IMG/VR virus record: IMGVR_UViG_3300042527_000442
Span: 1-43,552 of that record
Length of the DNA stretch: 43,552 bases
From: a virus
Direction: 5' to 3' (one strand)
How positions within the stretch are numbered: the first letter of the stretch is position 1; the number at the start of each line of letters is the position of its first letter. This document shows positions 1 to 43,552 of this stretch, in pieces. Position numbers and translations under genes: made by a program. The notes beneath the pieces are model-generated. The model worked only from the letters and a program-made list of their open reading frames with translations. It did no database searches and had not been told where the DNA came from.

Positions 1-16
1 GGTCGAGAAACGCCAC
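1..16 (-). CDS. 5' end of the next gene, probably portal protein (partial)
   Basis: Directly after the TGA of the 65-residue gene a GTG opens a frame reading V-A-F-L-D before the window ends. Portal proteins commonly follow the terminase large subunit and often begin with a short M-x-F/L-x-D/R-type segment, so position and first residues fit portal. Only five codons are visible, so this is an inference from synteny, not from a domain. Confidence 0.35.
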
Positions 17-214
17 TCAGATAGTCCCCGGAGGGATGATGCGATTGAACCGCAGCCCGCGATTTGCCTTCGTCGACGCAGCCTTCGCCGCGAGGTACTT
101 GTCGGCGGCGATCTGCTGCTCGATGTCCTGGCTCTCGACCTCGCCCGCGTCGGTGCGGACGCGCTTCGGGCCTTGGGCTGTGCTCTTGATTGCGTCGCGG
201 ATTTCTTCGCTCAT
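17..214 (-). CDS. Small head protein encoded between terminase and portal
   Basis: A 65-residue protein with no recognised catalytic motif: an N-terminal acidic helix, a T-D-x-G-x-V segment in the middle, an Ala/Lys-rich helix and a basic C terminus ending in I-P-P-G-T-I. Short proteins of this shape are common immediately upstream of phage portal genes, where gpW-like head-completion proteins or uncharacterised equivalents sit. The longer frame starting at 319 was rejected because its first 35 residues overlap the end of the GNAT gene and are not protein-like. The ATG at 212-214 has no strong Shine-Dalgarno sequence. It lies 31 bases downstream of an intergenic motif copy (245-261). Function unproven. 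Confidence 0.6.
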   Translation of the reverse strand: MSEEIRDAIKSTAQGPKRVRTDAGEVESQDIEQQIAADKYLAAKAASTKANRGLRFNRIIPPGTI

Positions 215-244
215 ACCAGCGACGGTAGACGCCAGTAGGGGGCA

Positions 245-261
245 GACCGTAGGGGGTGTAG
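245..261. repeat. Intergenic motif 1, copy a
   Basis: The plus strand reads GACCGTAGGGGGTGTAG between the stop of the GNAT gene and the start of the small head gene. The same 11-base core GACCGTAGGGG occurs at 17670-17680 and 33790-33800, each time right after a stop codon on the minus strand. It may be a promoter element, an RNA signal or a junction relic; the sequence shows only the repetition and the placement. Confidence 0.55.
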
Positions 262-263
262 CT

Positions 264-686
264 TCAGACCAGCGACCACTCCCCGTCTCGTCGCTCGTAG
301 AGGCTGACCTCCACCGCACCCAGCCGCCGAGCGATGTCGGCCGTCACGGGCGAGAAGACAGCGAGCTCCTCCGCGCCGTCGATCACGCCAGCACCCAAGA
401 GAAACGCCGATAGCGCCGTGGCTATGCCACGCCCACGGTGCCGCTCGCCTGTGAACATCTCTAGCGTCTGGTGGTTATTCCAGGCGTGCGAGCACGCCCA
501 CCCGAGCAAGGCTCCGTCCTCGTGCCACAAGGCAATCGGCGTATCCGACGAGCCATTGCCGTCGAGAACTCGACGCACTTCGAGATTGAAGTCGCTCCCC
601 GGCTTCGTCAGTCGGTAGCAGATGGCGAGAGCGTCCTGGGGCTCCATGCCGTCAACGGTCGTGAGGATGATGCTTGGCATCCTCAC
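264..686 (-). CDS. GNAT-family N-acetyltransferase
   Basis: A 140-residue protein with the size and layout of a single GNAT domain. The acetyl-CoA pyrophosphate-binding motif A is visible at about residues 82-88 as R-H-R-G-R-G-I (consensus Q/R-x-x-G-x-G/A), followed by an amphipathic helix. Upstream beta strands carry G-x-L-x-G-W, typical of strand beta-4, and the C terminus continues with a motif B-like R-R-L-G-A segment. The start is a GTG at 684-686; an ATG two codons later (678-680) is an equally plausible start. It sits between terminase and the portal-proximal gene, an odd place for an enzyme, so it is probably an accessory gene. The acceptor (protein, nucleotide or small molecule) cannot be inferred. 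Confidence 0.8.
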   Translation of the reverse strand: MRMPSIILTTVDGMEPQDALAICYRLTKPGSDFNLEVRRVLDGNGSSDTPIALWHEDGALLGWACSHAWNNHQTLEMFTGERHRGRGIATALSAFLLGAGVIDGAEELAVFSPVTADIARRLGAVEVSLYERRDGEWSLV

Positions 687-701
687 AGCATGGCAACGCT
701 G

Positions 702-2801
702 TCAAGTTCCGAGCTTCTTGAGCGTGATGATCTTCTTGCCGCCCGGCCCGCTGGGGAGAGACGCCTTCTTGCGCTGCCGCCCGCCCGCCTCCGTCGCAAT
801 CGGGTGGACGCCCGCAATCGACGCCGCGACCGCAGAGCCGACGAGGCAGTCGAGCCAGTGGTTGTCACGGCCCGCCATCTTCCACTCATCGACCACCCGG
901 CCACGGGCCTCGGTCCTCACCGGGTATTCGCTCGTCAGGTGCTCGAATAGGAGGTCGTGCTGCCCGGCGTGGAACGCGATCGCCTCGGGGTCGCCCATCT
1001 GCAACCGCAGGCGAGCCGCGACGAAGGTCTTGTAGAAGTTCGTGTCGTACAGGCATGACCGCTGCCCCTCGGAAATCTGCCCGACCTTCCAGTTGAGCCC
1101 GATGCGGTCGCCTCGGCTTTTCTTCTCGCCGATGGGCTGGCTCGACGCGCCGATGCCTTTGCCGTGGCTCGGCAGGATCGCCCCCGCAAACGCTGACCGC
1201 CGGCAGAATGTTCGGATCGTCCCGGTGCTCTGCCCCCAGTTGGCGTCGATGAGCATCTGCGTGATTCGCATCGCCGCCCCGTCCTCGCGTTTCCAGTCGC
1301 GGCCCATGAGCATTTGCGCGACCGACTCCAGACCGGCATGTAGCGATGCCTCGAAGCCAGCCCCCTTCGCCGCCTGGGAGAGCGTCCGCTTCGCGTGCTT
1401 GGCTTCAAAGAACGACGACGCCTGGTCAGGGAAGGTGCCGTAGGCCACCACATGCCCGCCGAACGACTGATTCCACGAGGCGACGAGCCAGAAGAGGAGC
1501 CGCTCCTGCACGTCGACAAACGCCGTTAGCGTCTGGTGGTCGAGCGGGATTTTCCCGCGCTCCAATGTCGTGGCCCGCAGGGCGAGGCTCCGCTTGTCGA
1601 GCTTGTCGCTCGCAATGTCGTCGGCGATCGGCGTGTTTTGGTACTCAGCCAAAAACGCCGACTCGCCACGGTCGATCCGCAGATTCCATGCGTGCTGGAT
1701 AGCGGAGAGCTCGTCTTCGTTCTTTCGCTCGGGCCACGCCACGCGAGCGCCGGCGTCCATCGCCGTTTGGTTCTGCCGGTAGTGGTCGTCTGCCGCCCCG
1801 GTGCCGGTCCCGTTCCGCTGGCCCTCGCGCCGCAACTCTGCGTACTGGCTCCAGAGATCCTCTGCGGTCGGCCACTCGTAGACGAGCTTCGTCCGCTCGC
1901 CCTGCCACGACGGATGCTTCGCCCGGTCGAGTAGTCGGTCGGCCAGGTCGTCGGGGCGGATGACCGTGATCGTGGCGAGACCGCTGATCTTCGCCCCCGG
2001 CCCGGCGAGGCCAAGGATCGCACCGGAGAGGATCCGCTCGCGCGTGGCGCACTGCGACGGCGACCCGGCTGACTCGTCGGTCTGCGGATCGTCGATCAGC
2101 ACCAGAGACGGGCGGACGGTCTTCCCATCGGCCCGAATGTGCTGGGCTCCTCGGATGCGGCCCGTGATGCCAGCGACACGCACCGCAGCCCCAGCGGACG
2201 ACGCGCCGGGGATCCAGGCCAGCGTGATCTGGTCGGCGGTCCATTCCAGTTGCGTCGGGTTGCCCTCGTAGGTCTGCCCCTTCGCCCGCTGGCTGATTCG
2301 CTCCAGAGCCCGAATCGGGCAGCAGGCTGCCGGGAAATCCTCCAAGAGCAGGTCGTTGGTTTCGAGATGCACCTTGATCACGTCGAGCATCTGGCACGCG
2401 ATCGCCTGGTCAGCACCCACGAGCATCACAAACGGGCGATGCCCGCAGAGAACCGACCACAGGCAGGCCCAGATACACAGGGTCGACTTGCCAGACCCAC
2501 GCGGCATCGCGAACGCGAAGAGCTCGCCACGGAGAACCGCCCCCTCGATCTTGCTGATAGCCGTCAGATGATCCGCAGACCACGCCAGCGGGAACGACTC
2601 TGCGCCGTAGGTCTCGCAGAATGAGCGGAAGTTTCGCTCGCAGGCCGCGCGCCGCTTGGCGTCCACGACCGGCGGGATCTCGCCAATGTCGCGGGCAGTC
2701 GACGTGATCGCCCGCGAACGCTTGCCCGCGTCTGCCTTCTGCTTGTCGTAACGCTGGCGGGCCTTGCTGTCGCGTTGGTTTTGGGTAGACGTGCGTTTCA
2801 T
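702..2801 (-). CDS. terL: Terminase large subunit, lambda GpA-type
   Basis: The 699-residue ATP-driven packaging motor and nuclease, which cuts concatemeric DNA and pumps it into the prohead through the portal. The N-terminal ATPase has a Walker A motif M-P-R-G-S-G-K-S-T at residues 99-107 and a Walker B-like V-L-I-D-D-P-Q at about 234-240. The C-terminal RNase H-like nuclease has candidate metal ligands at D430 (A-F-V-D-V-Q), D519 (L-I-D-A-N-W) and D651 (N-H-W-L-D), the last matching the conserved N/D-H-x-x-D of GpA-family terminases. No small subunit is recognisable next to it. The ATG is preceded by a small hairpin (GGG-TTTTT-CCC) rather than a Shine-Dalgarno sequence. A 337-base non-coding region lies upstream. 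Confidence 0.93.
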   Translation of the reverse strand: MKRTSTQNQRDSKARQRYDKQKADAGKRSRAITSTARDIGEIPPVVDAKRRAACERNFRSFCETYGAESFPLAWSADHLTAISKIEGAVLRGELFAFAMPRGSGKSTLCIWACLWSVLCGHRPFVMLVGADQAIACQMLDVIKVHLETNDLLLEDFPAACCPIRALERISQRAKGQTYEGNPTQLEWTADQITLAWIPGASSAGAAVRVAGITGRIRGAQHIRADGKTVRPSLVLIDDPQTDESAGSPSQCATRERILSGAILGLAGPGAKISGLATITVIRPDDLADRLLDRAKHPSWQGERTKLVYEWPTAEDLWSQYAELRREGQRNGTGTGAADDHYRQNQTAMDAGARVAWPERKNEDELSAIQHAWNLRIDRGESAFLAEYQNTPIADDIASDKLDKRSLALRATTLERGKIPLDHQTLTAFVDVQERLLFWLVASWNQSFGGHVVAYGTFPDQASSFFEAKHAKRTLSQAAKGAGFEASLHAGLESVAQMLMGRDWKREDGAAMRITQMLIDANWGQSTGTIRTFCRRSAFAGAILPSHGKGIGASSQPIGEKKSRGDRIGLNWKVGQISEGQRSCLYDTNFYKTFVAARLRLQMGDPEAIAFHAGQHDLLFEHLTSEYPVRTEARGRVVDEWKMAGRDNHWLDCLVGSAVAASIAGVHPIATEAGGRQRKKASLPSGPGGKKIITLKKLGT

Positions 2802-3138
2802 GCGGGAAAAACCCGTCGATTCAGCCGCAGCGTGCGGAAAAGGCTTGTTTTCTAGGGCGACTGAAAAGCCGACCCGCCAAAGTGGTCAAAAACAGTGTGA
2901 AAATAGGGTGGCTCGCCGTGGAGGCTTCCCTGCATTCTTGCCGGGAGAACCTATACCCCACCCCCCCTGTCGGGGGTAGTGTAGCATTTTGCAAAAAACG
3001 CTGTTTTTCCCGTGTTTTTCGCATGTTTTCGGTGTTTTTGTGCGTTTTCCTCGGGAAATACGCATGTTTTTCGTTGCGTTCGCTTTTGCCTATTTTCGTG
3101 GGCTTTTTCGCATATCGCATGCGTTTCGCCCTTGTTTT
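2802..3138. other. Non-coding region with phased A-tracts and a 15-bp direct repeat
   Basis: The longest gene-free stretch in the window, between rusA and terL. Its right half is full of T-runs on the plus strand. Five of them are centred near 3006, 3017, 3027, 3037 and 3046, about one helical turn apart, and more follow near 3069, 3085, 3094, 3106, 3125 and 3136. This pattern predicts intrinsic curvature. The 15-base sequence CTTGTTTTCTAGGGC occurs at both edges (2844-2858 and 3131-3145), the second copy containing the rusA stop codon. A C-run hairpin lies at about 2962-2976. Possible roles are a packaging site, a replication origin or a late promoter region. Short lysine-rich frames here look like by-products of the A-tracts. 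Confidence 0.6.
2844..2858. repeat. 15-bp direct repeat, left copy
   Basis: CTTGTTTTCTAGGGC, identical to 3131-3145. The two copies bracket the non-coding, A-tract-rich region between rusA and terL. They could be recombination junctions or protein-binding sites. Confidence 0.6.
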
Positions 3139-3145
3139 CTAGGGC
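3131..3145. repeat. 15-bp direct repeat, right copy (contains the rusA stop)
   Basis: Identical to 2844-2858. On the minus strand it includes the TAG stop codon of the RusA gene, so duplication of the 3' end of that gene is one possible origin. Confidence 0.6.
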
Positions 3146-3546
3146 TTTCCGCACTTCACGCTCACGATTGTCAGCGAATCGTCTCCAAATGCTTTCTCGA
3201 CAGTCAACCGCTTCACGTTCGTGTCATCGCCCATGACCTCTTGCAACGAATCGAGCACGGCTTTTGCAATGTTGTCTACGTCTGGCCGTGGCAGCCTTGG
3301 TGCTGTTGACTTCACGCCCTTCTTCGTCAGATGCGATTTCGGACGCTTGAACGTCGCCTCAATGAAGACCTCCACGGGTCCGTGCTGTGGCGTTAGGCCC
3401 GCTCTCATCGCCTCCAGTGCGATCTGCTTGCGGTAGGCGTGAACTGGGTGCTTCGCTGGCACATAGGCACGGGCGAACCCGGCCCGAGTCGAGACGCGCG
3501 GCCTCGGCTGCGGGACGGGCTCGCCCTGTACGACAAACGTGATCAC
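3139..3546 (-). CDS. rusA: RusA-family Holliday junction resolvase
   Basis: A 135-residue endonuclease that would resolve four-way junctions in replicating or recombining phage DNA before packaging. The start region I-T-F-V-V-Q-G-E-P-V-P-Q-P-R-P-R is the classic RusA beginning. The acidic active site is visible as R-P-D-V-D-N at residues 88-92 (D89 and D91), K95 and G-D-D-T-N-V (D107/D108), matching D70, D72, K76 and D91 of Escherichia coli RusA. I chose the GTG at 3544-3546 because it overlaps the stop of the upstream gene as GTGA and removes 29 non-conserved residues. It pairs functionally with the RecT-like annealing protein of the same leftward operon. It is the last gene before the curved non-coding region. 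Confidence 0.9.
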   Translation of the reverse strand: MITFVVQGEPVPQPRPRVSTRAGFARAYVPAKHPVHAYRKQIALEAMRAGLTPQHGPVEVFIEATFKRPKSHLTKKGVKSTAPRLPRPDVDNIAKAVLDSLQEVMGDDTNVKRLTVEKAFGDDSLTIVSVKCGKP

Positions 3547-3839
3547 TCGTAGCGGATCACCGCGAACCACGCGCGCTTCACGGGCGACCACGCAACGCCC
3601 TTCTCGACGATCCTGTAGCGTCCGTAGAAGCAACAGTTCCGCTCTGCCGCCTGTGGCGTCGGTCCCACACCGATACCCTCTCGTCGACCGCCAGAGCGTC
3701 CGCAGTGACGCAGGATGCCCGTGCGAGCCATCGTCTCTGCGTCTTGCTGGGCCGTCGTGATCGTCGTGGTGACGACGAACTGGTCAGCCATGCCAACGCT
3801 TCCGCAAATCATCGCAACCGCCAGGAAAAAACTTCTCAT
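3543..3839 (-). CDS. Secreted small Cys-containing protein of unknown function
   Basis: A 98-residue protein that begins with a signal peptide: M-R, a hydrophobic core to about residue 16 and a likely cleavage site after G-M-A (residues 16-18). The mature part has a C-G-R-S-G-G-R-R segment, a paired Cys (N-C-C-F-Y-G), and ends V-K-R-A-W-F-A-V-I-R-Y-E. I do not recognise an enzymatic family. The ATG has a strong AGGAGG eight bases upstream. Secretion in the middle of a replication operon is unusual; a cell-surface role such as superinfection exclusion is possible but speculative. Confidence 0.7.
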   Translation of the reverse strand: MRSFFLAVAMICGSVGMADQFVVTTTITTAQQDAETMARTGILRHCGRSGGRREGIGVGPTPQAAERNCCFYGRYRIVEKGVAWSPVKRAWFAVIRYE

Positions 3840-3896
3840 CCGTGAGCCTCCTTCAGGGGTGGGGGTCTTTTTCCGCTCGCCATCATCGTTTGGCCG

Positions 3897-4133
3897 TCAA
3901 GCCTCAGACCGCTTCGATGCAAAGTGCTTTCGTCGCACTTCCCGCTTGCGGGCTCGAATCTCTTCTGGAGTCGGGTCGACGTATCGCCTTCGGTATTTGC
4001 AGTCGCGGTCTGGGATGCCCAGCATTCGCCGCATGGCGTGCATTTTCGTCCGGTGGACGCCGATGCGCGCAGCGATCTCGTCTGCTGGCGCACCGGCGGT
4101 CCACATCGTCCGAATGATTTCCTCGTCGGTCAT
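3897..4133 (-). CDS. Small helix-turn-helix protein
   Basis: A 78-residue basic protein. Residues 3-37 fit a helix-turn-helix: D-E-E-I-I-R-T-M-W forms a first helix, then A-P-A-D-E-I-A-A-R-I-G-V-H-R-T-K-M-H-A-M-R-R form the turn and recognition helix. The C terminus (P-T-P-E-E-I-R-A-R-K-R-E-V-R-R-K) is a long charged helix. It resembles GcrA/sigma-like or resolvase-type HTH proteins found as small phage regulators, but no specific family is certain. The start ATG overlaps the dnaN stop as ATGA, so it is translated with the clamp. Confidence 0.75.
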   Translation of the reverse strand: MTDEEIIRTMWTAGAPADEIAARIGVHRTKMHAMRRMLGIPDRDCKYRRRYVDPTPEEIRARKREVRRKHFASKRSEA

Positions 4134-5275
4134 GCGTCCTTCGCCAGAGGCATGATGACCGTCCGAATCCCTTCACCGGCCCGAAGGATCACGGCGCTCT
4201 CGCCGTCCTTCGCCTCAATCGTGATCGTCTCGGCCGGGTCGATGGATCCGCAGCGGAGCCAGCCGAGCACGAAGCGTGGGTCGAGCTTCACCGTGCAGGC
4301 GTGGCCCGCCTCCACCAGGTCGCACGTCGCGGAGGACTCCCCGTATTCAGCCGACCGAGCCGAGAGGAAAATACCGTCCTTCGTGAACGTGAATTCCGTA
4401 CCCTTCGACGCCTCACTCGCGCAGATGCTCGCCATCTCGCAGGCGTGAGCCAGAGCACCAGCCACGACGAGCGACGGTGTCACGCCGTGATCGACCTCCA
4501 CGTCTCGCCAACGTGGGAATCGCCCTTCGATGAGCCTGGAGCGGACGATCGTCGCGTCCACAGTGGCGACGAGCTCGCGCCCCGTGGTTTCCAGTTGCAC
4601 CGCCTCGGCCCCCTTGGCGAGCCTGACGAGCGTGTCGACCGCAGAGCGAGGGGCAAGCGTCTGCGAGTCGTCGCAGTCTTGCTCAATCTCGCACGACGCG
4701 GCGCACAGACGCCGGCCGTCAGTGCCGACGAACGTCAACGTCCCGTATGGCTCCTCTTTGTCCTTCGGGCGTGAGAACTCCATCAGCACGGCCCCCAGAG
4801 CGAAGCGGCTCGAATCGTTGTCGGTCGCACCCTTCACCGTGGACATCAGCGACACGAACTGATCGGCGGGGAGGCGAGCGATCGACCTGGACGCCGCATA
4901 GTCGCCGGGGGGGTATTCTTTCGCATCCTCAACCGGGAGCCGCCAGGTGCCGCTGCCGCCCTGAACAACGCAGCACGAACCGTCGACCGTCAGCGTCACC
5001 TCGTCGGAGCCGACGAGGCTGTTGACGATGGACGAGAGCCGCTGGAAAGGCAGCAGGATCGCCTCCTTCGCCCCTTCGAGCGGAGCGGTGATCCGCGTTT
5101 CGAGATCCGTCGCCGTGATCGTGCCGTCAGCGATCAGCACGTTGGCGAGAATCGGCTTCGGGCTTCGCGTCGGCACTGCGGCCGCAACCGCTCGCAGCCC
5201 GGCAGCGAGGTCGCTCGCCGCCAACTGTATGCCACCACTCTGGGTCTTTCGTCGGGTCTTTGTCGCTGTCGTCAT
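4130..5275 (-). CDS. dnaN: DNA polymerase III beta subunit (sliding clamp), phage copy
   Basis: A 381-residue protein of normal bacterial beta-clamp length (about 370), which should form a dimeric ring that tethers DNA polymerase to the template. After a 16-residue basic leader it shows L-A-A-G-L-R-A-V-A-A-A-V-P-T-R-S-P-K-P-I-L-A-N-V, the conserved start of clamp domain 1. Middle-domain features include F-V-G-T-D-G-R-R-L-C-A-A and the C terminus is R-T-V-I-M-P-L, equivalent to the conserved V-M-P-M of DnaN. The ATG at 5273-5275 has AAAGGA about eight bases upstream. No phage polymerase is present, so it presumably engages host Pol III or repair polymerases. It overlaps the upstream 85-residue frame by about 150 bases. 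Confidence 0.9.
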   Translation of the reverse strand: MTTATKTRRKTQSGGIQLAASDLAAGLRAVAAAVPTRSPKPILANVLIADGTITATDLETRITAPLEGAKEAILLPFQRLSSIVNSLVGSDEVTLTVDGSCCVVQGGSGTWRLPVEDAKEYPPGDYAASRSIARLPADQFVSLMSTVKGATDNDSSRFALGAVLMEFSRPKDKEEPYGTLTFVGTDGRRLCAASCEIEQDCDDSQTLAPRSAVDTLVRLAKGAEAVQLETTGRELVATVDATIVRSRLIEGRFPRWRDVEVDHGVTPSLVVAGALAHACEMASICASEASKGTEFTFTKDGIFLSARSAEYGESSATCDLVEAGHACTVKLDPRFVLGWLRCGSIDPAETITIEAKDGESAVILRAGEGIRTVIMPLAKDA

Positions 5276-5384
5276 TGCTCGCATCCTTTCGAGTGATTTT
5301 CAAACCAACCAACAGCCCAGCGGCGAACGTCACCGCCTGGGCCATGCCGAAAAACGAGAGGGCCGTGATGTCGTGGATCGTCAT
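5127..5384 (-). CDS. Possible small membrane protein overlapping dnaN
   Basis: An 85-residue frame whose ATG overlaps the stop of the upstream gene as ATGA, arguing that it is translated. Residues 8-28 are hydrophobic and could cross the membrane, followed by K-I-T-R-K and an acidic, Asp-rich stretch. Its last 50 residues lie inside the 5' part of dnaN in another frame and are Arg/Gly/Ala-rich, as expected if dnaN constrains the sequence. The non-overlapping first 35 residues look real; the rest may be a run-on. Function unknown. Confidence 0.5.
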   Translation of the reverse strand: MTIHDITALSFFGMAQAVTFAAGLLVGLKITRKDASNDDSDKDPTKDPEWWHTVGGERPRCRAASGCGRSADAKPEADSRQRADR

Positions 5385-5593
5385 CGGGCCGCCTCTAAGC
5401 GTTCGAGTTTGAGCTCCAGACGCTCAATGGCTTGAGCGAGCCGGAATTGCTGCTTGTGCATCTTGCGAATCGTGTCCGCGCTCATTTCGTGGATGAGGCG
5501 ACTGTTGTCGTCGATGTCATCCATCCACGCTTGGAGCGCCGCCATGTCGGCGACGATGAGGGCGGGCGGCAGTTTGTATGGGGCGTCGCTCAT
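5381..5593 (-). CDS. Small coiled-coil protein
   Basis: A 70-residue acidic protein. Residues 14-70 are almost entirely helical, ending in a heptad-like Q-A-I-E-R-L-E-L-K-L-E-R-L-E segment that predicts a coiled coil. No catalytic motif is visible. It overlaps its upstream neighbour by ATGA and its downstream neighbour by ATGA, so it is firmly embedded in the early operon. Role unknown. Confidence 0.7.
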   Translation of the reverse strand: MSDAPYKLPPALIVADMAALQAWMDDIDDNSRLIHEMSADTIRKMHKQQFRLAQAIERLELKLERLEAAR

Positions 5594-5835
5594 CGCTCAC
5601 CCCCAATCGGGCGAATGGTGCGAGCCTGGCGCTCGGTGCGGACGATCCAACCGCGCCGCTCTAGCGTCTTCAGGTGGCACTCCACGCCGTTGTTTGAGGC
5701 GATGTCGAGAAGCCCGCAAAGCTCGCGGACGGTCGGGGCGTATCCATGCGCGTCGATGTAGTCGACGATGGCGTCGTAGACGCGGCGCGCGGCGTCGGTG
5801 ATCGGCTCGGGGGCGGTGGGGGCTTTGGTGGTCAT
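5590..5835 (-). CDS. LexA-like winged-helix DNA-binding protein, no peptidase domain
   Basis: An 81-residue protein matching the N-terminal DNA-binding domain of LexA: A-R-R-V-Y-D-A-I-V-D-Y-I, then G-Y-A-P-T-V-R-E-L-C-G-L-L-D-I-A-S-N-N-G-V, then L-K-T-L-E-R-R-G-W-I-V-R-T. In LexA the same Y-x-P-T-x-R-E-I segment leads to the recognition helix. The S24 autopeptidase domain is absent. I chose the ATG at 5833-5835 because it overlaps the upstream stop as ATGA; an extension to 5925 would add 30 non-conserved residues. It may bind SOS-box-like operators without being self-cleaved, or may be a structural use of the fold. Confidence 0.8.
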   Translation of the reverse strand: MTTKAPTAPEPITDAARRVYDAIVDYIDAHGYAPTVRELCGLLDIASNNGVECHLKTLERRGWIVRTERQARTIRPIGGER

Positions 5836-6719
5836 GTGTTCTCTTCCTTGAGTTTCACGGCTGATGCAATCGCTGCGACCTCCTTCGGTCGCCTGTAGGG
5901 GGCGGTCTGGTACTGGTCTTTCCATGCGACTGGGGCAGGCTTCTCGTCGGCCTGCCCGAAGCCGCGATGTTTCTTGGCGTTGTCGAACTCACCCGCCAGG
6001 ATGCGGTCGACAAACTCGAAGAACTTGGTCACGGCCAGCGGGTTCTCGAAGAACTTGCAGGCGGGCAGGCGGGCCATCGCCTGCCGAGCACGCTCAAGCC
6101 AGCCGGGCGACGCCGCTAGGTCTACCCAGCCAGCCGGTGCCATAAGCGGCGTCCACTTGGCTGCCCGCTCGGTGGCGTTCCAGACAGCTAGGAAGCGGTC
6201 CCACTCATCGGCTGCCCAGCCTTGATGCCCGAAGTCTTCGCCTGCGTCTCGCGTGCGGTGTGTGTGTATTTCTTCCCGAAGGGAAGGTGGTGGTGGTGGT
6301 GGTGGTGGATGGATAACGCTGCGTTGACGATTGCTCTGCGTTTGCTCAACGGTTGGTCTGCGTTTGCCCTGCGTTTGCTCTGCGTTTGCTGCCTTTGCCG
6401 CAGCCGCCTTCCTAGCCGCCTCGACACGCTTTTCCTTCAGTTCAATGGCCTTGCCACGGTGGGCCTCAAGCCTCTCGTTCCTCCGCTGGCCGTCGTCGCC
6501 GACTGGAAACTTGCCTTCGAGCATCGGCCAGACATCGCCAACGCCAGGGGAGAGCCGCTCAATCTCTTGGAGCCCGGCAGGCAGGCCGTCCCGGTCCCAC
6601 TGGATCATCAGCAGGGTGAGGTAATGCCCCTTCTCCTCGGCGGTCCAGCCCAGCGTGGAAGCCAGGAAGTCCCTGACGTAGAGCGGCATGTAGATGTCTA
6701 CTCGCATTTCACCGGCCAT
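5832..6719 (-). CDS. DUF1376-type replication protein with a polyproline linker
   Basis: A 295-residue protein whose first about 90 residues match the DUF1376 (YdaU-like) domain of phage replication proteins: I-Y-M-P-L-Y-V-R-D-F-L-A-S-T, then E-E-K-G-H-Y-L-T-L-L-M-I-Q-W-D-R-D-G-L-P. The middle is low complexity, with two E-Q-T-Q segments and eight consecutive prolines (residues 138-145) encoded by a CCA run. A C-terminal domain (about 165-295) contains W-D-R-F-L-A-V-W-N and a K-F-F-E-N-P segment. Such proteins act as initiators or helicase loaders in phage replication modules. TAAGGAG lies seven bases before the ATG. It is next to the SF2 helicase, which supports a replication role. Confidence 0.78.
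   Translation of the reverse strand: MAGEMRVDIYMPLYVRDFLASTLGWTAEEKGHYLTLLMIQWDRDGLPAGLQEIERLSPGVGDVWPMLEGKFPVGDDGQRRNERLEAHRGKAIELKEKRVEAARKAAAAKAANAEQTQGKRRPTVEQTQSNRQRSVIHPPPPPPPPSLREEIHTHRTRDAGEDFGHQGWAADEWDRFLAVWNATERAAKWTPLMAPAGWVDLAASPGWLERARQAMARLPACKFFENPLAVTKFFEFVDRILAGEFDNAKKHRGFGQADEKPAPVAWKDQYQTAPYRRPKEVAAIASAVKLKEENT
6285..6308. repeat. GGT trinucleotide tract encoding polyproline
   Basis: Seven GGT units in a row on the plus strand, read as proline codons on the minus strand inside the DUF1376 gene. Because the unit is three bases, slippage would change linker length without breaking the frame. Confidence 0.75.
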
Positions 6720-6730
6720 GTGTTTGCTCC

Positions 6731-8731
6731 TTAGACGGCCACTTCCTTGCGGATCGCGTCAACGGTCATTGAACGCACGACAGAGCGGGCTCGCGACAGA
6801 TCGTCTGTCGTGAACGCTTCAAAATCAGCCATCCTTGCGATGCCGAGTTTGTGCAGAAGTATTCGGTCGGAGTCCTCGCTCGGCATGTTCATGTGCTTCG
6901 CGAACGACCGCATTTCTGCTTCTAGGTTCAACAGCATCTGCGACCGGCTTGCCGCGCGTTGCAGGACTTCGCTGTTGCCGTAGACGTTCATTTCCTTCGC
7001 AGTAGCGAGATACAGCCCAAGACGAACCTCGTCTCCCGATCTCCTTCGTTGCTCCAACACCCTTTTCCCCCATCCAATCCACTGCTCCGGCACCTGACAG
7101 CCCTCGGCTGCGCCTCCCTGCAAACACGCGTCGTCGATAAATGCCTCGACGACGCGAGGGTTCCCCTGCTGTAGCTGGCACGCATCCTGCGGAGGCAGAT
7201 TGGCGGCTGGCCTGTCGATTGTGCCTTTCCGAACCGCGTCCTCGATGGCCTGCGCAAACTCGACGTGAAACGAAGTTCGCGGCAACACGATCCGACCGTG
7301 CTCGTCGTCGCTGCCTCCGGTGGTCGTTCGCATGACCCTTCCGACAAGTTGTCTAAACAGCGACTCAGACTGAATACAGCGGAAAAGGCACAGGACCATT
7401 AGCCAGGGGATGTTTACCCCTTCAGCGATCATGTTGATCGCCGCTATCCACTGAGCCATAGAGTCGCCGCGAAAATGTCGTATCAAATCGCCAGCGTCCG
7501 GCTTGTCGCACGTTACGACGATCGGCTTTTGAGACGCACCGCCAGCTCGCATCCATGCATTTGCCGTTCGCTCGACAAGTTGAACTTCGTTGCAGTCTTT
7601 GTCGCGGCCTGCCTCGCACACGATCAAACCCTTGCCCATCGCAGTACGCGCGTTCTCGCGGATGGATCGCAAGTGCTCAATGCCATGCTGGTAGATCGGC
7701 GACCACAACTCTCGGTCCGGCATCAGAAGCTTCCGCGCAACGCTAGACTGAAGGTCGCGAGGCACTTTCTCTAAACTGTCGGCAACCCTTTCAATCGTTT
7801 TGCCGTCTCGCCGCTCAAACCAAATGATCGGCGACCCTGGCTGGGCATCAACAAAGCGAAAAGAGACGGGCCGGCAAATGCGGTCGCGAATCCCCTCTCG
7901 CATGGTGTGGGAAACGTCGGCAATCGGAATTCCGAGCGTCCCATAAGGAACAATCGCGATCTTTTGCTCGTCCTCGCGAAAAGGCGTTCCGCTCAGCACG
8001 ACAGATAGTTCAGCCTCTTCCTCTAGGCTCGCGACGGCCCCCCAGCTTGCGACGACGGACGTGTGGTGGATTTCGTCGAAGATAAAACAGCACGACCAGT
8101 TTTTCTTTCGCCAGTGCTGGATCGCGCGCAAGACGTTCTTGGCGTTTCTCCCAGTCAATGCCGCGTAGGTCACGATGATGTAGTCGTCGGACGGCGGCTC
8201 CAAGACCCTGCTGGCGTTAGGAAGCAACTGCCTTGAAATCGTCGCGCCAGGATCAAACGCCCGAATCTCGTCGGCGTAGCCGTCGCCGATGTTGAGTTTC
8301 GGCACGACAATGATTGTCGTGTCAGTGTTGCGCTTGCGTCGGACGAGACTCGCGATAACGATTGAAAACAACGTCTTGCCAGCGGCCATGACGACCTCTG
8401 CAAAAACGACTTTGGATCCGTCGCGTATTTTTTTGGCTACGGTAAAAAGCCCGCGAATCTGCCACTTGTAACGCGGATCACACCGACCCCTAAACTCCTT
8501 GATTTGGGGCCACAACTGCTGGTCGTGCCGGACGCTGTGACAGTCGCCGCACACGGCAACCTCGTTTGTTTTGTCCGTCTGACCTCCACCGGCGTGCTCA
8601 ATGACGTGGTGGCCAAAAGCTTGATTAACCGCCGTTCCGATTTCGCAGCCGCAATCGTGACACAAGCCGTCTTGTCGCTGAACAATCTCGATCAACTCCG
8701 ACTGAGAGAGTTGCCGCTTTGATTCCTTCAT
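6731..8731 (-). CDS. HNH nuclease fused to a superfamily 2 helicase
   Basis: A 666-residue protein. The N terminus holds an HNH domain with zinc-knuckle cysteines (C24-x-x-C27 and C61-x-x-C64), a core G-H-H-V-I-E-H (residues 40-46) and H65/H69. The remainder is an SF2 helicase/translocase of the type III restriction/UvsW-like group: Walker A A-A-G-K-T at 116-120, Walker B D-E-I-H-H at 219-223, motif III S-G-T-P-F at 247-251, motif V I-A-E-G-V-N-I-P at about 435-442 and motif VI Q-L-V-G-R-V-M-R at 461-468. The ATG at 8729-8731 overlaps the upstream stop as ATGA. It may unwind origin or recombination intermediates, or cut incoming DNA. The fusion order HNH-helicase is unusual. Confidence 0.88.
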   Translation of the reverse strand: MKESKRQLSQSELIEIVQRQDGLCHDCGCEIGTAVNQAFGHHVIEHAGGGQTDKTNEVAVCGDCHSVRHDQQLWPQIKEFRGRCDPRYKWQIRGLFTVAKKIRDGSKVVFAEVVMAAGKTLFSIVIASLVRRKRNTDTTIIVVPKLNIGDGYADEIRAFDPGATISRQLLPNASRVLEPPSDDYIIVTYAALTGRNAKNVLRAIQHWRKKNWSCCFIFDEIHHTSVVASWGAVASLEEEAELSVVLSGTPFREDEQKIAIVPYGTLGIPIADVSHTMREGIRDRICRPVSFRFVDAQPGSPIIWFERRDGKTIERVADSLEKVPRDLQSSVARKLLMPDRELWSPIYQHGIEHLRSIRENARTAMGKGLIVCEAGRDKDCNEVQLVERTANAWMRAGGASQKPIVVTCDKPDAGDLIRHFRGDSMAQWIAAINMIAEGVNIPWLMVLCLFRCIQSESLFRQLVGRVMRTTTGGSDDEHGRIVLPRTSFHVEFAQAIEDAVRKGTIDRPAANLPPQDACQLQQGNPRVVEAFIDDACLQGGAAEGCQVPEQWIGWGKRVLEQRRRSGDEVRLGLYLATAKEMNVYGNSEVLQRAASRSQMLLNLEAEMRSFAKHMNMPSEDSDRILLHKLGIARMADFEAFTTDDLSRARSVVRSMTVDAIRKEVAV

Positions 8732-9384
8732 GCGTTCACCAATCCTTTCTCGATTTTGCCAAGCCCGGCTGACCTCACCATCTCGCGAAATGCCTTGCGC
8801 TGCGCCTTCGTCATGCGGTTCCACGCCTGCCTAGCCTCACGCACCGGATCGTGCCGATCAGGCACGATGCCAGCAGCGCGAGCAGCAGCGTTTACGGTTC
8901 TGTGCTCGCCGTTCTGGTAGGCGGCCCAGACCTTCGGGAAGTCACGCTGAAGGCGGTCGGCTAGGCCGGCGACGCTTGACGTGTTTGGCTTGCTGCCAAC
9001 CACAACATCGGCGCCTTTTTTGTGCTTAACCGCCTCCCGTTCGCGAGCTGCGTCCGACTTGCTCCGGCCAACGCTGCCACCAAGAAACTTGATCGCCGGC
9101 CTGTTTCGGTCGAACTGGATCAACCGCGAAACGATTGCGTCCACGCTGGCCGCCCCGTCGTCGGTGTTGAAGCCCAAGCCAGGCGGGTTCCTGTAGGCCG
9201 CGTACTCGCGGAATGTCTTGAACTTGCTGCCGTCCGCGCGCGTCGCCTTTTTCCACCCACCTGGACCTTCGTAGTCGTGAAGCTGCTCGATCGCGCTAGC
9301 CAACTCCTTGGCAGACACAATTCCGCTTTGAGCCATCCGAAACGCACGCTCGCGAAGAGCGTCAACATCAACCTTTGTTGCCAT
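8728..9384 (-). CDS. Early-operon protein, possibly DNA-binding, unknown family
   Basis: A 218-residue basic protein. Residues 1-40 are helical. A central W-K-K-A-T...F-K-T-F-R-E-Y-A-A-Y segment resembles the surroundings of ParB/RepA-like helices, and the C-terminal half contains N-A-A-A-R-A-A-G-I-V-P-D-R-H, a plausible helix-turn-helix, before a Lys/Arg-rich end. The ATG at 9382-9384 has AAAGGGA about ten bases upstream; a TTG six codons earlier is less likely. It ends by overlapping the helicase start (ATGA), so its product is co-made with the helicase. A replication or partition accessory role is inference only. Confidence 0.7.
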   Translation of the reverse strand: MATKVDVDALRERAFRMAQSGIVSAKELASAIEQLHDYEGPGGWKKATRADGSKFKTFREYAAYRNPPGLGFNTDDGAASVDAIVSRLIQFDRNRPAIKFLGGSVGRSKSDAAREREAVKHKKGADVVVGSKPNTSSVAGLADRLQRDFPKVWAAYQNGEHRTVNAAARAAGIVPDRHDPVREARQAWNRMTKAQRKAFREMVRSAGLGKIEKGLVNA

Positions 9385-9625
9385 GATTGCTGTCCCTTTC
9401 AAAAAAGAATCTGACCCTATTTGTCCAGCGCTTTCCGAACAGTTCGATACTCAACGCTTCTGCCAATGTTTGATATGGGTCGCGATCAACTGACGATGGA
9501 CGATGCGCCTCATCCAAAACATGAGCCCACGCCGCATCGTCTTCTGGGTTGTCGTGCCAGTAAGCCCAATCAGAATCAGGGCCAAACTCGTCACGGTCTC
9601 CCTCACCGTCTTTCGCATCGCTCAA
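9368..9625 (-). CDS. Small acidic protein, TTG start
   Basis: An 85-residue protein, strongly acidic in its first 45 residues (D-E-F-G-P-D-S-D-W-A-Y-W, N-P-E-D-D-A-A-W) and neutral to basic at the end. The frame is open much further upstream, but that part overlaps the winged-helix gene. A TTG at 9623-9625 overlaps the upstream TGA as TTGA and has GGAGGG seven bases before it, so I use it. The tail overlaps the next gene by 17 bases. DNA mimicry is conceivable from the charge but not shown. Confidence 0.6.
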   Translation of the reverse strand: MSDAKDGEGDRDEFGPDSDWAYWHDNPEDDAAWAHVLDEAHRPSSVDRDPYQTLAEALSIELFGKRWTNRVRFFFERDSNHGNKG

Positions 9626-9948
9626 TTCTTGACCCTCCACACATCCGCATTCCGTCCGCTCGCGGTCTTCCTGGTGCCACCCGTGACGATGAGCCCGCGT
9701 CGTGCAAGCTCGATCCGCCGTGGCCTCTGCGTTGACGGGTTCATGCCGAGTCGCTTCTGCATCTCCTCGTCGGTCAGCCCTTCGGGCGTCGCCTGTAGCA
9801 GTTCGAGCACGCGCCGCTGCATGGCGTTGAGCGTCGCCGGCCCGAGCGATTCGGCAGCCTGGGCCGAGGTCATCGAGCCGTTGACGCTTGGGGCTCGCTG
9901 GGTGAACAGCGGGCCTGCGGTCTGCGTTTCGCTCCAATAGTCCGACAT
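9622..9948 (-). CDS. Winged helix-turn-helix protein
   Basis: A 108-residue protein. Residues 38-100 form a winged helix: A-M-Q-R-R-V-L-E-L-L-Q, then G-L-T-D-E-E-M-Q-K-R-L-G-M-N-P-S-T-Q-R-P-R-R-I-E-L-A-R-R-G-L-I, then a wing ending D-V-W-R-V. Similar small wHTH proteins in phage early regions act as regulators or replication initiator accessories. The ATG has GGAGG five bases upstream, one of the better ribosome-binding sites in this operon, consistent with a new translational unit after a 45-base gap. Confidence 0.8.
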   Translation of the reverse strand: MSDYWSETQTAGPLFTQRAPSVNGSMTSAQAAESLGPATLNAMQRRVLELLQATPEGLTDEEMQKRLGMNPSTQRPRRIELARRGLIVTGGTRKTASGRNADVWRVKN

Positions 9949-9993
9949 AAAACCTCCGTGTATTGGCCCCGTCTGGTGGGGCAGACCGTCGAG

Positions 9994-10431
9994 TCACGCC
10001 CCTGGAGATGTCGCGTTGTTTCGGGTCGCCTCGGCTGCGGTGGTTTCAGACTCCCGCTGCTGGTCGCTGCCGTCTTCCGGCTCTGAGGCTGCGACTGCCT
10101 CGGGTGGTGTCCATTCGCTCGCGTCGACGATCGCCTTGATGCCGCTGCACCAGGCGTGAGCGACGACCAGGTCTTCCAGCAGCCCACGGGCCGACACTTC
10201 CCGGCAGAGCCGCGACAGCACCGAGAGAAGACGCGTGGCGTTGGCCCGCGCCTGCTCGTCGGTGACAGTCGGCAGCGGCTTCATCTCGCGGCCCTTCTTC
10301 GGGAGACCGTTTGAGATGAACCGGATCGGCCGCTTGTCGAGGCGGGCCTCAAACTCGTTCCACTCGCGCGTAGTGGGCGGGTGCCCCTCGTTGATGCCCC
10401 GAATGCGGATGGACTGCATGGAATCCTTCAT
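9994..10431 (-). CDS. Early-operon protein of unknown function
   Basis: A 145-residue protein with an N-terminal segment I-R-I-R-G-I-N-E-G-H-P-P-T, a helical middle (residues 55-100, T-D-E-Q-A-R-A-N-A-T-R-L-L-S-V-L) and a low-complexity acidic Glu/Ala/Thr-rich tail. The start ATG overlaps the RecT stop as ATGA, so it is coupled to the annealing protein. No motif allows an assignment; a recombination accessory is a guess from position. Confidence 0.7.
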   Translation of the reverse strand: MKDSMQSIRIRGINEGHPPTTREWNEFEARLDKRPIRFISNGLPKKGREMKPLPTVTDEQARANATRLLSVLSRLCREVSARGLLEDLVVAHAWCSGIKAIVDASEWTPPEAVAASEPEDGSDQQRESETTAAEATRNNATSPGA

Positions 10432-11276
10432 CGGGCCTGCGCCTCCGCTTCGACCTCGTTGCCGTCGAAGTGCTCGACGCCGTTGTCAATCGCATTCGCC
10501 TTGTCGAGGATCGACTTGGCGAGCTCGTCCCGCTCGAACTTGGTGAGCGAGCCCTCGCCGAATCGCTCCTCCACCTTGCGGCGGATGTCGTCGAGGCGGT
10601 CAACGGTCGTCGCCCTGGCGATCGAACGCTCGGCCTTCTCGTAGACGCTTGCCTCGGGGGCCGAAGCGGCCGGCGACTGTGCCACTTGGGCGGTGGCTTT
10701 TGCAGGCTCTTGCGCACGAGCCACAGTCGCCGGGGCTTCGGGGTAGTCCTGGGCTTCCTCGGCCGTCACCAAGCCCTTAAGAACGTCGGCGAACGCATCA
10801 CGCAAGGCGAAGCCCCGCGCCCGCATCTGGAGCATCCGCTTCGGGTATTGGCTCCACGGCCCGGTCTTGCCCCAAAGCGACGCCTTCTTCGCGTCTGCCA
10901 CCGTGAACCGCACGACCGTTGCGGACGGGTATCCGCGACGCTTGGCCGTGCATGTGGCGACCATCTGCTCGCCGTCCCCCTCGACCGACTCCGTGACGTA
11001 TTCGCAGACGTGGCTGGCCTTCACCAGAGCCATCGCCGCGTCTCCGTAGACGGCGGGGCGACCGTTGACGACCGCGATCGACTGCAAGGCTTGGAGCGGG
11101 GCAAGCCCGATCTCGGCTCCGCACTGAATCGCCAACATGCAACTCGCAGGCTTGCCCTTAAAATCCTTGGGGGCGAATTCAGAGTTGGCTACCGTCTCGC
11201 CAAACTTCATCGCATCGCTGAACGATTGCAGAGCCAAGCCACGAGGCTGCGTCTGCGTTGAAATCTCCGTGCTCAT
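10428..11276 (-). CDS. recT: RecT-family single-strand annealing protein
   Basis: A 282-residue protein of the RecT family, which binds single-stranded DNA and anneals complementary strands during phage recombination-dependent replication. The recognisable core includes K-P-A-S-C-M-L-A-I-Q-C-G-A-E-I-G-L-A-P-L, V-V-N-G-R-P-A-V-Y-G-D-A, K-A-S-L-W-G-K-T-G-P-W and Y-P-K-R-M-L-Q-M-R-A-R-G-F-A-L-R-D-A-F-A-D. A low-complexity Ala/Pro-rich linker (about residues 180-215) joins a C-terminal acidic helix that may contact partners. The ATG at 11274-11276 has AAAGGA about ten bases upstream. No partner exonuclease (RecE, Exo or Cas4-like) is visible nearby. Confidence 0.9.
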   Translation of the reverse strand: MSTEISTQTQPRGLALQSFSDAMKFGETVANSEFAPKDFKGKPASCMLAIQCGAEIGLAPLQALQSIAVVNGRPAVYGDAAMALVKASHVCEYVTESVEGDGEQMVATCTAKRRGYPSATVVRFTVADAKKASLWGKTGPWSQYPKRMLQMRARGFALRDAFADVLKGLVTAEEAQDYPEAPATVARAQEPAKATAQVAQSPAASAPEASVYEKAERSIARATTVDRLDDIRRKVEERFGEGSLTKFERDELAKSILDKANAIDNGVEHFDGNEVEAEAQAR

Positions 11277-11375
11277 CTGTCGATGTCCTTTCGTGTTTGC
11301 GTCCTGAAAACAGCCGCTTCCCCGTCCTGGCTCGGCGGCAATCAACCTCCTGCACCCGGATCCTCCGGGGGTTTC

Positions 11376-11594
11376 CTAGTGCGTTACGTCCTTGGCGGAG
11401 ACCGCCAGCCAGCCGCCGTCGATTTCTATTGAGAGCCGGTCGCCGTCGATGGCCCAGATGCGACCGCTCCACTGCTTGCCGCCCGAGGTGCCGCTGACGA
11501 AATCGCCGATGGCGAAATGCGTCTGGCGAGGGGCGGGCGTCTGGTCGGAGAGGTAGGTCGCGGCGGCGAGATACTCGTTGTCGTGGGCGTTCAT
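11376..11594 (-). CDS. Small early protein, possible SH3-like barrel
   Basis: A 72-residue protein, first gene of the leftward operon. After a polar N terminus, the segment F-A-I-G-D-F-V-S-G-T...W-S-G-R-I-W-A-I-D-G-D-R-L-S-I-E-I looks like consecutive beta strands of a KOW/SH3-like barrel. TAAGGAGA precedes the ATG by about ten bases. It lies directly downstream of two promoter-like sequences. An early regulatory role such as antitermination is possible from position only. Confidence 0.7.
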   Translation of the reverse strand: MNAHDNEYLAAATYLSDQTPAPRQTHFAIGDFVSGTSGGKQWSGRIWAIDGDRLSIEIDGGWLAVSAKDVTH

Positions 11595-11622
11595 TCGAGG
11601 GGTTCTCCTTAGTTTCGGGGGT

Positions 11623-11650
11623 AATGTACGGGCGTTCCGGTAGTAGTCAA
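11623..11650 (-). promoter_or_regulatory. Second candidate promoter for the leftward operon
   Basis: On the minus strand a TTGACT (11645-11650) is followed after 16 bases by TACATT (11623-11628), a fair sigma70 match. It would start transcription about 22 bases before the first early gene. No operator-like repeat overlaps it. Confidence 0.5.
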
Positions 11651-11718
11651 GCGTCCAGGTATCAAGTTGTCGGGGAGTGAAAAGTTTGTTCAGGGATGCG
11701 AGTTAAGTAGTTTCGGCC

Positions 11719-11759
11719 GATCCGTGCATATGTATACGGCGATCATTGCATATCGTCAA
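11719..11759 (-). promoter_or_regulatory. Strong early promoter with two operator-like sites
   Basis: On the minus strand TTGACG (11754-11759), a 17-base spacer and TATACA (11731-11736) form a near-consensus sigma70 promoter reading into the early operon. Two copies of the motif GATCNNTGCATAT (plus-strand orientation) lie on it: 11741-11753 inside the spacer and 11719-11731 across the -10 and start region. Binding by a repressor to either would block transcription, the layout expected of a lysogeny-controlled early promoter. Confidence 0.7.
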
Positions 11760-11899
11760 CCAAGTATCCCGATCATCGTGAGCACGAGCGAGATCGAGTC
11801 GTGGACGAAGCGGGCGAGCTGCGTGTCGTGGCCGAGGTCTTGGCCCAGGCGGACCAGCACCATCGACTCCAAGGCTCGGTCCCAGTTGATGCGTTTCAT
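11756..11899 (-). CDS. Small protein next to the early promoter
   Basis: A 47-residue protein with a strong AAGGAGGG five bases before its ATG, which supports it despite its size. The N-terminal half is helical (N-W-D-R-A-L-E-S-M-V-L-V-R-L-G-Q-D-L) and the end is hydrophobic (I-S-L-V-L-T-M-I-G-I-L-G). Its stop codon overlaps the -35 box of the early promoter, so transcripts of the repressor-like gene would run into that promoter. Function unknown; a small immunity-region modulator is possible. Confidence 0.6.
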   Translation of the reverse strand: MKRINWDRALESMVLVRLGQDLGHDTQLARFVHDSISLVLTMIGILG

Positions 11900-11975
11900 G
11901 TTTGCCCTCCTTGGTTTGAAAGTGCCACCCATTTTGCGGCTGTCGGCGGGCTGGGTGGCCCCACCTTGTGGTCCA

Positions 11976-12140
11976 CTAGCGAATGATGGCTTCAAGCCAA
12001 TCGTTTAGGGCGGCCTCGCAACTGACTCCATGCTTCATGGCGTGGCGAACCTTAGTCATCGGCATCTGAAGGCGACCGGCAAGTTCGCGAACCGAGACGT
12101 TGTAGCGAGCCATCTTCTGCTTGATGATCAAGGCACCCAT
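11976..12140 (-). CDS. Small HTH protein, candidate lysogeny repressor or Cro
   Basis: A 54-residue protein in which residues 11-37 (Y-N-V-S-V-R-E-L-A-G-R-L-Q-M-P-M-T-K-V-R-H-A-M) read as helix, turn and recognition helix. It is much shorter than a full CI and closer to Cro size. I chose the ATG at 12138-12140 because GGGAG lies eight bases upstream; a start at 12191 would sit inside the promoter. Its own promoter carries one GATCGTTGCATAT site, and two related sites lie on the early promoter, so it is the best candidate to bind them. Confidence 0.65.
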   Translation of the reverse strand: MGALIIKQKMARYNVSVRELAGRLQMPMTKVRHAMKHGVSCEAALNDWLEAIIR

Positions 12141-12191
12141 CGTTTCGTCTCCCAGTTCTCGGCCGCGAGTCTCATTCGCTCGCATGCCCAA

Positions 12192-12220
12192 ATCATATCG
12201 GCAGATCGTTGCATATGCAA
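12192..12220 (-). promoter_or_regulatory. Promoter of the HTH gene with an operator-like site
   Basis: On the minus strand TTGCAT (12215-12220), a 17-base spacer and TATGAT (12192-12197) make a good sigma70 promoter for the small HTH gene. The motif GATCGTTGCATAT (12204-12216) occupies the -35/spacer region. Autoregulation of the HTH gene follows if its product binds this site. Confidence 0.65.
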
Positions 12221-12262
12221 TAGGGGGAAATGCCGGGGAAAACGAGATTTTCCGAAAATTCT

Positions 12263-12604
12263 TCAGCCGCCCTTGGTCTTCTTGGCGGGTCGTGAGGACT
12301 TTGCGGCCCGCTTGGCTGGCTTGCTGGCCTGCCCTGCTTCGGCTTCGTCCTGCCCGCTTCGATCCCGACCTCGCGGGAAACCGACGCCGGCTGGACGTGC
12401 CGCCTCTTCCTCAAGGAACTTAGCCACGCTCTTTCGCTGGATCATCCAGCCGTGGCCTGGGATCAGCGTTCCCGCCAGCCGCTTTCCCTCGGGGCGAGGC
12501 TTGTCCTCGTCGTAGACAAGGCGGGTGACGGTGCTCGGGGCGCGAGCGCCGATTTCCTTCATCACCTGCCGAACGGTTATGTAGCCCGCAAACGGGTTCG
12601 CCAT
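12263..12604 (-). CDS. Excisionase-like DNA-binding protein with a basic tail
   Basis: A 113-residue protein. Residues 9-31 (Y-I-T-V-R-Q-V-M-K-E-I-G-A-R-A-P-S-T-V-T-R-L-V) resemble the winged or MerR-like helix-turn-helix of excisionases, followed by a wing-like segment with G-W-M-I-Q-R. The last about 35 residues are Lys/Ala/Pro-rich, like a histone H1 tail, and would bind DNA non-specifically. It is divergent from the integrase gene and about 180 bases from it, where Xis genes often lie. I use the ATG at 12602-12604 because GAGGG is ten bases upstream, whereas it is only one base from the ATG at 12613. It may be Xis or a second regulator. Confidence 0.65.
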   Translation of the reverse strand: MANPFAGYITVRQVMKEIGARAPSTVTRLVYDEDKPRPEGKRLAGTLIPGHGWMIQRKSVAKFLEEEAARPAGVGFPRGRDRSGQDEAEAGQASKPAKRAAKSSRPAKKTKGG

Positions 12605-12619
12605 CGCAATCATGCCCTC

Positions 12620-12647
12620 ATCGTATCGTCGGGATCGTGCAAATCAA
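12620..12647 (-). promoter_or_regulatory. Candidate promoter of the excisionase-like gene
   Basis: On the minus strand TTGATT (12642-12647), a 16-base spacer and TACGAT (12620-12625). The spacer contains a degenerate, one-base-shorter relative of the operator motif (GATCGTGCAAAT on the plus strand, 12633-12644). Transcription would begin very near the start codon. Confidence 0.45.
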
Positions 12648-12653
12648 GTTTGA

Positions 12654-12671
12654 CCAAGGCGCTTGCCTTGG
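12654..12671. repeat. Perfect inverted repeat between xis-like gene and integrase
   Basis: CCAAGGC-GCTT-GCCTTGG: seven-base arms around a four-base centre, in the intergenic space where an attachment site is expected. It could be a core-type integrase binding site. No fragment of a tRNA gene is visible nearby to confirm attP. Confidence 0.45.
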
Positions 12672-12729
12672 ACGCCGGCCCGGCCCTAAAGTTGGGTGAC
12701 GGGCAAATGTCTAGTGGAGGCGAGGGGAG

Positions 12730-12758
12730 TTGGACTGTTGTACAGTACTGGGTATAAC
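12730..12758 (+). promoter_or_regulatory. Integrase promoter
   Basis: TTGGAC (12730-12735), a 17-base spacer and TATAAC (12753-12758) on the plus strand, 24 bases before the integrase ATG. The spacer contains the palindrome-like TGTACAGTAC. No GATCNNTGCATAT site overlaps it, so integrase may be controlled separately. Confidence 0.65.
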
Positions 12759-12782
12759 GGCCATCCAAACGGGAGAGGCACC

Positions 12783-13697
12783 ATGCAGACGATGACTTTG
12801 AAGGAGCTTTTCGAGCGGTACGTCACGCTGCGGAATCTCAAGGGCAACACGGCGTCGCTTTACACGCAGTTGGGCGACAGGCTGACGAACTTTCTCGGTC
12901 ACGAGCCGACGCTTGCGGACCTCGACGACCTCGTGATCGCGAGATACCTGCGCTGGCGGGCCACAACGCCTGGCTACAAGGGGCGGGTGCCATCGGCCGC
13001 GAGTGTCCAGAAGGACAAGGTGATGCTACAGGCGGCGTGGAACCTCGCCGCCCGCAAGCGTTGGGCGGCTGACTTCCCCGAGCTCCCGAAGATCCGCGTT
13101 CCGGCGAGGCTGCCTACAGGGCGGGCCTACACGTCGGAGGACGTGGCGAAACTCATCGTGAGGGCGAAGCGTCGGCAAGGCTCGGTCGGCGGGAAGCGTG
13201 CCGCCTGGTGGTGGCCGACTCTGATTTACACGGCGTACTGCACTGGCGAGCGATTTACCGCCCTTACGTCGCTCCGCTGGGGGCAGGTCGACCTAGACAG
13301 GCGGCGCGTCGTCTTCCTTGGCGAGACTCGCAAGGGATCGACCCGCGACATCGAGCGTGAGATCACGGAAGACCTTGCCGAGATGCTGCGGCGCGAGAAA
13401 GGCTCGCCTGACGCTCTGGTGTGGCCCTGGGACCGCAAGTCACGCAGCCAATGGGCCAGCCTACGTCTGCTCTGCCGCCTGGCAGGCGTGAAATACAGAG
13501 GCTTCCACGGCTTCCGGCGGACGGCGGCGTCTTATGCCGCGCTGGCTGGCGGACGGGCAGCCGCAACGCACCTGCTCGATCACGCAGACCCGAACCTCCA
13601 GAAGATCTACGTCGATCCGACGATCTGCCCCGAGGAAGAGATCAGCCTGAGCGCGTTGCCCAAGCTAGACCTTGACCAGAATCGTCAAGGCGAATGA
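12783..13697 (+). CDS. int: Tyrosine-family site-specific integrase
   Basis: A 304-residue recombinase, the only plus-strand gene. Residues 5-80 are the SAM-like core-binding domain (L-F-E-R-Y-V-T-L-R-N). The catalytic domain shows the expected residues: R157 in T-G-E-R, K184 in T-R-K-G-S, H242 and R245 in H-G-F-R, H267 in L-L-D-H and the nucleophile Y276 in K-I-Y-V-D-P. The ATG at 12783 is preceded by GGGAGAGG; the frame is open to 12696 but that part overlaps the promoter. There is no N-terminal arm-binding domain, so it may be a simple recombinase with a short attP. It should integrate the circular phage DNA into the host chromosome. Confidence 0.92.
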   Translation: MQTMTLKELFERYVTLRNLKGNTASLYTQLGDRLTNFLGHEPTLADLDDLVIARYLRWRATTPGYKGRVPSAASVQKDKVMLQAAWNLAARKRWAADFPELPKIRVPARLPTGRAYTSEDVAKLIVRAKRRQGSVGGKRAAWWWPTLIYTAYCTGERFTALTSLRWGQVDLDRRRVVFLGETRKGSTRDIEREITEDLAEMLRREKGSPDALVWPWDRKSRSQWASLRLLCRLAGVKYRGFHGFRRTAASYAALAGGRAAATHLLDHADPNLQKIYVDPTICPEEEISLSALPKLDLDQNRQGE

Positions 13698-13751
13698 CGG
13701 CGGCGAGGCGGCCGGGAAAGGACGAAACCGACCGCCTCGCGACGCGCCGTC
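13696..13751. terminator. Hairpin between convergent genes
   Basis: Arms GACGGC-G-GCGAGGCGG (13696-13711) and CCGCCTCGC...GCCGTC (13732-13751) can pair around a 20-base loop, with a small internal bulge. It spans the gap between the integrase stop and the stop of the minus-strand gene ending at 13750, where a bidirectional terminator is expected. There is no long U-tract, so efficiency is uncertain. Confidence 0.4.
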
Positions 13752-14208
13752 AGCCGATCTTTGCATCTGCGTCAACGAAGATGCTTTGCCCCCGCCTAGC
13801 CCTAGCCTCCATTTCAAGCACCTTCGCTCTGGTGCCGGGGAGCGCTGCCGTCTTGGGGGCTGCGTCCATTGCCGCCTGAACCTCAGCGACGATAGCGTCG
13901 GCCTCGTCTCGAATCAGCATGGAGGCGTCGTGGATGAGCGTCTGGTCGCAGCGGGCGGCGCGGGCCGCGTAGGTCTCGCCCTCTAGTGACTGCCCGCCTG
14001 CCGTCTCAGGATGAGCGAAGAGCCGGACGGTATATCTCGCGTGTGCGTGGATTCGCGTCAGCCGGGTCAGCCAGTCGCGGACCTTCACCGGGACCGATCT
14101 TCGGATCGTCTCCTTTTCGGCGGGCGGCTTTTTTCTTGGCTTTGCGTTTGGGCATGGAGCGGCCCTCGGTTTGTCCTGCCCGAAAAATGTCCGCTGTACG
14201 TCAGACAT
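13750..14208 (-). CDS. Late-region protein of unknown function
   Basis: A 152-residue protein. The N terminus (residues 1-40) is Lys/Pro-rich with a F-F-G-Q-D-K-P-R motif. The centre contains R-I-H-A-H-A-R-Y and a helical region, and the C terminus is a long Ala-rich helix (E-A-D-A-I-V-A-E-V-Q-A-A-M). It is the last gene of the long minus-strand late operon, convergent with integrase. I used the ATG at 14206-14208; the frame extends to 14304 but that part overlaps the neighbouring gene. No family recognised. Confidence 0.65.
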   Translation of the reverse strand: MSDVQRTFFGQDKPRAAPCPNAKPRKKPPAEKETIRRSVPVKVRDWLTRLTRIHAHARYTVRLFAHPETAGGQSLEGETYAARAARCDQTLIHDASMLIRDEADAIVAEVQAAMDAAPKTAALPGTRAKVLEMEARARRGQSIFVDADAKIG

Positions 14209-14234
14209 GATGGCGGGCGATTTTCGCTTAGGCG

Positions 14235-14633
14235 TCAAGCGGCGCGGGGATTGTGCCGCACGATGGCGATCACGGCTCGGATGCCGATGCGGGCCTCGGG
14301 GCAACTGAACCAGAGGTTCGCAAACTCGACGACGCAGGCTCGGAGCACCAGGTCGAGGGCAGCCTCGTGGCTCGGCTTGCAGCCCCAGCGGGCCTCGATG
14401 TTTTCCCTGACCTTCGCGGTCGTGACGGCGATCGCGTCGAGCACGTCGTCAGCCGCCCTGGGGGTGGTCATCCTAGCGGCGATGTCTGCCATCGTCCTTT
14501 CGGGCCAGCACCGGCAAATTTCGGTGACGATCACGTCGCAGGTGTGCTCAAGCTCGGCGGCGCGTGGGCCGATCTGCTCGCGCACGGCGTCGCACAGTTC
14601 CCGCAGCGTCAACGTATCGAGCGCGTCGCCCAC
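14235..14633 (-). CDS. Alpha-helical protein of unknown function
   Basis: A 132-residue, mostly helical protein with cysteines at C14, C32, C40, C42, C84, C99 and C110. No signal peptide is visible. The GTG start at 14631-14633 is preceded by GGAGG five bases away, which decides the start. It lies between the lysis-like cluster and the terminal gene of the operon. Function unknown. Confidence 0.68.
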   Translation of the reverse strand: MGDALDTLTLRELCDAVREQIGPRAAELEHTCDVIVTEICRCWPERTMADIAARMTTPRAADDVLDAIAVTTAKVRENIEARWGCKPSHEAALDLVLRACVVEFANLWFSCPEARIGIRAVIAIVRHNPRAA

Positions 14634-14648
14634 CGTCGCCTCCAGCTA

Positions 14649-14966
14649 TTAGGGCTTGGCCGGCGAGACAGTCGCGGGCGACGCGCCCGGCACGCGGCAA
14701 CGCCCATCGGGGCAACCGGGCTTTTTCTTGCACCGCTCACAGGTGCAGGTGCATCGCTGCTCCACTCGCCCGTCAGGCTTCCAGACGCCGTTAACGCACG
14801 TCCTGCCGCAGACGCACTCAGCGGGCGTCGGCGTGGGGGCGGCATCCCCAGCGACCATGCTGGCCCGTGCAGCGGCGACCGCAGCGGCAGCCCTCGGGTG
14901 TTCGAGGCTTGCCGACACGGGGTCAGCCGACAGAGCGGCGAGCGTCGCCAGGATCCATTCCCACAT
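14649..14966 (-). CDS. Cys-rich secreted or membrane-anchored small protein
   Basis: A 105-residue protein with a hydrophobic start (W-I-L-A-T-L-A-A-L-S-A) that could be a short signal or anchor, a Thr-Pro linker (residues 44-49), and a cysteine-rich module (about 51-90) of the type C-V-C-G-R-T-C...C-T-C-T-C-E-R-C...C-P-D-G-R-C. The spacing looks like a disulfide or metal-binding knot. AGGAG lies nine bases before the ATG. It sits two bases downstream of another membrane protein and close to the papain-like peptidase, so an envelope role during lysis is likely but unproven. Confidence 0.68.
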   Translation of the reverse strand: MWEWILATLAALSADPVSASLEHPRAAAAVAAARASMVAGDAAPTPTPAECVCGRTCVNGVWKPDGRVEQRCTCTCERCKKKPGCPDGRCRVPGASPATVSPAKP

Positions 14967-14968
14967 GG

Positions 14969-15232
14969 CTAGAAACTCCTAGCGTGGTCGACGACCGGAT
15001 GCCCGTCCTCACCGATCTGGTGCTGCACGAGGCGGGATTCCTTCGGCGGCTGCTCTGCGATGAGCGCGATCCAGAGAAGATTCTTCGCCGCCTTGGCGAT
15101 CCACCGGAGCACGGGGCGGTCGTTCGCGGGCGTCGGGTTGACCGGCGACGAGGGCGACGATGAGAGCCACCATCCGGCAGACGTGCAGACGAGGCAGACA
15201 ATGGCGAGTTGCTTGTTGGTGAGTTGGATCAT
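14969..15232 (-). CDS. Small membrane protein, holin-like candidate
   Basis: An 87-residue protein with a hydrophobic segment at residues 8-24 (L-A-I-V-C-L-V-C-T-S-A-G-W-W-L) and a second, weaker one near 43-58 (W-I-A-K-A-A-K-N-L-L-W-I-A-L-I-A), then a charged tail. Two segments and small size fit a class II holin or a membrane regulator of lysis. The ATG overlaps the stop of the peptidase gene as ATGA, so the two proteins are made together. Confidence 0.65.
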   Translation of the reverse strand: MIQLTNKQLAIVCLVCTSAGWWLSSSPSSPVNPTPANDRPVLRWIAKAAKNLLWIALIAEQPPKESRLVQHQIGEDGHPVVDHARSF

Positions 15233-16338
15233 GGGGCGAGTTGGTAATCGAGGAATGGGTTGGGCTTGCGAGTGAGCGTGTTGACGGCGGGCATGAGCCA
15301 GTTGCCGTGATGGAGGTCGCGCCAGCCGAAACCGGCGACAGAGCCCACGGCGAAACTATCGAGCCCGGCAAGCATCCGGTCGACCGTCTGGCGATCGACC
15401 CAGAAACTCCCTTCGGGCATATCGGCGGGCCACTTCGGGCCACTGATCCACGACGGCCCCCATGAGTTTTGGCAGAGCAGACCGTCACGCGGCGAGCCGT
15501 TCTTGGCGTAGCGCACAGAGTGGAAGCACATCGCATGAGCCCATTGCCCACGCGCGGCGGCGAACGCATCCGGTCCTCTGGCATTCTCGAAGCCGACCAT
15601 CGAACAGACGGCCACCGGGAAGCCCGCCTCGATAGCGGCAGCCGCCTCGTCGAAGTTGCGGACGAGGGCGACGTGTTTCGTCGGATGCTTCTTTGCGACC
15701 GCGTCGAGCTTGCCCTTGTCGCCTTGGCCGCCGTTGCCCCAGTTGCCCCACTGCTTCGCCCGGTCGGCGGAGTAGTCCGTCAGGTCGACGCCGTCGTAGG
15801 GCTGGCGATAGATGACGCCCCAGTCGCGAAACCAGCGGGCAGCCGCGCCGCCGTAGGAGCCATCGCTCCACCCGCCACCGCCCTCGGGCTTATTGCGGGC
15901 CTCGACGCGCGAGCCGCCGTAACAACTTTCGGAACTCACGCGGAGCGGAGGATCGGCGAGCCGCCCCGTCTCCCAGTCGACGCATTGAGCGATCCAGACG
16001 GCGTGCTCGCCCCAGGCCCACGAAACGCAGTCGCCGATTCCCTGCCGGCCGCAAACCCAAGGCTTGCCGTAGCGGGATGCGTGAGCCTTGTACGCAGAGC
16101 GATAGAGGAACGTGTCGACGCCCTTCGCCTTGGCGATCGTGTCGGCCCCGGCGTCACGAAAGAGCGGCTGGTCGAGCTCGGCCAGAAACTCCTTCACGCC
16201 CTCGGGGTTTGGCGCGTATCCGAACTGCGACCCTGACGGCGTGTGCCGCTGCGATACGGCGAGGTAGACGGCGATGAATAGCAACGCCGCCGCGCCGACA
16301 AACTGCCAGGCTCGAATCTCGTCAACGGGTCGCTTCAC
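15229..16338 (-). CDS. Membrane-anchored papain-like (C1-type) cysteine peptidase
   Basis: A 369-residue protein. Residues 11-28 form a single N-terminal membrane anchor. The following domain carries the papain-fold residues in order: an oxyanion Gln and catalytic Cys in G-R-Q-G-I-G-D-C (Q99, C104), a catalytic His in Q-W-A-H-A-M (H268) and the Asn of Q-N-S-W-G (N291). The GTG start at 16336-16338 has GAAGGG just upstream and trims 15 residues that overlap the neighbour. Phage endolysins usually cut peptidoglycan; a papain-fold enzyme could cut peptide cross-links or envelope proteins. Surrounding membrane proteins suggest a lysis cassette. The alternative is a virion-associated or exclusion-related protease. 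Confidence 0.82.
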   Translation of the reverse strand: MKRPVDEIRAWQFVGAAALLFIAVYLAVSQRHTPSGSQFGYAPNPEGVKEFLAELDQPLFRDAGADTIAKAKGVDTFLYRSAYKAHASRYGKPWVCGRQGIGDCVSWAWGEHAVWIAQCVDWETGRLADPPLRVSSESCYGGSRVEARNKPEGGGGWSDGSYGGAAARWFRDWGVIYRQPYDGVDLTDYSADRAKQWGNWGNGGQGDKGKLDAVAKKHPTKHVALVRNFDEAAAAIEAGFPVAVCSMVGFENARGPDAFAAARGQWAHAMCFHSVRYAKNGSPRDGLLCQNSWGPSWISGPKWPADMPEGSFWVDRQTVDRMLAGLDSFAVGSVAGFGWRDLHHGNWLMPAVNTLTRKPNPFLDYQLAP

Positions 16339-16774
16339 CGGCAGCCCTTCCGATCTCGCGATACGCTGCCGCCCACGCCTCACGCTGCGACTTGCTCACC
16401 GGTCCACCGCTCTTGCCGACTGCACCGTCGAGAAACGCCTCGATGGATTCCCTGACCTTTGGCTGCCGCTCGCCGATGCTTTCGCCACGGCAACGCAGGA
16501 TCCTCGCCCGCGTGCGAAGTTCGTCGTATTGCGTGCCGGTCTTGAAGAACGGCTCGCCCTGGGCGGCGTCGTGCTCGATCTCAATGGCGAGCTCGTCGGC
16601 AAAGGCTGCGAGGGTCGCGGCGTCGGCCGCAGCGGTCGGGCCGATGAACTTGCCACGCAAGACGAGAGCGCCGCCGGGGGCCGGTGCCGGGGCGGGCCTG
16701 CTCTCCAACACCCACGCAAGCAGGCAGCCGAGCACCAGGGCCGAGGCGAGCGTGTAGCGGGCGCGGTCTGTCAT
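16322..16774 (-). CDS. Membrane-anchored protein of the lysis-like cluster
   Basis: A 150-residue protein with an N-terminal hydrophobic anchor (residues 8-22, L-A-S-A-L-V-L-G-C-L-L-A-W-V-L), an Ala-Pro linker and an external helical domain. The C10-like position and the linker are reminiscent of spanin-type proteins, but C17 is not in a clear lipobox. Its end overlaps the peptidase start and its ATG overlaps the upstream stop as ATGA. A role in envelope disruption is inferred from context only. Confidence 0.68.
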   Translation of the reverse strand: MTDRARYTLASALVLGCLLAWVLESRPAPAPAPGGALVLRGKFIGPTAAADAATLAAFADELAIEIEHDAAQGEPFFKTGTQYDELRTRARILRCRGESIGERQPKVRESIEAFLDGAVGKSGGPVSKSQREAWAAAYREIGRAAGEATR

Positions 16775-17022
16775 GGCTTGTCGCTCCCGGCGACCAGGGC
16801 GAGCGTCAGCGTGTCGATCGCCTTCTTCTCCGCTTCCGCCAGGCTCTCCGTCTGGAGGAGCCGCAAGCGGACGTGGGCGAGGTCAGCGATTGCCGACTGA
16901 TAGGTCGGGGCGAGGTGCGGCGGTGGTGCCGGCTCTGGGCCGAGCGACGGGGCAGCCCGGCGGGCGAGCATCGGGCCGACGAGGAGAGCGGCAGCGCCGC
17001 CCAACAGGAGGACGTAGATCAT
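16771..17022 (-). CDS. Small bitopic membrane protein, i-spanin-like
   Basis: An 83-residue protein: hydrophobic segment at residues 1-18 (I-Y-V-L-L-L-G-G-A-A-A-L-L-V-G), a basic A-R-R turn, a proline-rich linker and a C-terminal helix with heptad character (residues 47-75). This topology matches inner-membrane spanins. The start at 17020-17022 overlaps the previous stop as ATGA; the longer frame to 17130 is not protein-like. Family not certain. Confidence 0.65.
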   Translation of the reverse strand: MIYVLLLGGAAALLVGPMLARRAAPSLGPEPAPPPHLAPTYQSAIADLAHVRLRLLQTESLAEAEKKAIDTLTLALVAGSDKP

Positions 17023-17396
17023 GCGTCGTGGGCTTTCCTCACAAGGGGCAAGAGCGATTCGATGGCACCGCTGGCGACCAATAGCAGCAGTTGGCGGGCG
17101 GCCGGTTTCAGGATGATCCAGACGGGCCACGCGAGCGCGGGGATCGCCCGGTCTGCAACGGTGTCGAACAGGAGAGCGATCGCGTTGAGGACGAACTGCT
17201 TCCGCTCGGCACCTTCGACGGGGATCGCGTCGGCCGCCTCAATGGCGATTCGCATCAGAGCGACGGCGAGCTCGCCAAACTCCGCGAGCGTGATCCCGCC
17301 AGCGGCCTTGACCTTCGCGATGCTGACGAACGCCCGAACCTTCTCGGCGAGCGACACGAGGTCGTAGGCGGCCTGGAGCGGAGCGGACGAGATCAT
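17019..17396 (-). CDS. Hydrophobic protein of the lysis-like cluster
   Basis: A 125-residue helical protein. Two hydrophobic regions, roughly residues 65-85 and 90-115 (A-W-P-V-W-I-I-L-K-P-A-A-R-Q-L-L-L-L-V-A), could insert in the membrane. The N-terminal half is amphipathic with A-G-G-I-T-L-A-E-F-G-E-L. It starts at an ATG overlapping the previous stop as ATGA. Holin is possible, though the segments are less clean than in classical holins. Confidence 0.62.
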   Translation of the reverse strand: MISSAPLQAAYDLVSLAEKVRAFVSIAKVKAAGGITLAEFGELAVALMRIAIEAADAIPVEGAERKQFVLNAIALLFDTVADRAIPALAWPVWIILKPAARQLLLLVASGAIESLLPLVRKAHDA

Positions 17397-17629
17397 TTCA
17401 CGAGCCCCATGAGGATTGCCCGGCGGGCGGAATCGAGAGAGCAGCCGAGGCGGAACGCGACCAGTTGCACATGCGATGCCGTCAGCGGCGCGGGCCGCTT
17501 GCTCGTCACCTTGCCCCAATACTCCTGCGTCTTTGTGTAGTTGTTGGCGAGCGACACGACCTCACCGGCAGCCGCGATTGGTTCGCGCCCGTCAGGTCCG
17601 CCTCGACGCCAATGAGCCGCAGCGATCAC
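17393..17629 (-). CDS. Small HTH-like protein, GTG start
   Basis: A 78-residue protein. The C-terminal half reads T-A-S-H-V-Q-L-V-A-F-R-L-G-C-S-L-D-S-A-R-R-A-I, a plausible helix-turn-helix. The GTG at 17627-17629 has GGAGG five bases upstream. It begins a new translational unit about 50 bases after the previous stop, with intergenic motif 1 (17670-17680) in the gap, and overlaps the next gene by ATGA. Confidence 0.58.
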   Translation of the reverse strand: MIAAAHWRRGGPDGREPIAAAGEVVSLANNYTKTQEYWGKVTSKRPAPLTASHVQLVAFRLGCSLDSARRAILMGLVK

Positions 17630-17669
17630 GTCAGCCTCCGACCGTTCAGATTGGTCGAAAACCGGACGC

Positions 17670-17680
17670 GACCGTAGGGG
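17670..17680. repeat. Intergenic motif 1, copy c
   Basis: GACCGTAGGGG on the plus strand, directly next to the TAG stop of the gene ending at 17681. It shares 13 bases (GCGACCGTAGGGG) with the copy at 33788-33800. Confidence 0.5.
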
Positions 17681-18439
17681 CTATTCCCGGTCGGTTTCGC
17701 GGTGGAGCACGAGGGCGATCGCCGCGTAACAGGCGATGTCTTTGAGCGTGTCCTCGACCCCGTCGAACTCGCATTTGCCACGGCGGAAGAACGCTTTGAG
17801 CCGGTGCATCTTGTCGCTGATTCGCAGGATGCAGCCGGCCCAAGCGGGCATATTCACCACGTCGGCCGACGATCGGATGTTGCTCAGAGCGTCTTCGTCG
17901 ATCCCGTAATCAAGGGTCTTGCGAAGGTGGAGCGACTTGAGCTCGTCGAGCACGGCGAGAAACTCCCGAGAGCCGGGTCGGATCGAGTCCTGCGGCGCGA
18001 GCAGCCCGTCCCCCGTATGACGTATGTCAACTGGCTCGCGCTCGCCCTTCAGTTCGCGCTCGCCTTGGAGAATCCAGTCCACCGGGATCGACGTGACATC
18101 GGCGTCGGCAATCTCGGTCGGCGACTCCTGCTCGGTCGTGTCGAAGCACCGGGCAGCGGCCTCCTGGGCAGGCTTGCAACCGGCCAAAGAAGCGGCCATC
18201 GGCGAGTAGCCACGCCTCTTCGGATCGTCCTCGGGCGTCGCATCCATGCGAGCGGCGACGGCTTCGCGGAGGGCTCGGTTCTCGGCTTCCAACTGGTCAA
18301 ACGCTGCGGTCATGGTGGCCCTTTCCTTGAGGAGTCTGAGAACGTCTGCGGCGAGCGTGCCACTCGTGCCGGTGTATGCACCAGAGAAGCGGCGAGCGCG
18401 ATACTCTGCCTCTCGGAGATAATCTGCGGAGAGCGTCAA
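17681..18439 (-). CDS. DUF1599/MazG-like nucleotide-associated protein with an N-terminal coiled coil
   Basis: A 252-residue protein. An N-terminal helical region includes a short coiled coil (F-D-Q-L-E-A-E-N-R-A-L-R-E). The C-terminal about 95 residues match the all-helical DUF1599 pattern: L-R-K-T-L-D-Y-G, then I-L-R-I-S-D-K-M-H-R-L-K, then E-D-T-L-K-D-I-A-C-Y-A-A-I-A-L. Such domains accompany phage nucleotide metabolism or modified-base pathways and resemble all-alpha NTP pyrophosphatases, whose acidic D-K-x-x-R and D-x-x-x-Y residues are present. A TTG at 18437-18439 overlaps the phosphoesterase stop as TTGA and has GAGGG upstream, so I start there. Enzymatic activity is inferred. Confidence 0.7.
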   Translation of the reverse strand: MTLSADYLREAEYRARRFSGAYTGTSGTLAADVLRLLKERATMTAAFDQLEAENRALREAVAARMDATPEDDPKRRGYSPMAASLAGCKPAQEAAARCFDTTEQESPTEIADADVTSIPVDWILQGERELKGEREPVDIRHTGDGLLAPQDSIRPGSREFLAVLDELKSLHLRKTLDYGIDEDALSNIRSSADVVNMPAWAGCILRISDKMHRLKAFFRRGKCEFDGVEDTLKDIACYAAIALVLHRETDRE

Positions 18440-19620
18440 GCCTTCGCCCTCGGTGACGCAACGTGCATTGAGCAGAGCCCGCCGTCTGGCTCGTAGATGA
18501 ATGTCTCGCACGCTTGGCGAGAGCCGATGAATCCGTTGACGCTGTGCCAATCGTCGGGCGGGCAGAGGGCCGGGGCCGTTCGCACGATCACGCCGTCGAG
18601 CGTCTCAATCGGTCGCTGCCATTCCGCAGCCTGAGAATGGAAATGTCCGGTATGCCATTCCCGGTATGGGCATTTGGCCCAGTGCTGCGAGGCTTCAAGG
18701 GCCATGATCTGCGGGAGCTTTTTCTTTGCTCTGTGGCCGTGGGCAAAACCGAGGAGGTTCCGCCCGTGGGTGAGGTACTGCCGCCCGGTGAAGTCCTCTT
18801 TGACTCGCACCGACTTCGACCCGCGAAAACGCTCCGAGAGGATCCGCTGAAACGTCCAGGTCAACACCTCGTCGTGGTTGCCGTTGACAATCACGACATC
18901 GGTAGGGACCGACTGCGACGAACGCTCGACGATGCGGAGCAGCGTGTCGCAGCCGACAGCGATCATCTTCTGGAGCCGCCCGTCCCGCTCTAGCGGCGTG
19001 CCGCTGGTCGTGCTGCCGTCTGGCCGGTCGTAGTGGAAGAGGTCGCCGAGAAAGGCGATCGTGCGTCGAGTGGGCTTGTGGGAATCTCCCACCGCTACGA
19101 GCTCGTCGCCTGCCTGCCCGACAAGCCGCTCGGCCAGGTCGAGATCATAGTCGTCGCCTCCGGTCGTGCGGCCCCAGGCGTATTTTCCGAAATGACAGTC
19201 GGCGACTACGAGCACTTGCCAGAGACCGCTCCGCTTGGGTGCCTTGACAGTCTTGGTCAAGGGCCGGCGAATCTCCTTCTTCGCTGCATCGATCATCGAC
19301 GCCACGCATTCAAGCGTCGTCGGCCCGCCCTTCGGCTTGAGCCGCACGTGAACGCGGTGAAGCTCCGTCACGACCGGCTCGCCCGTGTCTTTGTCCGCCG
19401 TGAGTCCTTCCCACTTGGTCGCTTCACTGGTGGCTATCTCGAAGCGTGACATATCGGCTTCGATATGCCGCAGCAGATCCTCCACCGTGCGAATGCGAGT
19501 AGAGACGCTCTTCGCCTCAAGCCCTTCGGCGGTCTCCTTTTTGGAAACCTCCTCGATGGTCAGCCCTTTGTCGCCGTTGACCTTCGCAGCGATGTCAGCG
19601 ACTACGCTCTTTCGAGCCAT
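18436..19620 (-). CDS. Calcineurin-like metallophosphoesterase
   Basis: A 394-residue protein. The first about 130 residues are a helical extension containing T-R-I-R-T-V-E-D-L-L. The catalytic domain follows with all signature blocks: D-C-H at 141-143, G-D-x(4)-D at 192-198, G-N-H-D at 247-250, A-H-G-H at 293-296 and G-H-F-H at 325-328. These ligate two metal ions and hydrolyse phosphodiesters or phosphomonoesters. Related phage enzymes process DNA ends, RNA or nucleotides; the substrate here is unknown. The N-terminal extension might target DNA or a partner. It lies upstream of the DUF1599-like gene with a TTGA overlap. Confidence 0.87.
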   Translation of the reverse strand: MARKSVVADIAAKVNGDKGLTIEEVSKKETAEGLEAKSVSTRIRTVEDLLRHIEADMSRFEIATSEATKWEGLTADKDTGEPVVTELHRVHVRLKPKGGPTTLECVASMIDAAKKEIRRPLTKTVKAPKRSGLWQVLVVADCHFGKYAWGRTTGGDDYDLDLAERLVGQAGDELVAVGDSHKPTRRTIAFLGDLFHYDRPDGSTTSGTPLERDGRLQKMIAVGCDTLLRIVERSSQSVPTDVVIVNGNHDEVLTWTFQRILSERFRGSKSVRVKEDFTGRQYLTHGRNLLGFAHGHRAKKKLPQIMALEASQHWAKCPYREWHTGHFHSQAAEWQRPIETLDGVIVRTAPALCPPDDWHSVNGFIGSRQACETFIYEPDGGLCSMHVASPRAKA

Positions 19621-19853
19621 GCGAGCACCCCTTGGAATTGGACGTTCGCAATGCCTCTATCTTTGAGCGTCTTGGAAATCGCCTCGGCGGCTGGCTTCTT
19701 CCGCTTTCCAAATCTGCCTGAGTTGTAGGCGTCTTTGATCGCTTGCAGCGTGTCGGCGTGTTCCGGCGAAACCCGCTGGTGCCACGCCTGCGGTTGACGG
19801 GCCTCGATGTTGCCGAGCACGTCGTCGATGATGTCTGGCTTCCCCTTCGCCAT
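19602..19853 (-). CDS. Small putative DNA-binding protein
   Basis: An 83-residue basic protein. Residues 35-80 (A-D-T-L-Q-A-I-K-D-A-Y, R-K-K-P-A-A-E-A-I-S-K-T-L-K-D-R-G-I) resemble a helix-turn-helix with a second basic helix. The frame ends 19 bases inside the phosphoesterase gene, and it begins at a TGATG junction with the upstream zincin-like gene. The pattern of a small HTH directly before a large enzyme gene resembles terS-terL pairs, but the downstream gene is a phosphoesterase. Function unknown. Confidence 0.65.
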   Translation of the reverse strand: MAKGKPDIIDDVLGNIEARQPQAWHQRVSPEHADTLQAIKDAYNSGRFGKRKKPAAEAISKTLKDRGIANVQFQGVLAWLERA

Positions 19854-20143
19854 CAGTCCTCCTCGTCGTCACGGTGGCGGAATCCTTCGGCGTCGAGCAC
19901 GCCCGAAAGCGTCTCCGAAAACTCGACTACCGCATCTTCAGACAAATCAGGCCAGCGGGCGTGAATGAGCTCGTGAATGAGGGTATCCAAGAGGTCAACG
20001 CCTCGGAGCCGGGCGTCGACGCGGATGCGACGCAGGGTGTAATTGCAATCGCCGTCGATGCCGCGAAGACGCTGCGACCGCTCAATCTTCCATCGCTGGT
20101 CGCCGACGTAGACGGTGCGGCGTTGGCGCTTCCTGCGGGGCAT
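19853..20143 (-). CDS. Zincin-like metallopeptidase (HExxH), SprT-like size
   Basis: A 96-residue protein. Residues 52-62 read L-D-T-L-I-H-E-L-I-H-A, containing the zinc-binding HExxH (H57, E58, H61), with acidic E69 and E74 following within a helix, the position of a third ligand in short gluzincins or minigluzincins. The N terminus is very basic (P-R-R-K-R-Q-R-R). The size suggests a minimal catalytic core. Phage zincins of this type may process structural proteins or act on host proteins. Its stop overlaps the next start as TGATG. Confidence 0.78.
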   Translation of the reverse strand: MPRRKRQRRTVYVGDQRWKIERSQRLRGIDGDCNYTLRRIRVDARLRGVDLLDTLIHELIHARWPDLSEDAVVEFSETLSGVLDAEGFRHRDDEED

Positions 20144-20190
20144 ATCGCCAGCGTAGAGCGAGCGTCAACGGGCAGGCAGGGCGTCGGGCG

Positions 20191-20358
20191 TCACTCCGCG
20201 TCCGGCTCCACCAACGTCTCCAGTTCACGCACCCGCCCGAGATACGCCGCGACCATGGCGTGAGCCTCCGCGATTGCTAGCGGCAGTACGGAGTAGCATC
20301 GCCAGACGCAGTACGCGCCGATCGTGGAGCAGAGCAGGAGTTCGAGGGTGTGTCTCAC
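20191..20358 (-). CDS. Small membrane protein, GTG start
   Basis: A 55-residue protein with a hydrophobic N-terminal half (H-T-L-E-L-L-L-C-S-T-I-G-A-Y-C-V-W) and an amphipathic C-terminal helix ending in R-V-R-E-L-E-T-L-V-E. The GTG at 20356-20358 overlaps the stop of the 32-codon frame as GTGA, which supports both. A longer frame reading to 20559 would run across the fibre gene end and is rejected. Function unknown; an envelope protein linked to the fibre genes. Confidence 0.6.
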   Translation of the reverse strand: MRHTLELLLCSTIGAYCVWRCYSVLPLAIAEAHAMVAAYLGRVRELETLVEPDAE

Positions 20359-20453
20359 GGCGACCGCCAGACGAGGTAGCACAGGCAGAGGGTTTGCATA
20401 ATCTCGCACGCGAGGCAGATCGTCTCTTCGTCGGCGAGGGCATAGTAGCTCAT
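20355..20453 (-). CDS. 32-residue Cys-rich mini-protein
   Basis: A tiny frame that begins at an ATG overlapping the LamG fibre gene stop as ATGA and ends at a TGA overlapping the next GTG. The product has four cysteines, in C-L-A-C and C-L-C-Y arrangements, and a hydrophobic end (M-Q-T-L-C-L-C-Y-L-V-W). The double coupling is the main evidence that it is translated. It may be a small membrane or metal-binding peptide, or just a translational bridge. Confidence 0.5.
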   Translation of the reverse strand: MSYYALADEETICLACEIMQTLCLCYLVWRSP

Positions 20454-21307
20454 GGCGTAAGCTCAGACGTTGGCGGCGTAAAGTTGGCGGTGTATCGAGC
20501 CACGCCCTTGGTGACGCGAAGATCGTCGACGAATCCATTGAGGGCCAAAGGGTAGCCACTCAGTTGTGTCTGGCCGACGCGAAACGCGCTGCTGAAACTA
20601 TTTGCCTGCGTATATCCAGCACCTACCGCCGTGGTGGTTCCGCTTGCTTCTGTGCCGTTCAGGAAAAGCCGTCGCGTTCCGCCGCTGACAGTTGCGGCGA
20701 TGTGATGCCACTGGGATTGCGCAACAGTGACGGTTGCACGATACAACGTGCCGTTGCTGCTTCCGCCCCATGTGTCAAACGCCAGCCCGGTCCCTGTCGT
20801 GCTGCTGCTGCCCATGATATTCAACGCATATCCGGTAATTGGAGCGACTGCGTTCCATGTGTTTACGATGTTTGCGGTCCGACTGCCGTCTGTGTCGGCC
20901 GTCGAGTTTGCGGAGATATAGACCCACGCCTCGATCGTTAGGTCGCCGCTGCCAAAATCAAAGTCGGCATTGTTTGCGACGCTCAGGGAATCGCCCGTGC
21001 CATCAAACACAGCAGACGCCCCGCCAAACTTACTTTGGGTTGTGCTGATGGCGGCGTCTCCAGACCTAGTGACCGTCTTTACCGATGCACTGCCATCTGT
21101 AAATGTGGTGCTTCCGTTGGTGCCGTTCATGTTCAGCAACAGGACTACGCTCGAATAGTAGGCGTCTGTTCCGGCACGCGGCCACGTCCCTGCCCGCCGC
21201 ATGGCTTCCGCCTCGCGCACAGTCCACACGCCGCTCGCCGCAGAGTTGAGTGCCGACGCCGCAGGGTCGCGGTTAAATCCGATGTAACCGGCGCGCGGGC
21301 GGCTCAT
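20450..21307 (-). CDS. LamG-like (concanavalin-fold) tail fibre or receptor-binding protein
   Basis: A 285-residue protein. After an N-terminal segment with A-G-Y-I-G-F-N, residues about 55-285 fit the LamG/pentraxin jelly-roll seen in phage fibres: V-V-L-L-L-N-M-N-G, F-D-G-T-G-D-S-L-S-V-A-N-N, F-G-S-G-D-L-T-I-E-A-W-V-Y, W-H-H-I-A-A-T-V-S-G-G-T-R-R-L-F-L-N-G and V-D-D-L-R-V-T-K-G-V-A-R-Y near the end. Such domains bind carbohydrate on the host surface. The ATG at 21305-21307 overlaps the upstream stop as ATGA. Confidence 0.85.
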   Translation of the reverse strand: MSRPRAGYIGFNRDPAASALNSAASGVWTVREAEAMRRAGTWPRAGTDAYYSSVVLLLNMNGTNGSTTFTDGSASVKTVTRSGDAAISTTQSKFGGASAVFDGTGDSLSVANNADFDFGSGDLTIEAWVYISANSTADTDGSRTANIVNTWNAVAPITGYALNIMGSSSTTGTGLAFDTWGGSSNGTLYRATVTVAQSQWHHIAATVSGGTRRLFLNGTEASGTTTAVGAGYTQANSFSSAFRVGQTQLSGYPLALNGFVDDLRVTKGVARYTANFTPPTSELTP

Positions 21308-21498
21308 TCTTCGACCTCCGGCAGATCGTCGGCCGTGACCGTCGAGGCGTGCCAGCCCGTCTCCTCGCGAACAGCCTCGTCCTCGAACCATTGAGCCGGG
21401 TCGGTGCGCGTGGAGCCATCGGCCAGACGCACGCGGTGCGGGAGCGCGGCGTGGGCCACGCCGTCGCGATCGCGGTAGCAGGGGTCGCCTATGGTCAC
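21304..21498 (-). CDS. Small fibre-associated protein
   Basis: A 64-residue acidic protein beginning T-I-G-D-P-C-Y-R-D-R-D-G and containing P-A-Q-W-F-E-D-E. It starts at a GTG overlapping the upstream stop as GTGA with GGAAGGAG five bases before. Located between two virion genes and coupled to both, it could be a fibre chaperone or a minor structural subunit. No family recognised. Confidence 0.65.
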   Translation of the reverse strand: MTIGDPCYRDRDGVAHAALPHRVRLADGSTRTDPAQWFEDEAVREETGWHASTVTADDLPEVEE

Positions 21499-21869
21499 GA
21501 CAACTCCTTCCACGACGCGATCACATGAAGATCGTCGGCGGCGGACGCAGTGGCGTAGATCGACTGGGCCTCCATGAGAGAGATTGGATTTTCTTTGCTG
21601 ATGACGATCAGCGTTGCGTCGGCCGGAACGGTTACGGTGTGAGCCAGCTTGGTCGCCGTGCCAGTGTTCGTGGCGCTCGCAAACAGGTCGATCGTGATGT
21701 CTGCCGCGTTGGTGCCGTCCACGTTGGAGACGATGAGCGAGTCGAGTAGATACGCCTTGCCGCTGCTCGCGGCGTTGCTGACTACTTGCGTGGCTGACGT
21801 GCTCGTCAAACGAATGAGGGCATTACCGACGAGGACGCTAGCGGCGGATGCAAGATTCGGATTTGCCAT
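21495..21869 (-). CDS. Beta-rich virion protein
   Basis: A 124-residue Ala/Thr/Ser-rich protein with the pattern seen in many uncharacterised phage structural proteins: V-S-N-V-D-G-T-N-A-A-D-I-T-I-D-L-F, T-V-T-V-P-A-D-A-T-L-I-V-I-S-K-E-N-P-I, Q-S-I-Y-A-T-A-S-A-A-D-D-L-H-V-I-A-S. It predicts a single beta-sandwich. Placed among fibre genes, it is probably a tail-tip or fibre-associated accessory. Confidence 0.75.
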   Translation of the reverse strand: MANPNLASAASVLVGNALIRLTSTSATQVVSNAASSGKAYLLDSLIVSNVDGTNAADITIDLFASATNTGTATKLAHTVTVPADATLIVISKENPISLMEAQSIYATASAADDLHVIASWKELS

Positions 21870-21878
21870 TGCGTTTTC

Positions 21879-23918
21879 CTAAGAGAGAGCGAGCACCAAG
21901 CCGAGGGACGCGCCGCCGCTGCCAGCAGCGCCGGTATTTCCGCGAGGCAGAGAGAAATCCAGCACGACATTGCTCGAAGTGCCGCTATTTGTCACGGTGG
22001 CAGACGAGCCAGCCGCCCCGGTCGTGACAGTCCCGATAGCGATCGTCGCCGGGCCTTGCGGGCCAGTCGGACCCGTGATTGCGGATAGCGCCACAAGGTC
22101 CGTCCAAGTCGATCCGCCGACGTAGCGCCACTGGATATGCGTCGCGGTCGCCTGTAACTCGACGGCCGCGCCGTTTTGACCAGCCGCGCCTGCGGGTATT
22201 GTGAAATTCAGGACGGCCGCACTCGAATCGCCACTATTTGTCACGGCGGCAGACGAGCCCGCCGCACCCGTGGTAGTCGTGCCGACCGTGACACTAGCGG
22301 CAGCGCCGCCTGCGTCGGCGATAGTCGTCGCGAACGGCTCCGAAGAACCGCCCGCAAAGACACTGAGCCAGACGCCCGAGGACGTTGCGTTGAATGGAAC
22401 CGTGTAGGTGGTGGTGCCGCCAGACGATGTGGCATTCGTAGCGCCAACGGCGGCCGTGCTTCCGAATTGCGTGGTGATGACGCGGACGTACGTGCCAGTC
22501 GATGAGTCGCCTATGAATTGGTACGTTTGACCTCGAATCAAACGCAACGTCGAAACGCTGCTGTAGGACGAGTCAGCGGTTGTTTTGATTTCAAAACTGC
22601 CGTCCGCCGCGCTGGAATTGCGAACGGTGTAGACAACCGCAGCGGTGTTGCCCGTGTCCCCCTTGGGCAGCACAAGATTCAGCGTCTGCGACGGGGCCGA
22701 GCCGGTGATGGTTGCTGACGCCGACGCACCGCCCGTCACGGTTCCGATTGAGAGCGTGTTTGCCGGACCGGCTGCGCCAGTGCTGCCAGTTGCGCCCGTG
22801 CTCCCCGTGTCGCCCTTTGGCAAAACCAGCGACAGAGTTTGATTCGGGGCCGCACCCGTGATCGTCGCGGAGGCCGACTCGCCGCTCGTTACAGTTCCAA
22901 TCGAAAGGCTATTCGCCGGACCCGTTGCGCCTTGTGGCCCCGTGATCGAGGTGAGCGTCACAAGGTCGGTCCATGTCGATCCGCCGACGAGTCGCCATTG
23001 CAGATGCGTCGCCGAAGCCTGAAGCTCGATGTTTGCGCCAGTGGCTCCGGTGGCACCCGCGCTGCCCTGCGGTCCCGTGATCGCCGTGAGTGCAACGAGG
23101 TTGTTCCAGGTCGTTCCGCCGACATAGCGCCACTGGAGATGCGTCGCCGACGATTGAAACTCAACGTCAGCCCCGTCAGTGCCTTTGTCGCCTTTTGGCA
23201 GCACGAGGTTCAACGTCTGGCTGGGGGCAGATCCTGTGATCGTGGCGGACGCCGTTGCGCCGCCAGTCACCGTGCCGATGGCGAGGCTATTCGCCGGTCC
23301 CGCTGCGCCGGTCGCTCCGGTGGCACCCGTGCTGCCTTGGGGGCCAGCGATCTCTGAGAGCGCGACGAGGTTCGTCCAGGTGCTGCCACCGACAAGCCGC
23401 CATTGAACGTGAGTCGAGGTCGTCTGGAGCTCGATGTTGCTGCCGTTCGTGCCGTTCGTGCCGTTCGTGCCGTTCGTGCCAGCCGCGCCAGTGCTCCCCT
23501 GTGGTCCCGTGATCGCCGACAGGGCAATGAGGTTCGTCCAAGTCGAGCCGCCCACCAGCCGCCACTGCACATGCGTGGCAGTGGTCTGGAGTTCGACGTT
23601 CGCGCCAGCGGCTCCCGTCGCACCCGTGCTCCCGGTATCGCCACGCGGCAGCACCAGCGAGAGCGTCTGATTGGGTGCCGTCCCGGTCAGCGTCGCGGAG
23701 GCGTTGGATCCCGCCGCTCCGGTTGTGACCGTTCCGATCGCGAGCGTCGTCGCCGGGCCAACGTCGCCCTTCGGCCCGCGATCGCCGACGCTCGTCACGC
23801 TGACATTCGCCGTTCCGCCATTCGTGATCGTTGGCGCTGGCGTGCCGGTAGAGCCCGGCACCGTGACAGTCGTGCTTGTGCCACCCGAGATCGTAACCGT
23901 GACTTCGTTGCCCGCCAT
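21879..23918 (-). CDS. Modular collagen-like tail fibre protein
   Basis: A 679-residue protein. An N-terminal beta-rich head (residues 1-50) is followed by alternating modules joined by collagen-like G-x-x stretches (G-P-Q-G, G-A-T-G, and a run of N-G-T repeats). Module A, about 35 residues ending T-W-T-N-L-V-A-L-S, carries T-H-x-Q-W-R-x-V-G-G-S and occurs five times. Module B, with A-I-G-T-V-T and S-A-T-I-T-G-S-A-P, ending L-V-L-P-K-G-D, occurs about six times. A unique domain near the C-terminal third has Y-T-V-R-N-S-S-A-A-D-G-S-F-E. The trimeric G-x-x segments should form a long shaft. Repeats make it prone to length change by recombination. Confidence 0.85.
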   Translation of the reverse strand: MAGNEVTVTISGGTSTTVTVPGSTGTPAPTITNGGTANVSVTSVGDRGPKGDVGPATTLAIGTVTTGAAGSNASATLTGTAPNQTLSLVLPRGDTGSTGATGAAGANVELQTTATHVQWRLVGGSTWTNLIALSAITGPQGSTGAAGTNGTNGTNGTNGSNIELQTTSTHVQWRLVGGSTWTNLVALSEIAGPQGSTGATGATGAAGPANSLAIGTVTGGATASATITGSAPSQTLNLVLPKGDKGTDGADVEFQSSATHLQWRYVGGTTWNNLVALTAITGPQGSAGATGATGANIELQASATHLQWRLVGGSTWTDLVTLTSITGPQGATGPANSLSIGTVTSGESASATITGAAPNQTLSLVLPKGDTGSTGATGSTGAAGPANTLSIGTVTGGASASATITGSAPSQTLNLVLPKGDTGNTAAVVYTVRNSSAADGSFEIKTTADSSYSSVSTLRLIRGQTYQFIGDSSTGTYVRVITTQFGSTAAVGATNATSSGGTTTYTVPFNATSSGVWLSVFAGGSSEPFATTIADAGGAAASVTVGTTTTGAAGSSAAVTNSGDSSAAVLNFTIPAGAAGQNGAAVELQATATHIQWRYVGGSTWTDLVALSAITGPTGPQGPATIAIGTVTTGAAGSSATVTNSGTSSNVVLDFSLPRGNTGAAGSGGASLGLVLALS

Positions 23919-23929
23919 CTGCTGCTACC

Positions 23930-24286
23930 TCACGGGTTCGATGCAGTGACGTTGCCGCTCAACACCGTGCGAGTCACACCGCCTGGCGAGACCCAGCGGA
24001 GGAACCAGCGGCTCGACCCGGTGGGCGAGATCGCAAGCGTCTGCGTCTCGGTCATGCTGATCTGAACGGTGCTCGAAGTGACGTTGTTCACAGTCGCCAT
24101 CGTGACTGTAACGGCAGGGACAGCGACAGGCGTGTCTGTCGCAGCCGCCCCGAATCCGCTGTAGACCGCAGCCGTGACGGTGAAGCCAGTGAGGTTCGTG
24201 GCGGCAAAGACGGCCGAGAAAGTCACCTCATCCCCGCGCACGATGCGGAGGTCGAGATCACCTGGAATCTGCGAGAAAACAGCCAT
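23930..24286 (-). CDS. Fibre-attachment or baseplate-like protein (BppU-N type)
   Basis: A 118-residue beta-rich protein: D-L-D-L-R-I-V-R-G-D-E-V-T-F-S-A-V-F, then L-T-G-F-T-V-T-A-A-V-Y, and a C-terminal S-S-R-W-F-L-R-W-V-S-P-G-G-V-T-R-T-V-L-S-G. The opening I-x-x-G-D-x-x-x-F and L-T-G-x-x-x-x-A-x-x are typical of N-terminal domains of upper baseplate and fibre adaptor proteins. It is immediately upstream of the collagen-like fibre gene, fitting an attachment role. Confidence 0.7.
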   Translation of the reverse strand: MAVFSQIPGDLDLRIVRGDEVTFSAVFAATNLTGFTVTAAVYSGFGAAATDTPVAVPAVTVTMATVNNVTSSTVQISMTETQTLAISPTGSSRWFLRWVSPGGVTRTVLSGNVTASNP

Positions 24287-24309
24287 CGGCAGCCCTTCGG
24301 GGTGTGCCG

Positions 24310-24518
24310 CTATCCTACGGGCGGGGGCGAATCAGCCGGAGGGGGTGGCGTGCCGATCCCGACCATCCGCCCGAGCTCATTGAGCCGCTCCTGTCGCTTG
24401 TCGCAGCCGAGTCCTTCACGCCGATCGCATTGGCGGCGGCCTGCGCTCGATCCTTCGTGATGCCGACGCTGGCAAACGCCAAAACGACAACGACACCTAG
24501 CCCTTTTGGAGCTTCCAA
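24310..24518 (-). pseudogene. Frame-disrupted small membrane protein gene
   Basis: One minus-strand frame, opening at TTG 24516-24518, gives a hydrophobic start (G-V-V-V-V-L-A-F-A-S-V-G-I) and helical K-D-R-A-Q-A-A-A-N-A-I-G-V-K, then becomes Ser/Arg-rich and unconvincing. The -1 frame then reads D-K-R-Q-E-R-L-N-E-L-G-R-M-V-G-I-G-T-P-P-P-P, a protein-like tail that ends at 24310 but has no start codon. The best reading is one gene of about 65 residues broken by a frameshift, or one that needs recoding. The upstream gene ends at an A-AAG-GGC heptamer that could slip into the first frame. Confidence 0.4.
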
Positions 24519-27500
24519 TAGGAAATCGCCGGCCCGCCAGTGGCTTTTATGAGCACTTCGCCACCGGCCGCCAGCGTCTCCTCCTGCTCATTAGACAGCA
24601 CCAGCGTATCGCTTACGTCGGCGAGGAATTGATGGTTGACGGTCGTGCTGCCAACTTCCTCGCCCTCATTAAAACTTGCCCATTCCGTTATCGTTGGCGG
24701 ATTATCCGCCGCAACTTCTGCCAGCGAAAGATTGTCGCATTTGTTGCCACTAGAAGAAAAAGTCCCTGTGTTGCTGTAATACTTTCCAGCCAGCCTTACG
24801 TCTCTGTAATCAACTTTGGCATTGATTGTCATGCGAAACGAAATTGCCAGACACAACTCGCCAAGCGTTGTCGTCTTGAGCGCAGGGAATGTTTTGTGAT
24901 TGCGGTACGCAGATATAACGGCCTGCGCGCCCTTTTGTGTCAGCGCCCCTGTCAATGACCGAACAATGCCGCTTGAAAATCCTCGCACCCTCGAATACAC
25001 GCCCTGCGGTCCAAGGGTAATCGAATACAACGGCTCCGACCATCCGGCGCAAAAACCATCCGGCTTCCGGGACCGCGATTCCCGCAGCGGCAACTCTGCC
25101 TCACGCGATTGATCGATGCACGCCCACACGTTTTGGCACAATTCCATTCCGTCCAGCGTTTCCCCAAACGTGTACGGCTCGCTGCTCTTTGCCATCAAAA
25201 GCATGGCAACGCCGTTGCCTTGTTCATTAAAAATAGAATCCGTGTCTTGGTTCACACAGAAATCAATGTCTCCGCTGTAGGAGATGTTTTGGTTCGTCAG
25301 GACAAGTTTTTCGTTTGATAGATTCGCCGGCTGGCCGTTTTCGCCTATCGCGACAAGCGAAAGTTTGATGGCTCCGATGTCGCCGTCGCACCTAATCGCG
25401 GATGCGTGTTTTTGCGCGACCCTTGGCGACGCGCACGCCGAGACATTTGCGGGCGGGCAAGGGTCGATTGTGGTTGTGAGCCCGAAATAAGAGCAGTCGA
25501 CAGGCGGGCTCGTCAGGGCCGGAACCGAAGGCGTGTAGCCTTCATGGTTCACAAGCGGCGAGTATTCGCCGATGGCTAACCCGTGGTCGAGAAAAAATCC
25601 GCCTGTTATCCCAATGGAAGATTTGTTTTTCTCGGTGTCCAGCGAATCGGACGAGTGTACGCTCACGATGCGGCCGATCTGATATGGCCCCGCGATTGAA
25701 CTTGTGTCGATCGCTCGCGGATAGCCGTTCATGTCGGCCATAAGCCAGCCGACGCGGGAGACAAGGCGGCACGGCTCGGGGGCATACGGGTAGCCCAGTG
25801 AGTCAATCGGCGGGTCGTTTGCGCCGAGCTCGACGTACCCAAGCGGGCCAGTAGAAACGCCAATCGCACGGCCGTAGGAAAAACGCACGTCGCCACCGTT
25901 GGAATTCGGGTGAACGTAGACGGTTTTCGTTTTCCCGACCGTCGGAAATTCAGCGCGGCTCGCAAACCTCATTACGGGAATGTCATCGTTTGTGAAAACA
26001 ACGCCGCCTGGGTTGTATGTCAGCAACCAAAACGACCGCGAGGTCTGCTGACCTGTCGGGATCGTCACGCGAAATAACTGCCCACTGTCGTCCAGCGGCG
26101 CGACCGCGCATCCCTGCACTGGCTGCCCGTCCTTTGTCAGCGTTAGCTGTGACGCCGCGACCTGGCTGACGTTCACCTTGCGATCAAACGTCAGTAGCAG
26201 CGACGCAACCGGCTCCGACGCCAGCCGTGGCCTGAAATACTCGCGCGTCTGCAAGCCGGGGTCTTCGAGTTTTGGCGTTGCGCCGAGGTGGTCGTCTGCT
26301 GGCTTTTGGTGAGCGGTCCACTGCACAGTCGGAGCCGATGCAGGGTGATTCCCGCCAATATCACTATGATCGGTCCTGCGAAACAGGCGCAGCGTGTAGG
26401 TGCCGCTGGCTTCGTAAACCGTCGCTCCGGTCGTTGATGAAAACGCCAGCGGCCCCATTGGCCTAGTGATTGGGCTTGATGGGTCTTCGTCAACGGTAGC
26501 TTGCCATTCCGAAAGGTTAGTGAGCGGCTCGGTGGAAAGCATCCGTCCGACAGGGAAAACTGCCGGCGTGCCCTGCCAATAAACGTCGTCCGGTGGCGTA
26601 AAGCCGATCACCGGCGGGACGCTATCGACAACGGAACTTGAGAAGTCTTTGAGCATCCGAGGCCCGTTTCGCCTTGTATTCGGATACGGCTGCGTCCACG
26701 CCGGAATGGAGCGGTCGTCTGCTTCTGTCACCGTCAGGTAAACGCCGTCCTGCGCGCGGGCCTGGCTCATCTGCTGGCTTGTCGGGTTGTTTGCCGAAAA
26801 CACCTGCTCGCCGTTTCGGTAGATCGTGACCGTGCGGTGAACTGGCGCGACAATGCCGGGCAACATACTGCCGCGATCGGCTGACGCAGTAAAAAACCCT
26901 TGCGTTGGCAGGCTTTCTCCGTTCGGCTGCGCAAGGCACTCAATCGCAGTACGCAGCGGAAGCGGGTTTACGGACGGCCTCGCCGTCAAGACCAGCCGCT
27001 CGTCTGAGCCGAGAGAGAGCGACAGCTTTAAGTCATAGCCGACCAGTATGGGCGGGGAAGTCCCTTGCCACGCAGGCTGCGGCTCACTCACCGTCCATCC
27101 GTAGCCGCCGTCAAATAGCTCATAAAGAGACAGCGTTTCAGAAAAAAGAACTAATGACCCAATGCCTTCAAGTGACCTGCTTTTAAATGCGGAGAGCGGC
27201 GTTCCTTGGTGCGCTGGAAAGGACGCGCCAGCAACTTCAGGAAGGTCAAAAAAAGCACTTACCAGAAATGGCTCCGCGACTCCACTGTATCCACTAAACG
27301 GGCCTTTGTAATCGAACTGCTGCGAAACGGCGGCTTGGATATTGACTTGATATAGGGATCTGTAAAAAGGAGTTCCGTACCAATACCTGCTTTCACGCCA
27401 GCCATACACGAATCTCCCCGGCTCTAGAGACCCTTGCCACGATGTAAACGATTTGAAGGTTTGGCCTGCTTGATAGCCGATCACCCACACGTCGGCGGCA

Positions 27501-27883
27501 TTTTGCGGAATCGCTCGCTCAACCAACTCTGCCGTAAAAGTTGCTTCTGTATTGTCGTAGAGCGACACGCTCGCCGTTGCCTGCAACTCGGAATTTTGCG
27601 GTGGATTGCCGGACTGATAAACGTAAGCCGCGCCCCTGCGCAGCAGAGGAACATAGCCCCCAACGATACTGACTTGAGACGCGCCAAGGTCTAGCTTGGA
27701 CTTTCCGCCAACTAGCCTGCCGCCAATAAACTGCCACCCTCCATCGACGACCGTTACCTCAGTCGGTGACGATGTTGGGTAGTCGACGAACTTGCCTGTC
27801 GTGTTCAAGTTCGGGACAAAGCCAGCGTCGAGAATACGAAGCTGAGAGCACCCGCAGCAGTTGCAATGTGGTTCGTGCGCCAT
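24497..27883 (-). CDS. Large tail protein with a Cys-rich N terminus
   Basis: A 1128-residue protein downstream of the distal tail genes. The N terminus has a compact C-N-C-C-G-C cluster (C7, C9, C10, C12), which may bind metal. The body is beta-rich with many Gly/Pro/Ser turns; about residues 500-560 contain S-G-T-Y-T-L-R-L-F-R-R-T, followed by V-A-S-L-L-L-T-F-D-R-K-V-N-V-S-Q-V, an Ig-like or Big-type pattern. Further cysteines are scattered in the C-terminal half. Position and length suit a tail tip, central fibre or receptor-binding protein. The ATG at 27881-27883 directly follows the upstream stop. No enzymatic motif was found. It ends at a possible slippery heptamer. Confidence 0.7.
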   Translation of the reverse strand: MAHEPHCNCCGCSQLRILDAGFVPNLNTTGKFVDYPTSSPTEVTVVDGGWQFIGGRLVGGKSKLDLGASQVSIVGGYVPLLRRGAAYVYQSGNPPQNSELQATASVSLYDNTEATFTAELVERAIPQNAADVWVIGYQAGQTFKSFTSWQGSLEPGRFVYGWRESRYWYGTPFYRSLYQVNIQAAVSQQFDYKGPFSGYSGVAEPFLVSAFFDLPEVAGASFPAHQGTPLSAFKSRSLEGIGSLVLFSETLSLYELFDGGYGWTVSEPQPAWQGTSPPILVGYDLKLSLSLGSDERLVLTARPSVNPLPLRTAIECLAQPNGESLPTQGFFTASADRGSMLPGIVAPVHRTVTIYRNGEQVFSANNPTSQQMSQARAQDGVYLTVTEADDRSIPAWTQPYPNTRRNGPRMLKDFSSSVVDSVPPVIGFTPPDDVYWQGTPAVFPVGRMLSTEPLTNLSEWQATVDEDPSSPITRPMGPLAFSSTTGATVYEASGTYTLRLFRRTDHSDIGGNHPASAPTVQWTAHQKPADDHLGATPKLEDPGLQTREYFRPRLASEPVASLLLTFDRKVNVSQVAASQLTLTKDGQPVQGCAVAPLDDSGQLFRVTIPTGQQTSRSFWLLTYNPGGVVFTNDDIPVMRFASRAEFPTVGKTKTVYVHPNSNGGDVRFSYGRAIGVSTGPLGYVELGANDPPIDSLGYPYAPEPCRLVSRVGWLMADMNGYPRAIDTSSIAGPYQIGRIVSVHSSDSLDTEKNKSSIGITGGFFLDHGLAIGEYSPLVNHEGYTPSVPALTSPPVDCSYFGLTTTIDPCPPANVSACASPRVAQKHASAIRCDGDIGAIKLSLVAIGENGQPANLSNEKLVLTNQNISYSGDIDFCVNQDTDSIFNEQGNGVAMLLMAKSSEPYTFGETLDGMELCQNVWACIDQSREAELPLRESRSRKPDGFCAGWSEPLYSITLGPQGVYSRVRGFSSGIVRSLTGALTQKGAQAVISAYRNHKTFPALKTTTLGELCLAISFRMTINAKVDYRDVRLAGKYYSNTGTFSSSGNKCDNLSLAEVAADNPPTITEWASFNEGEEVGSTTVNHQFLADVSDTLVLSNEQEETLAAGGEVLIKATGGPAISYWKLQKG
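24500..24506 (-). promoter_or_regulatory. Possible -1 slippery heptamer A-AAG-GGC
   Basis: In the reading frame of the 1128-residue gene, the final codons are CAA AAG GGC TAG, giving the canonical X-XXY-YYZ pattern A-AAG-GGC just before the stop. A -1 slip would extend the protein with a hydrophobic segment from the overlapping frame. No downstream structure was assessed, and heptamers can occur by chance. Confidence 0.35.
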
Positions 27884-27884
27884 G

Positions 27885-28448
27885 CTAGACCATTGCGGCG
27901 GCGAACTTGTCGTTGCCCTGGCCTTCGGTCCAGAGCAGGCGAATCGGGCCACACTCGGCTGAGATAAGTTGCGTCACGTCGCCGTTTCGCCCGCGTGCGT
28001 AGCCATGAGTCGTGCTGAGAACTTTTACCTTGCAGGCAAAACGGCCGCCCATCGCCATTCGGCCAATGCCGCCAGCGGGAATCGGCTCCATCGCAACCGC
28101 CACGGGCTGCGATCCGCCAGCGGGGGTGCCGCCGGTCAACACCATCTGCGTTGCGAATTGCTTGGCGCGCGAATCGGCCTCGCCGTTGCCGGTCAGGCTG
28201 CCATTAGCAGGAGAAATCTCTGTGCCAGAAATCGCCAGCACACCGAGCCACGGCACGGCAAGTCCGCTCGTGTTCTTGACGAGAACGATATTCGACGCCG
28301 CCTCTGCCCCGGTCGGCCCGCCACCCGTCATCCCAGTGCCAGCACCGAGCACGCGATCCGCTGCATCCTGTGCGCGGTTCCACGCTTTCGCAGAGATCGC
28401 CCCGGCGAGCTTCTGCCCAGCCTCGATGCGTCCGTCGTTGCGGGCCAT
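27885..28448 (-). CDS. Virion-associated protein of unknown function
   Basis: A 187-residue Gly/Ala-rich protein with an N-terminal K-A-W-N-R-A-Q-D-A-A-D-R-V-L-G segment, then V-P-W-L-G-V-L-A-I-S-G and a C-terminal C-G-P-I-R-L-L-W. Similar proteins follow distal tail genes in many phages and carry one or two beta domains. Its start codon overlaps the upstream stop as TAATG. Likely a tail tip component, by location. Confidence 0.68.
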   Translation of the reverse strand: MARNDGRIEAGQKLAGAISAKAWNRAQDAADRVLGAGTGMTGGGPTGAEAASNIVLVKNTSGLAVPWLGVLAISGTEISPANGSLTGNGEADSRAKQFATQMVLTGGTPAGGSQPVAVAMEPIPAGGIGRMAMGGRFACKVKVLSTTHGYARGRNGDVTQLISAECGPIRLLWTEGQGNDKFAAAMV

Positions 28449-29341
28449 TAGGAAGTCCCGATGCCGAGGCCCGAGAAGTCGCCCTCACGGTAGACCGTGT
28501 TGACGTAAACGTATTTCGGTTTCTTTACTAAGTCGCTGCCGCTCACCGAACTCTCATAGCGGACCCAGAGGTATTCGTGACCCTTCTTCTCGACGCCAGT
28601 GATTGAGCCGATCGTCTGGCCGGTGATGTTCTTGGAGGCCACGAACTTGAACGACAGCGTCCACGGGCCGTCGCCCTTCTGCTCGTCCCACTCCTGCGAG
28701 CCGCTCGCGCCTAGGAAGAGCACCTCGCCAGCGTCAAACGTCCTGAATGCCGAGCCGTTGGTCGTGCCGGTCAGGGCCGCCACGCTCTTGATATAGGCAC
28801 TGGTGACGTAGGTGCTCTTAACGTCATAGGTTTCAGTCCACGCCAGGGCGGGAACGACGATGTCGACGCCCTGCACGCCGTTGTCATCGACGCCGATTGC
28901 GGAGTCCATGCTCGGGGCGGTTGAAGGAAAACGCCGCTCCGTTCCGCTTCGCGTGGTCGTGCTTCCGTTCGACGTGATCTTTCCGCCGTCCGCCTGCGTG
29001 ATGTGGGACGTGCCGCCGCTTGTGTCAAACGACCGCGAACGTCGCAGCGGGTCCGGCTCCTGAGCGTCAGCACCAACCTTCTCGTATTGGATCTCGACGC
29101 GCCAAGCATCATCGCCGAGGTAGTCGACGCTGTACGACTCGGCCCGCAGTTGTACGTCGGCACCTGGGTACTGCCAATATTGAAGCAGCCCGCTGATCCG
29201 CTGATTGCATTCCGAGTGCAGCGCCACGTCGTCTATGTGGCCGAAGACCTTATACGACCGCGTCATCGTGGACGTGGCCTTCTTGCCGAGACGGTAGATC
29301 GTCGCAGAGCGGCTGGCGTTATCTTCGACCCACGTTGCCAT
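28448..29341 (-). CDS. Distal tail-like protein
   Basis: A 297-residue beta-rich protein immediately downstream of the tape measure, the usual place of the distal tail (Dit) protein. Visible features are S-Y-K-V-F-G-H-I-D-D at residues 29-38, an R-V-E-I-Q-Y-E-K strand, a Ser/Thr/Arg-rich central loop (about 100-145) and W-T-L-S-F-K-F-V-A-S-K-N-I in the C-terminal half. There is no strong motif, so Dit is a positional call. Coupled to the tape measure by TAATG. Confidence 0.6.
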   Translation of the reverse strand: MATWVEDNASRSATIYRLGKKATSTMTRSYKVFGHIDDVALHSECNQRISGLLQYWQYPGADVQLRAESYSVDYLGDDAWRVEIQYEKVGADAQEPDPLRRSRSFDTSGGTSHITQADGGKITSNGSTTTRSGTERRFPSTAPSMDSAIGVDDNGVQGVDIVVPALAWTETYDVKSTYVTSAYIKSVAALTGTTNGSAFRTFDAGEVLFLGASGSQEWDEQKGDGPWTLSFKFVASKNITGQTIGSITGVEKKGHEYLWVRYESSVSGSDLVKKPKYVYVNTVYREGDFSGLGIGTS

Positions 29342-31959
29342 TAGGCGGCGACCTCCGCTGCGTTGTTCTGCGAGGTGTTCTGCTCAATCTGCTTGAGCGT
29401 GTCGAGTTGCTTCTGGGCAAGCGAAGAGCCGATGCCCATGCCACCCAGCGCGACCGACGAGAACGTCCCGGCGACCTCGCCCTGGCTGGGTCCGCCCACA
29501 CCGGCAGCACCCGCCCCCTGCTCTGCCTGCTTCGCCTTGTCCGCAGAAGATGCAGAGGCGGCAGAGACGTTGACCCGCGAGAAGGCTGCGTAGTAGGAGT
29601 CAAGCAGCTTTGCCTCCAACTCAGAGCCGACGTTGCCTCTCTCCAAGAGGGCGCCGATGCTCGCGCCGATGTTCGTGATTTCTTCGAGTGACGTAGCCGA
29701 GTCGAGAGCCTTCATGAGTTCAGCGGCGGTGGCTGCGTCGCGGCTCCGCTCCGTCACGCCGCTGGTGGCGTCGGCAAGATTAGCCTCGGCCCCCTGCGTT
29801 GCGGCGCGTCGCTCGTCGGCACGCTGTTGATTTGCAGCATCGCGGGCATCGGCGGTGGCTTGCGTGTTTTCGTCGACAGACTTTTTGCGGTCAGCCAGGT
29901 CTTTCCTGTCCTGCTCGTTTTGCCGCTCTGCCTCTGCCGTGCGACCAGCGATTCCCGGCCGATCCAGTTCACGCTGCCGCCGACGAGCCGCCATCTCGCT
30001 GTCGACCTTCTCGTTTTCCTTCTTAAGATTAAAGCCCTTCCTGAAAAACGACTGAATGTAATTCCAGGACTTTATGATCCCGGCTTCGAGGTTGTCCCAC
30101 TGCGAGAGCACCCCGTTGACGATGTTGTCGAAAACGCCTTGCAGATACGCACCGAACGTGCGGAAGGCGTTGCCCACCGTCACCCAGGTCGTGTCCCACG
30201 CCTTGTAGATTTCGGCCCCGAGGATTGTGAACGTGTTTTGGAACATCGAAACCCACGGGTCGACGTAACCCATAAGTCCTTCGACGCCCCGCAGCCAGCC
30301 AGCCATCAAGCCAGCCCAGAGAACGTCCATCGCGCCAGAGAGGTCGCCAGCACTGATCGCAGCGTAGATGCCGTTGAATGTGGTCGTGGCGGTTGTGGCG
30401 AGATCGGAGAGAACGATCATCCCGTCAGCCGCTGCCTGGTTGAGCCCGCCGCCAATCGCGTCTGCGATGCCAGAGAACCCGCCCGCCGCGTATATCGCAG
30501 CGGCACCGGCAGCCCCGAGAAGACCAAGCAGGATGAGCAGCGGAGCGTTGGCCGTCACCCAAGCCGCACCGCTTGCGACCGCTGCGGCCACGGATTTCGT
30601 TGAGAACGCCAACACGCCAGCAATCGCCTTATAGAACGACATGCCCACGAATGACGCAAGGCTTGCCACTGCGTTTAATGGAGCGGCGACAACGCCAACC
30701 GCCTTGAGGATTCCGCCGAATCCAAAGCTCGCCGCCTGGAGCGACAGGCCCAGCCCAGTGAGAGCGCCGCCGATGGCAATCGCCGACACGCCGAACTTGG
30801 CGATTGTCGCGACCGCCTCTTTGTTCTTGGTGGCGAAATCGGTCAGACCGTTGATGAGTCCGGTGATCGGCGTTGCAAGAGACATCAAGGCCGGGCCGAC
30901 AGCGTCCGAGACGGCGATTGCGAATCGCTGAAGTGCCGCCAAGATGTTTCCAGCGGCCCCAGCCAGGCCGCTCATCATCACCTTAAACTTTTCCCCGACA
31001 GGCATCGCAGCATTCATCGCGCCTGTCATGTCGTTGAAGCCATCAACACCTGCGCCGGTCAGGATCGCCGCTGCACGAATGGCGTCTTGCCCGAAGATGT
31101 TCTTGAAGATGTCGTCTTGTGCCTCTCGGCCAAGATCTCTCATCGCGCCATTCAGCGTGCGGATGATTTCTACAAGCGGTTTCATCGAGCCGTCAGCATT
31201 GCGGAAGCTCGACACAGAAAGGCCGATAGAGGCGAGCGCGCCGACCGCCTCATCTGCCGGGGCCATGAGCCGCAGTAGCATCGTCTTGAGCGATGTTCCG
31301 GCGTCGCTCCCCTTCACGCCAGCGTTGGCAAGGATCGCCAGTGCTGCCGACGTGTCGCCAATCGACTGATTCGCCAGAGCGGCGACCGCCGACACCTGCG
31401 AGAACGCCTGCGACATTCCCTCAATGGACGTGCTAGAGGCGTCGGCAGCGGAAGAGATCGCATTAGCCGCAACGCCAGCACTGACGCCAAAGACATTCAT
31501 GGCATCCGCCATCACCACTCCGGCTGCCGCCACGTCCATCTGGCCGACAGTCGCAAACTCAATCGCCGCCTGCCCTGCCCCGCCAAGCACCTGCTCGACG
31601 CTCATGCCCGCCTTGAGCAGTTCGAGAAAAGAGTTGGCGATCTGCGTCGGCCCGACGCCCATCGCCTGCGACATCTGCATGGATGCCGCCTTGAGACGAT
31701 CAAGCTCCTGGGCCGTCGCCCCGGTCGACGCTTGAATATTCAACAGCGTCGACTGATACGCCGTCCCCTGCCGCACCGCAGCGGCAAACGGTGCGAGCGT
31801 CGCCACGCCGATGCCGCCGATCTTTGCCCCAGCCCCGGCAAGCGAGCGGCCCATATTGCCGATCGCCTTGTTGATGCGATTCAACGCAGCGAAGAACTTG
31901 CGCGGGTCTGCGCCGATCTCGACGAACGCACTGCCCGCTCTGACTGATCCTGCGCTCAT
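29341..31959 (-). CDS. Tape measure protein, TP901-like
   Basis: An 872-residue protein that sets tail length and is expelled during DNA injection. Residues 70-350 match the TP901-type tape measure core: F-L-E-L-L-K-A-G-M-S, S-I-E-G-M-S-Q-A-F, L-A-I-L-A-N-A-G-V-K-G-S-D-A-G-T-S-L-K and M-R-D-L-G-R-E-A. The middle (about 390-500) holds several hydrophobic segments that could insert in the host membrane. The C-terminal third is charged and coiled-coil rich (Q-N-E-Q-D-R-K-D-L-A-D-R). It follows the G/GT chaperone genes with an ATGA overlap, the classical order. Its length predicts a tail of roughly 130 nm if about 1.5 angstrom per residue applies. Confidence 0.9.
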   Translation of the reverse strand: MSAGSVRAGSAFVEIGADPRKFFAALNRINKAIGNMGRSLAGAGAKIGGIGVATLAPFAAAVRQGTAYQSTLLNIQASTGATAQELDRLKAASMQMSQAMGVGPTQIANSFLELLKAGMSVEQVLGGAGQAAIEFATVGQMDVAAAGVVMADAMNVFGVSAGVAANAISSAADASSTSIEGMSQAFSQVSAVAALANQSIGDTSAALAILANAGVKGSDAGTSLKTMLLRLMAPADEAVGALASIGLSVSSFRNADGSMKPLVEIIRTLNGAMRDLGREAQDDIFKNIFGQDAIRAAAILTGAGVDGFNDMTGAMNAAMPVGEKFKVMMSGLAGAAGNILAALQRFAIAVSDAVGPALMSLATPITGLINGLTDFATKNKEAVATIAKFGVSAIAIGGALTGLGLSLQAASFGFGGILKAVGVVAAPLNAVASLASFVGMSFYKAIAGVLAFSTKSVAAAVASGAAWVTANAPLLILLGLLGAAGAAAIYAAGGFSGIADAIGGGLNQAAADGMIVLSDLATTATTTFNGIYAAISAGDLSGAMDVLWAGLMAGWLRGVEGLMGYVDPWVSMFQNTFTILGAEIYKAWDTTWVTVGNAFRTFGAYLQGVFDNIVNGVLSQWDNLEAGIIKSWNYIQSFFRKGFNLKKENEKVDSEMAARRRQRELDRPGIAGRTAEAERQNEQDRKDLADRKKSVDENTQATADARDAANQQRADERRAATQGAEANLADATSGVTERSRDAATAAELMKALDSATSLEEITNIGASIGALLERGNVGSELEAKLLDSYYAAFSRVNVSAASASSADKAKQAEQGAGAAGVGGPSQGEVAGTFSSVALGGMGIGSSLAQKQLDTLKQIEQNTSQNNAAEVAA

Positions 31960-32698
31960 GCGTATTTGGCCCAGTCTTTGCCGAAGAGCCGCTCAAGATC
32001 CTCGGGAGTTGCCTCTCGCGCCTTGGGCTTCGTCTTCTTGGCGAACGGGTTGAACTTTCGGGGGTCTGCCTTCGGGCTGTGCTTGTCTCTGTGAATGTTG
32101 GCTTGTTGGGCGATGAGGTTGGCCGTGTGCCACCATTGATGCTCTAGGCGGCTGTCTCTAGCTGCGATGAGTTGTCGGAGGGTCCACTTGCCGGGGTGGA
32201 CTCCAAGGATTCCTGCGGCTTCCCAGATGGTGTCCCAGACTGTGCGATCAGCGTCTCCGCGCTCGCGGCTTCCAGACCCGCCTCCGCTTTCGTCATCATC
32301 TCGCCTGCCACTTCGTCCATCTTGGCGGCGAGAAGACCGATCATCCGGCGGAGGCGCGGCGGGAAAAAATCGACGAGCTCCGATTCAAGCGCTTTCACGC
32401 CCGCGTCGAGAGCATCGCCCCGCAGCCCTTCGAGGAATGACTCCTTGTCGAGTCCCTTCTCCGCGACCTGCTTCACGAGGATCGCGTAGAGCGTCTCGCC
32501 GATCTTCGCGTACTGGGTGCGAAGCACCTGGAACGTCTGCGAGATCGAGGCGGCGTCGACCAGGTCAAACGGAACCGTCCGCCTGGTGCCGTCCTCGTCG
32601 GTCACGTCGACCGACACCATGTCCTTAACGCGGAGCGCCGACGCCACGGTCAGCGCTAATCGCCACGGCCTTCCTTCATCGTCTTTGAACTCACGCAT
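31956..32698 (-). CDS. Tail assembly chaperone GT fusion made by -1 frameshift
   Basis: A 247-residue product: the first 112 residues are shared with G, then the ribosome slips -1 at T-TTT-TTC (32363-32369) and reads 135 further residues to the TGA at 31956-31958. The T part has a flexible linker (D-D-D-E-S-G-G-G-S-G-S) and then a helical domain with T-V-W-D-T-I-W-E-A-A-G, H-P-G-K-W-T-L-R-Q-L and W-W-H-T-A-N-L-I-A-Q-Q-A-N. The tail assembly chaperones of lambda and many siphophages work the same way: G coats the tape measure and GT recruits tail-tube protein. The T frame has no start codon of its own and no stop from the slippery site on. Its stop overlaps the tape measure start as ATGA. Confidence 0.85.
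32144..32698 (-). CDS. Tail assembly chaperone G
   Basis: A 184-residue protein made when no frameshift occurs. The first about 35 residues (F-K-D-D-E-G-R-P-W-R-L-A-L-T-V) are typical of phage tail assembly chaperones. Helical segments follow, then a low-complexity Ser/Thr/Gly/Pro tail from about residue 145. It lies between the tail-tube genes and the tape measure, the canonical chaperone position. The slippery heptamer sits at codons 111-112. It would bind the tape measure and keep it soluble during tail assembly. Confidence 0.82.
   Translation of the reverse strand: MREFKDDEGRPWRLALTVASALRVKDMVSVDVTDEDGTRRTVPFDLVDAASISQTFQVLRTQYAKIGETLYAILVKQVAEKGLDKESFLEGLRGDALDAGVKALESELVDFFPPRLRRMIGLLAAKMDEVAGEMMTKAEAGLEAASAETLIAQSGTPSGKPQESLESTPASGPSDNSSQLETAA
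32363..32369 (-). promoter_or_regulatory. Programmed -1 slippery site T-TTT-TTC
   Basis: In the G frame the codons GAT TTT TTC place a perfect X-XXY-YYZ heptamer, which allows both tRNAs to re-pair after a -1 slip. The -1 frame is open from here for 135 codons and encodes the T domain. Confidence 0.82.
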
Positions 32699-32701
32699 TG
32701 G

Positions 32702-33052
32702 CTACCTCAGTCCTGTGCGGGTCATCTTGCACTCAACAGAGAACGTAGCGACCCCGTCAACGGAAAAGGTTTCCGAGATGCCTGTCACGACCGCCGGGAA
32801 CGACCAATTGCCAGAGCCGCCCGACACGGTGATCGACGTGCCGTTTTCGAGCAGATCGAAGTTGATGTCGCTGGCGTCGTTCAACTCAACCGAAACAGTC
32901 GCGTCGTAGCCGGTGTTGTAAACCTCGACCAGACGCGACCCGAACGCCTCAACGTCGATCGTGCGGGCCGTCTCCGTAATGGTGACGCTCCGCGCGCTGG
33001 CGATGTTGCCGCCCAACGAAATCGAGCAGTCCTTCCCCAGCGTGATCGCCAC
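32702..33052 (-). CDS. Tail-tube-like protein, paralogue 3
   Basis: A 116-residue beta-rich protein. It opens I-T-L-G-K-D-C-S-I-S-L-G-G-N-I and contains A-R-T-I-D-V-E-A-F-G-S-R, then V-S-V-E-L-N-D-A-S-D, V-T-G-I-S-E-T-F-S-V-D-G-V-A-T-F-S-V-E-C. It shares layout and key segments (T-x-V/I-D-V/T, V-x-S/G-x-x-E-x-x-x-V-D-G-x-x-T-F-T/S) with the next two upstream genes. Location just before the G/GT genes is that of the major tail protein. Confidence 0.72.
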   Translation of the reverse strand: MAITLGKDCSISLGGNIASARSVTITETARTIDVEAFGSRLVEVYNTGYDATVSVELNDASDINFDLLENGTSITVSGGSGNWSFPAVVTGISETFSVDGVATFSVECKMTRTGLR

Positions 33053-33055
33053 GGG

Positions 33056-33367
33056 TCAGGTTCCGCCCCTGACCGTGATCGTAAAGGTCACGGCACCGTC
33101 GACGCTGATGTTCTCGGTCACGCTGGTCACGGTTGCCCCGTTGTCGGCGTTGGCGTCCAGCAGGTCCGTCATCGCAACGCCGGGATCGTGGCACTCGATC
33201 TCCCAGGTCACAGATTTCAAGCCGGCTTGCGAGACCCGGTAGCCGCCCGAAGTGTTGGAGCGGTTGGAGACATCGACCGCTTCCGACTCGACGGTCTTGG
33301 TAACGCTGATAATGTTGCCGCCGTAAGGCGCGGTAAGCGATCCGCTGCGGCCGAGAGTGACTGCCAT
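33056..33367 (-). CDS. Tail-tube-like protein, paralogue 2
   Basis: A 103-residue protein of the same design: V-T-L-G-R-S-G-S-L-T, then S-E-A-V-D-V-S-N-R-S-N-T-S-G-G-Y-R, W-E-I-E-C-H-D-P-G, and V-T-S-V-T-E-N-I-S-V-D-G-A-V-T-F-T-I-T-V. It lies four bases from paralogue 3. Either it or a neighbour is the true tube subunit; the others may be tube variants, initiators or decorations. Confidence 0.72.
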   Translation of the reverse strand: MAVTLGRSGSLTAPYGGNIISVTKTVESEAVDVSNRSNTSGGYRVSQAGLKSVTWEIECHDPGVAMTDLLDANADNGATVTSVTENISVDGAVTFTITVRGGT

Positions 33368-33386
33368 GTGTATGGGCTCCTAGTGA

Positions 33387-33719
33387 TCAGGTGGCTGGGG
33401 CGCGTGTGCCGGAAACGGTGAAGGTGACGATGCCGTCGATGGGCTCTGCCTGGGCGACGCTCGTCACGATGTACGAGGCGTTTCCGGTCTCGGTGCCGCC
33501 GATGGTGATCGTGTCGCCGGCCACACAGCCGGGGGTGTCGATGCACTCGATCTCAATGGTCTGCTCTGCCAGACCCTTGGAAAACCGACGATGCGTCAGC
33601 CCGCCGAGCGTGGTGGTGTCGATTTCGCTGGCAGACGACGAGACGGTGCAACTGCGCGCCCCGGTGATGCCGGTAAGCGTCACGTCTTTGCCGAGGACGA
33701 TGGTGAACGAGCCGGACAT
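33387..33719 (-). CDS. Tail-tube-like protein, paralogue 1
   Basis: A 110-residue protein: F-T-I-V-L-G-K-D-V-T-L-T-G-I, then S-E-I-D-T-T-T-L-G-G-L-T-H-R-R-F, E-I-E-C-I-D-T-P-G, and V-T-S-V-A-Q-A-E-P-I-D-G-I-V-T-F-T-V-S. It is preceded by AGGAGGG and follows a 94-base gap with an intergenic motif 1 copy, so it begins the tail-tube transcription unit. Which paralogue makes up the tube cannot be decided here. Confidence 0.72.
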   Translation of the reverse strand: MSGSFTIVLGKDVTLTGITGARSCTVSSSASEIDTTTLGGLTHRRFSKGLAEQTIEIECIDTPGCVAGDTITIGGTETGNASYIVTSVAQAEPIDGIVTFTVSGTRAPAT

Positions 33720-33789
33720 TGCTGCCCTCCTATGTGTGCGTAGTCGCCTGCGTGCGGCGATACGCTCAAACTAGGAGCGGCAGAGCGGC

Positions 33790-33807
33790 GACCGTAGGGG
33801 GTGTTAG
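33790..33807. repeat. Intergenic motif 1, copy b
   Basis: GACCGTAGGGGGTGTTAG, nearly identical to 245-261 with one extra T. It lies between the stop of the tail completion-like gene and the first tail-tube paralogue. Confidence 0.55.
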
Positions 33808-33813
33808 CCTCGG

Positions 33814-34581
33814 TCACGGTCCTGATATCTGGCCCCGCCACTGCTGGGCGAGCTTCGGCAGCTTGGCAGCCAAGCCCTTTTTCATGAACCGGCCAGCCGG
33901 AACCCTACCGGCACTTGTAGCAAGGTCAACCGTCTTGCGACGCCTAGTGTGGGCTGGGTCGATCCAGACGCCGACATATGCCCCACGGCCAAGGTCACGC
34001 TTAAACCGACCTCGTTTGTCTCGGCCCCCTCGCCTTCCTCCCGTCACCAGCGAGTCTGGCGGCTGGAATTTTTCAAGGACGCGATTCGGCCGCTTTGGGT
34101 TTGTCGGGTATCGACCAACAAGCCGTAAAACGCGAGTGGCGGATCCGCCAAACTCCTGCAATTTATTGAGCCACGTTGCGGAGTCTGTCGGGCCAATCAC
34201 CACTGACTCGCGGCGGTTGTCCACGGCGTAGCGAATGAGCGTCCGCAGGAAGCCCGTCTGTGTTGCACCTCTCCCGCGAGGATTCTTCCAGCTTGTGATC
34301 TTGCCTGGTATCGGCGGGCGAAAGTCCATCGCCAGCACCGGGATTCCGTCCTTCCTGCCGACAAGCGACCAATTTGGTTTGGTCTTCACGTTGCGGTGCG
34401 AAAACTGCTTCTTCGACGATTGGCGGACTATGGTGCCGGCCCGGTCGAGAGCCTTGAGGTTTCCGCTCTTCACCTTCTTTTTGACGTGGGCGAAATTCAT
34501 CTTCGCCTTAAAGCGAAAGGCGGGCGGGACCAGGTTGCCCCTGCCGCTGAGTGCATGCCCGACGCTAGCGAGGCTCGCCAT
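33814..34581 (-). CDS. Tail completion or neck protein (gp10-like)
   Basis: A 255-residue, strongly basic protein in the position between tail terminator and tail-tube genes. After an N-terminal segment, A-G-T-I-V-R-Q-S-S-K-K-Q-F matches the start of HK97 gp10/minor tail proteins. Later segments include I-R-Y-A-V-D-N-R-R-E-S-V-V-I-G-P and F-G-G-S-A-T-R-V, the latter typical of the E/F-x-G-G-x-x R loop of that family. It is longer than usual because of a K/R-rich insertion. An alternative ATG at 34500 is possible. Confidence 0.72.
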   Translation of the reverse strand: MASLASVGHALSGRGNLVPPAFRFKAKMNFAHVKKKVKSGNLKALDRAGTIVRQSSKKQFSHRNVKTKPNWSLVGRKDGIPVLAMDFRPPIPGKITSWKNPRGRGATQTGFLRTLIRYAVDNRRESVVIGPTDSATWLNKLQEFGGSATRVLRLVGRYPTNPKRPNRVLEKFQPPDSLVTGGRRGGRDKRGRFKRDLGRGAYVGVWIDPAHTRRRKTVDLATSAGRVPAGRFMKKGLAAKLPKLAQQWRGQISGP

Positions 34582-34582
34582 T

Positions 34583-35011
34583 TCAATCCGTAGAGAGCGT
34601 GCGGTAGGTCGCCACGATCACCGCTCGCCAGACGTTCCGCTCCGTGAGGGCGTCGTCTGGGTTGATCTCAATCGACACGTTTTGCGGCGTGGTCGATGTG
34701 CTGGCGAGATCGGTCGAGCGGATATAGACCATGAGCTCGTCAGCCAGGTCGTGCATATCGTCGATCTCGTCGTCGGTCGAAACGTGGCGGCCGACGTAGA
34801 TCGTGATCGAATCGTCCGACTGCCAATTCGTCCTGCCGATGCGGGTCACTTCGGATCCGCCCGGCACGACGTAGACGACCGGGTTTTGCATCTGCTCGGG
34901 CTCGACCTGAACCCAGTTCTTTCGCTCGACGGTTGTCGAGGTGATCGACCAAGTCTCGGCTGCGAGGCTGACCGCCAGGGCGTCTGCTATTTCGCGAAGT
35001 TTGCTCGCCAT
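34583..35011 (-). CDS. Tail terminator-like protein
   Basis: A 142-residue protein with an N-terminal helix (R-E-I-A-D-A-L-A-V-S-L), then alternating strands: P-V-V-Y-V-V-P-G-G, I-T-I-Y-V-G-R, and a helix H-D-L-A-D-E-L-M-V-Y-I, ending W-R-A-V-I-V-A-T-Y. This is the alpha/beta layout of siphophage tail terminators (lambda gpU-like), which cap the tail tube and join it to the head. Position between neck-type genes supports this. A 100-base gap upstream contains motif 2 copy i. Confidence 0.7.
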   Translation of the reverse strand: MASKLREIADALAVSLAAETWSITSTTVERKNWVQVEPEQMQNPVVYVVPGGSEVTRIGRTNWQSDDSITIYVGRHVSTDDEIDDMHDLADELMVYIRSTDLASTSTTPQNVSIEINPDDALTERNVWRAVIVATYRTLSTD

Positions 35012-35100
35012 TGGCCTGCTCGGGAACCGTTGGGGGATTCCCTAGCAGAATGGCACGGCGGGCGGTCGCGAGTGAGGGGGTGGCAGCCGTATGTCGCCGC

Positions 35101-35111
35101 TATAGCGCACT
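35101..35111. repeat. Intergenic motif 2, copy i
   Basis: TATAGCGCACT on the plus strand (AGTGCGCTATA on the transcribed minus strand), immediately after the DUF551 gene stop. Flanking CGCCG and CGGCG can pair so that the motif lies in a loop. Confidence 0.55.
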
Positions 35112-35426
35112 TCAGCCCGGCGGCTCGGGGAGCGGCATCCAGTGGGTGACTTGAAAGTTGCTGCGGCCTGGGGCCGAGAAGTACGCGGTTCCTGCTTCGG
35201 TGCTGAAGTTCAGCCATGCGAGCAAAAGGTCGCGGTACTCCGACACAAGCACCGTGTCACCAGCCTTCGGCAGCTCCTCGCTCACCGGAATCCATCGCGA
35301 ACTAGCGGCAATGATTTCTGCCTTACACTCCATCAGCAGCTCTTCTGGAAACGGCACGTCCTCCCACCCTGCTGTCTCGCAGTCGGAAAGTTCTTTGTCG
35401 ATCCGGGCAATGATGTCGCTTTCCAT
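35112..35426 (-). CDS. DUF551-domain protein
   Basis: A 104-residue protein. The C-terminal about 60 residues match DUF551 of phages: W-I-P-V-S-E-E-L-P-K-A-G-D-T-V-L-V, with a V-T-H-W-M-P-L-P-E-P-P ending. The N-terminal 40 residues are a charged helical extension with two cysteines. The ATG at 35424-35426 has GGAG four bases upstream; the open frame upstream overlaps another gene. DUF551 function is unknown. It belongs to the accessory island between head and tail genes. Confidence 0.75.
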   Translation of the reverse strand: MESDIIARIDKELSDCETAGWEDVPFPEELLMECKAEIIAASSRWIPVSEELPKAGDTVLVSEYRDLLLAWLNFSTEAGTAYFSAPGRSNFQVTHWMPLPEPPG

Positions 35427-35440
35427 GTCTCCACTTTCGC

Positions 35441-35656
35441 TCAGTAGCGCATTCCCTGCGACTTTTCCCATCGTCGCAGCCATGCGTGAAAGTTCTTCCA
35501 CACTCCAGCGGGCGGGTTCTGGTTCCTCAGCGTTCTGCCGTCCTTCGCAACAAACAGCGGGCCGAACTGCATGGAGTAATCCCAACGCCACGTTCGCCCA
35601 TTGTGACAGGTCGAACCGGATGCGGCGTGCCATGAGTCAATGAAGCAGCGTCCCAT
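35441..35656 (-). CDS. Accessory-island orphan
   Basis: A 71-residue basic, tryptophan-rich protein: F-I-D-S-W-H-A-A-S-G-S, then N-G-R-T-W-R-W-D-Y-S-M-Q-F-G-P-L-F, ending F-H-A-W-L-R-R-W-E-K-S-Q-G. The ATG at 35654-35656 has a weak AGG upstream; the longer frame to 35809 overlaps the coiled-coil gene. No family recognised. Confidence 0.6.
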   Translation of the reverse strand: MGRCFIDSWHAASGSTCHNGRTWRWDYSMQFGPLFVAKDGRTLRNQNPPAGVWKNFHAWLRRWEKSQGMRY

Positions 35657-35679
35657 GTCTTTACCTGATTTCAGTAGCG

Positions 35680-35871
35680 TCACCGAATGTGCGTCAGCCC
35701 CATCATCGCCGCCAACTCGCCAGGATCGGTCGGCGTGGATCGCGGCTCCGCCAGGGCGACGATGCACCGCTCCATGCGGGCGATGTCCTCGCGGGCCTTC
35801 TCCTGCCACGCCTCAAGCTCTTTGATGCGGTTTTGCAGGAGCTCGGTTCGATACTGTGCGTGAGCGTCCAT
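35680..35871 (-). CDS. Small coiled-coil protein
   Basis: A 63-residue protein. Residues 5-40 (Y-R-T-E-L-L-Q-N-R-I-K-E-L-E-A-W-Q-E-K-A-R-E) predict a continuous coiled coil, followed by a Pro/Thr break and a short helix. AAGGAGGG precedes the ATG by four bases. Orphan within the accessory island. Confidence 0.65.
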   Translation of the reverse strand: MDAHAQYRTELLQNRIKELEAWQEKAREDIARMERCIVALAEPRSTPTDPGELAAMMGLTHIR

Positions 35872-35925
35872 CTGTCCCTCCTTGCGGCGTGTTGTGCAAC
35901 TATCCGGCAATTCCGGTGGGTTCGC

Positions 35926-36144
35926 TCATACCAGCAAACTCGTCAATTCGTAAGGAATCAACGCCCGTACTTCTTCCAGAATTCTCTCCAACTCTGGCGT
36001 CGGCTCGCCGCGATTGAGGACGGCCCGACAGCGGTTGTCGATCAGCTCCAGCGCGATCAGCGCCTCGCGGCCCGCGAGGGCATAGCGATGCTCGCGGGCG
36101 TCGTCGGGGTCAGCGAGGTCGAACTTCAGGAGAGCGTGTGCCAT
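35926..36144 (-). CDS. Small acidic helical protein
   Basis: A 72-residue protein: L-K-F-D-L-A-D-P-D-D-A-R-E-H-R-Y-A-L-A-G-R, then L-I-A-L-E-L-I-D-N-R-C-R-A-V and P-E-L-E-R-I-L-E-E-V-R-A-L-I. Similar small acidic proteins are found in phages without assigned function. It is preceded by a 214-base AT-rich intergenic region that probably holds its promoter. Confidence 0.65.
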   Translation of the reverse strand: MAHALLKFDLADPDDAREHRYALAGREALIALELIDNRCRAVLNRGEPTPELERILEEVRALIPYELTSLLV

Positions 36145-36358
36145 GTATAGCGAGGTTACTACGGTTTATCCCGGTTTATCAGTTTCCGATAACTTTGGCC
36201 CAGATTGTATCCGAACTCATACGGAAAGCGTATCGTTTTCGATATGTTTCGGGCATCCTATTTTGGGAATATTGCCCCTCACGCAATTATCGCGAAATAC
36301 AAAACCCAGGTACTTGTGTCGAACTACCGAGCCTTCGCTCTTCTGGTGCTATAGCGCA
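36145..36358. other. AT-rich intergenic region with short repeats
   Basis: No gene is seen. It contains a tandem CGGTTTATC (36162-36170 and 36172-36180), a small hairpin TATCG-TTTT-CGATA (about 36231-36244) and a possible -10 TACAAT on the minus strand (36204-36209) without a convincing -35. Motif 2 copy ii lies at its right edge. Base composition is clearly richer in A+T than the neighbouring genes, suggesting regulation or recent acquisition. Confidence 0.5.
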
Positions 36359-36360
36359 CT
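36350..36360. repeat. Intergenic motif 2, copy ii
   Basis: TATAGCGCACT, identical to copy i. Flanking AGCCTTCGCT (36330-36339) and AGCGAAACGGCT (36364-36375) can pair with a two-base bulge, placing the motif in the loop. Confidence 0.55.
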
Positions 36361-36805
36361 AACAGCGAAACGGCTTCACCTTCTCCTGCCATGTGACAAT
36401 CAGATGGCGCGTGGCGTCGTCGGCGTACTCCATCGTCGTGATGTCGAACTTGCCATCAGTCTCCACGCCAAGCGCGGCCGGATGCCGCTTGTCGTAAATG
36501 CCGTCAGGAAGGCTCACGCTTTCTCGTTGGGGCAGGCCCTTGTGGCGGTATTCGACCTTGTAGCCTTCGTCAGCCTCCTCAACCGCGACCGGATAAAAGT
36601 CACCCAGCCGCTCCACAAGCAGGGCCGTCAACCTTCCGCCAGTTGGCTGGTGGGCATCATAGGCGCAGGTAAAGGCCAGTTGCGCCCGGTCGAAGTCATG
36701 CTCGGAAATCTTCCCGGCACAGAGGTCAAGAGCCGCCTGCATGATGTATTCGCGGCACTGGTCGGCTTGCTCAACCGATCCTCGTCCGACGCAAACGTAC
36801 CCCAT
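36359..36805 (-). CDS. Accessory-island protein of unknown function
   Basis: A 148-residue protein. The N terminus has G-Y-V-C-V-G-R-G-S-V-E-Q-A-D-Q-C-R-E-Y, a helical stretch, then a beta-rich C-terminal half with K-V-E-Y-R-H-K-G-L-P and L-I-V-T-W-Q-E-K-V-K. The ATG at 36803-36805 is preceded by AAGGAAGGTGATCTC. It has its own candidate promoter (36831-36858). No family recognised; a typical moron layout. Confidence 0.68.
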   Translation of the reverse strand: MGYVCVGRGSVEQADQCREYIMQAALDLCAGKISEHDFDRAQLAFTCAYDAHQPTGGRLTALLVERLGDFYPVAVEEADEGYKVEYRHKGLPQRESVSLPDGIYDKRHPAALGVETDGKFDITTMEYADDATRHLIVTWQEKVKPFRC

Positions 36806-36830
36806 GAGATCACCTTCCTTTCGGGGCGTG

Positions 36831-36858
36831 ATTCTACCCGGCTGGCAAGCGGGCGCAA
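36831..36858 (-). promoter_or_regulatory. Candidate moron promoter
   Basis: On the minus strand TTGCGC (36853-36858), a 16-base spacer and TAGAAT (36831-36836), about 26 bases before the ATG of the 148-residue gene. The gap upstream contains motif 2 copy iii. Confidence 0.5.
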
Positions 36859-36885
36859 TGCCTTTTCCGACCGTCTCTAAGGTGG

Positions 36886-36895
36886 ATAGCGCACT
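36886..36895. repeat. Intergenic motif 2, copy iii
   Basis: ATAGCGCACT, overlapping the TAG stop of the methyltransferase-like gene. Flanking CCTTTTCCG and CGGAAGG can pair with a two-base bulge, though the loop is large. Confidence 0.5.
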
Positions 36896-37502
36896 ACATC
36901 GCCGCCAGTAGCGGAAGGTCGATAGCCGCGCCCCATTGCTCGGCCATAGCTCTGGCAATCCCTTCGTATGTCTTGCTTCTGATCTTCCAGCGGTCGGGCG
37001 ACGGGGCCAGCTTGTTCTGCCCGCTCGCGGTCTGGTTCTCCCACCTATCCCGATGCTCAAGGACGCTGGTGGGCCGCAGGGGTGGCAATCCCTTCAGCCA
37101 GAGACAGGTGGCCTTCGACTCTGGGTGGCCGAACTGCCAAGGCTGAATGGTCTGGTCGGGCTTCCGCCAGAGCGATGACATGATGCAGACCGGGTTTTCA
37201 ATGGCGATATGCGGAATGTCGGCCTTCGCCAGCCGCATGAAAAACGACACGCTCGCCTGCTGCCTGCCGTCCATCCGCTTCGCCTGGAAGTGCCTAGCAC
37301 CGCTCACCGACAGGTCGGTGCATGGCGGATGGGCAATCATCAAATCCCAAGGGTAGTCCAGAACGTCACGAACGTCGCCTTGGTAGTGCGGGCCTGGCGT
37401 CTCGGTGGGCAGGAGATCGCACGACATAGCCTCATGCCCAAGAGCCAAGAAGGCGTCTCGGACGCTGCCGCTGTATTCGCAGGCGATGAGTACCCGTGCC
37501 AT
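36894..37502 (-). CDS. Phage DNA cytosine methyltransferase-like protein
   Basis: A 202-residue protein. The beginning (V-L-I-A-C-E-Y-S-G-S-V-R-D-A-F-L-A-L-G-H) is an AdoMet-binding Rossmann start. D-L-M-I-A-H-P-P-C-T-D-L carries the P-P-C motif (C61) equivalent to motif IV of C5-cytosine methyltransferases, and A-I-E-N-P (residues 100-104) resembles the motif VI E-N-V. It lacks a recognisable target-recognition domain and is short. Similar phage proteins are called cytosine methyltransferases, but activity is not assured. No partner nuclease is adjacent, so protection of phage DNA from host restriction is the likely use. Confidence 0.75.
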   Translation of the reverse strand: MARVLIACEYSGSVRDAFLALGHEAMSCDLLPTETPGPHYQGDVRDVLDYPWDLMIAHPPCTDLSVSGARHFQAKRMDGRQQASVSFFMRLAKADIPHIAIENPVCIMSSLWRKPDQTIQPWQFGHPESKATCLWLKGLPPLRPTSVLEHRDRWENQTASGQNKLAPSPDRWKIRSKTYEGIARAMAEQWGAAIDLPLLAAM

Positions 37503-37573
37503 TTCCCGAGCCTACGCGCATAGCCAAATCTGGCAACAGCATTTCCGAGAGCGAATTGCGCTCTCTTGTGGGC

Positions 37574-37801
37574 CTAGCGCAGTTCGTCATCCTGCGGCAA
37601 CGGCACCGCATCGGTCGGCGGCAGTTTCTCCAACCACTCGCTATAGCCATGCCAGTAGTACCCTTCGCCGCAGTCGGTGAGGAGGTCGGCCCCGACGAGC
37701 ATCGTGCCGCCGGTGCCAGCCACCGGCTGAATCTGCCGGTCGGCGTGGGCCGCGTTGAGGATCGCCAGTTCGTCCAGATGTGCGGAGGCGTCAAGCCACA
37801 T
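37574..37801 (-). CDS. Small protein coupled to the LamG fibre gene
   Basis: A 75-residue acidic protein: L-D-E-L-A-I-L-N-A-A-H-A-D, then G-T-M-L-V-G-A-D-L-L-T-D and W-H-G-Y-S-E-W-L-E-K-L-P. Its ATG overlaps the upstream fibre stop as TAATG, so it is translated right after the fibre. Fibre-specific chaperones are often encoded this way, but there is no family match. Confidence 0.66.
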   Translation of the reverse strand: MWLDASAHLDELAILNAAHADRQIQPVAGTGGTMLVGADLLTDCGEGYYWHGYSEWLEKLPPTDAVPLPQDDELR

Positions 37802-39402
37802 TAGACGTTCCTCCCCAGAGCGGCCTGCAAGGCTTGCGTGGCGGTATTGAACGCCGTCACCTGCGCCCCCGTCATGCCAAGCCCGATGGAGTACGACCGG
37901 AGCCGCTGCCCGAAGTGAACCACCGGGGCGCCGTTTTGGTTGCGGGCGAACACAAAGAAGGGCTGTGCGGGGTTGGCAAAATTGGCGTTTGTCGTGACCG
38001 CCGTTCCAGCAACTCCGTTTGCGTAGCCAATGTGATTGGTGGCGCTGGTTCGCGAGCCGACCACAAAGACTGGCGATGTGTACGAGGGAGTCTGTCCGTT
38101 GGCATTGGAGTTGATGAACGTGTTCGCGACGGTCGCCGCCAACTGGATTTCCGATTCGTGCGTGATGACAAGCGGCGGATTCGTGAAGGTGTAGACGCCG
38201 AGTGCAATCTGCGCGCTGAACGTACCGGCAGCGTAGACCGACAGGTGGCCGCTCTGCGACAGGTCTGGGATTACGCTCGCGTTGAGGCCAGTGTTCAAAT
38301 ACCTGCTGGTTCCGTTGCCAAGCAGCCCGCCCGTCGATCCTGTTTCAACGTAACTGGCTAAGGTAAAGTTGACGTTCGTATCCGTCGCACTCCCGAACTG
38401 CGCCCCGCCAAGCGACGGGCCGCGATAGAGCGGGACGAGGCAGGCCGAGAGGTTGCCGCCGCAGAACAGGTTGAGCCGGTAGAATCGGTCGCGCAGCCCC
38501 GCAGAGTCGATGGCATCGCAGAAGTTGTTGACCGCAGCGGCGGTCGTTTCGCTAACGGTGCCGCCGCTGGACAAGACGCGGCTGATCCACGACCGGCACT
38601 CGGGGTGAAGCGTGGATGCAGCGGATGGCGCGAGCGGCACGCCAGCGAGCCGCTGCACCTCGGAGGCCGTGATGGCACGGTTGTAGACCACCAACTCGTC
38701 TATCGTTCCCGGCCAAACGATGGTGCACGGCATGCCAGACGAGAAACTGGATAACGTCTTGCCTGCGGCGTATGTCACTGGCGTCCTCGCTACGCCATTG
38801 ACGTACATGGTGTACGTTCGCGTGACGGGGTCGGCCACAAACGCGAGGTGCGTCCACTGGCCGTTTGGAGTGACGGAGGTCAAGCCTCCGGGGATGTTGA
38901 TGCCCGTTTGGTACGAGACAAACGTGTTGTCGGTGAAGTAGCATCGCGAGCTTACTGACGCAAATCCGTTGGCTGGCTGGCCCCCGCTAAATCGCGGAAT
39001 ATCCGCTCCTGCGCTGGCGATGGTATTAAACGCGATGACAGCCGCCGTGCTGCCTGTTCCCTGCGTTCCATATGTCAGGTCGGTGAAAACCCAGAACGCA
39101 ATGCTCCATCCCGCTACGTTGGCATCAAACTGCGGAGTTGCGTTGTAGGAGCCGCGAAAGAGTCTCGCGGGTGTCGGGTTCCACTGGGTGCCAGATGCAG
39201 ACAACAGCCTGCCGCTCCCGTTGCGACCGGGGTTCGACACGGCACCAGACGATGTTAGGTGAAATCCACTGCCGCCAACGTCCAACGCCTGCGCGTTGGT
39301 GAGCGTGGCGTCTTCACTCATCGGCCAATACGCGACAAGCCCCGGCAGGTCGCGGGGGTCGAAGCCGGTGGGCCGGAAGTAAGCGATCTTCGCGGAGAGC
39401 AT
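37801..39402 (-). CDS. LamG-like fibre protein with a second domain
   Basis: A 533-residue virion protein. Residues about 20-250 form a LamG jelly roll: L-V-A-Y-W-P-M-S-E-D-A, W-S-I-A-F-W-V-F, Q-W-T-H-L-A-F-V-A-D-P, M-Y-V-N-G-V and I-D-E-L-V-V-Y-N-R-A-I-T-A-S-E-V-Q-R-L. A second part (about 265-533) begins S-W-I-S-R-V-L-S-S-G-G-T-V-S and has F-Y-R-L-N-L-F-C-G, a pattern seen in many phage surface proteins. Probably a carbohydrate-binding head fibre or tail fibre. Linked to the collagen-like protein upstream by TAATG. Confidence 0.82.
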   Translation of the reverse strand: MLSAKIAYFRPTGFDPRDLPGLVAYWPMSEDATLTNAQALDVGGSGFHLTSSGAVSNPGRNGSGRLLSASGTQWNPTPARLFRGSYNATPQFDANVAGWSIAFWVFTDLTYGTQGTGSTAAVIAFNTIASAGADIPRFSGGQPANGFASVSSRCYFTDNTFVSYQTGINIPGGLTSVTPNGQWTHLAFVADPVTRTYTMYVNGVARTPVTYAAGKTLSSFSSGMPCTIVWPGTIDELVVYNRAITASEVQRLAGVPLAPSAASTLHPECRSWISRVLSSGGTVSETTAAAVNNFCDAIDSAGLRDRFYRLNLFCGGNLSACLVPLYRGPSLGGAQFGSATDTNVNFTLASYVETGSTGGLLGNGTSRYLNTGLNASVIPDLSQSGHLSVYAAGTFSAQIALGVYTFTNPPLVITHESEIQLAATVANTFINSNANGQTPSYTSPVFVVGSRTSATNHIGYANGVAGTAVTTNANFANPAQPFFVFARNQNGAPVVHFGQRLRSYSIGLGMTGAQVTAFNTATQALQAALGRNV

Positions 39403-40808
39403 TAGAAGTTCTGCGCCGCTGTGCCGTACCAGTTCGTCCCGTCTGACACGAACACCAAGATGTCCCGCTTGTTACTCGTCGCCGTGATCGTCGGCGCGGT
39501 GCCGCCAGCCCACAACACGCCGGTAAACGTCGCCGTGAACGTCCCGCCCTGCGTGAGTATCAACGTGATCGAAGCCCCAGCGGTCGCGGTGGGCATCGTG
39601 AACGTGCAGTTGCCGTTGAGCGTCACGGTCTGGACGCTGCCGGTGGTCAGGGCCAGCGTCGTTGATGTGCCGCTGTTGCCCACGGTCTGCGTCTGCTCAA
39701 GGACGATGGGGAGGCGGGCGAGGGCCAGACTTCCGCTACCGATCTGCGAGGCTGGGAGGCTGGGGATGCGAGCAACGTCCAGCGTTCCCGTTAGGTCAGC
39801 CGCCGATCCGCTGGTGGCGACGGCGGCGAGGCCGCTTACCTGACTTGCACTATGCGTATGACCTACGGCACTGGCCCCGATGTCGGCGGGCGTGAGAGCG
39901 TCCGAGCCGCCCGTCGAGTGCGAAGCCTTGTGGGCCGCCAGAGCAAGCGAGCCGCTCGAAGTCGTCAGCCCCGCGCCGATGGAAAGGGCGACGGTCTTCG
40001 TGCCAGCGTCATAGGTGACGGGAGCGGTCGCGGCAGCCACGCCGCTATCGCCCGTGTCGCCCTTTGGCCCAGTGGCTCCCGTCGCTCCAGCGGCCCCGGT
40101 CGCGCCGGTGGCACCAGTTGCCCCCGCTGGTCCTTGCAGGCCGGTGTCGCCCGTATCGCCCTTTGCACCTTGGGGGCCAGTAGTTCCCGTCGCGCCCGCC
40201 GGGCCTTGGGGTCCGGTGTCGCCTTGATCGCCCTTCGGGCCTTGTGGTCCCGTGGCACCTTGCGGACCTTGCGGCCCAACGTCGCCAGTGTCTCCCTTCG
40301 GCCCTTGCGCGCCGGTAGCCCCGGTCGCACCAGTGGCACCTGCCGCGCCGGTCGGGCCTGCGGCTCCTTGCGTTCCCTGTGGGCCGGTCGGTCCTGCCGG
40401 GCCTTGGTCGCCCGTGTCGCCCTTTGGCCCTTGTGGTCCCGTTGGCCCCGCTGGGCCTGCCGCGCCCGTCGCGCCAGCTTGTCCTGCTGGGCCTTGATTG
40501 CCGGTATCGCCTTTCGGTCCCGGCGGACCAGCGGCACCAGTTGCGCCAGTTGCACCTGCGGGACCAGTCGCCCCCTGCGTACCTTGAGGACCGGATGGGC
40601 CTTGTGGGCCAGCCGGGCCGGTCGCACCAGCAGCCCCCGCCGGGCCAGCCGGCCCCTGCGGGCCGGCGACGCCGTTGGCAGCGAAGTACGCCCCGATCTG
40701 CTGGACGCTCGTCCTCTTCGTGGCGTTGGCGCTCGACACGATGAGCAGGTCGGTCCCCGCGACGGTCGTGACGGCGGGCAATTCGCTGACGCGCTTCTGG
40801 AGTGCCAT
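39402..40808 (-). CDS. Collagen-like fibre protein
   Basis: A 468-residue protein. The N terminus ([21 protein letters not shown]) is a beta domain frequently used to anchor fibres. Residues about 48-250 are an almost uninterrupted G-x-y collagen repeat (G-P-Q-G, G-A-T-G, G-D-T-G). A C-terminal trimerisation or tip domain has [12 protein letters not shown] and a final W-Y-G-T-A-A-Q-N-F. It is located among head genes rather than with the tail fibres, so a head fibre is possible. Collagen repeats are prone to recombination. Confidence 0.86.
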
Positions 40809-40816
40809 GTGATCCC

Positions 40817-41239
40817 TTAGTCGACTGCCAGCGGAATAACGATTTCGTCGCCCTGCTCCGTCACGATAAACGTGATGTCGCGGTCGATCTGCTTCGTGTG
40901 AATGCGGAGGATCGTCTGGAACGCATCTGCGTAGTGGAAGATCGGCACGCCACGGGGGGCGGTCACTTCATACAACGTCGCCACGCCGTCAAGCGTCTCG
41001 AAGATCACGTCGCCACGCCTCGGCTCGCCGTAGGGGAGCTCGTCTGTCTTGACCAAGTAGTCGCGGCTCTCCCAGGCTTCAATCACGCCGTTTTGTCCTT
41101 GAGCCTCAAACGTCGAGCGGCTGATCGAGGCGGTCATCTGGGCCGTGTTGTTCCCACGCTTGTATGCACAGAGCGTCCCAGCCGACTGCTTGAGTTGGGC
41201 TGCGAGCCACGCGGAACCGGAGCGGAGAAGGTCGGCCAT
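40817..41239 (-). CDS. Head-tail joining candidate
   Basis: A 140-residue protein with an N-terminal helix ([13 protein letters not shown]) followed by strands: [27 protein letters not shown]. This resembles stopper or head-closure proteins of siphophages. It is the first gene after the capsid cement-like gene and a terminator-like hairpin. TTGAAGGAAAC lies before the ATG. Confidence 0.6.
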
Positions 41240-41250
41240 TTGTTTCCTTC

Positions 41251-41324
41251 AAGAAAAGCCACCGCCGCAACGCCCCGGCGGCGCGCTGGAGGTGATAGCG
41301 CACCTGCCGGGGGTTGCGGTGTGG
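41251..41324 (-). terminator. Long hairpin with U-tract after the capsid genes
   Basis: Arms at 41265-41279 and 41306-41319 pair over 14 bases with one bulged base, and a further four pairs extend the stem (CCAC/GTGG). On the transcribed minus strand the stem is followed at once by CTTTTCTT. Motif 2 copy iv lies in the 26-base loop. This is a good intrinsic terminator or attenuator that would lower expression downstream of the abundant capsid proteins. Confidence 0.68.
41295..41304. repeat. Intergenic motif 2, copy iv
   Basis: ATAGCGCACC inside the loop of the capsid terminator-like hairpin. It shares the nine-base core ATAGCGCAC with copies i, ii and iii. Confidence 0.55.
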
Positions 41325-41334
41325 ACTCGAATGC

Positions 41335-41658
41335 TCAACCGATGTTGATGAGCACCTGGACGCTCGCGTCGCCAGACACAGCCGCCTTCGCAGCCTTGCC
41401 TGCACGCTTGTTGTTGGTCGCGGTCGTCGTGATGTTGCCGGCCGTGGCGTCCCAGTAAACGAGAGCACCCTGACCGATCGCACCCGTCGCCTTCGGCATC
41501 GACCAGGAGCCGCCCACATCAACCTTGCCGAGCGCGTTGGCCGCGATGGCATGAGGAGCCACGCACACCAGGTCGTTGAGTACGACCACGGCACCAGCCG
41601 CAACAGCGGAGGACGGCGTGTGGTCGATGAGCCGGCCCTCTTGAACGTAATCAGCCAT
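41335..41658 (-). CDS. Capsid cement-like protein (DUF2190 type)
   Basis: A 107-residue protein with the DUF2190 pattern: M-A-D-Y-V-Q-E-G-R-L-I-D-H-T-P, then A-V-A-A-G-A-V-V-V-L-N-D-L-V-C-V-A, then G-Q-G-A-L-V-Y-W-D-A-T-A-G-N-I-T-T-T. Such small beta proteins decorate and stabilise phage capsids and sit beside the major capsid gene, as here. The ATG at 41656-41658 has AGGTG upstream; 14 residues further upstream in the frame are rejected. Confidence 0.82.
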   Translation of the reverse strand: MADYVQEGRLIDHTPSSAVAAGAVVVLNDLVCVAPHAIAANALGKVDVGGSWSMPKATGAIGQGALVYWDATAGNITTTATNNKRAGKAAKAAVSGDASVQVLINIG

Positions 41659-41748
41659 TTGGATCACCTGCTTTCTTGGAAATGGGTTGGGTTGAATCAT
41701 GCCGCCGGGCGGGAGTCAGCCCCCGCCCGGCGGTCACGGTTTGTCAGA

Positions 41749-43552
41749 CTAGGTCGCGTCGCCCTTCACGGAGGCGAGGTACTCGGCCTTGGCGACGCCA
41801 AAGTCGAAGTAGCCACGCATCTGCACGCCGAGCGTGTTGAAGTCGGCTTCCGCCGTCTCCACCACCGGGCTCTGCACGCCGTTGAGGAACGCCACTTCCA
41901 TCGCCGGCAGGTCAGCCGGGTTGGCGACGAGGTAGTAGTCCTCGGCGCTCGACAGGTATGAGGTCGAGACGACCTGGTAGCGACCGGCGAGCACGTTCAC
42001 GTTGGGACCAGCGGACGACCCGCCGACGAGCAGGGCAGAGCCCATGATCTCGGCAGCCGCGATCTCAAGGTCCGCTGGCACGAGCAGGATGCGGGGATCA
42101 ACCGCAACCGGGTTGCCGTCAGGATCCTTGAGCTTGCGGAACTTCGTCGCCAGCTTCTTCAGGTTGGCGAGCGAGAGCGCGCCAGCCGTCGACTCCAGGT
42201 TGCCCCGGCCCGACGTGTACCACGATCCGTGGTTCGCCTGGAACTCAGTCCAGAAAGCGTCGTTCAGGGCAAGAGCGCCGCCACGACCGATCCGCTGCGG
42301 GACAGCGGTCAGAGCGCCGAGATCATCGTTGATGAGGTCGGTGCGGGTCACGCTCGTCATGATGCCGTAGGTGTCGGCCGAGATCGTGCGGCTCTCGTCG
42401 CTCGCAGCGGCGTTCTTGAGCTCGCCGCCGTTGGCGACCTTCTCGAACTTCATGCCGCCGTTGAGCCGGTACGAGGTCATCGTCTTGAAGTCGTTGACCG
42501 AACGCACCGAAGAGACCGAACGCCACGAGCTCTCGACGCCGTTGAAACCGGCGAGGAGGAACTTGTTGACGGTCGACGACAGGATGCCGGCGATCGAGTG
42601 GGTCGCCCACGCGGCCTGCATGATGGGACGCAGCGTCGAGGCGGTCAGGCGGCGCGGGCCGTCGTAACCGTTGGCCTCGGCCGCAGCGACCAGCACTTCG
42701 CCGAGGCTCGTCGACCGCTGCACCTTGGCAGCCGCTTCGAGGGTCTTGGCGTCGTAGTGCTTTTCGATCTGCGGGAGGCCGCCCTGGAGGGCGAAGGACG
42801 CTTCGATCACGGCCGCCTGGTTCTCAGGAGCCTTGGAGACGTGAACGGCCGGAGCCGCCGGACGCTCGTCGCGGGTAGCGGTGAGCTTTTCCATGTTGGA
42901 AACCTTCTGGGTAAGGGCTTCGATCTGTGCCTTGAGCTCGTCGCTCGAACCGGCTTCGACCTTGGGGGCTTCCACGGCGACGCTCGCCGGGGCTTCCACC
43001 GCAGCAGCCACGACGGGCTCCTCGATGGGCGTTTCGCTGGCGTTGTCCGCCATGGTTTGCTCCTGGGCCTCTTCGGCCGCGATAGAGACAGCCGTGCTCC
43101 TGTCGGCCCCGAGCGTCACGAATGACGTTTCGCGGAGGGTCGACGCACGGACGATGCGGACAGGCCCAACGTGGGACTGCCCGTTTGCGGTGGTGGCCTG
43201 GTCTTCGCCAAACTTCAGATGCCGACCGACATCGGCACCGACGCTGGCCTGCCACTGGTAGCCCTTCTCGGCGAGGGCGAGCACTTGGCGAGCGTTTTCG
43301 CTATCGGCGAGGATCTCGCCTTCGACGATGAGCTCGTTCCCCTGCACGCTCGGCACGCCTTGCCCGAGGATCGACCCGAGGGCGTAGTCGTGGCCGATGA
43401 CAATCGGGATCGTGCTCGGCAGCGACATCCCGGCAAGGTCGATCACGACCGGCTCGCGGCTCCACCCCTGCCGAATCGGCGCGCCGGTGTAGGCCACGAT
43501 GCGGAACTTCTTCGGCCCCGGCGCGGACTCGCCGTCAGCCGCCTGGAGAAAC
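41749..43552 (-). CDS. Prohead protease fused to Mu gpT-like major capsid protein (5' end missing)
   Basis: At least 600 residues are visible; the frame is open to the window edge. The N-terminal part (F-R-I-V-A-Y-T-G-A-P-I, then P-V-V-I-D-L-A-G-M) is a prohead maturation protease beginning. Candidate catalytic residues are H36 in I-G-H-D-Y and S85 in Q-A-S-V-G (numbered from GTG 43497). A Glu/Ala-rich and coiled-coil linker (about 140-225) resembles a scaffold. The remainder resembles Mu gpT-type capsid proteins, with L-I-N-D-D-L-G-A-L and F-W-T-E-F. An internal ATG at 43051-43053 is preceded by AGGAG, so a scaffold-capsid form may be made separately. Confidence 0.83.
   Translation of the reverse strand, partial: FLQAADGESAPGPKKFRIVAYTGAPIRQGWSREPVVIDLAGMSLPSTIPIVIGHDYALGSILGQGVPSVQGNELIVEGEILADSENARQVLALAEKGYQWQASVGADVGRHLKFGEDQATTANGQSHVGPVRIVRASTLRETSFVTLGADRSTAVSIAAEEAQEQTMADNASETPIEEPVVAAAVEAPASVAVEAPKVEAGSSDELKAQIEALTQKVSNMEKLTATRDERPAAPAVHVSKAPENQAAVIEASFALQGGLPQIEKHYDAKTLEAAAKVQRSTSLGEVLVAAAEANGYDGPRRLTASTLRPIMQAAWATHSIAGILSSTVNKFLLAGFNGVESSWRSVSSVRSVNDFKTMTSYRLNGGMKFEKVANGGELKNAAASDESRTISADTYGIMTSVTRTDLINDDLGALTAVPQRIGRGGALALNDAFWTEFQANHGSWYTSGRGNLESTAGALSLANLKKLATKFRKLKDPDGNPVAVDPRILLVPADLEIAAAEIMGSALLVGGSSAGPNVNVLAGRYQVVSTSYLSSAEDYYLVANPADLPAMEVAFLNGVQSPVVETAEADFNTLGVQMRGYFDFGVAKAEYLASVKGDAT
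43051..43067 (-). promoter_or_regulatory. Internal ribosome-binding site and start within the protease-capsid gene
   Basis: On the minus strand CAGGAGCAAACCATG places AGGAG seven bases before an in-frame ATG at 43051-43053 (residue 149 from GTG 43497). It would yield a scaffold-plus-capsid product lacking the protease, as nested starts do in lambda C/Nu3-type systems. Confidence 0.6.

Follow-up and report, generated by a model that had tools for sequence, protein, structure and literature searches.

The gap between terL and rusA

The window, by which we mean the whole analysed stretch of 43,552 nucleotides (IMGVR_UViG_3300042527_000442, positions 1-43,552), contains a gap that extends from the start of terL at 2801 to the stop of rusA at 3139, and both genes are located on the minus strand. 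The product of terL is a large terminase of the gpA family (Pfam GpA_nuclease, PF20454, 1.7e-26; PHROG 38/15, terminase large subunit), as is characteristic of a lambda-type cos. A profile search with TerL in bacterial and archaeal genomes led to 42 relatives, all of which (42/42) were named as members of Planctomycetota, and this points to a planctomycete as the very likely host of the virus. The matches of TerL to isolated phages have an identity of only about 28%, and no DNA-level match of the region was found among known or isolated phages. Phages of Planctomycetes were also looked up in a full-text literature search of partial coverage, and none of the phrases used was found in a paper. 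The relatives used for the comparisons, among them IMG/VR contigs, are labelled L### (e.g., L026). Elsewhere in the window (6731-8824, minus strand), one protein combines an HNH nuclease domain and a ResIII-type helicase domain. The features of the locus are the following:

702-2801, minus strand: terL, 699 aa, lambda gpA-type large terminase, 5' end toward the cos region
2802-2909, minus strand: predicted left-end leader, the first bases of the left virion end after the 13-nt stagger, from exact contig starts in relatives
2844-2858, minus strand: 15-bp motif GCCCTAGAAAACAAG, copy 1, on the terL side of cos
2910-2922, minus strand: putative cosN, 13-nt stagger TCCACGGCGAGCC in the context GCC^TCCACGGCGAGCC^ACCC, from contig ends of relatives
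2940-2951, minus strand: extended box GGTTCTCCCGGC around the cosQ-like box
2946-2952, minus strand: cosQ-like box AGGTTCT, -30 to -24 from the cut, from a PWM of 37 distinct relatives and an alignment to the lambda ends
2963-2976, no strand: short G+C hairpin CCCCC-TGTC-GGGGG, read from the sequence; the poly-C/G tract varies in relatives
2980-2995, minus strand: motif TTTGCAAAATGCTACA, dyad-like and resembling an operator or iteron; relatives have GTTGCAAAATGCAAC
2987-3108, no strand: helically phased A/T-tract array with the highest predicted curvature of the window
3131-3145, minus strand: 15-bp motif GCCCTAGAAAACAAG, copy 2, which overlaps the rusA stop; the array begins here
3139-3633, minus strand: rusA, Holliday-junction resolvase (Pfam RusA 6.1e-21), the final gene at the right end of the genome; its start codon is uncertain

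The initial annotation had described five T-runs with a spacing close to the helical repeat of 10.5 bases, followed by further tracts, and had predicted a strong curvature of the DNA. The phased T-runs were confirmed, and the curvature is supported by prediction. T-runs of 4-5 residues are centred at 3006.0, 3017.0, 3027.5, 3037.0, and 3046.5, i.e., with spacings of 11, 10.5, 9.5, and 9.5, and additional tracts are centred at 2988.5, 2995.5, 3069, 3085.5, 3094.5, and 3106. The in-phase vector sum of 2991-3110 is the highest among all 120-bp windows of the 43.5 kb. The phasing of 2990-3060, which is a plain property of the sequence, was not reached by any of 3000 dinucleotide shuffles (0/3000), and a test in which the tracts were fixed and the spacers were redistributed gave P = 0.003. 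Therefore, the region contains A/T-tracts in helix phase, the hallmark of intrinsically curved DNA. The curvature itself is a prediction of a wedge model, in which the ratio of contour to end-to-end length peaks within the window at 2971-3090 with a value of 1.52 (mean of the genome 1.04, sd 0.035), and it is supported by its conservation near cos in relatives. As a sanity control, the model separated A5N5 sequences in phase from those out of phase. A second, weaker bend is predicted on the terL side (2821-2940, ratio of 1.25).

It had also been noted that an identical 15-bp repeat is present at both ends of the gap, and exact copies of CTTGTTTTCTAGGGC are indeed found at 2844-2858 and at 3131-3145. 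The pair alone is weak evidence, because two matches to the related 15-mer (at most three mismatches) arose in 8 of 100 whole-window shuffles. In relatives, at least one copy of the motif core follows the last gene on the right-end side, often at a spacing of 41 bp. The view that the repeats bracket the region could not be maintained; they are neither termini nor boundaries, and instead represent two copies of the motif CCTAGAAAACAAG, which recurs in relatives. The 15-bp motif belongs to the array and is no terminal repeat. A function as a genome-wide stoperator was considered and rejected, as the window contains just two copies.

Contig ends and the position of the cut

A search of IMG/VR with TerL yielded many contigs that begin at a near-constant distance from terL, and these were mapped with the help of relatives whose contigs run across the site. 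It has been described that assemblers put cos ends at the limits of contigs (PMC5557969). Of the 37 mapped contigs, 26, which originate from 24 metagenomes, begin at one homologous base (the homologue of window position 2909), immediately behind TC-NNNN-NNGAGC-N; one contig begins 1 nt earlier, and two begin 13 nt earlier (homologue of 2922). The right ends were found independently, and all four (L114, L165, L169, and L171) end at GCC (homologue of 2923), exactly 13 nt before the common left-end base. One contig of 45,330 bp has both of its termini at the site, with exactly the 13 nt missing. A contig of 44,003 bp from a more distant clade has its right end 30 nt past the start of GGGTCCT, and its other end adjoins terL. 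In this contig (G028, L417/L418, 40680-43937, minus strand) TerL is split in frame right after Walker A (GSGK) by an insert of about 390 residues, which has an intein-like appearance.

Fixed staggered ends beside the terminase gene are thus observed in the relatives, and the position in the window, the contig of which spans the site, was transferred by homology. A site-spanning contig is what concatemers or circles would yield, and it was counted as a point against the preferred explanation. The contig ends make it nearly certain that a cos is located at 2910-2922 of the window. The suggestion that the gap contains a packaging site was therefore right with respect to its presence, and the contig ends of the relatives set its position to the base, but the cut lies outside of the A-tracts, about 70-190 bp away from the array. 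A pac site had been named as another option for the gap. Both genome ends are fixed, which supports a cos instead of a pac, and headful packaging with one fixed and one variable end was rejected on the same ground, e.g., by the 45,330-bp contig. Direct terminal repeats of the T7 type (>100 bp) were rejected as well, because the ends of that contig have no common repeat.

The left, terL-side contig ends outnumber the right ends by about 7 to 1, and this excess may result from assembly breaks in the poly-C/G stretch. With respect to the polarity of the overhang, the 13 nt are absent from 26 left ends and present in two; by the PhageTerm rule, applied to assemblies and not to reads, this suggests that the overhang of 13 nt may be a 3' overhang. 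Right behind the cut, the leader of the left end contains two T-tracts that are about 10-11.5 bp apart, and the second predicted bend is found in the leader at an I2-like position.

On the other side of the cut, all 37 distinct relatives have the 12-bp box GGTTCTnCCGGC, and its distance to the GCC that follows is always 14 bp. Positions -30 to -24 read exactly GGGTCCT in 11/37 relatives, and the AGGTTCT of the window agrees with this heptamer at 5/7 positions. The cos motif was also looked for at distant planctomycete terL loci and was not found there. Visual inspection of seven distant planctomycete relatives (L255, L257, L258, L259, L261, L274, and L284) suggests that terL is immediately preceded by a small HTH-like ORF and that the N-terminus of TerL has a similar domain. 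This candidate TerS is absent from the clade of the window.

The array in relatives and its possible roles

The predicted curvature is significantly higher than that of dinucleotide shuffles in 32 of 38 distinct relatives, which share ancestry, so that this is not a count of independent events. In most relatives with at least four tracts these are spaced by 10-11 bp or multiples thereof. The same place is occupied by the tract AAAAA in one clade and by TTTTT in another, with the bend being kept, and in L134 and L166 the sequence of the array is non-homologous, phased, and has the highest curvature value. In an alignment of 14 sequences, many columns of the array do not vary, whereas its flanks have been exchanged. 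The array core is present in 17 IMG/VR stretches, and the inspected ones are located beside this cos or at the end of a contig. Where other genes part cos from terL (L034, L128, and L084), the array stays with cos. A DNA methyltransferase-like gene is present between cos and terL in L031-L035 and L043, in some of which the array is kept with cos. As a property, the array is better conserved than as a sequence. Six of the 38 relatives (L060, L080, L088, L094, L095, and L114) have no significant curvature despite the same cos, and thus the bend is no strict requirement.

The last gene before cos encodes a nuclease in the relatives examined, and this cos-adjacent slot has been repeatedly refilled by unrelated families. 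The comparison of 3139-3633 of the window with the slots of L132, L150, L080, L088, L094, and L095 revealed RusA, PDDEXK_15, PDDEXK_5, HNH (with or without HTH), and a T5orf172/GIY-YIG type. The array follows RusA, PDDEXK_15, and PDDEXK_5 alike and is absent with slot genes of the HNH or GIY-YIG type (31/33 versus 0/4, Fisher P 0.0002 without a correction for relatedness). Upstream of cos, L088, L093, and L094 contain tandem 16-bp dyads (GTTGCAAAATGCAAC / GACGCAAAACGATAC / GTGCCAAAATGGCAC), mostly without a curved array. These dyads are possibly an alternative protein-binding module.

The explanation that we favour, with a probability of about 0.65, is that a planctomycete tailed phage has its cos region in this gap, and that the A-tract bend aids packaging there. 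The gpA-type terminase would assemble at cos and make two nicks (stagger 2910-2922), and the cut would generate the two termini of the linear DNA in the virion, the left end at terL and the right end just past rusA. The cosQ-like box, 30 nt before the cut, would mark the end that arrives. On the cosQ side, the phased bend would most likely aid the assembly of the terminase or a partner at cos, or the stop at cos. In this role, which is inferred, the bend would resemble the bent DNA at the cos of lambda and at the pac of SPP1, and the odds that the bend serves packaging are about even.

Alternatively, the array might be a promoter or UP element of a terL operon, which is read across the joined cos ends, and its proximity to cos would then be incidental. 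Curved A-rich DNA can activate promoters, rusA and terL are encoded on one strand, and the motif TTGCAAAATGCTACAC is conserved beside the array. However, a search for sigma-70-type promoters, which does not cover planctomycete promoters, found none, a -10-like TACACT varies among relatives (L030/L091 have AACACC), and the array keeps with cos when genes part cos and terL. Overall, we regard a promoter as unlikely. A somewhat lower probability is assigned to a replication origin, which had been proposed before and would consist of the array and the dyads, where the replication module ends. The neighbouring module is indeed replicative (rusA, sliding clamp, primosomal protein, and helicase), and the 16-bp dyads are iterated in L088, L093, and L094. 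However, no evidence for an origin in the window was found; the cumulative GC skew, which is uninformative, has no turning point here, the dyad is single-copy in the window, and many relatives are devoid of the dyad or the tracts.

It is still less probable that the array is a functionless spacer after the last gene, mobile or derived from repeats of about 41-bp units, with the curvature as a by-product of the repeats. The region is mosaic, the copy number of the units is variable, copies occur at a spacing of 41 bp, and six relatives have no significant curvature, all of which would be expected for such a spacer. It would not be expected that the non-homologous sequence of L134/L166 is also phased, that many columns do not vary in 14 sequences with exchanged flanks, and that the inspected matches of the array core either adjoin this cos or are located at the end of a contig.

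The contig breaks themselves could be artefacts of assembly, caused by strain mosaicism or the poly-G hairpin, and would then not represent physical ends. Strong mosaicism and long runs of C/G are in fact present on the upstream side. However, this is very improbable, because one exact break base is found over 24 metagenomes, and the breaks are not at points of divergence: L026 and L030 differ upstream and share the conserved stretch at which L028 and L029 begin. In addition, the independent right ends coincide exactly, and none of 80 contigs with lambda's own cos (0/80) begins or ends at cos. The record names of the latter suggest isolate genomes, and thus prophages, so that they are a negative control for breakage only. 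There is hardly any reason to assume a small protein from the lysine-rich frames or an RNA formed by the hairpins, because, although an ORF (2821-3120, minus strand) is open over 99 codons, it has no family match, no frame has a clear excess of synonymous changes (8 seen versus 4.9 expected in the best case), relatives contain a 1-nt indel and stops, and neither a covarying pair nor an Rfam family at the gathering score was found. A conserved coding signal in these frames had been named as an argument against a packaging site, and the relatives reveal no clear selection of this kind.

A cos region thus remains the preferred reading, and the genome ends of an uncultured group of planctomycete phages could be fixed to the base from assemblies alone.

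Comparison with lambda, SPP1, and HK97

Phage lambda has GGGTCCT, which we take to be its cosQ, also at -30, in the same register as 11/37 relatives. The cosQ of lambda is conserved and has a length of 7 bp (PMC4669245), and these 7 bp are required for the termination of packaging (PMC4669245, PMC9026076). The match of the whole 30-mer to lambda is not unique, as 24 of 17,946 lambda 30-mers are equally good. With this unexceptional similarity, a common descent of the cosQ-like box with that of lambda is plausible rather than proven. Lambda also shares the gpA-type TerL and the T-tracts right behind the cut. In contrast, its cosN has a stagger of 12 nt, compared to 13 nt here, and the common part is only the CGGCGA core; the overhang of lambda is a 5' overhang, whereas the contig ends are as expected for a 3' overhang. 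Lambda has a cosB with R sites and TerS between cos and terL. In the window this distance is 108 nt, in most clades it is only about 35-110 nt, and neither a TerS gene nor R-like repeats or a cosB were recognised among the genes scanned. Lambda requires a static intrinsic bend at I2, and its cosN is flanked by bent DNA (PMC4856287). However, the strong bend predicted here is found at cosQ and thus on the side opposite to the cosB of lambda, and the same wedge model gives no strong curvature for the ends of lambda itself. The 12-nt ends of lambda were not found here, and its cosB and TerS were not recognised, so that the site is not classified as a lambda-like cos proper; it works like one.

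For SPP1 it has been reported that pacL is bent, that TerS wraps it, and that TerS recognises local DNA structure (PMC4856287). Intrinsically bent DNA that adjoins the cleavage site, as predicted here, is common to both systems, but SPP1 is a pac phage, while both ends are fixed here. The cos of HK97 has a 10-nt 3' overhang and an A-tract near the cut, and its cleavage is stimulated by the HNH nuclease gp74 (PMC11331095). The possible 3' overhang, the A-tract near the cut, and the HNH gene beside cos in some relatives resemble this arrangement; differences to HK97 are the gpA-type TerL and that TerS was not found. It is a tentative and rather doubtful idea that a lambda-type terminase acts here without recognisable TerS and cosB, which would instead rely on a swappable neighbouring nuclease and, at cosQ, on a long and helically phased bend of flexible sequence, and would generate 13-nt 3' overhangs. 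The arrangement of box and cut suggests that the cosQ-cosN geometry of lambda reaches far past the enteric phages.
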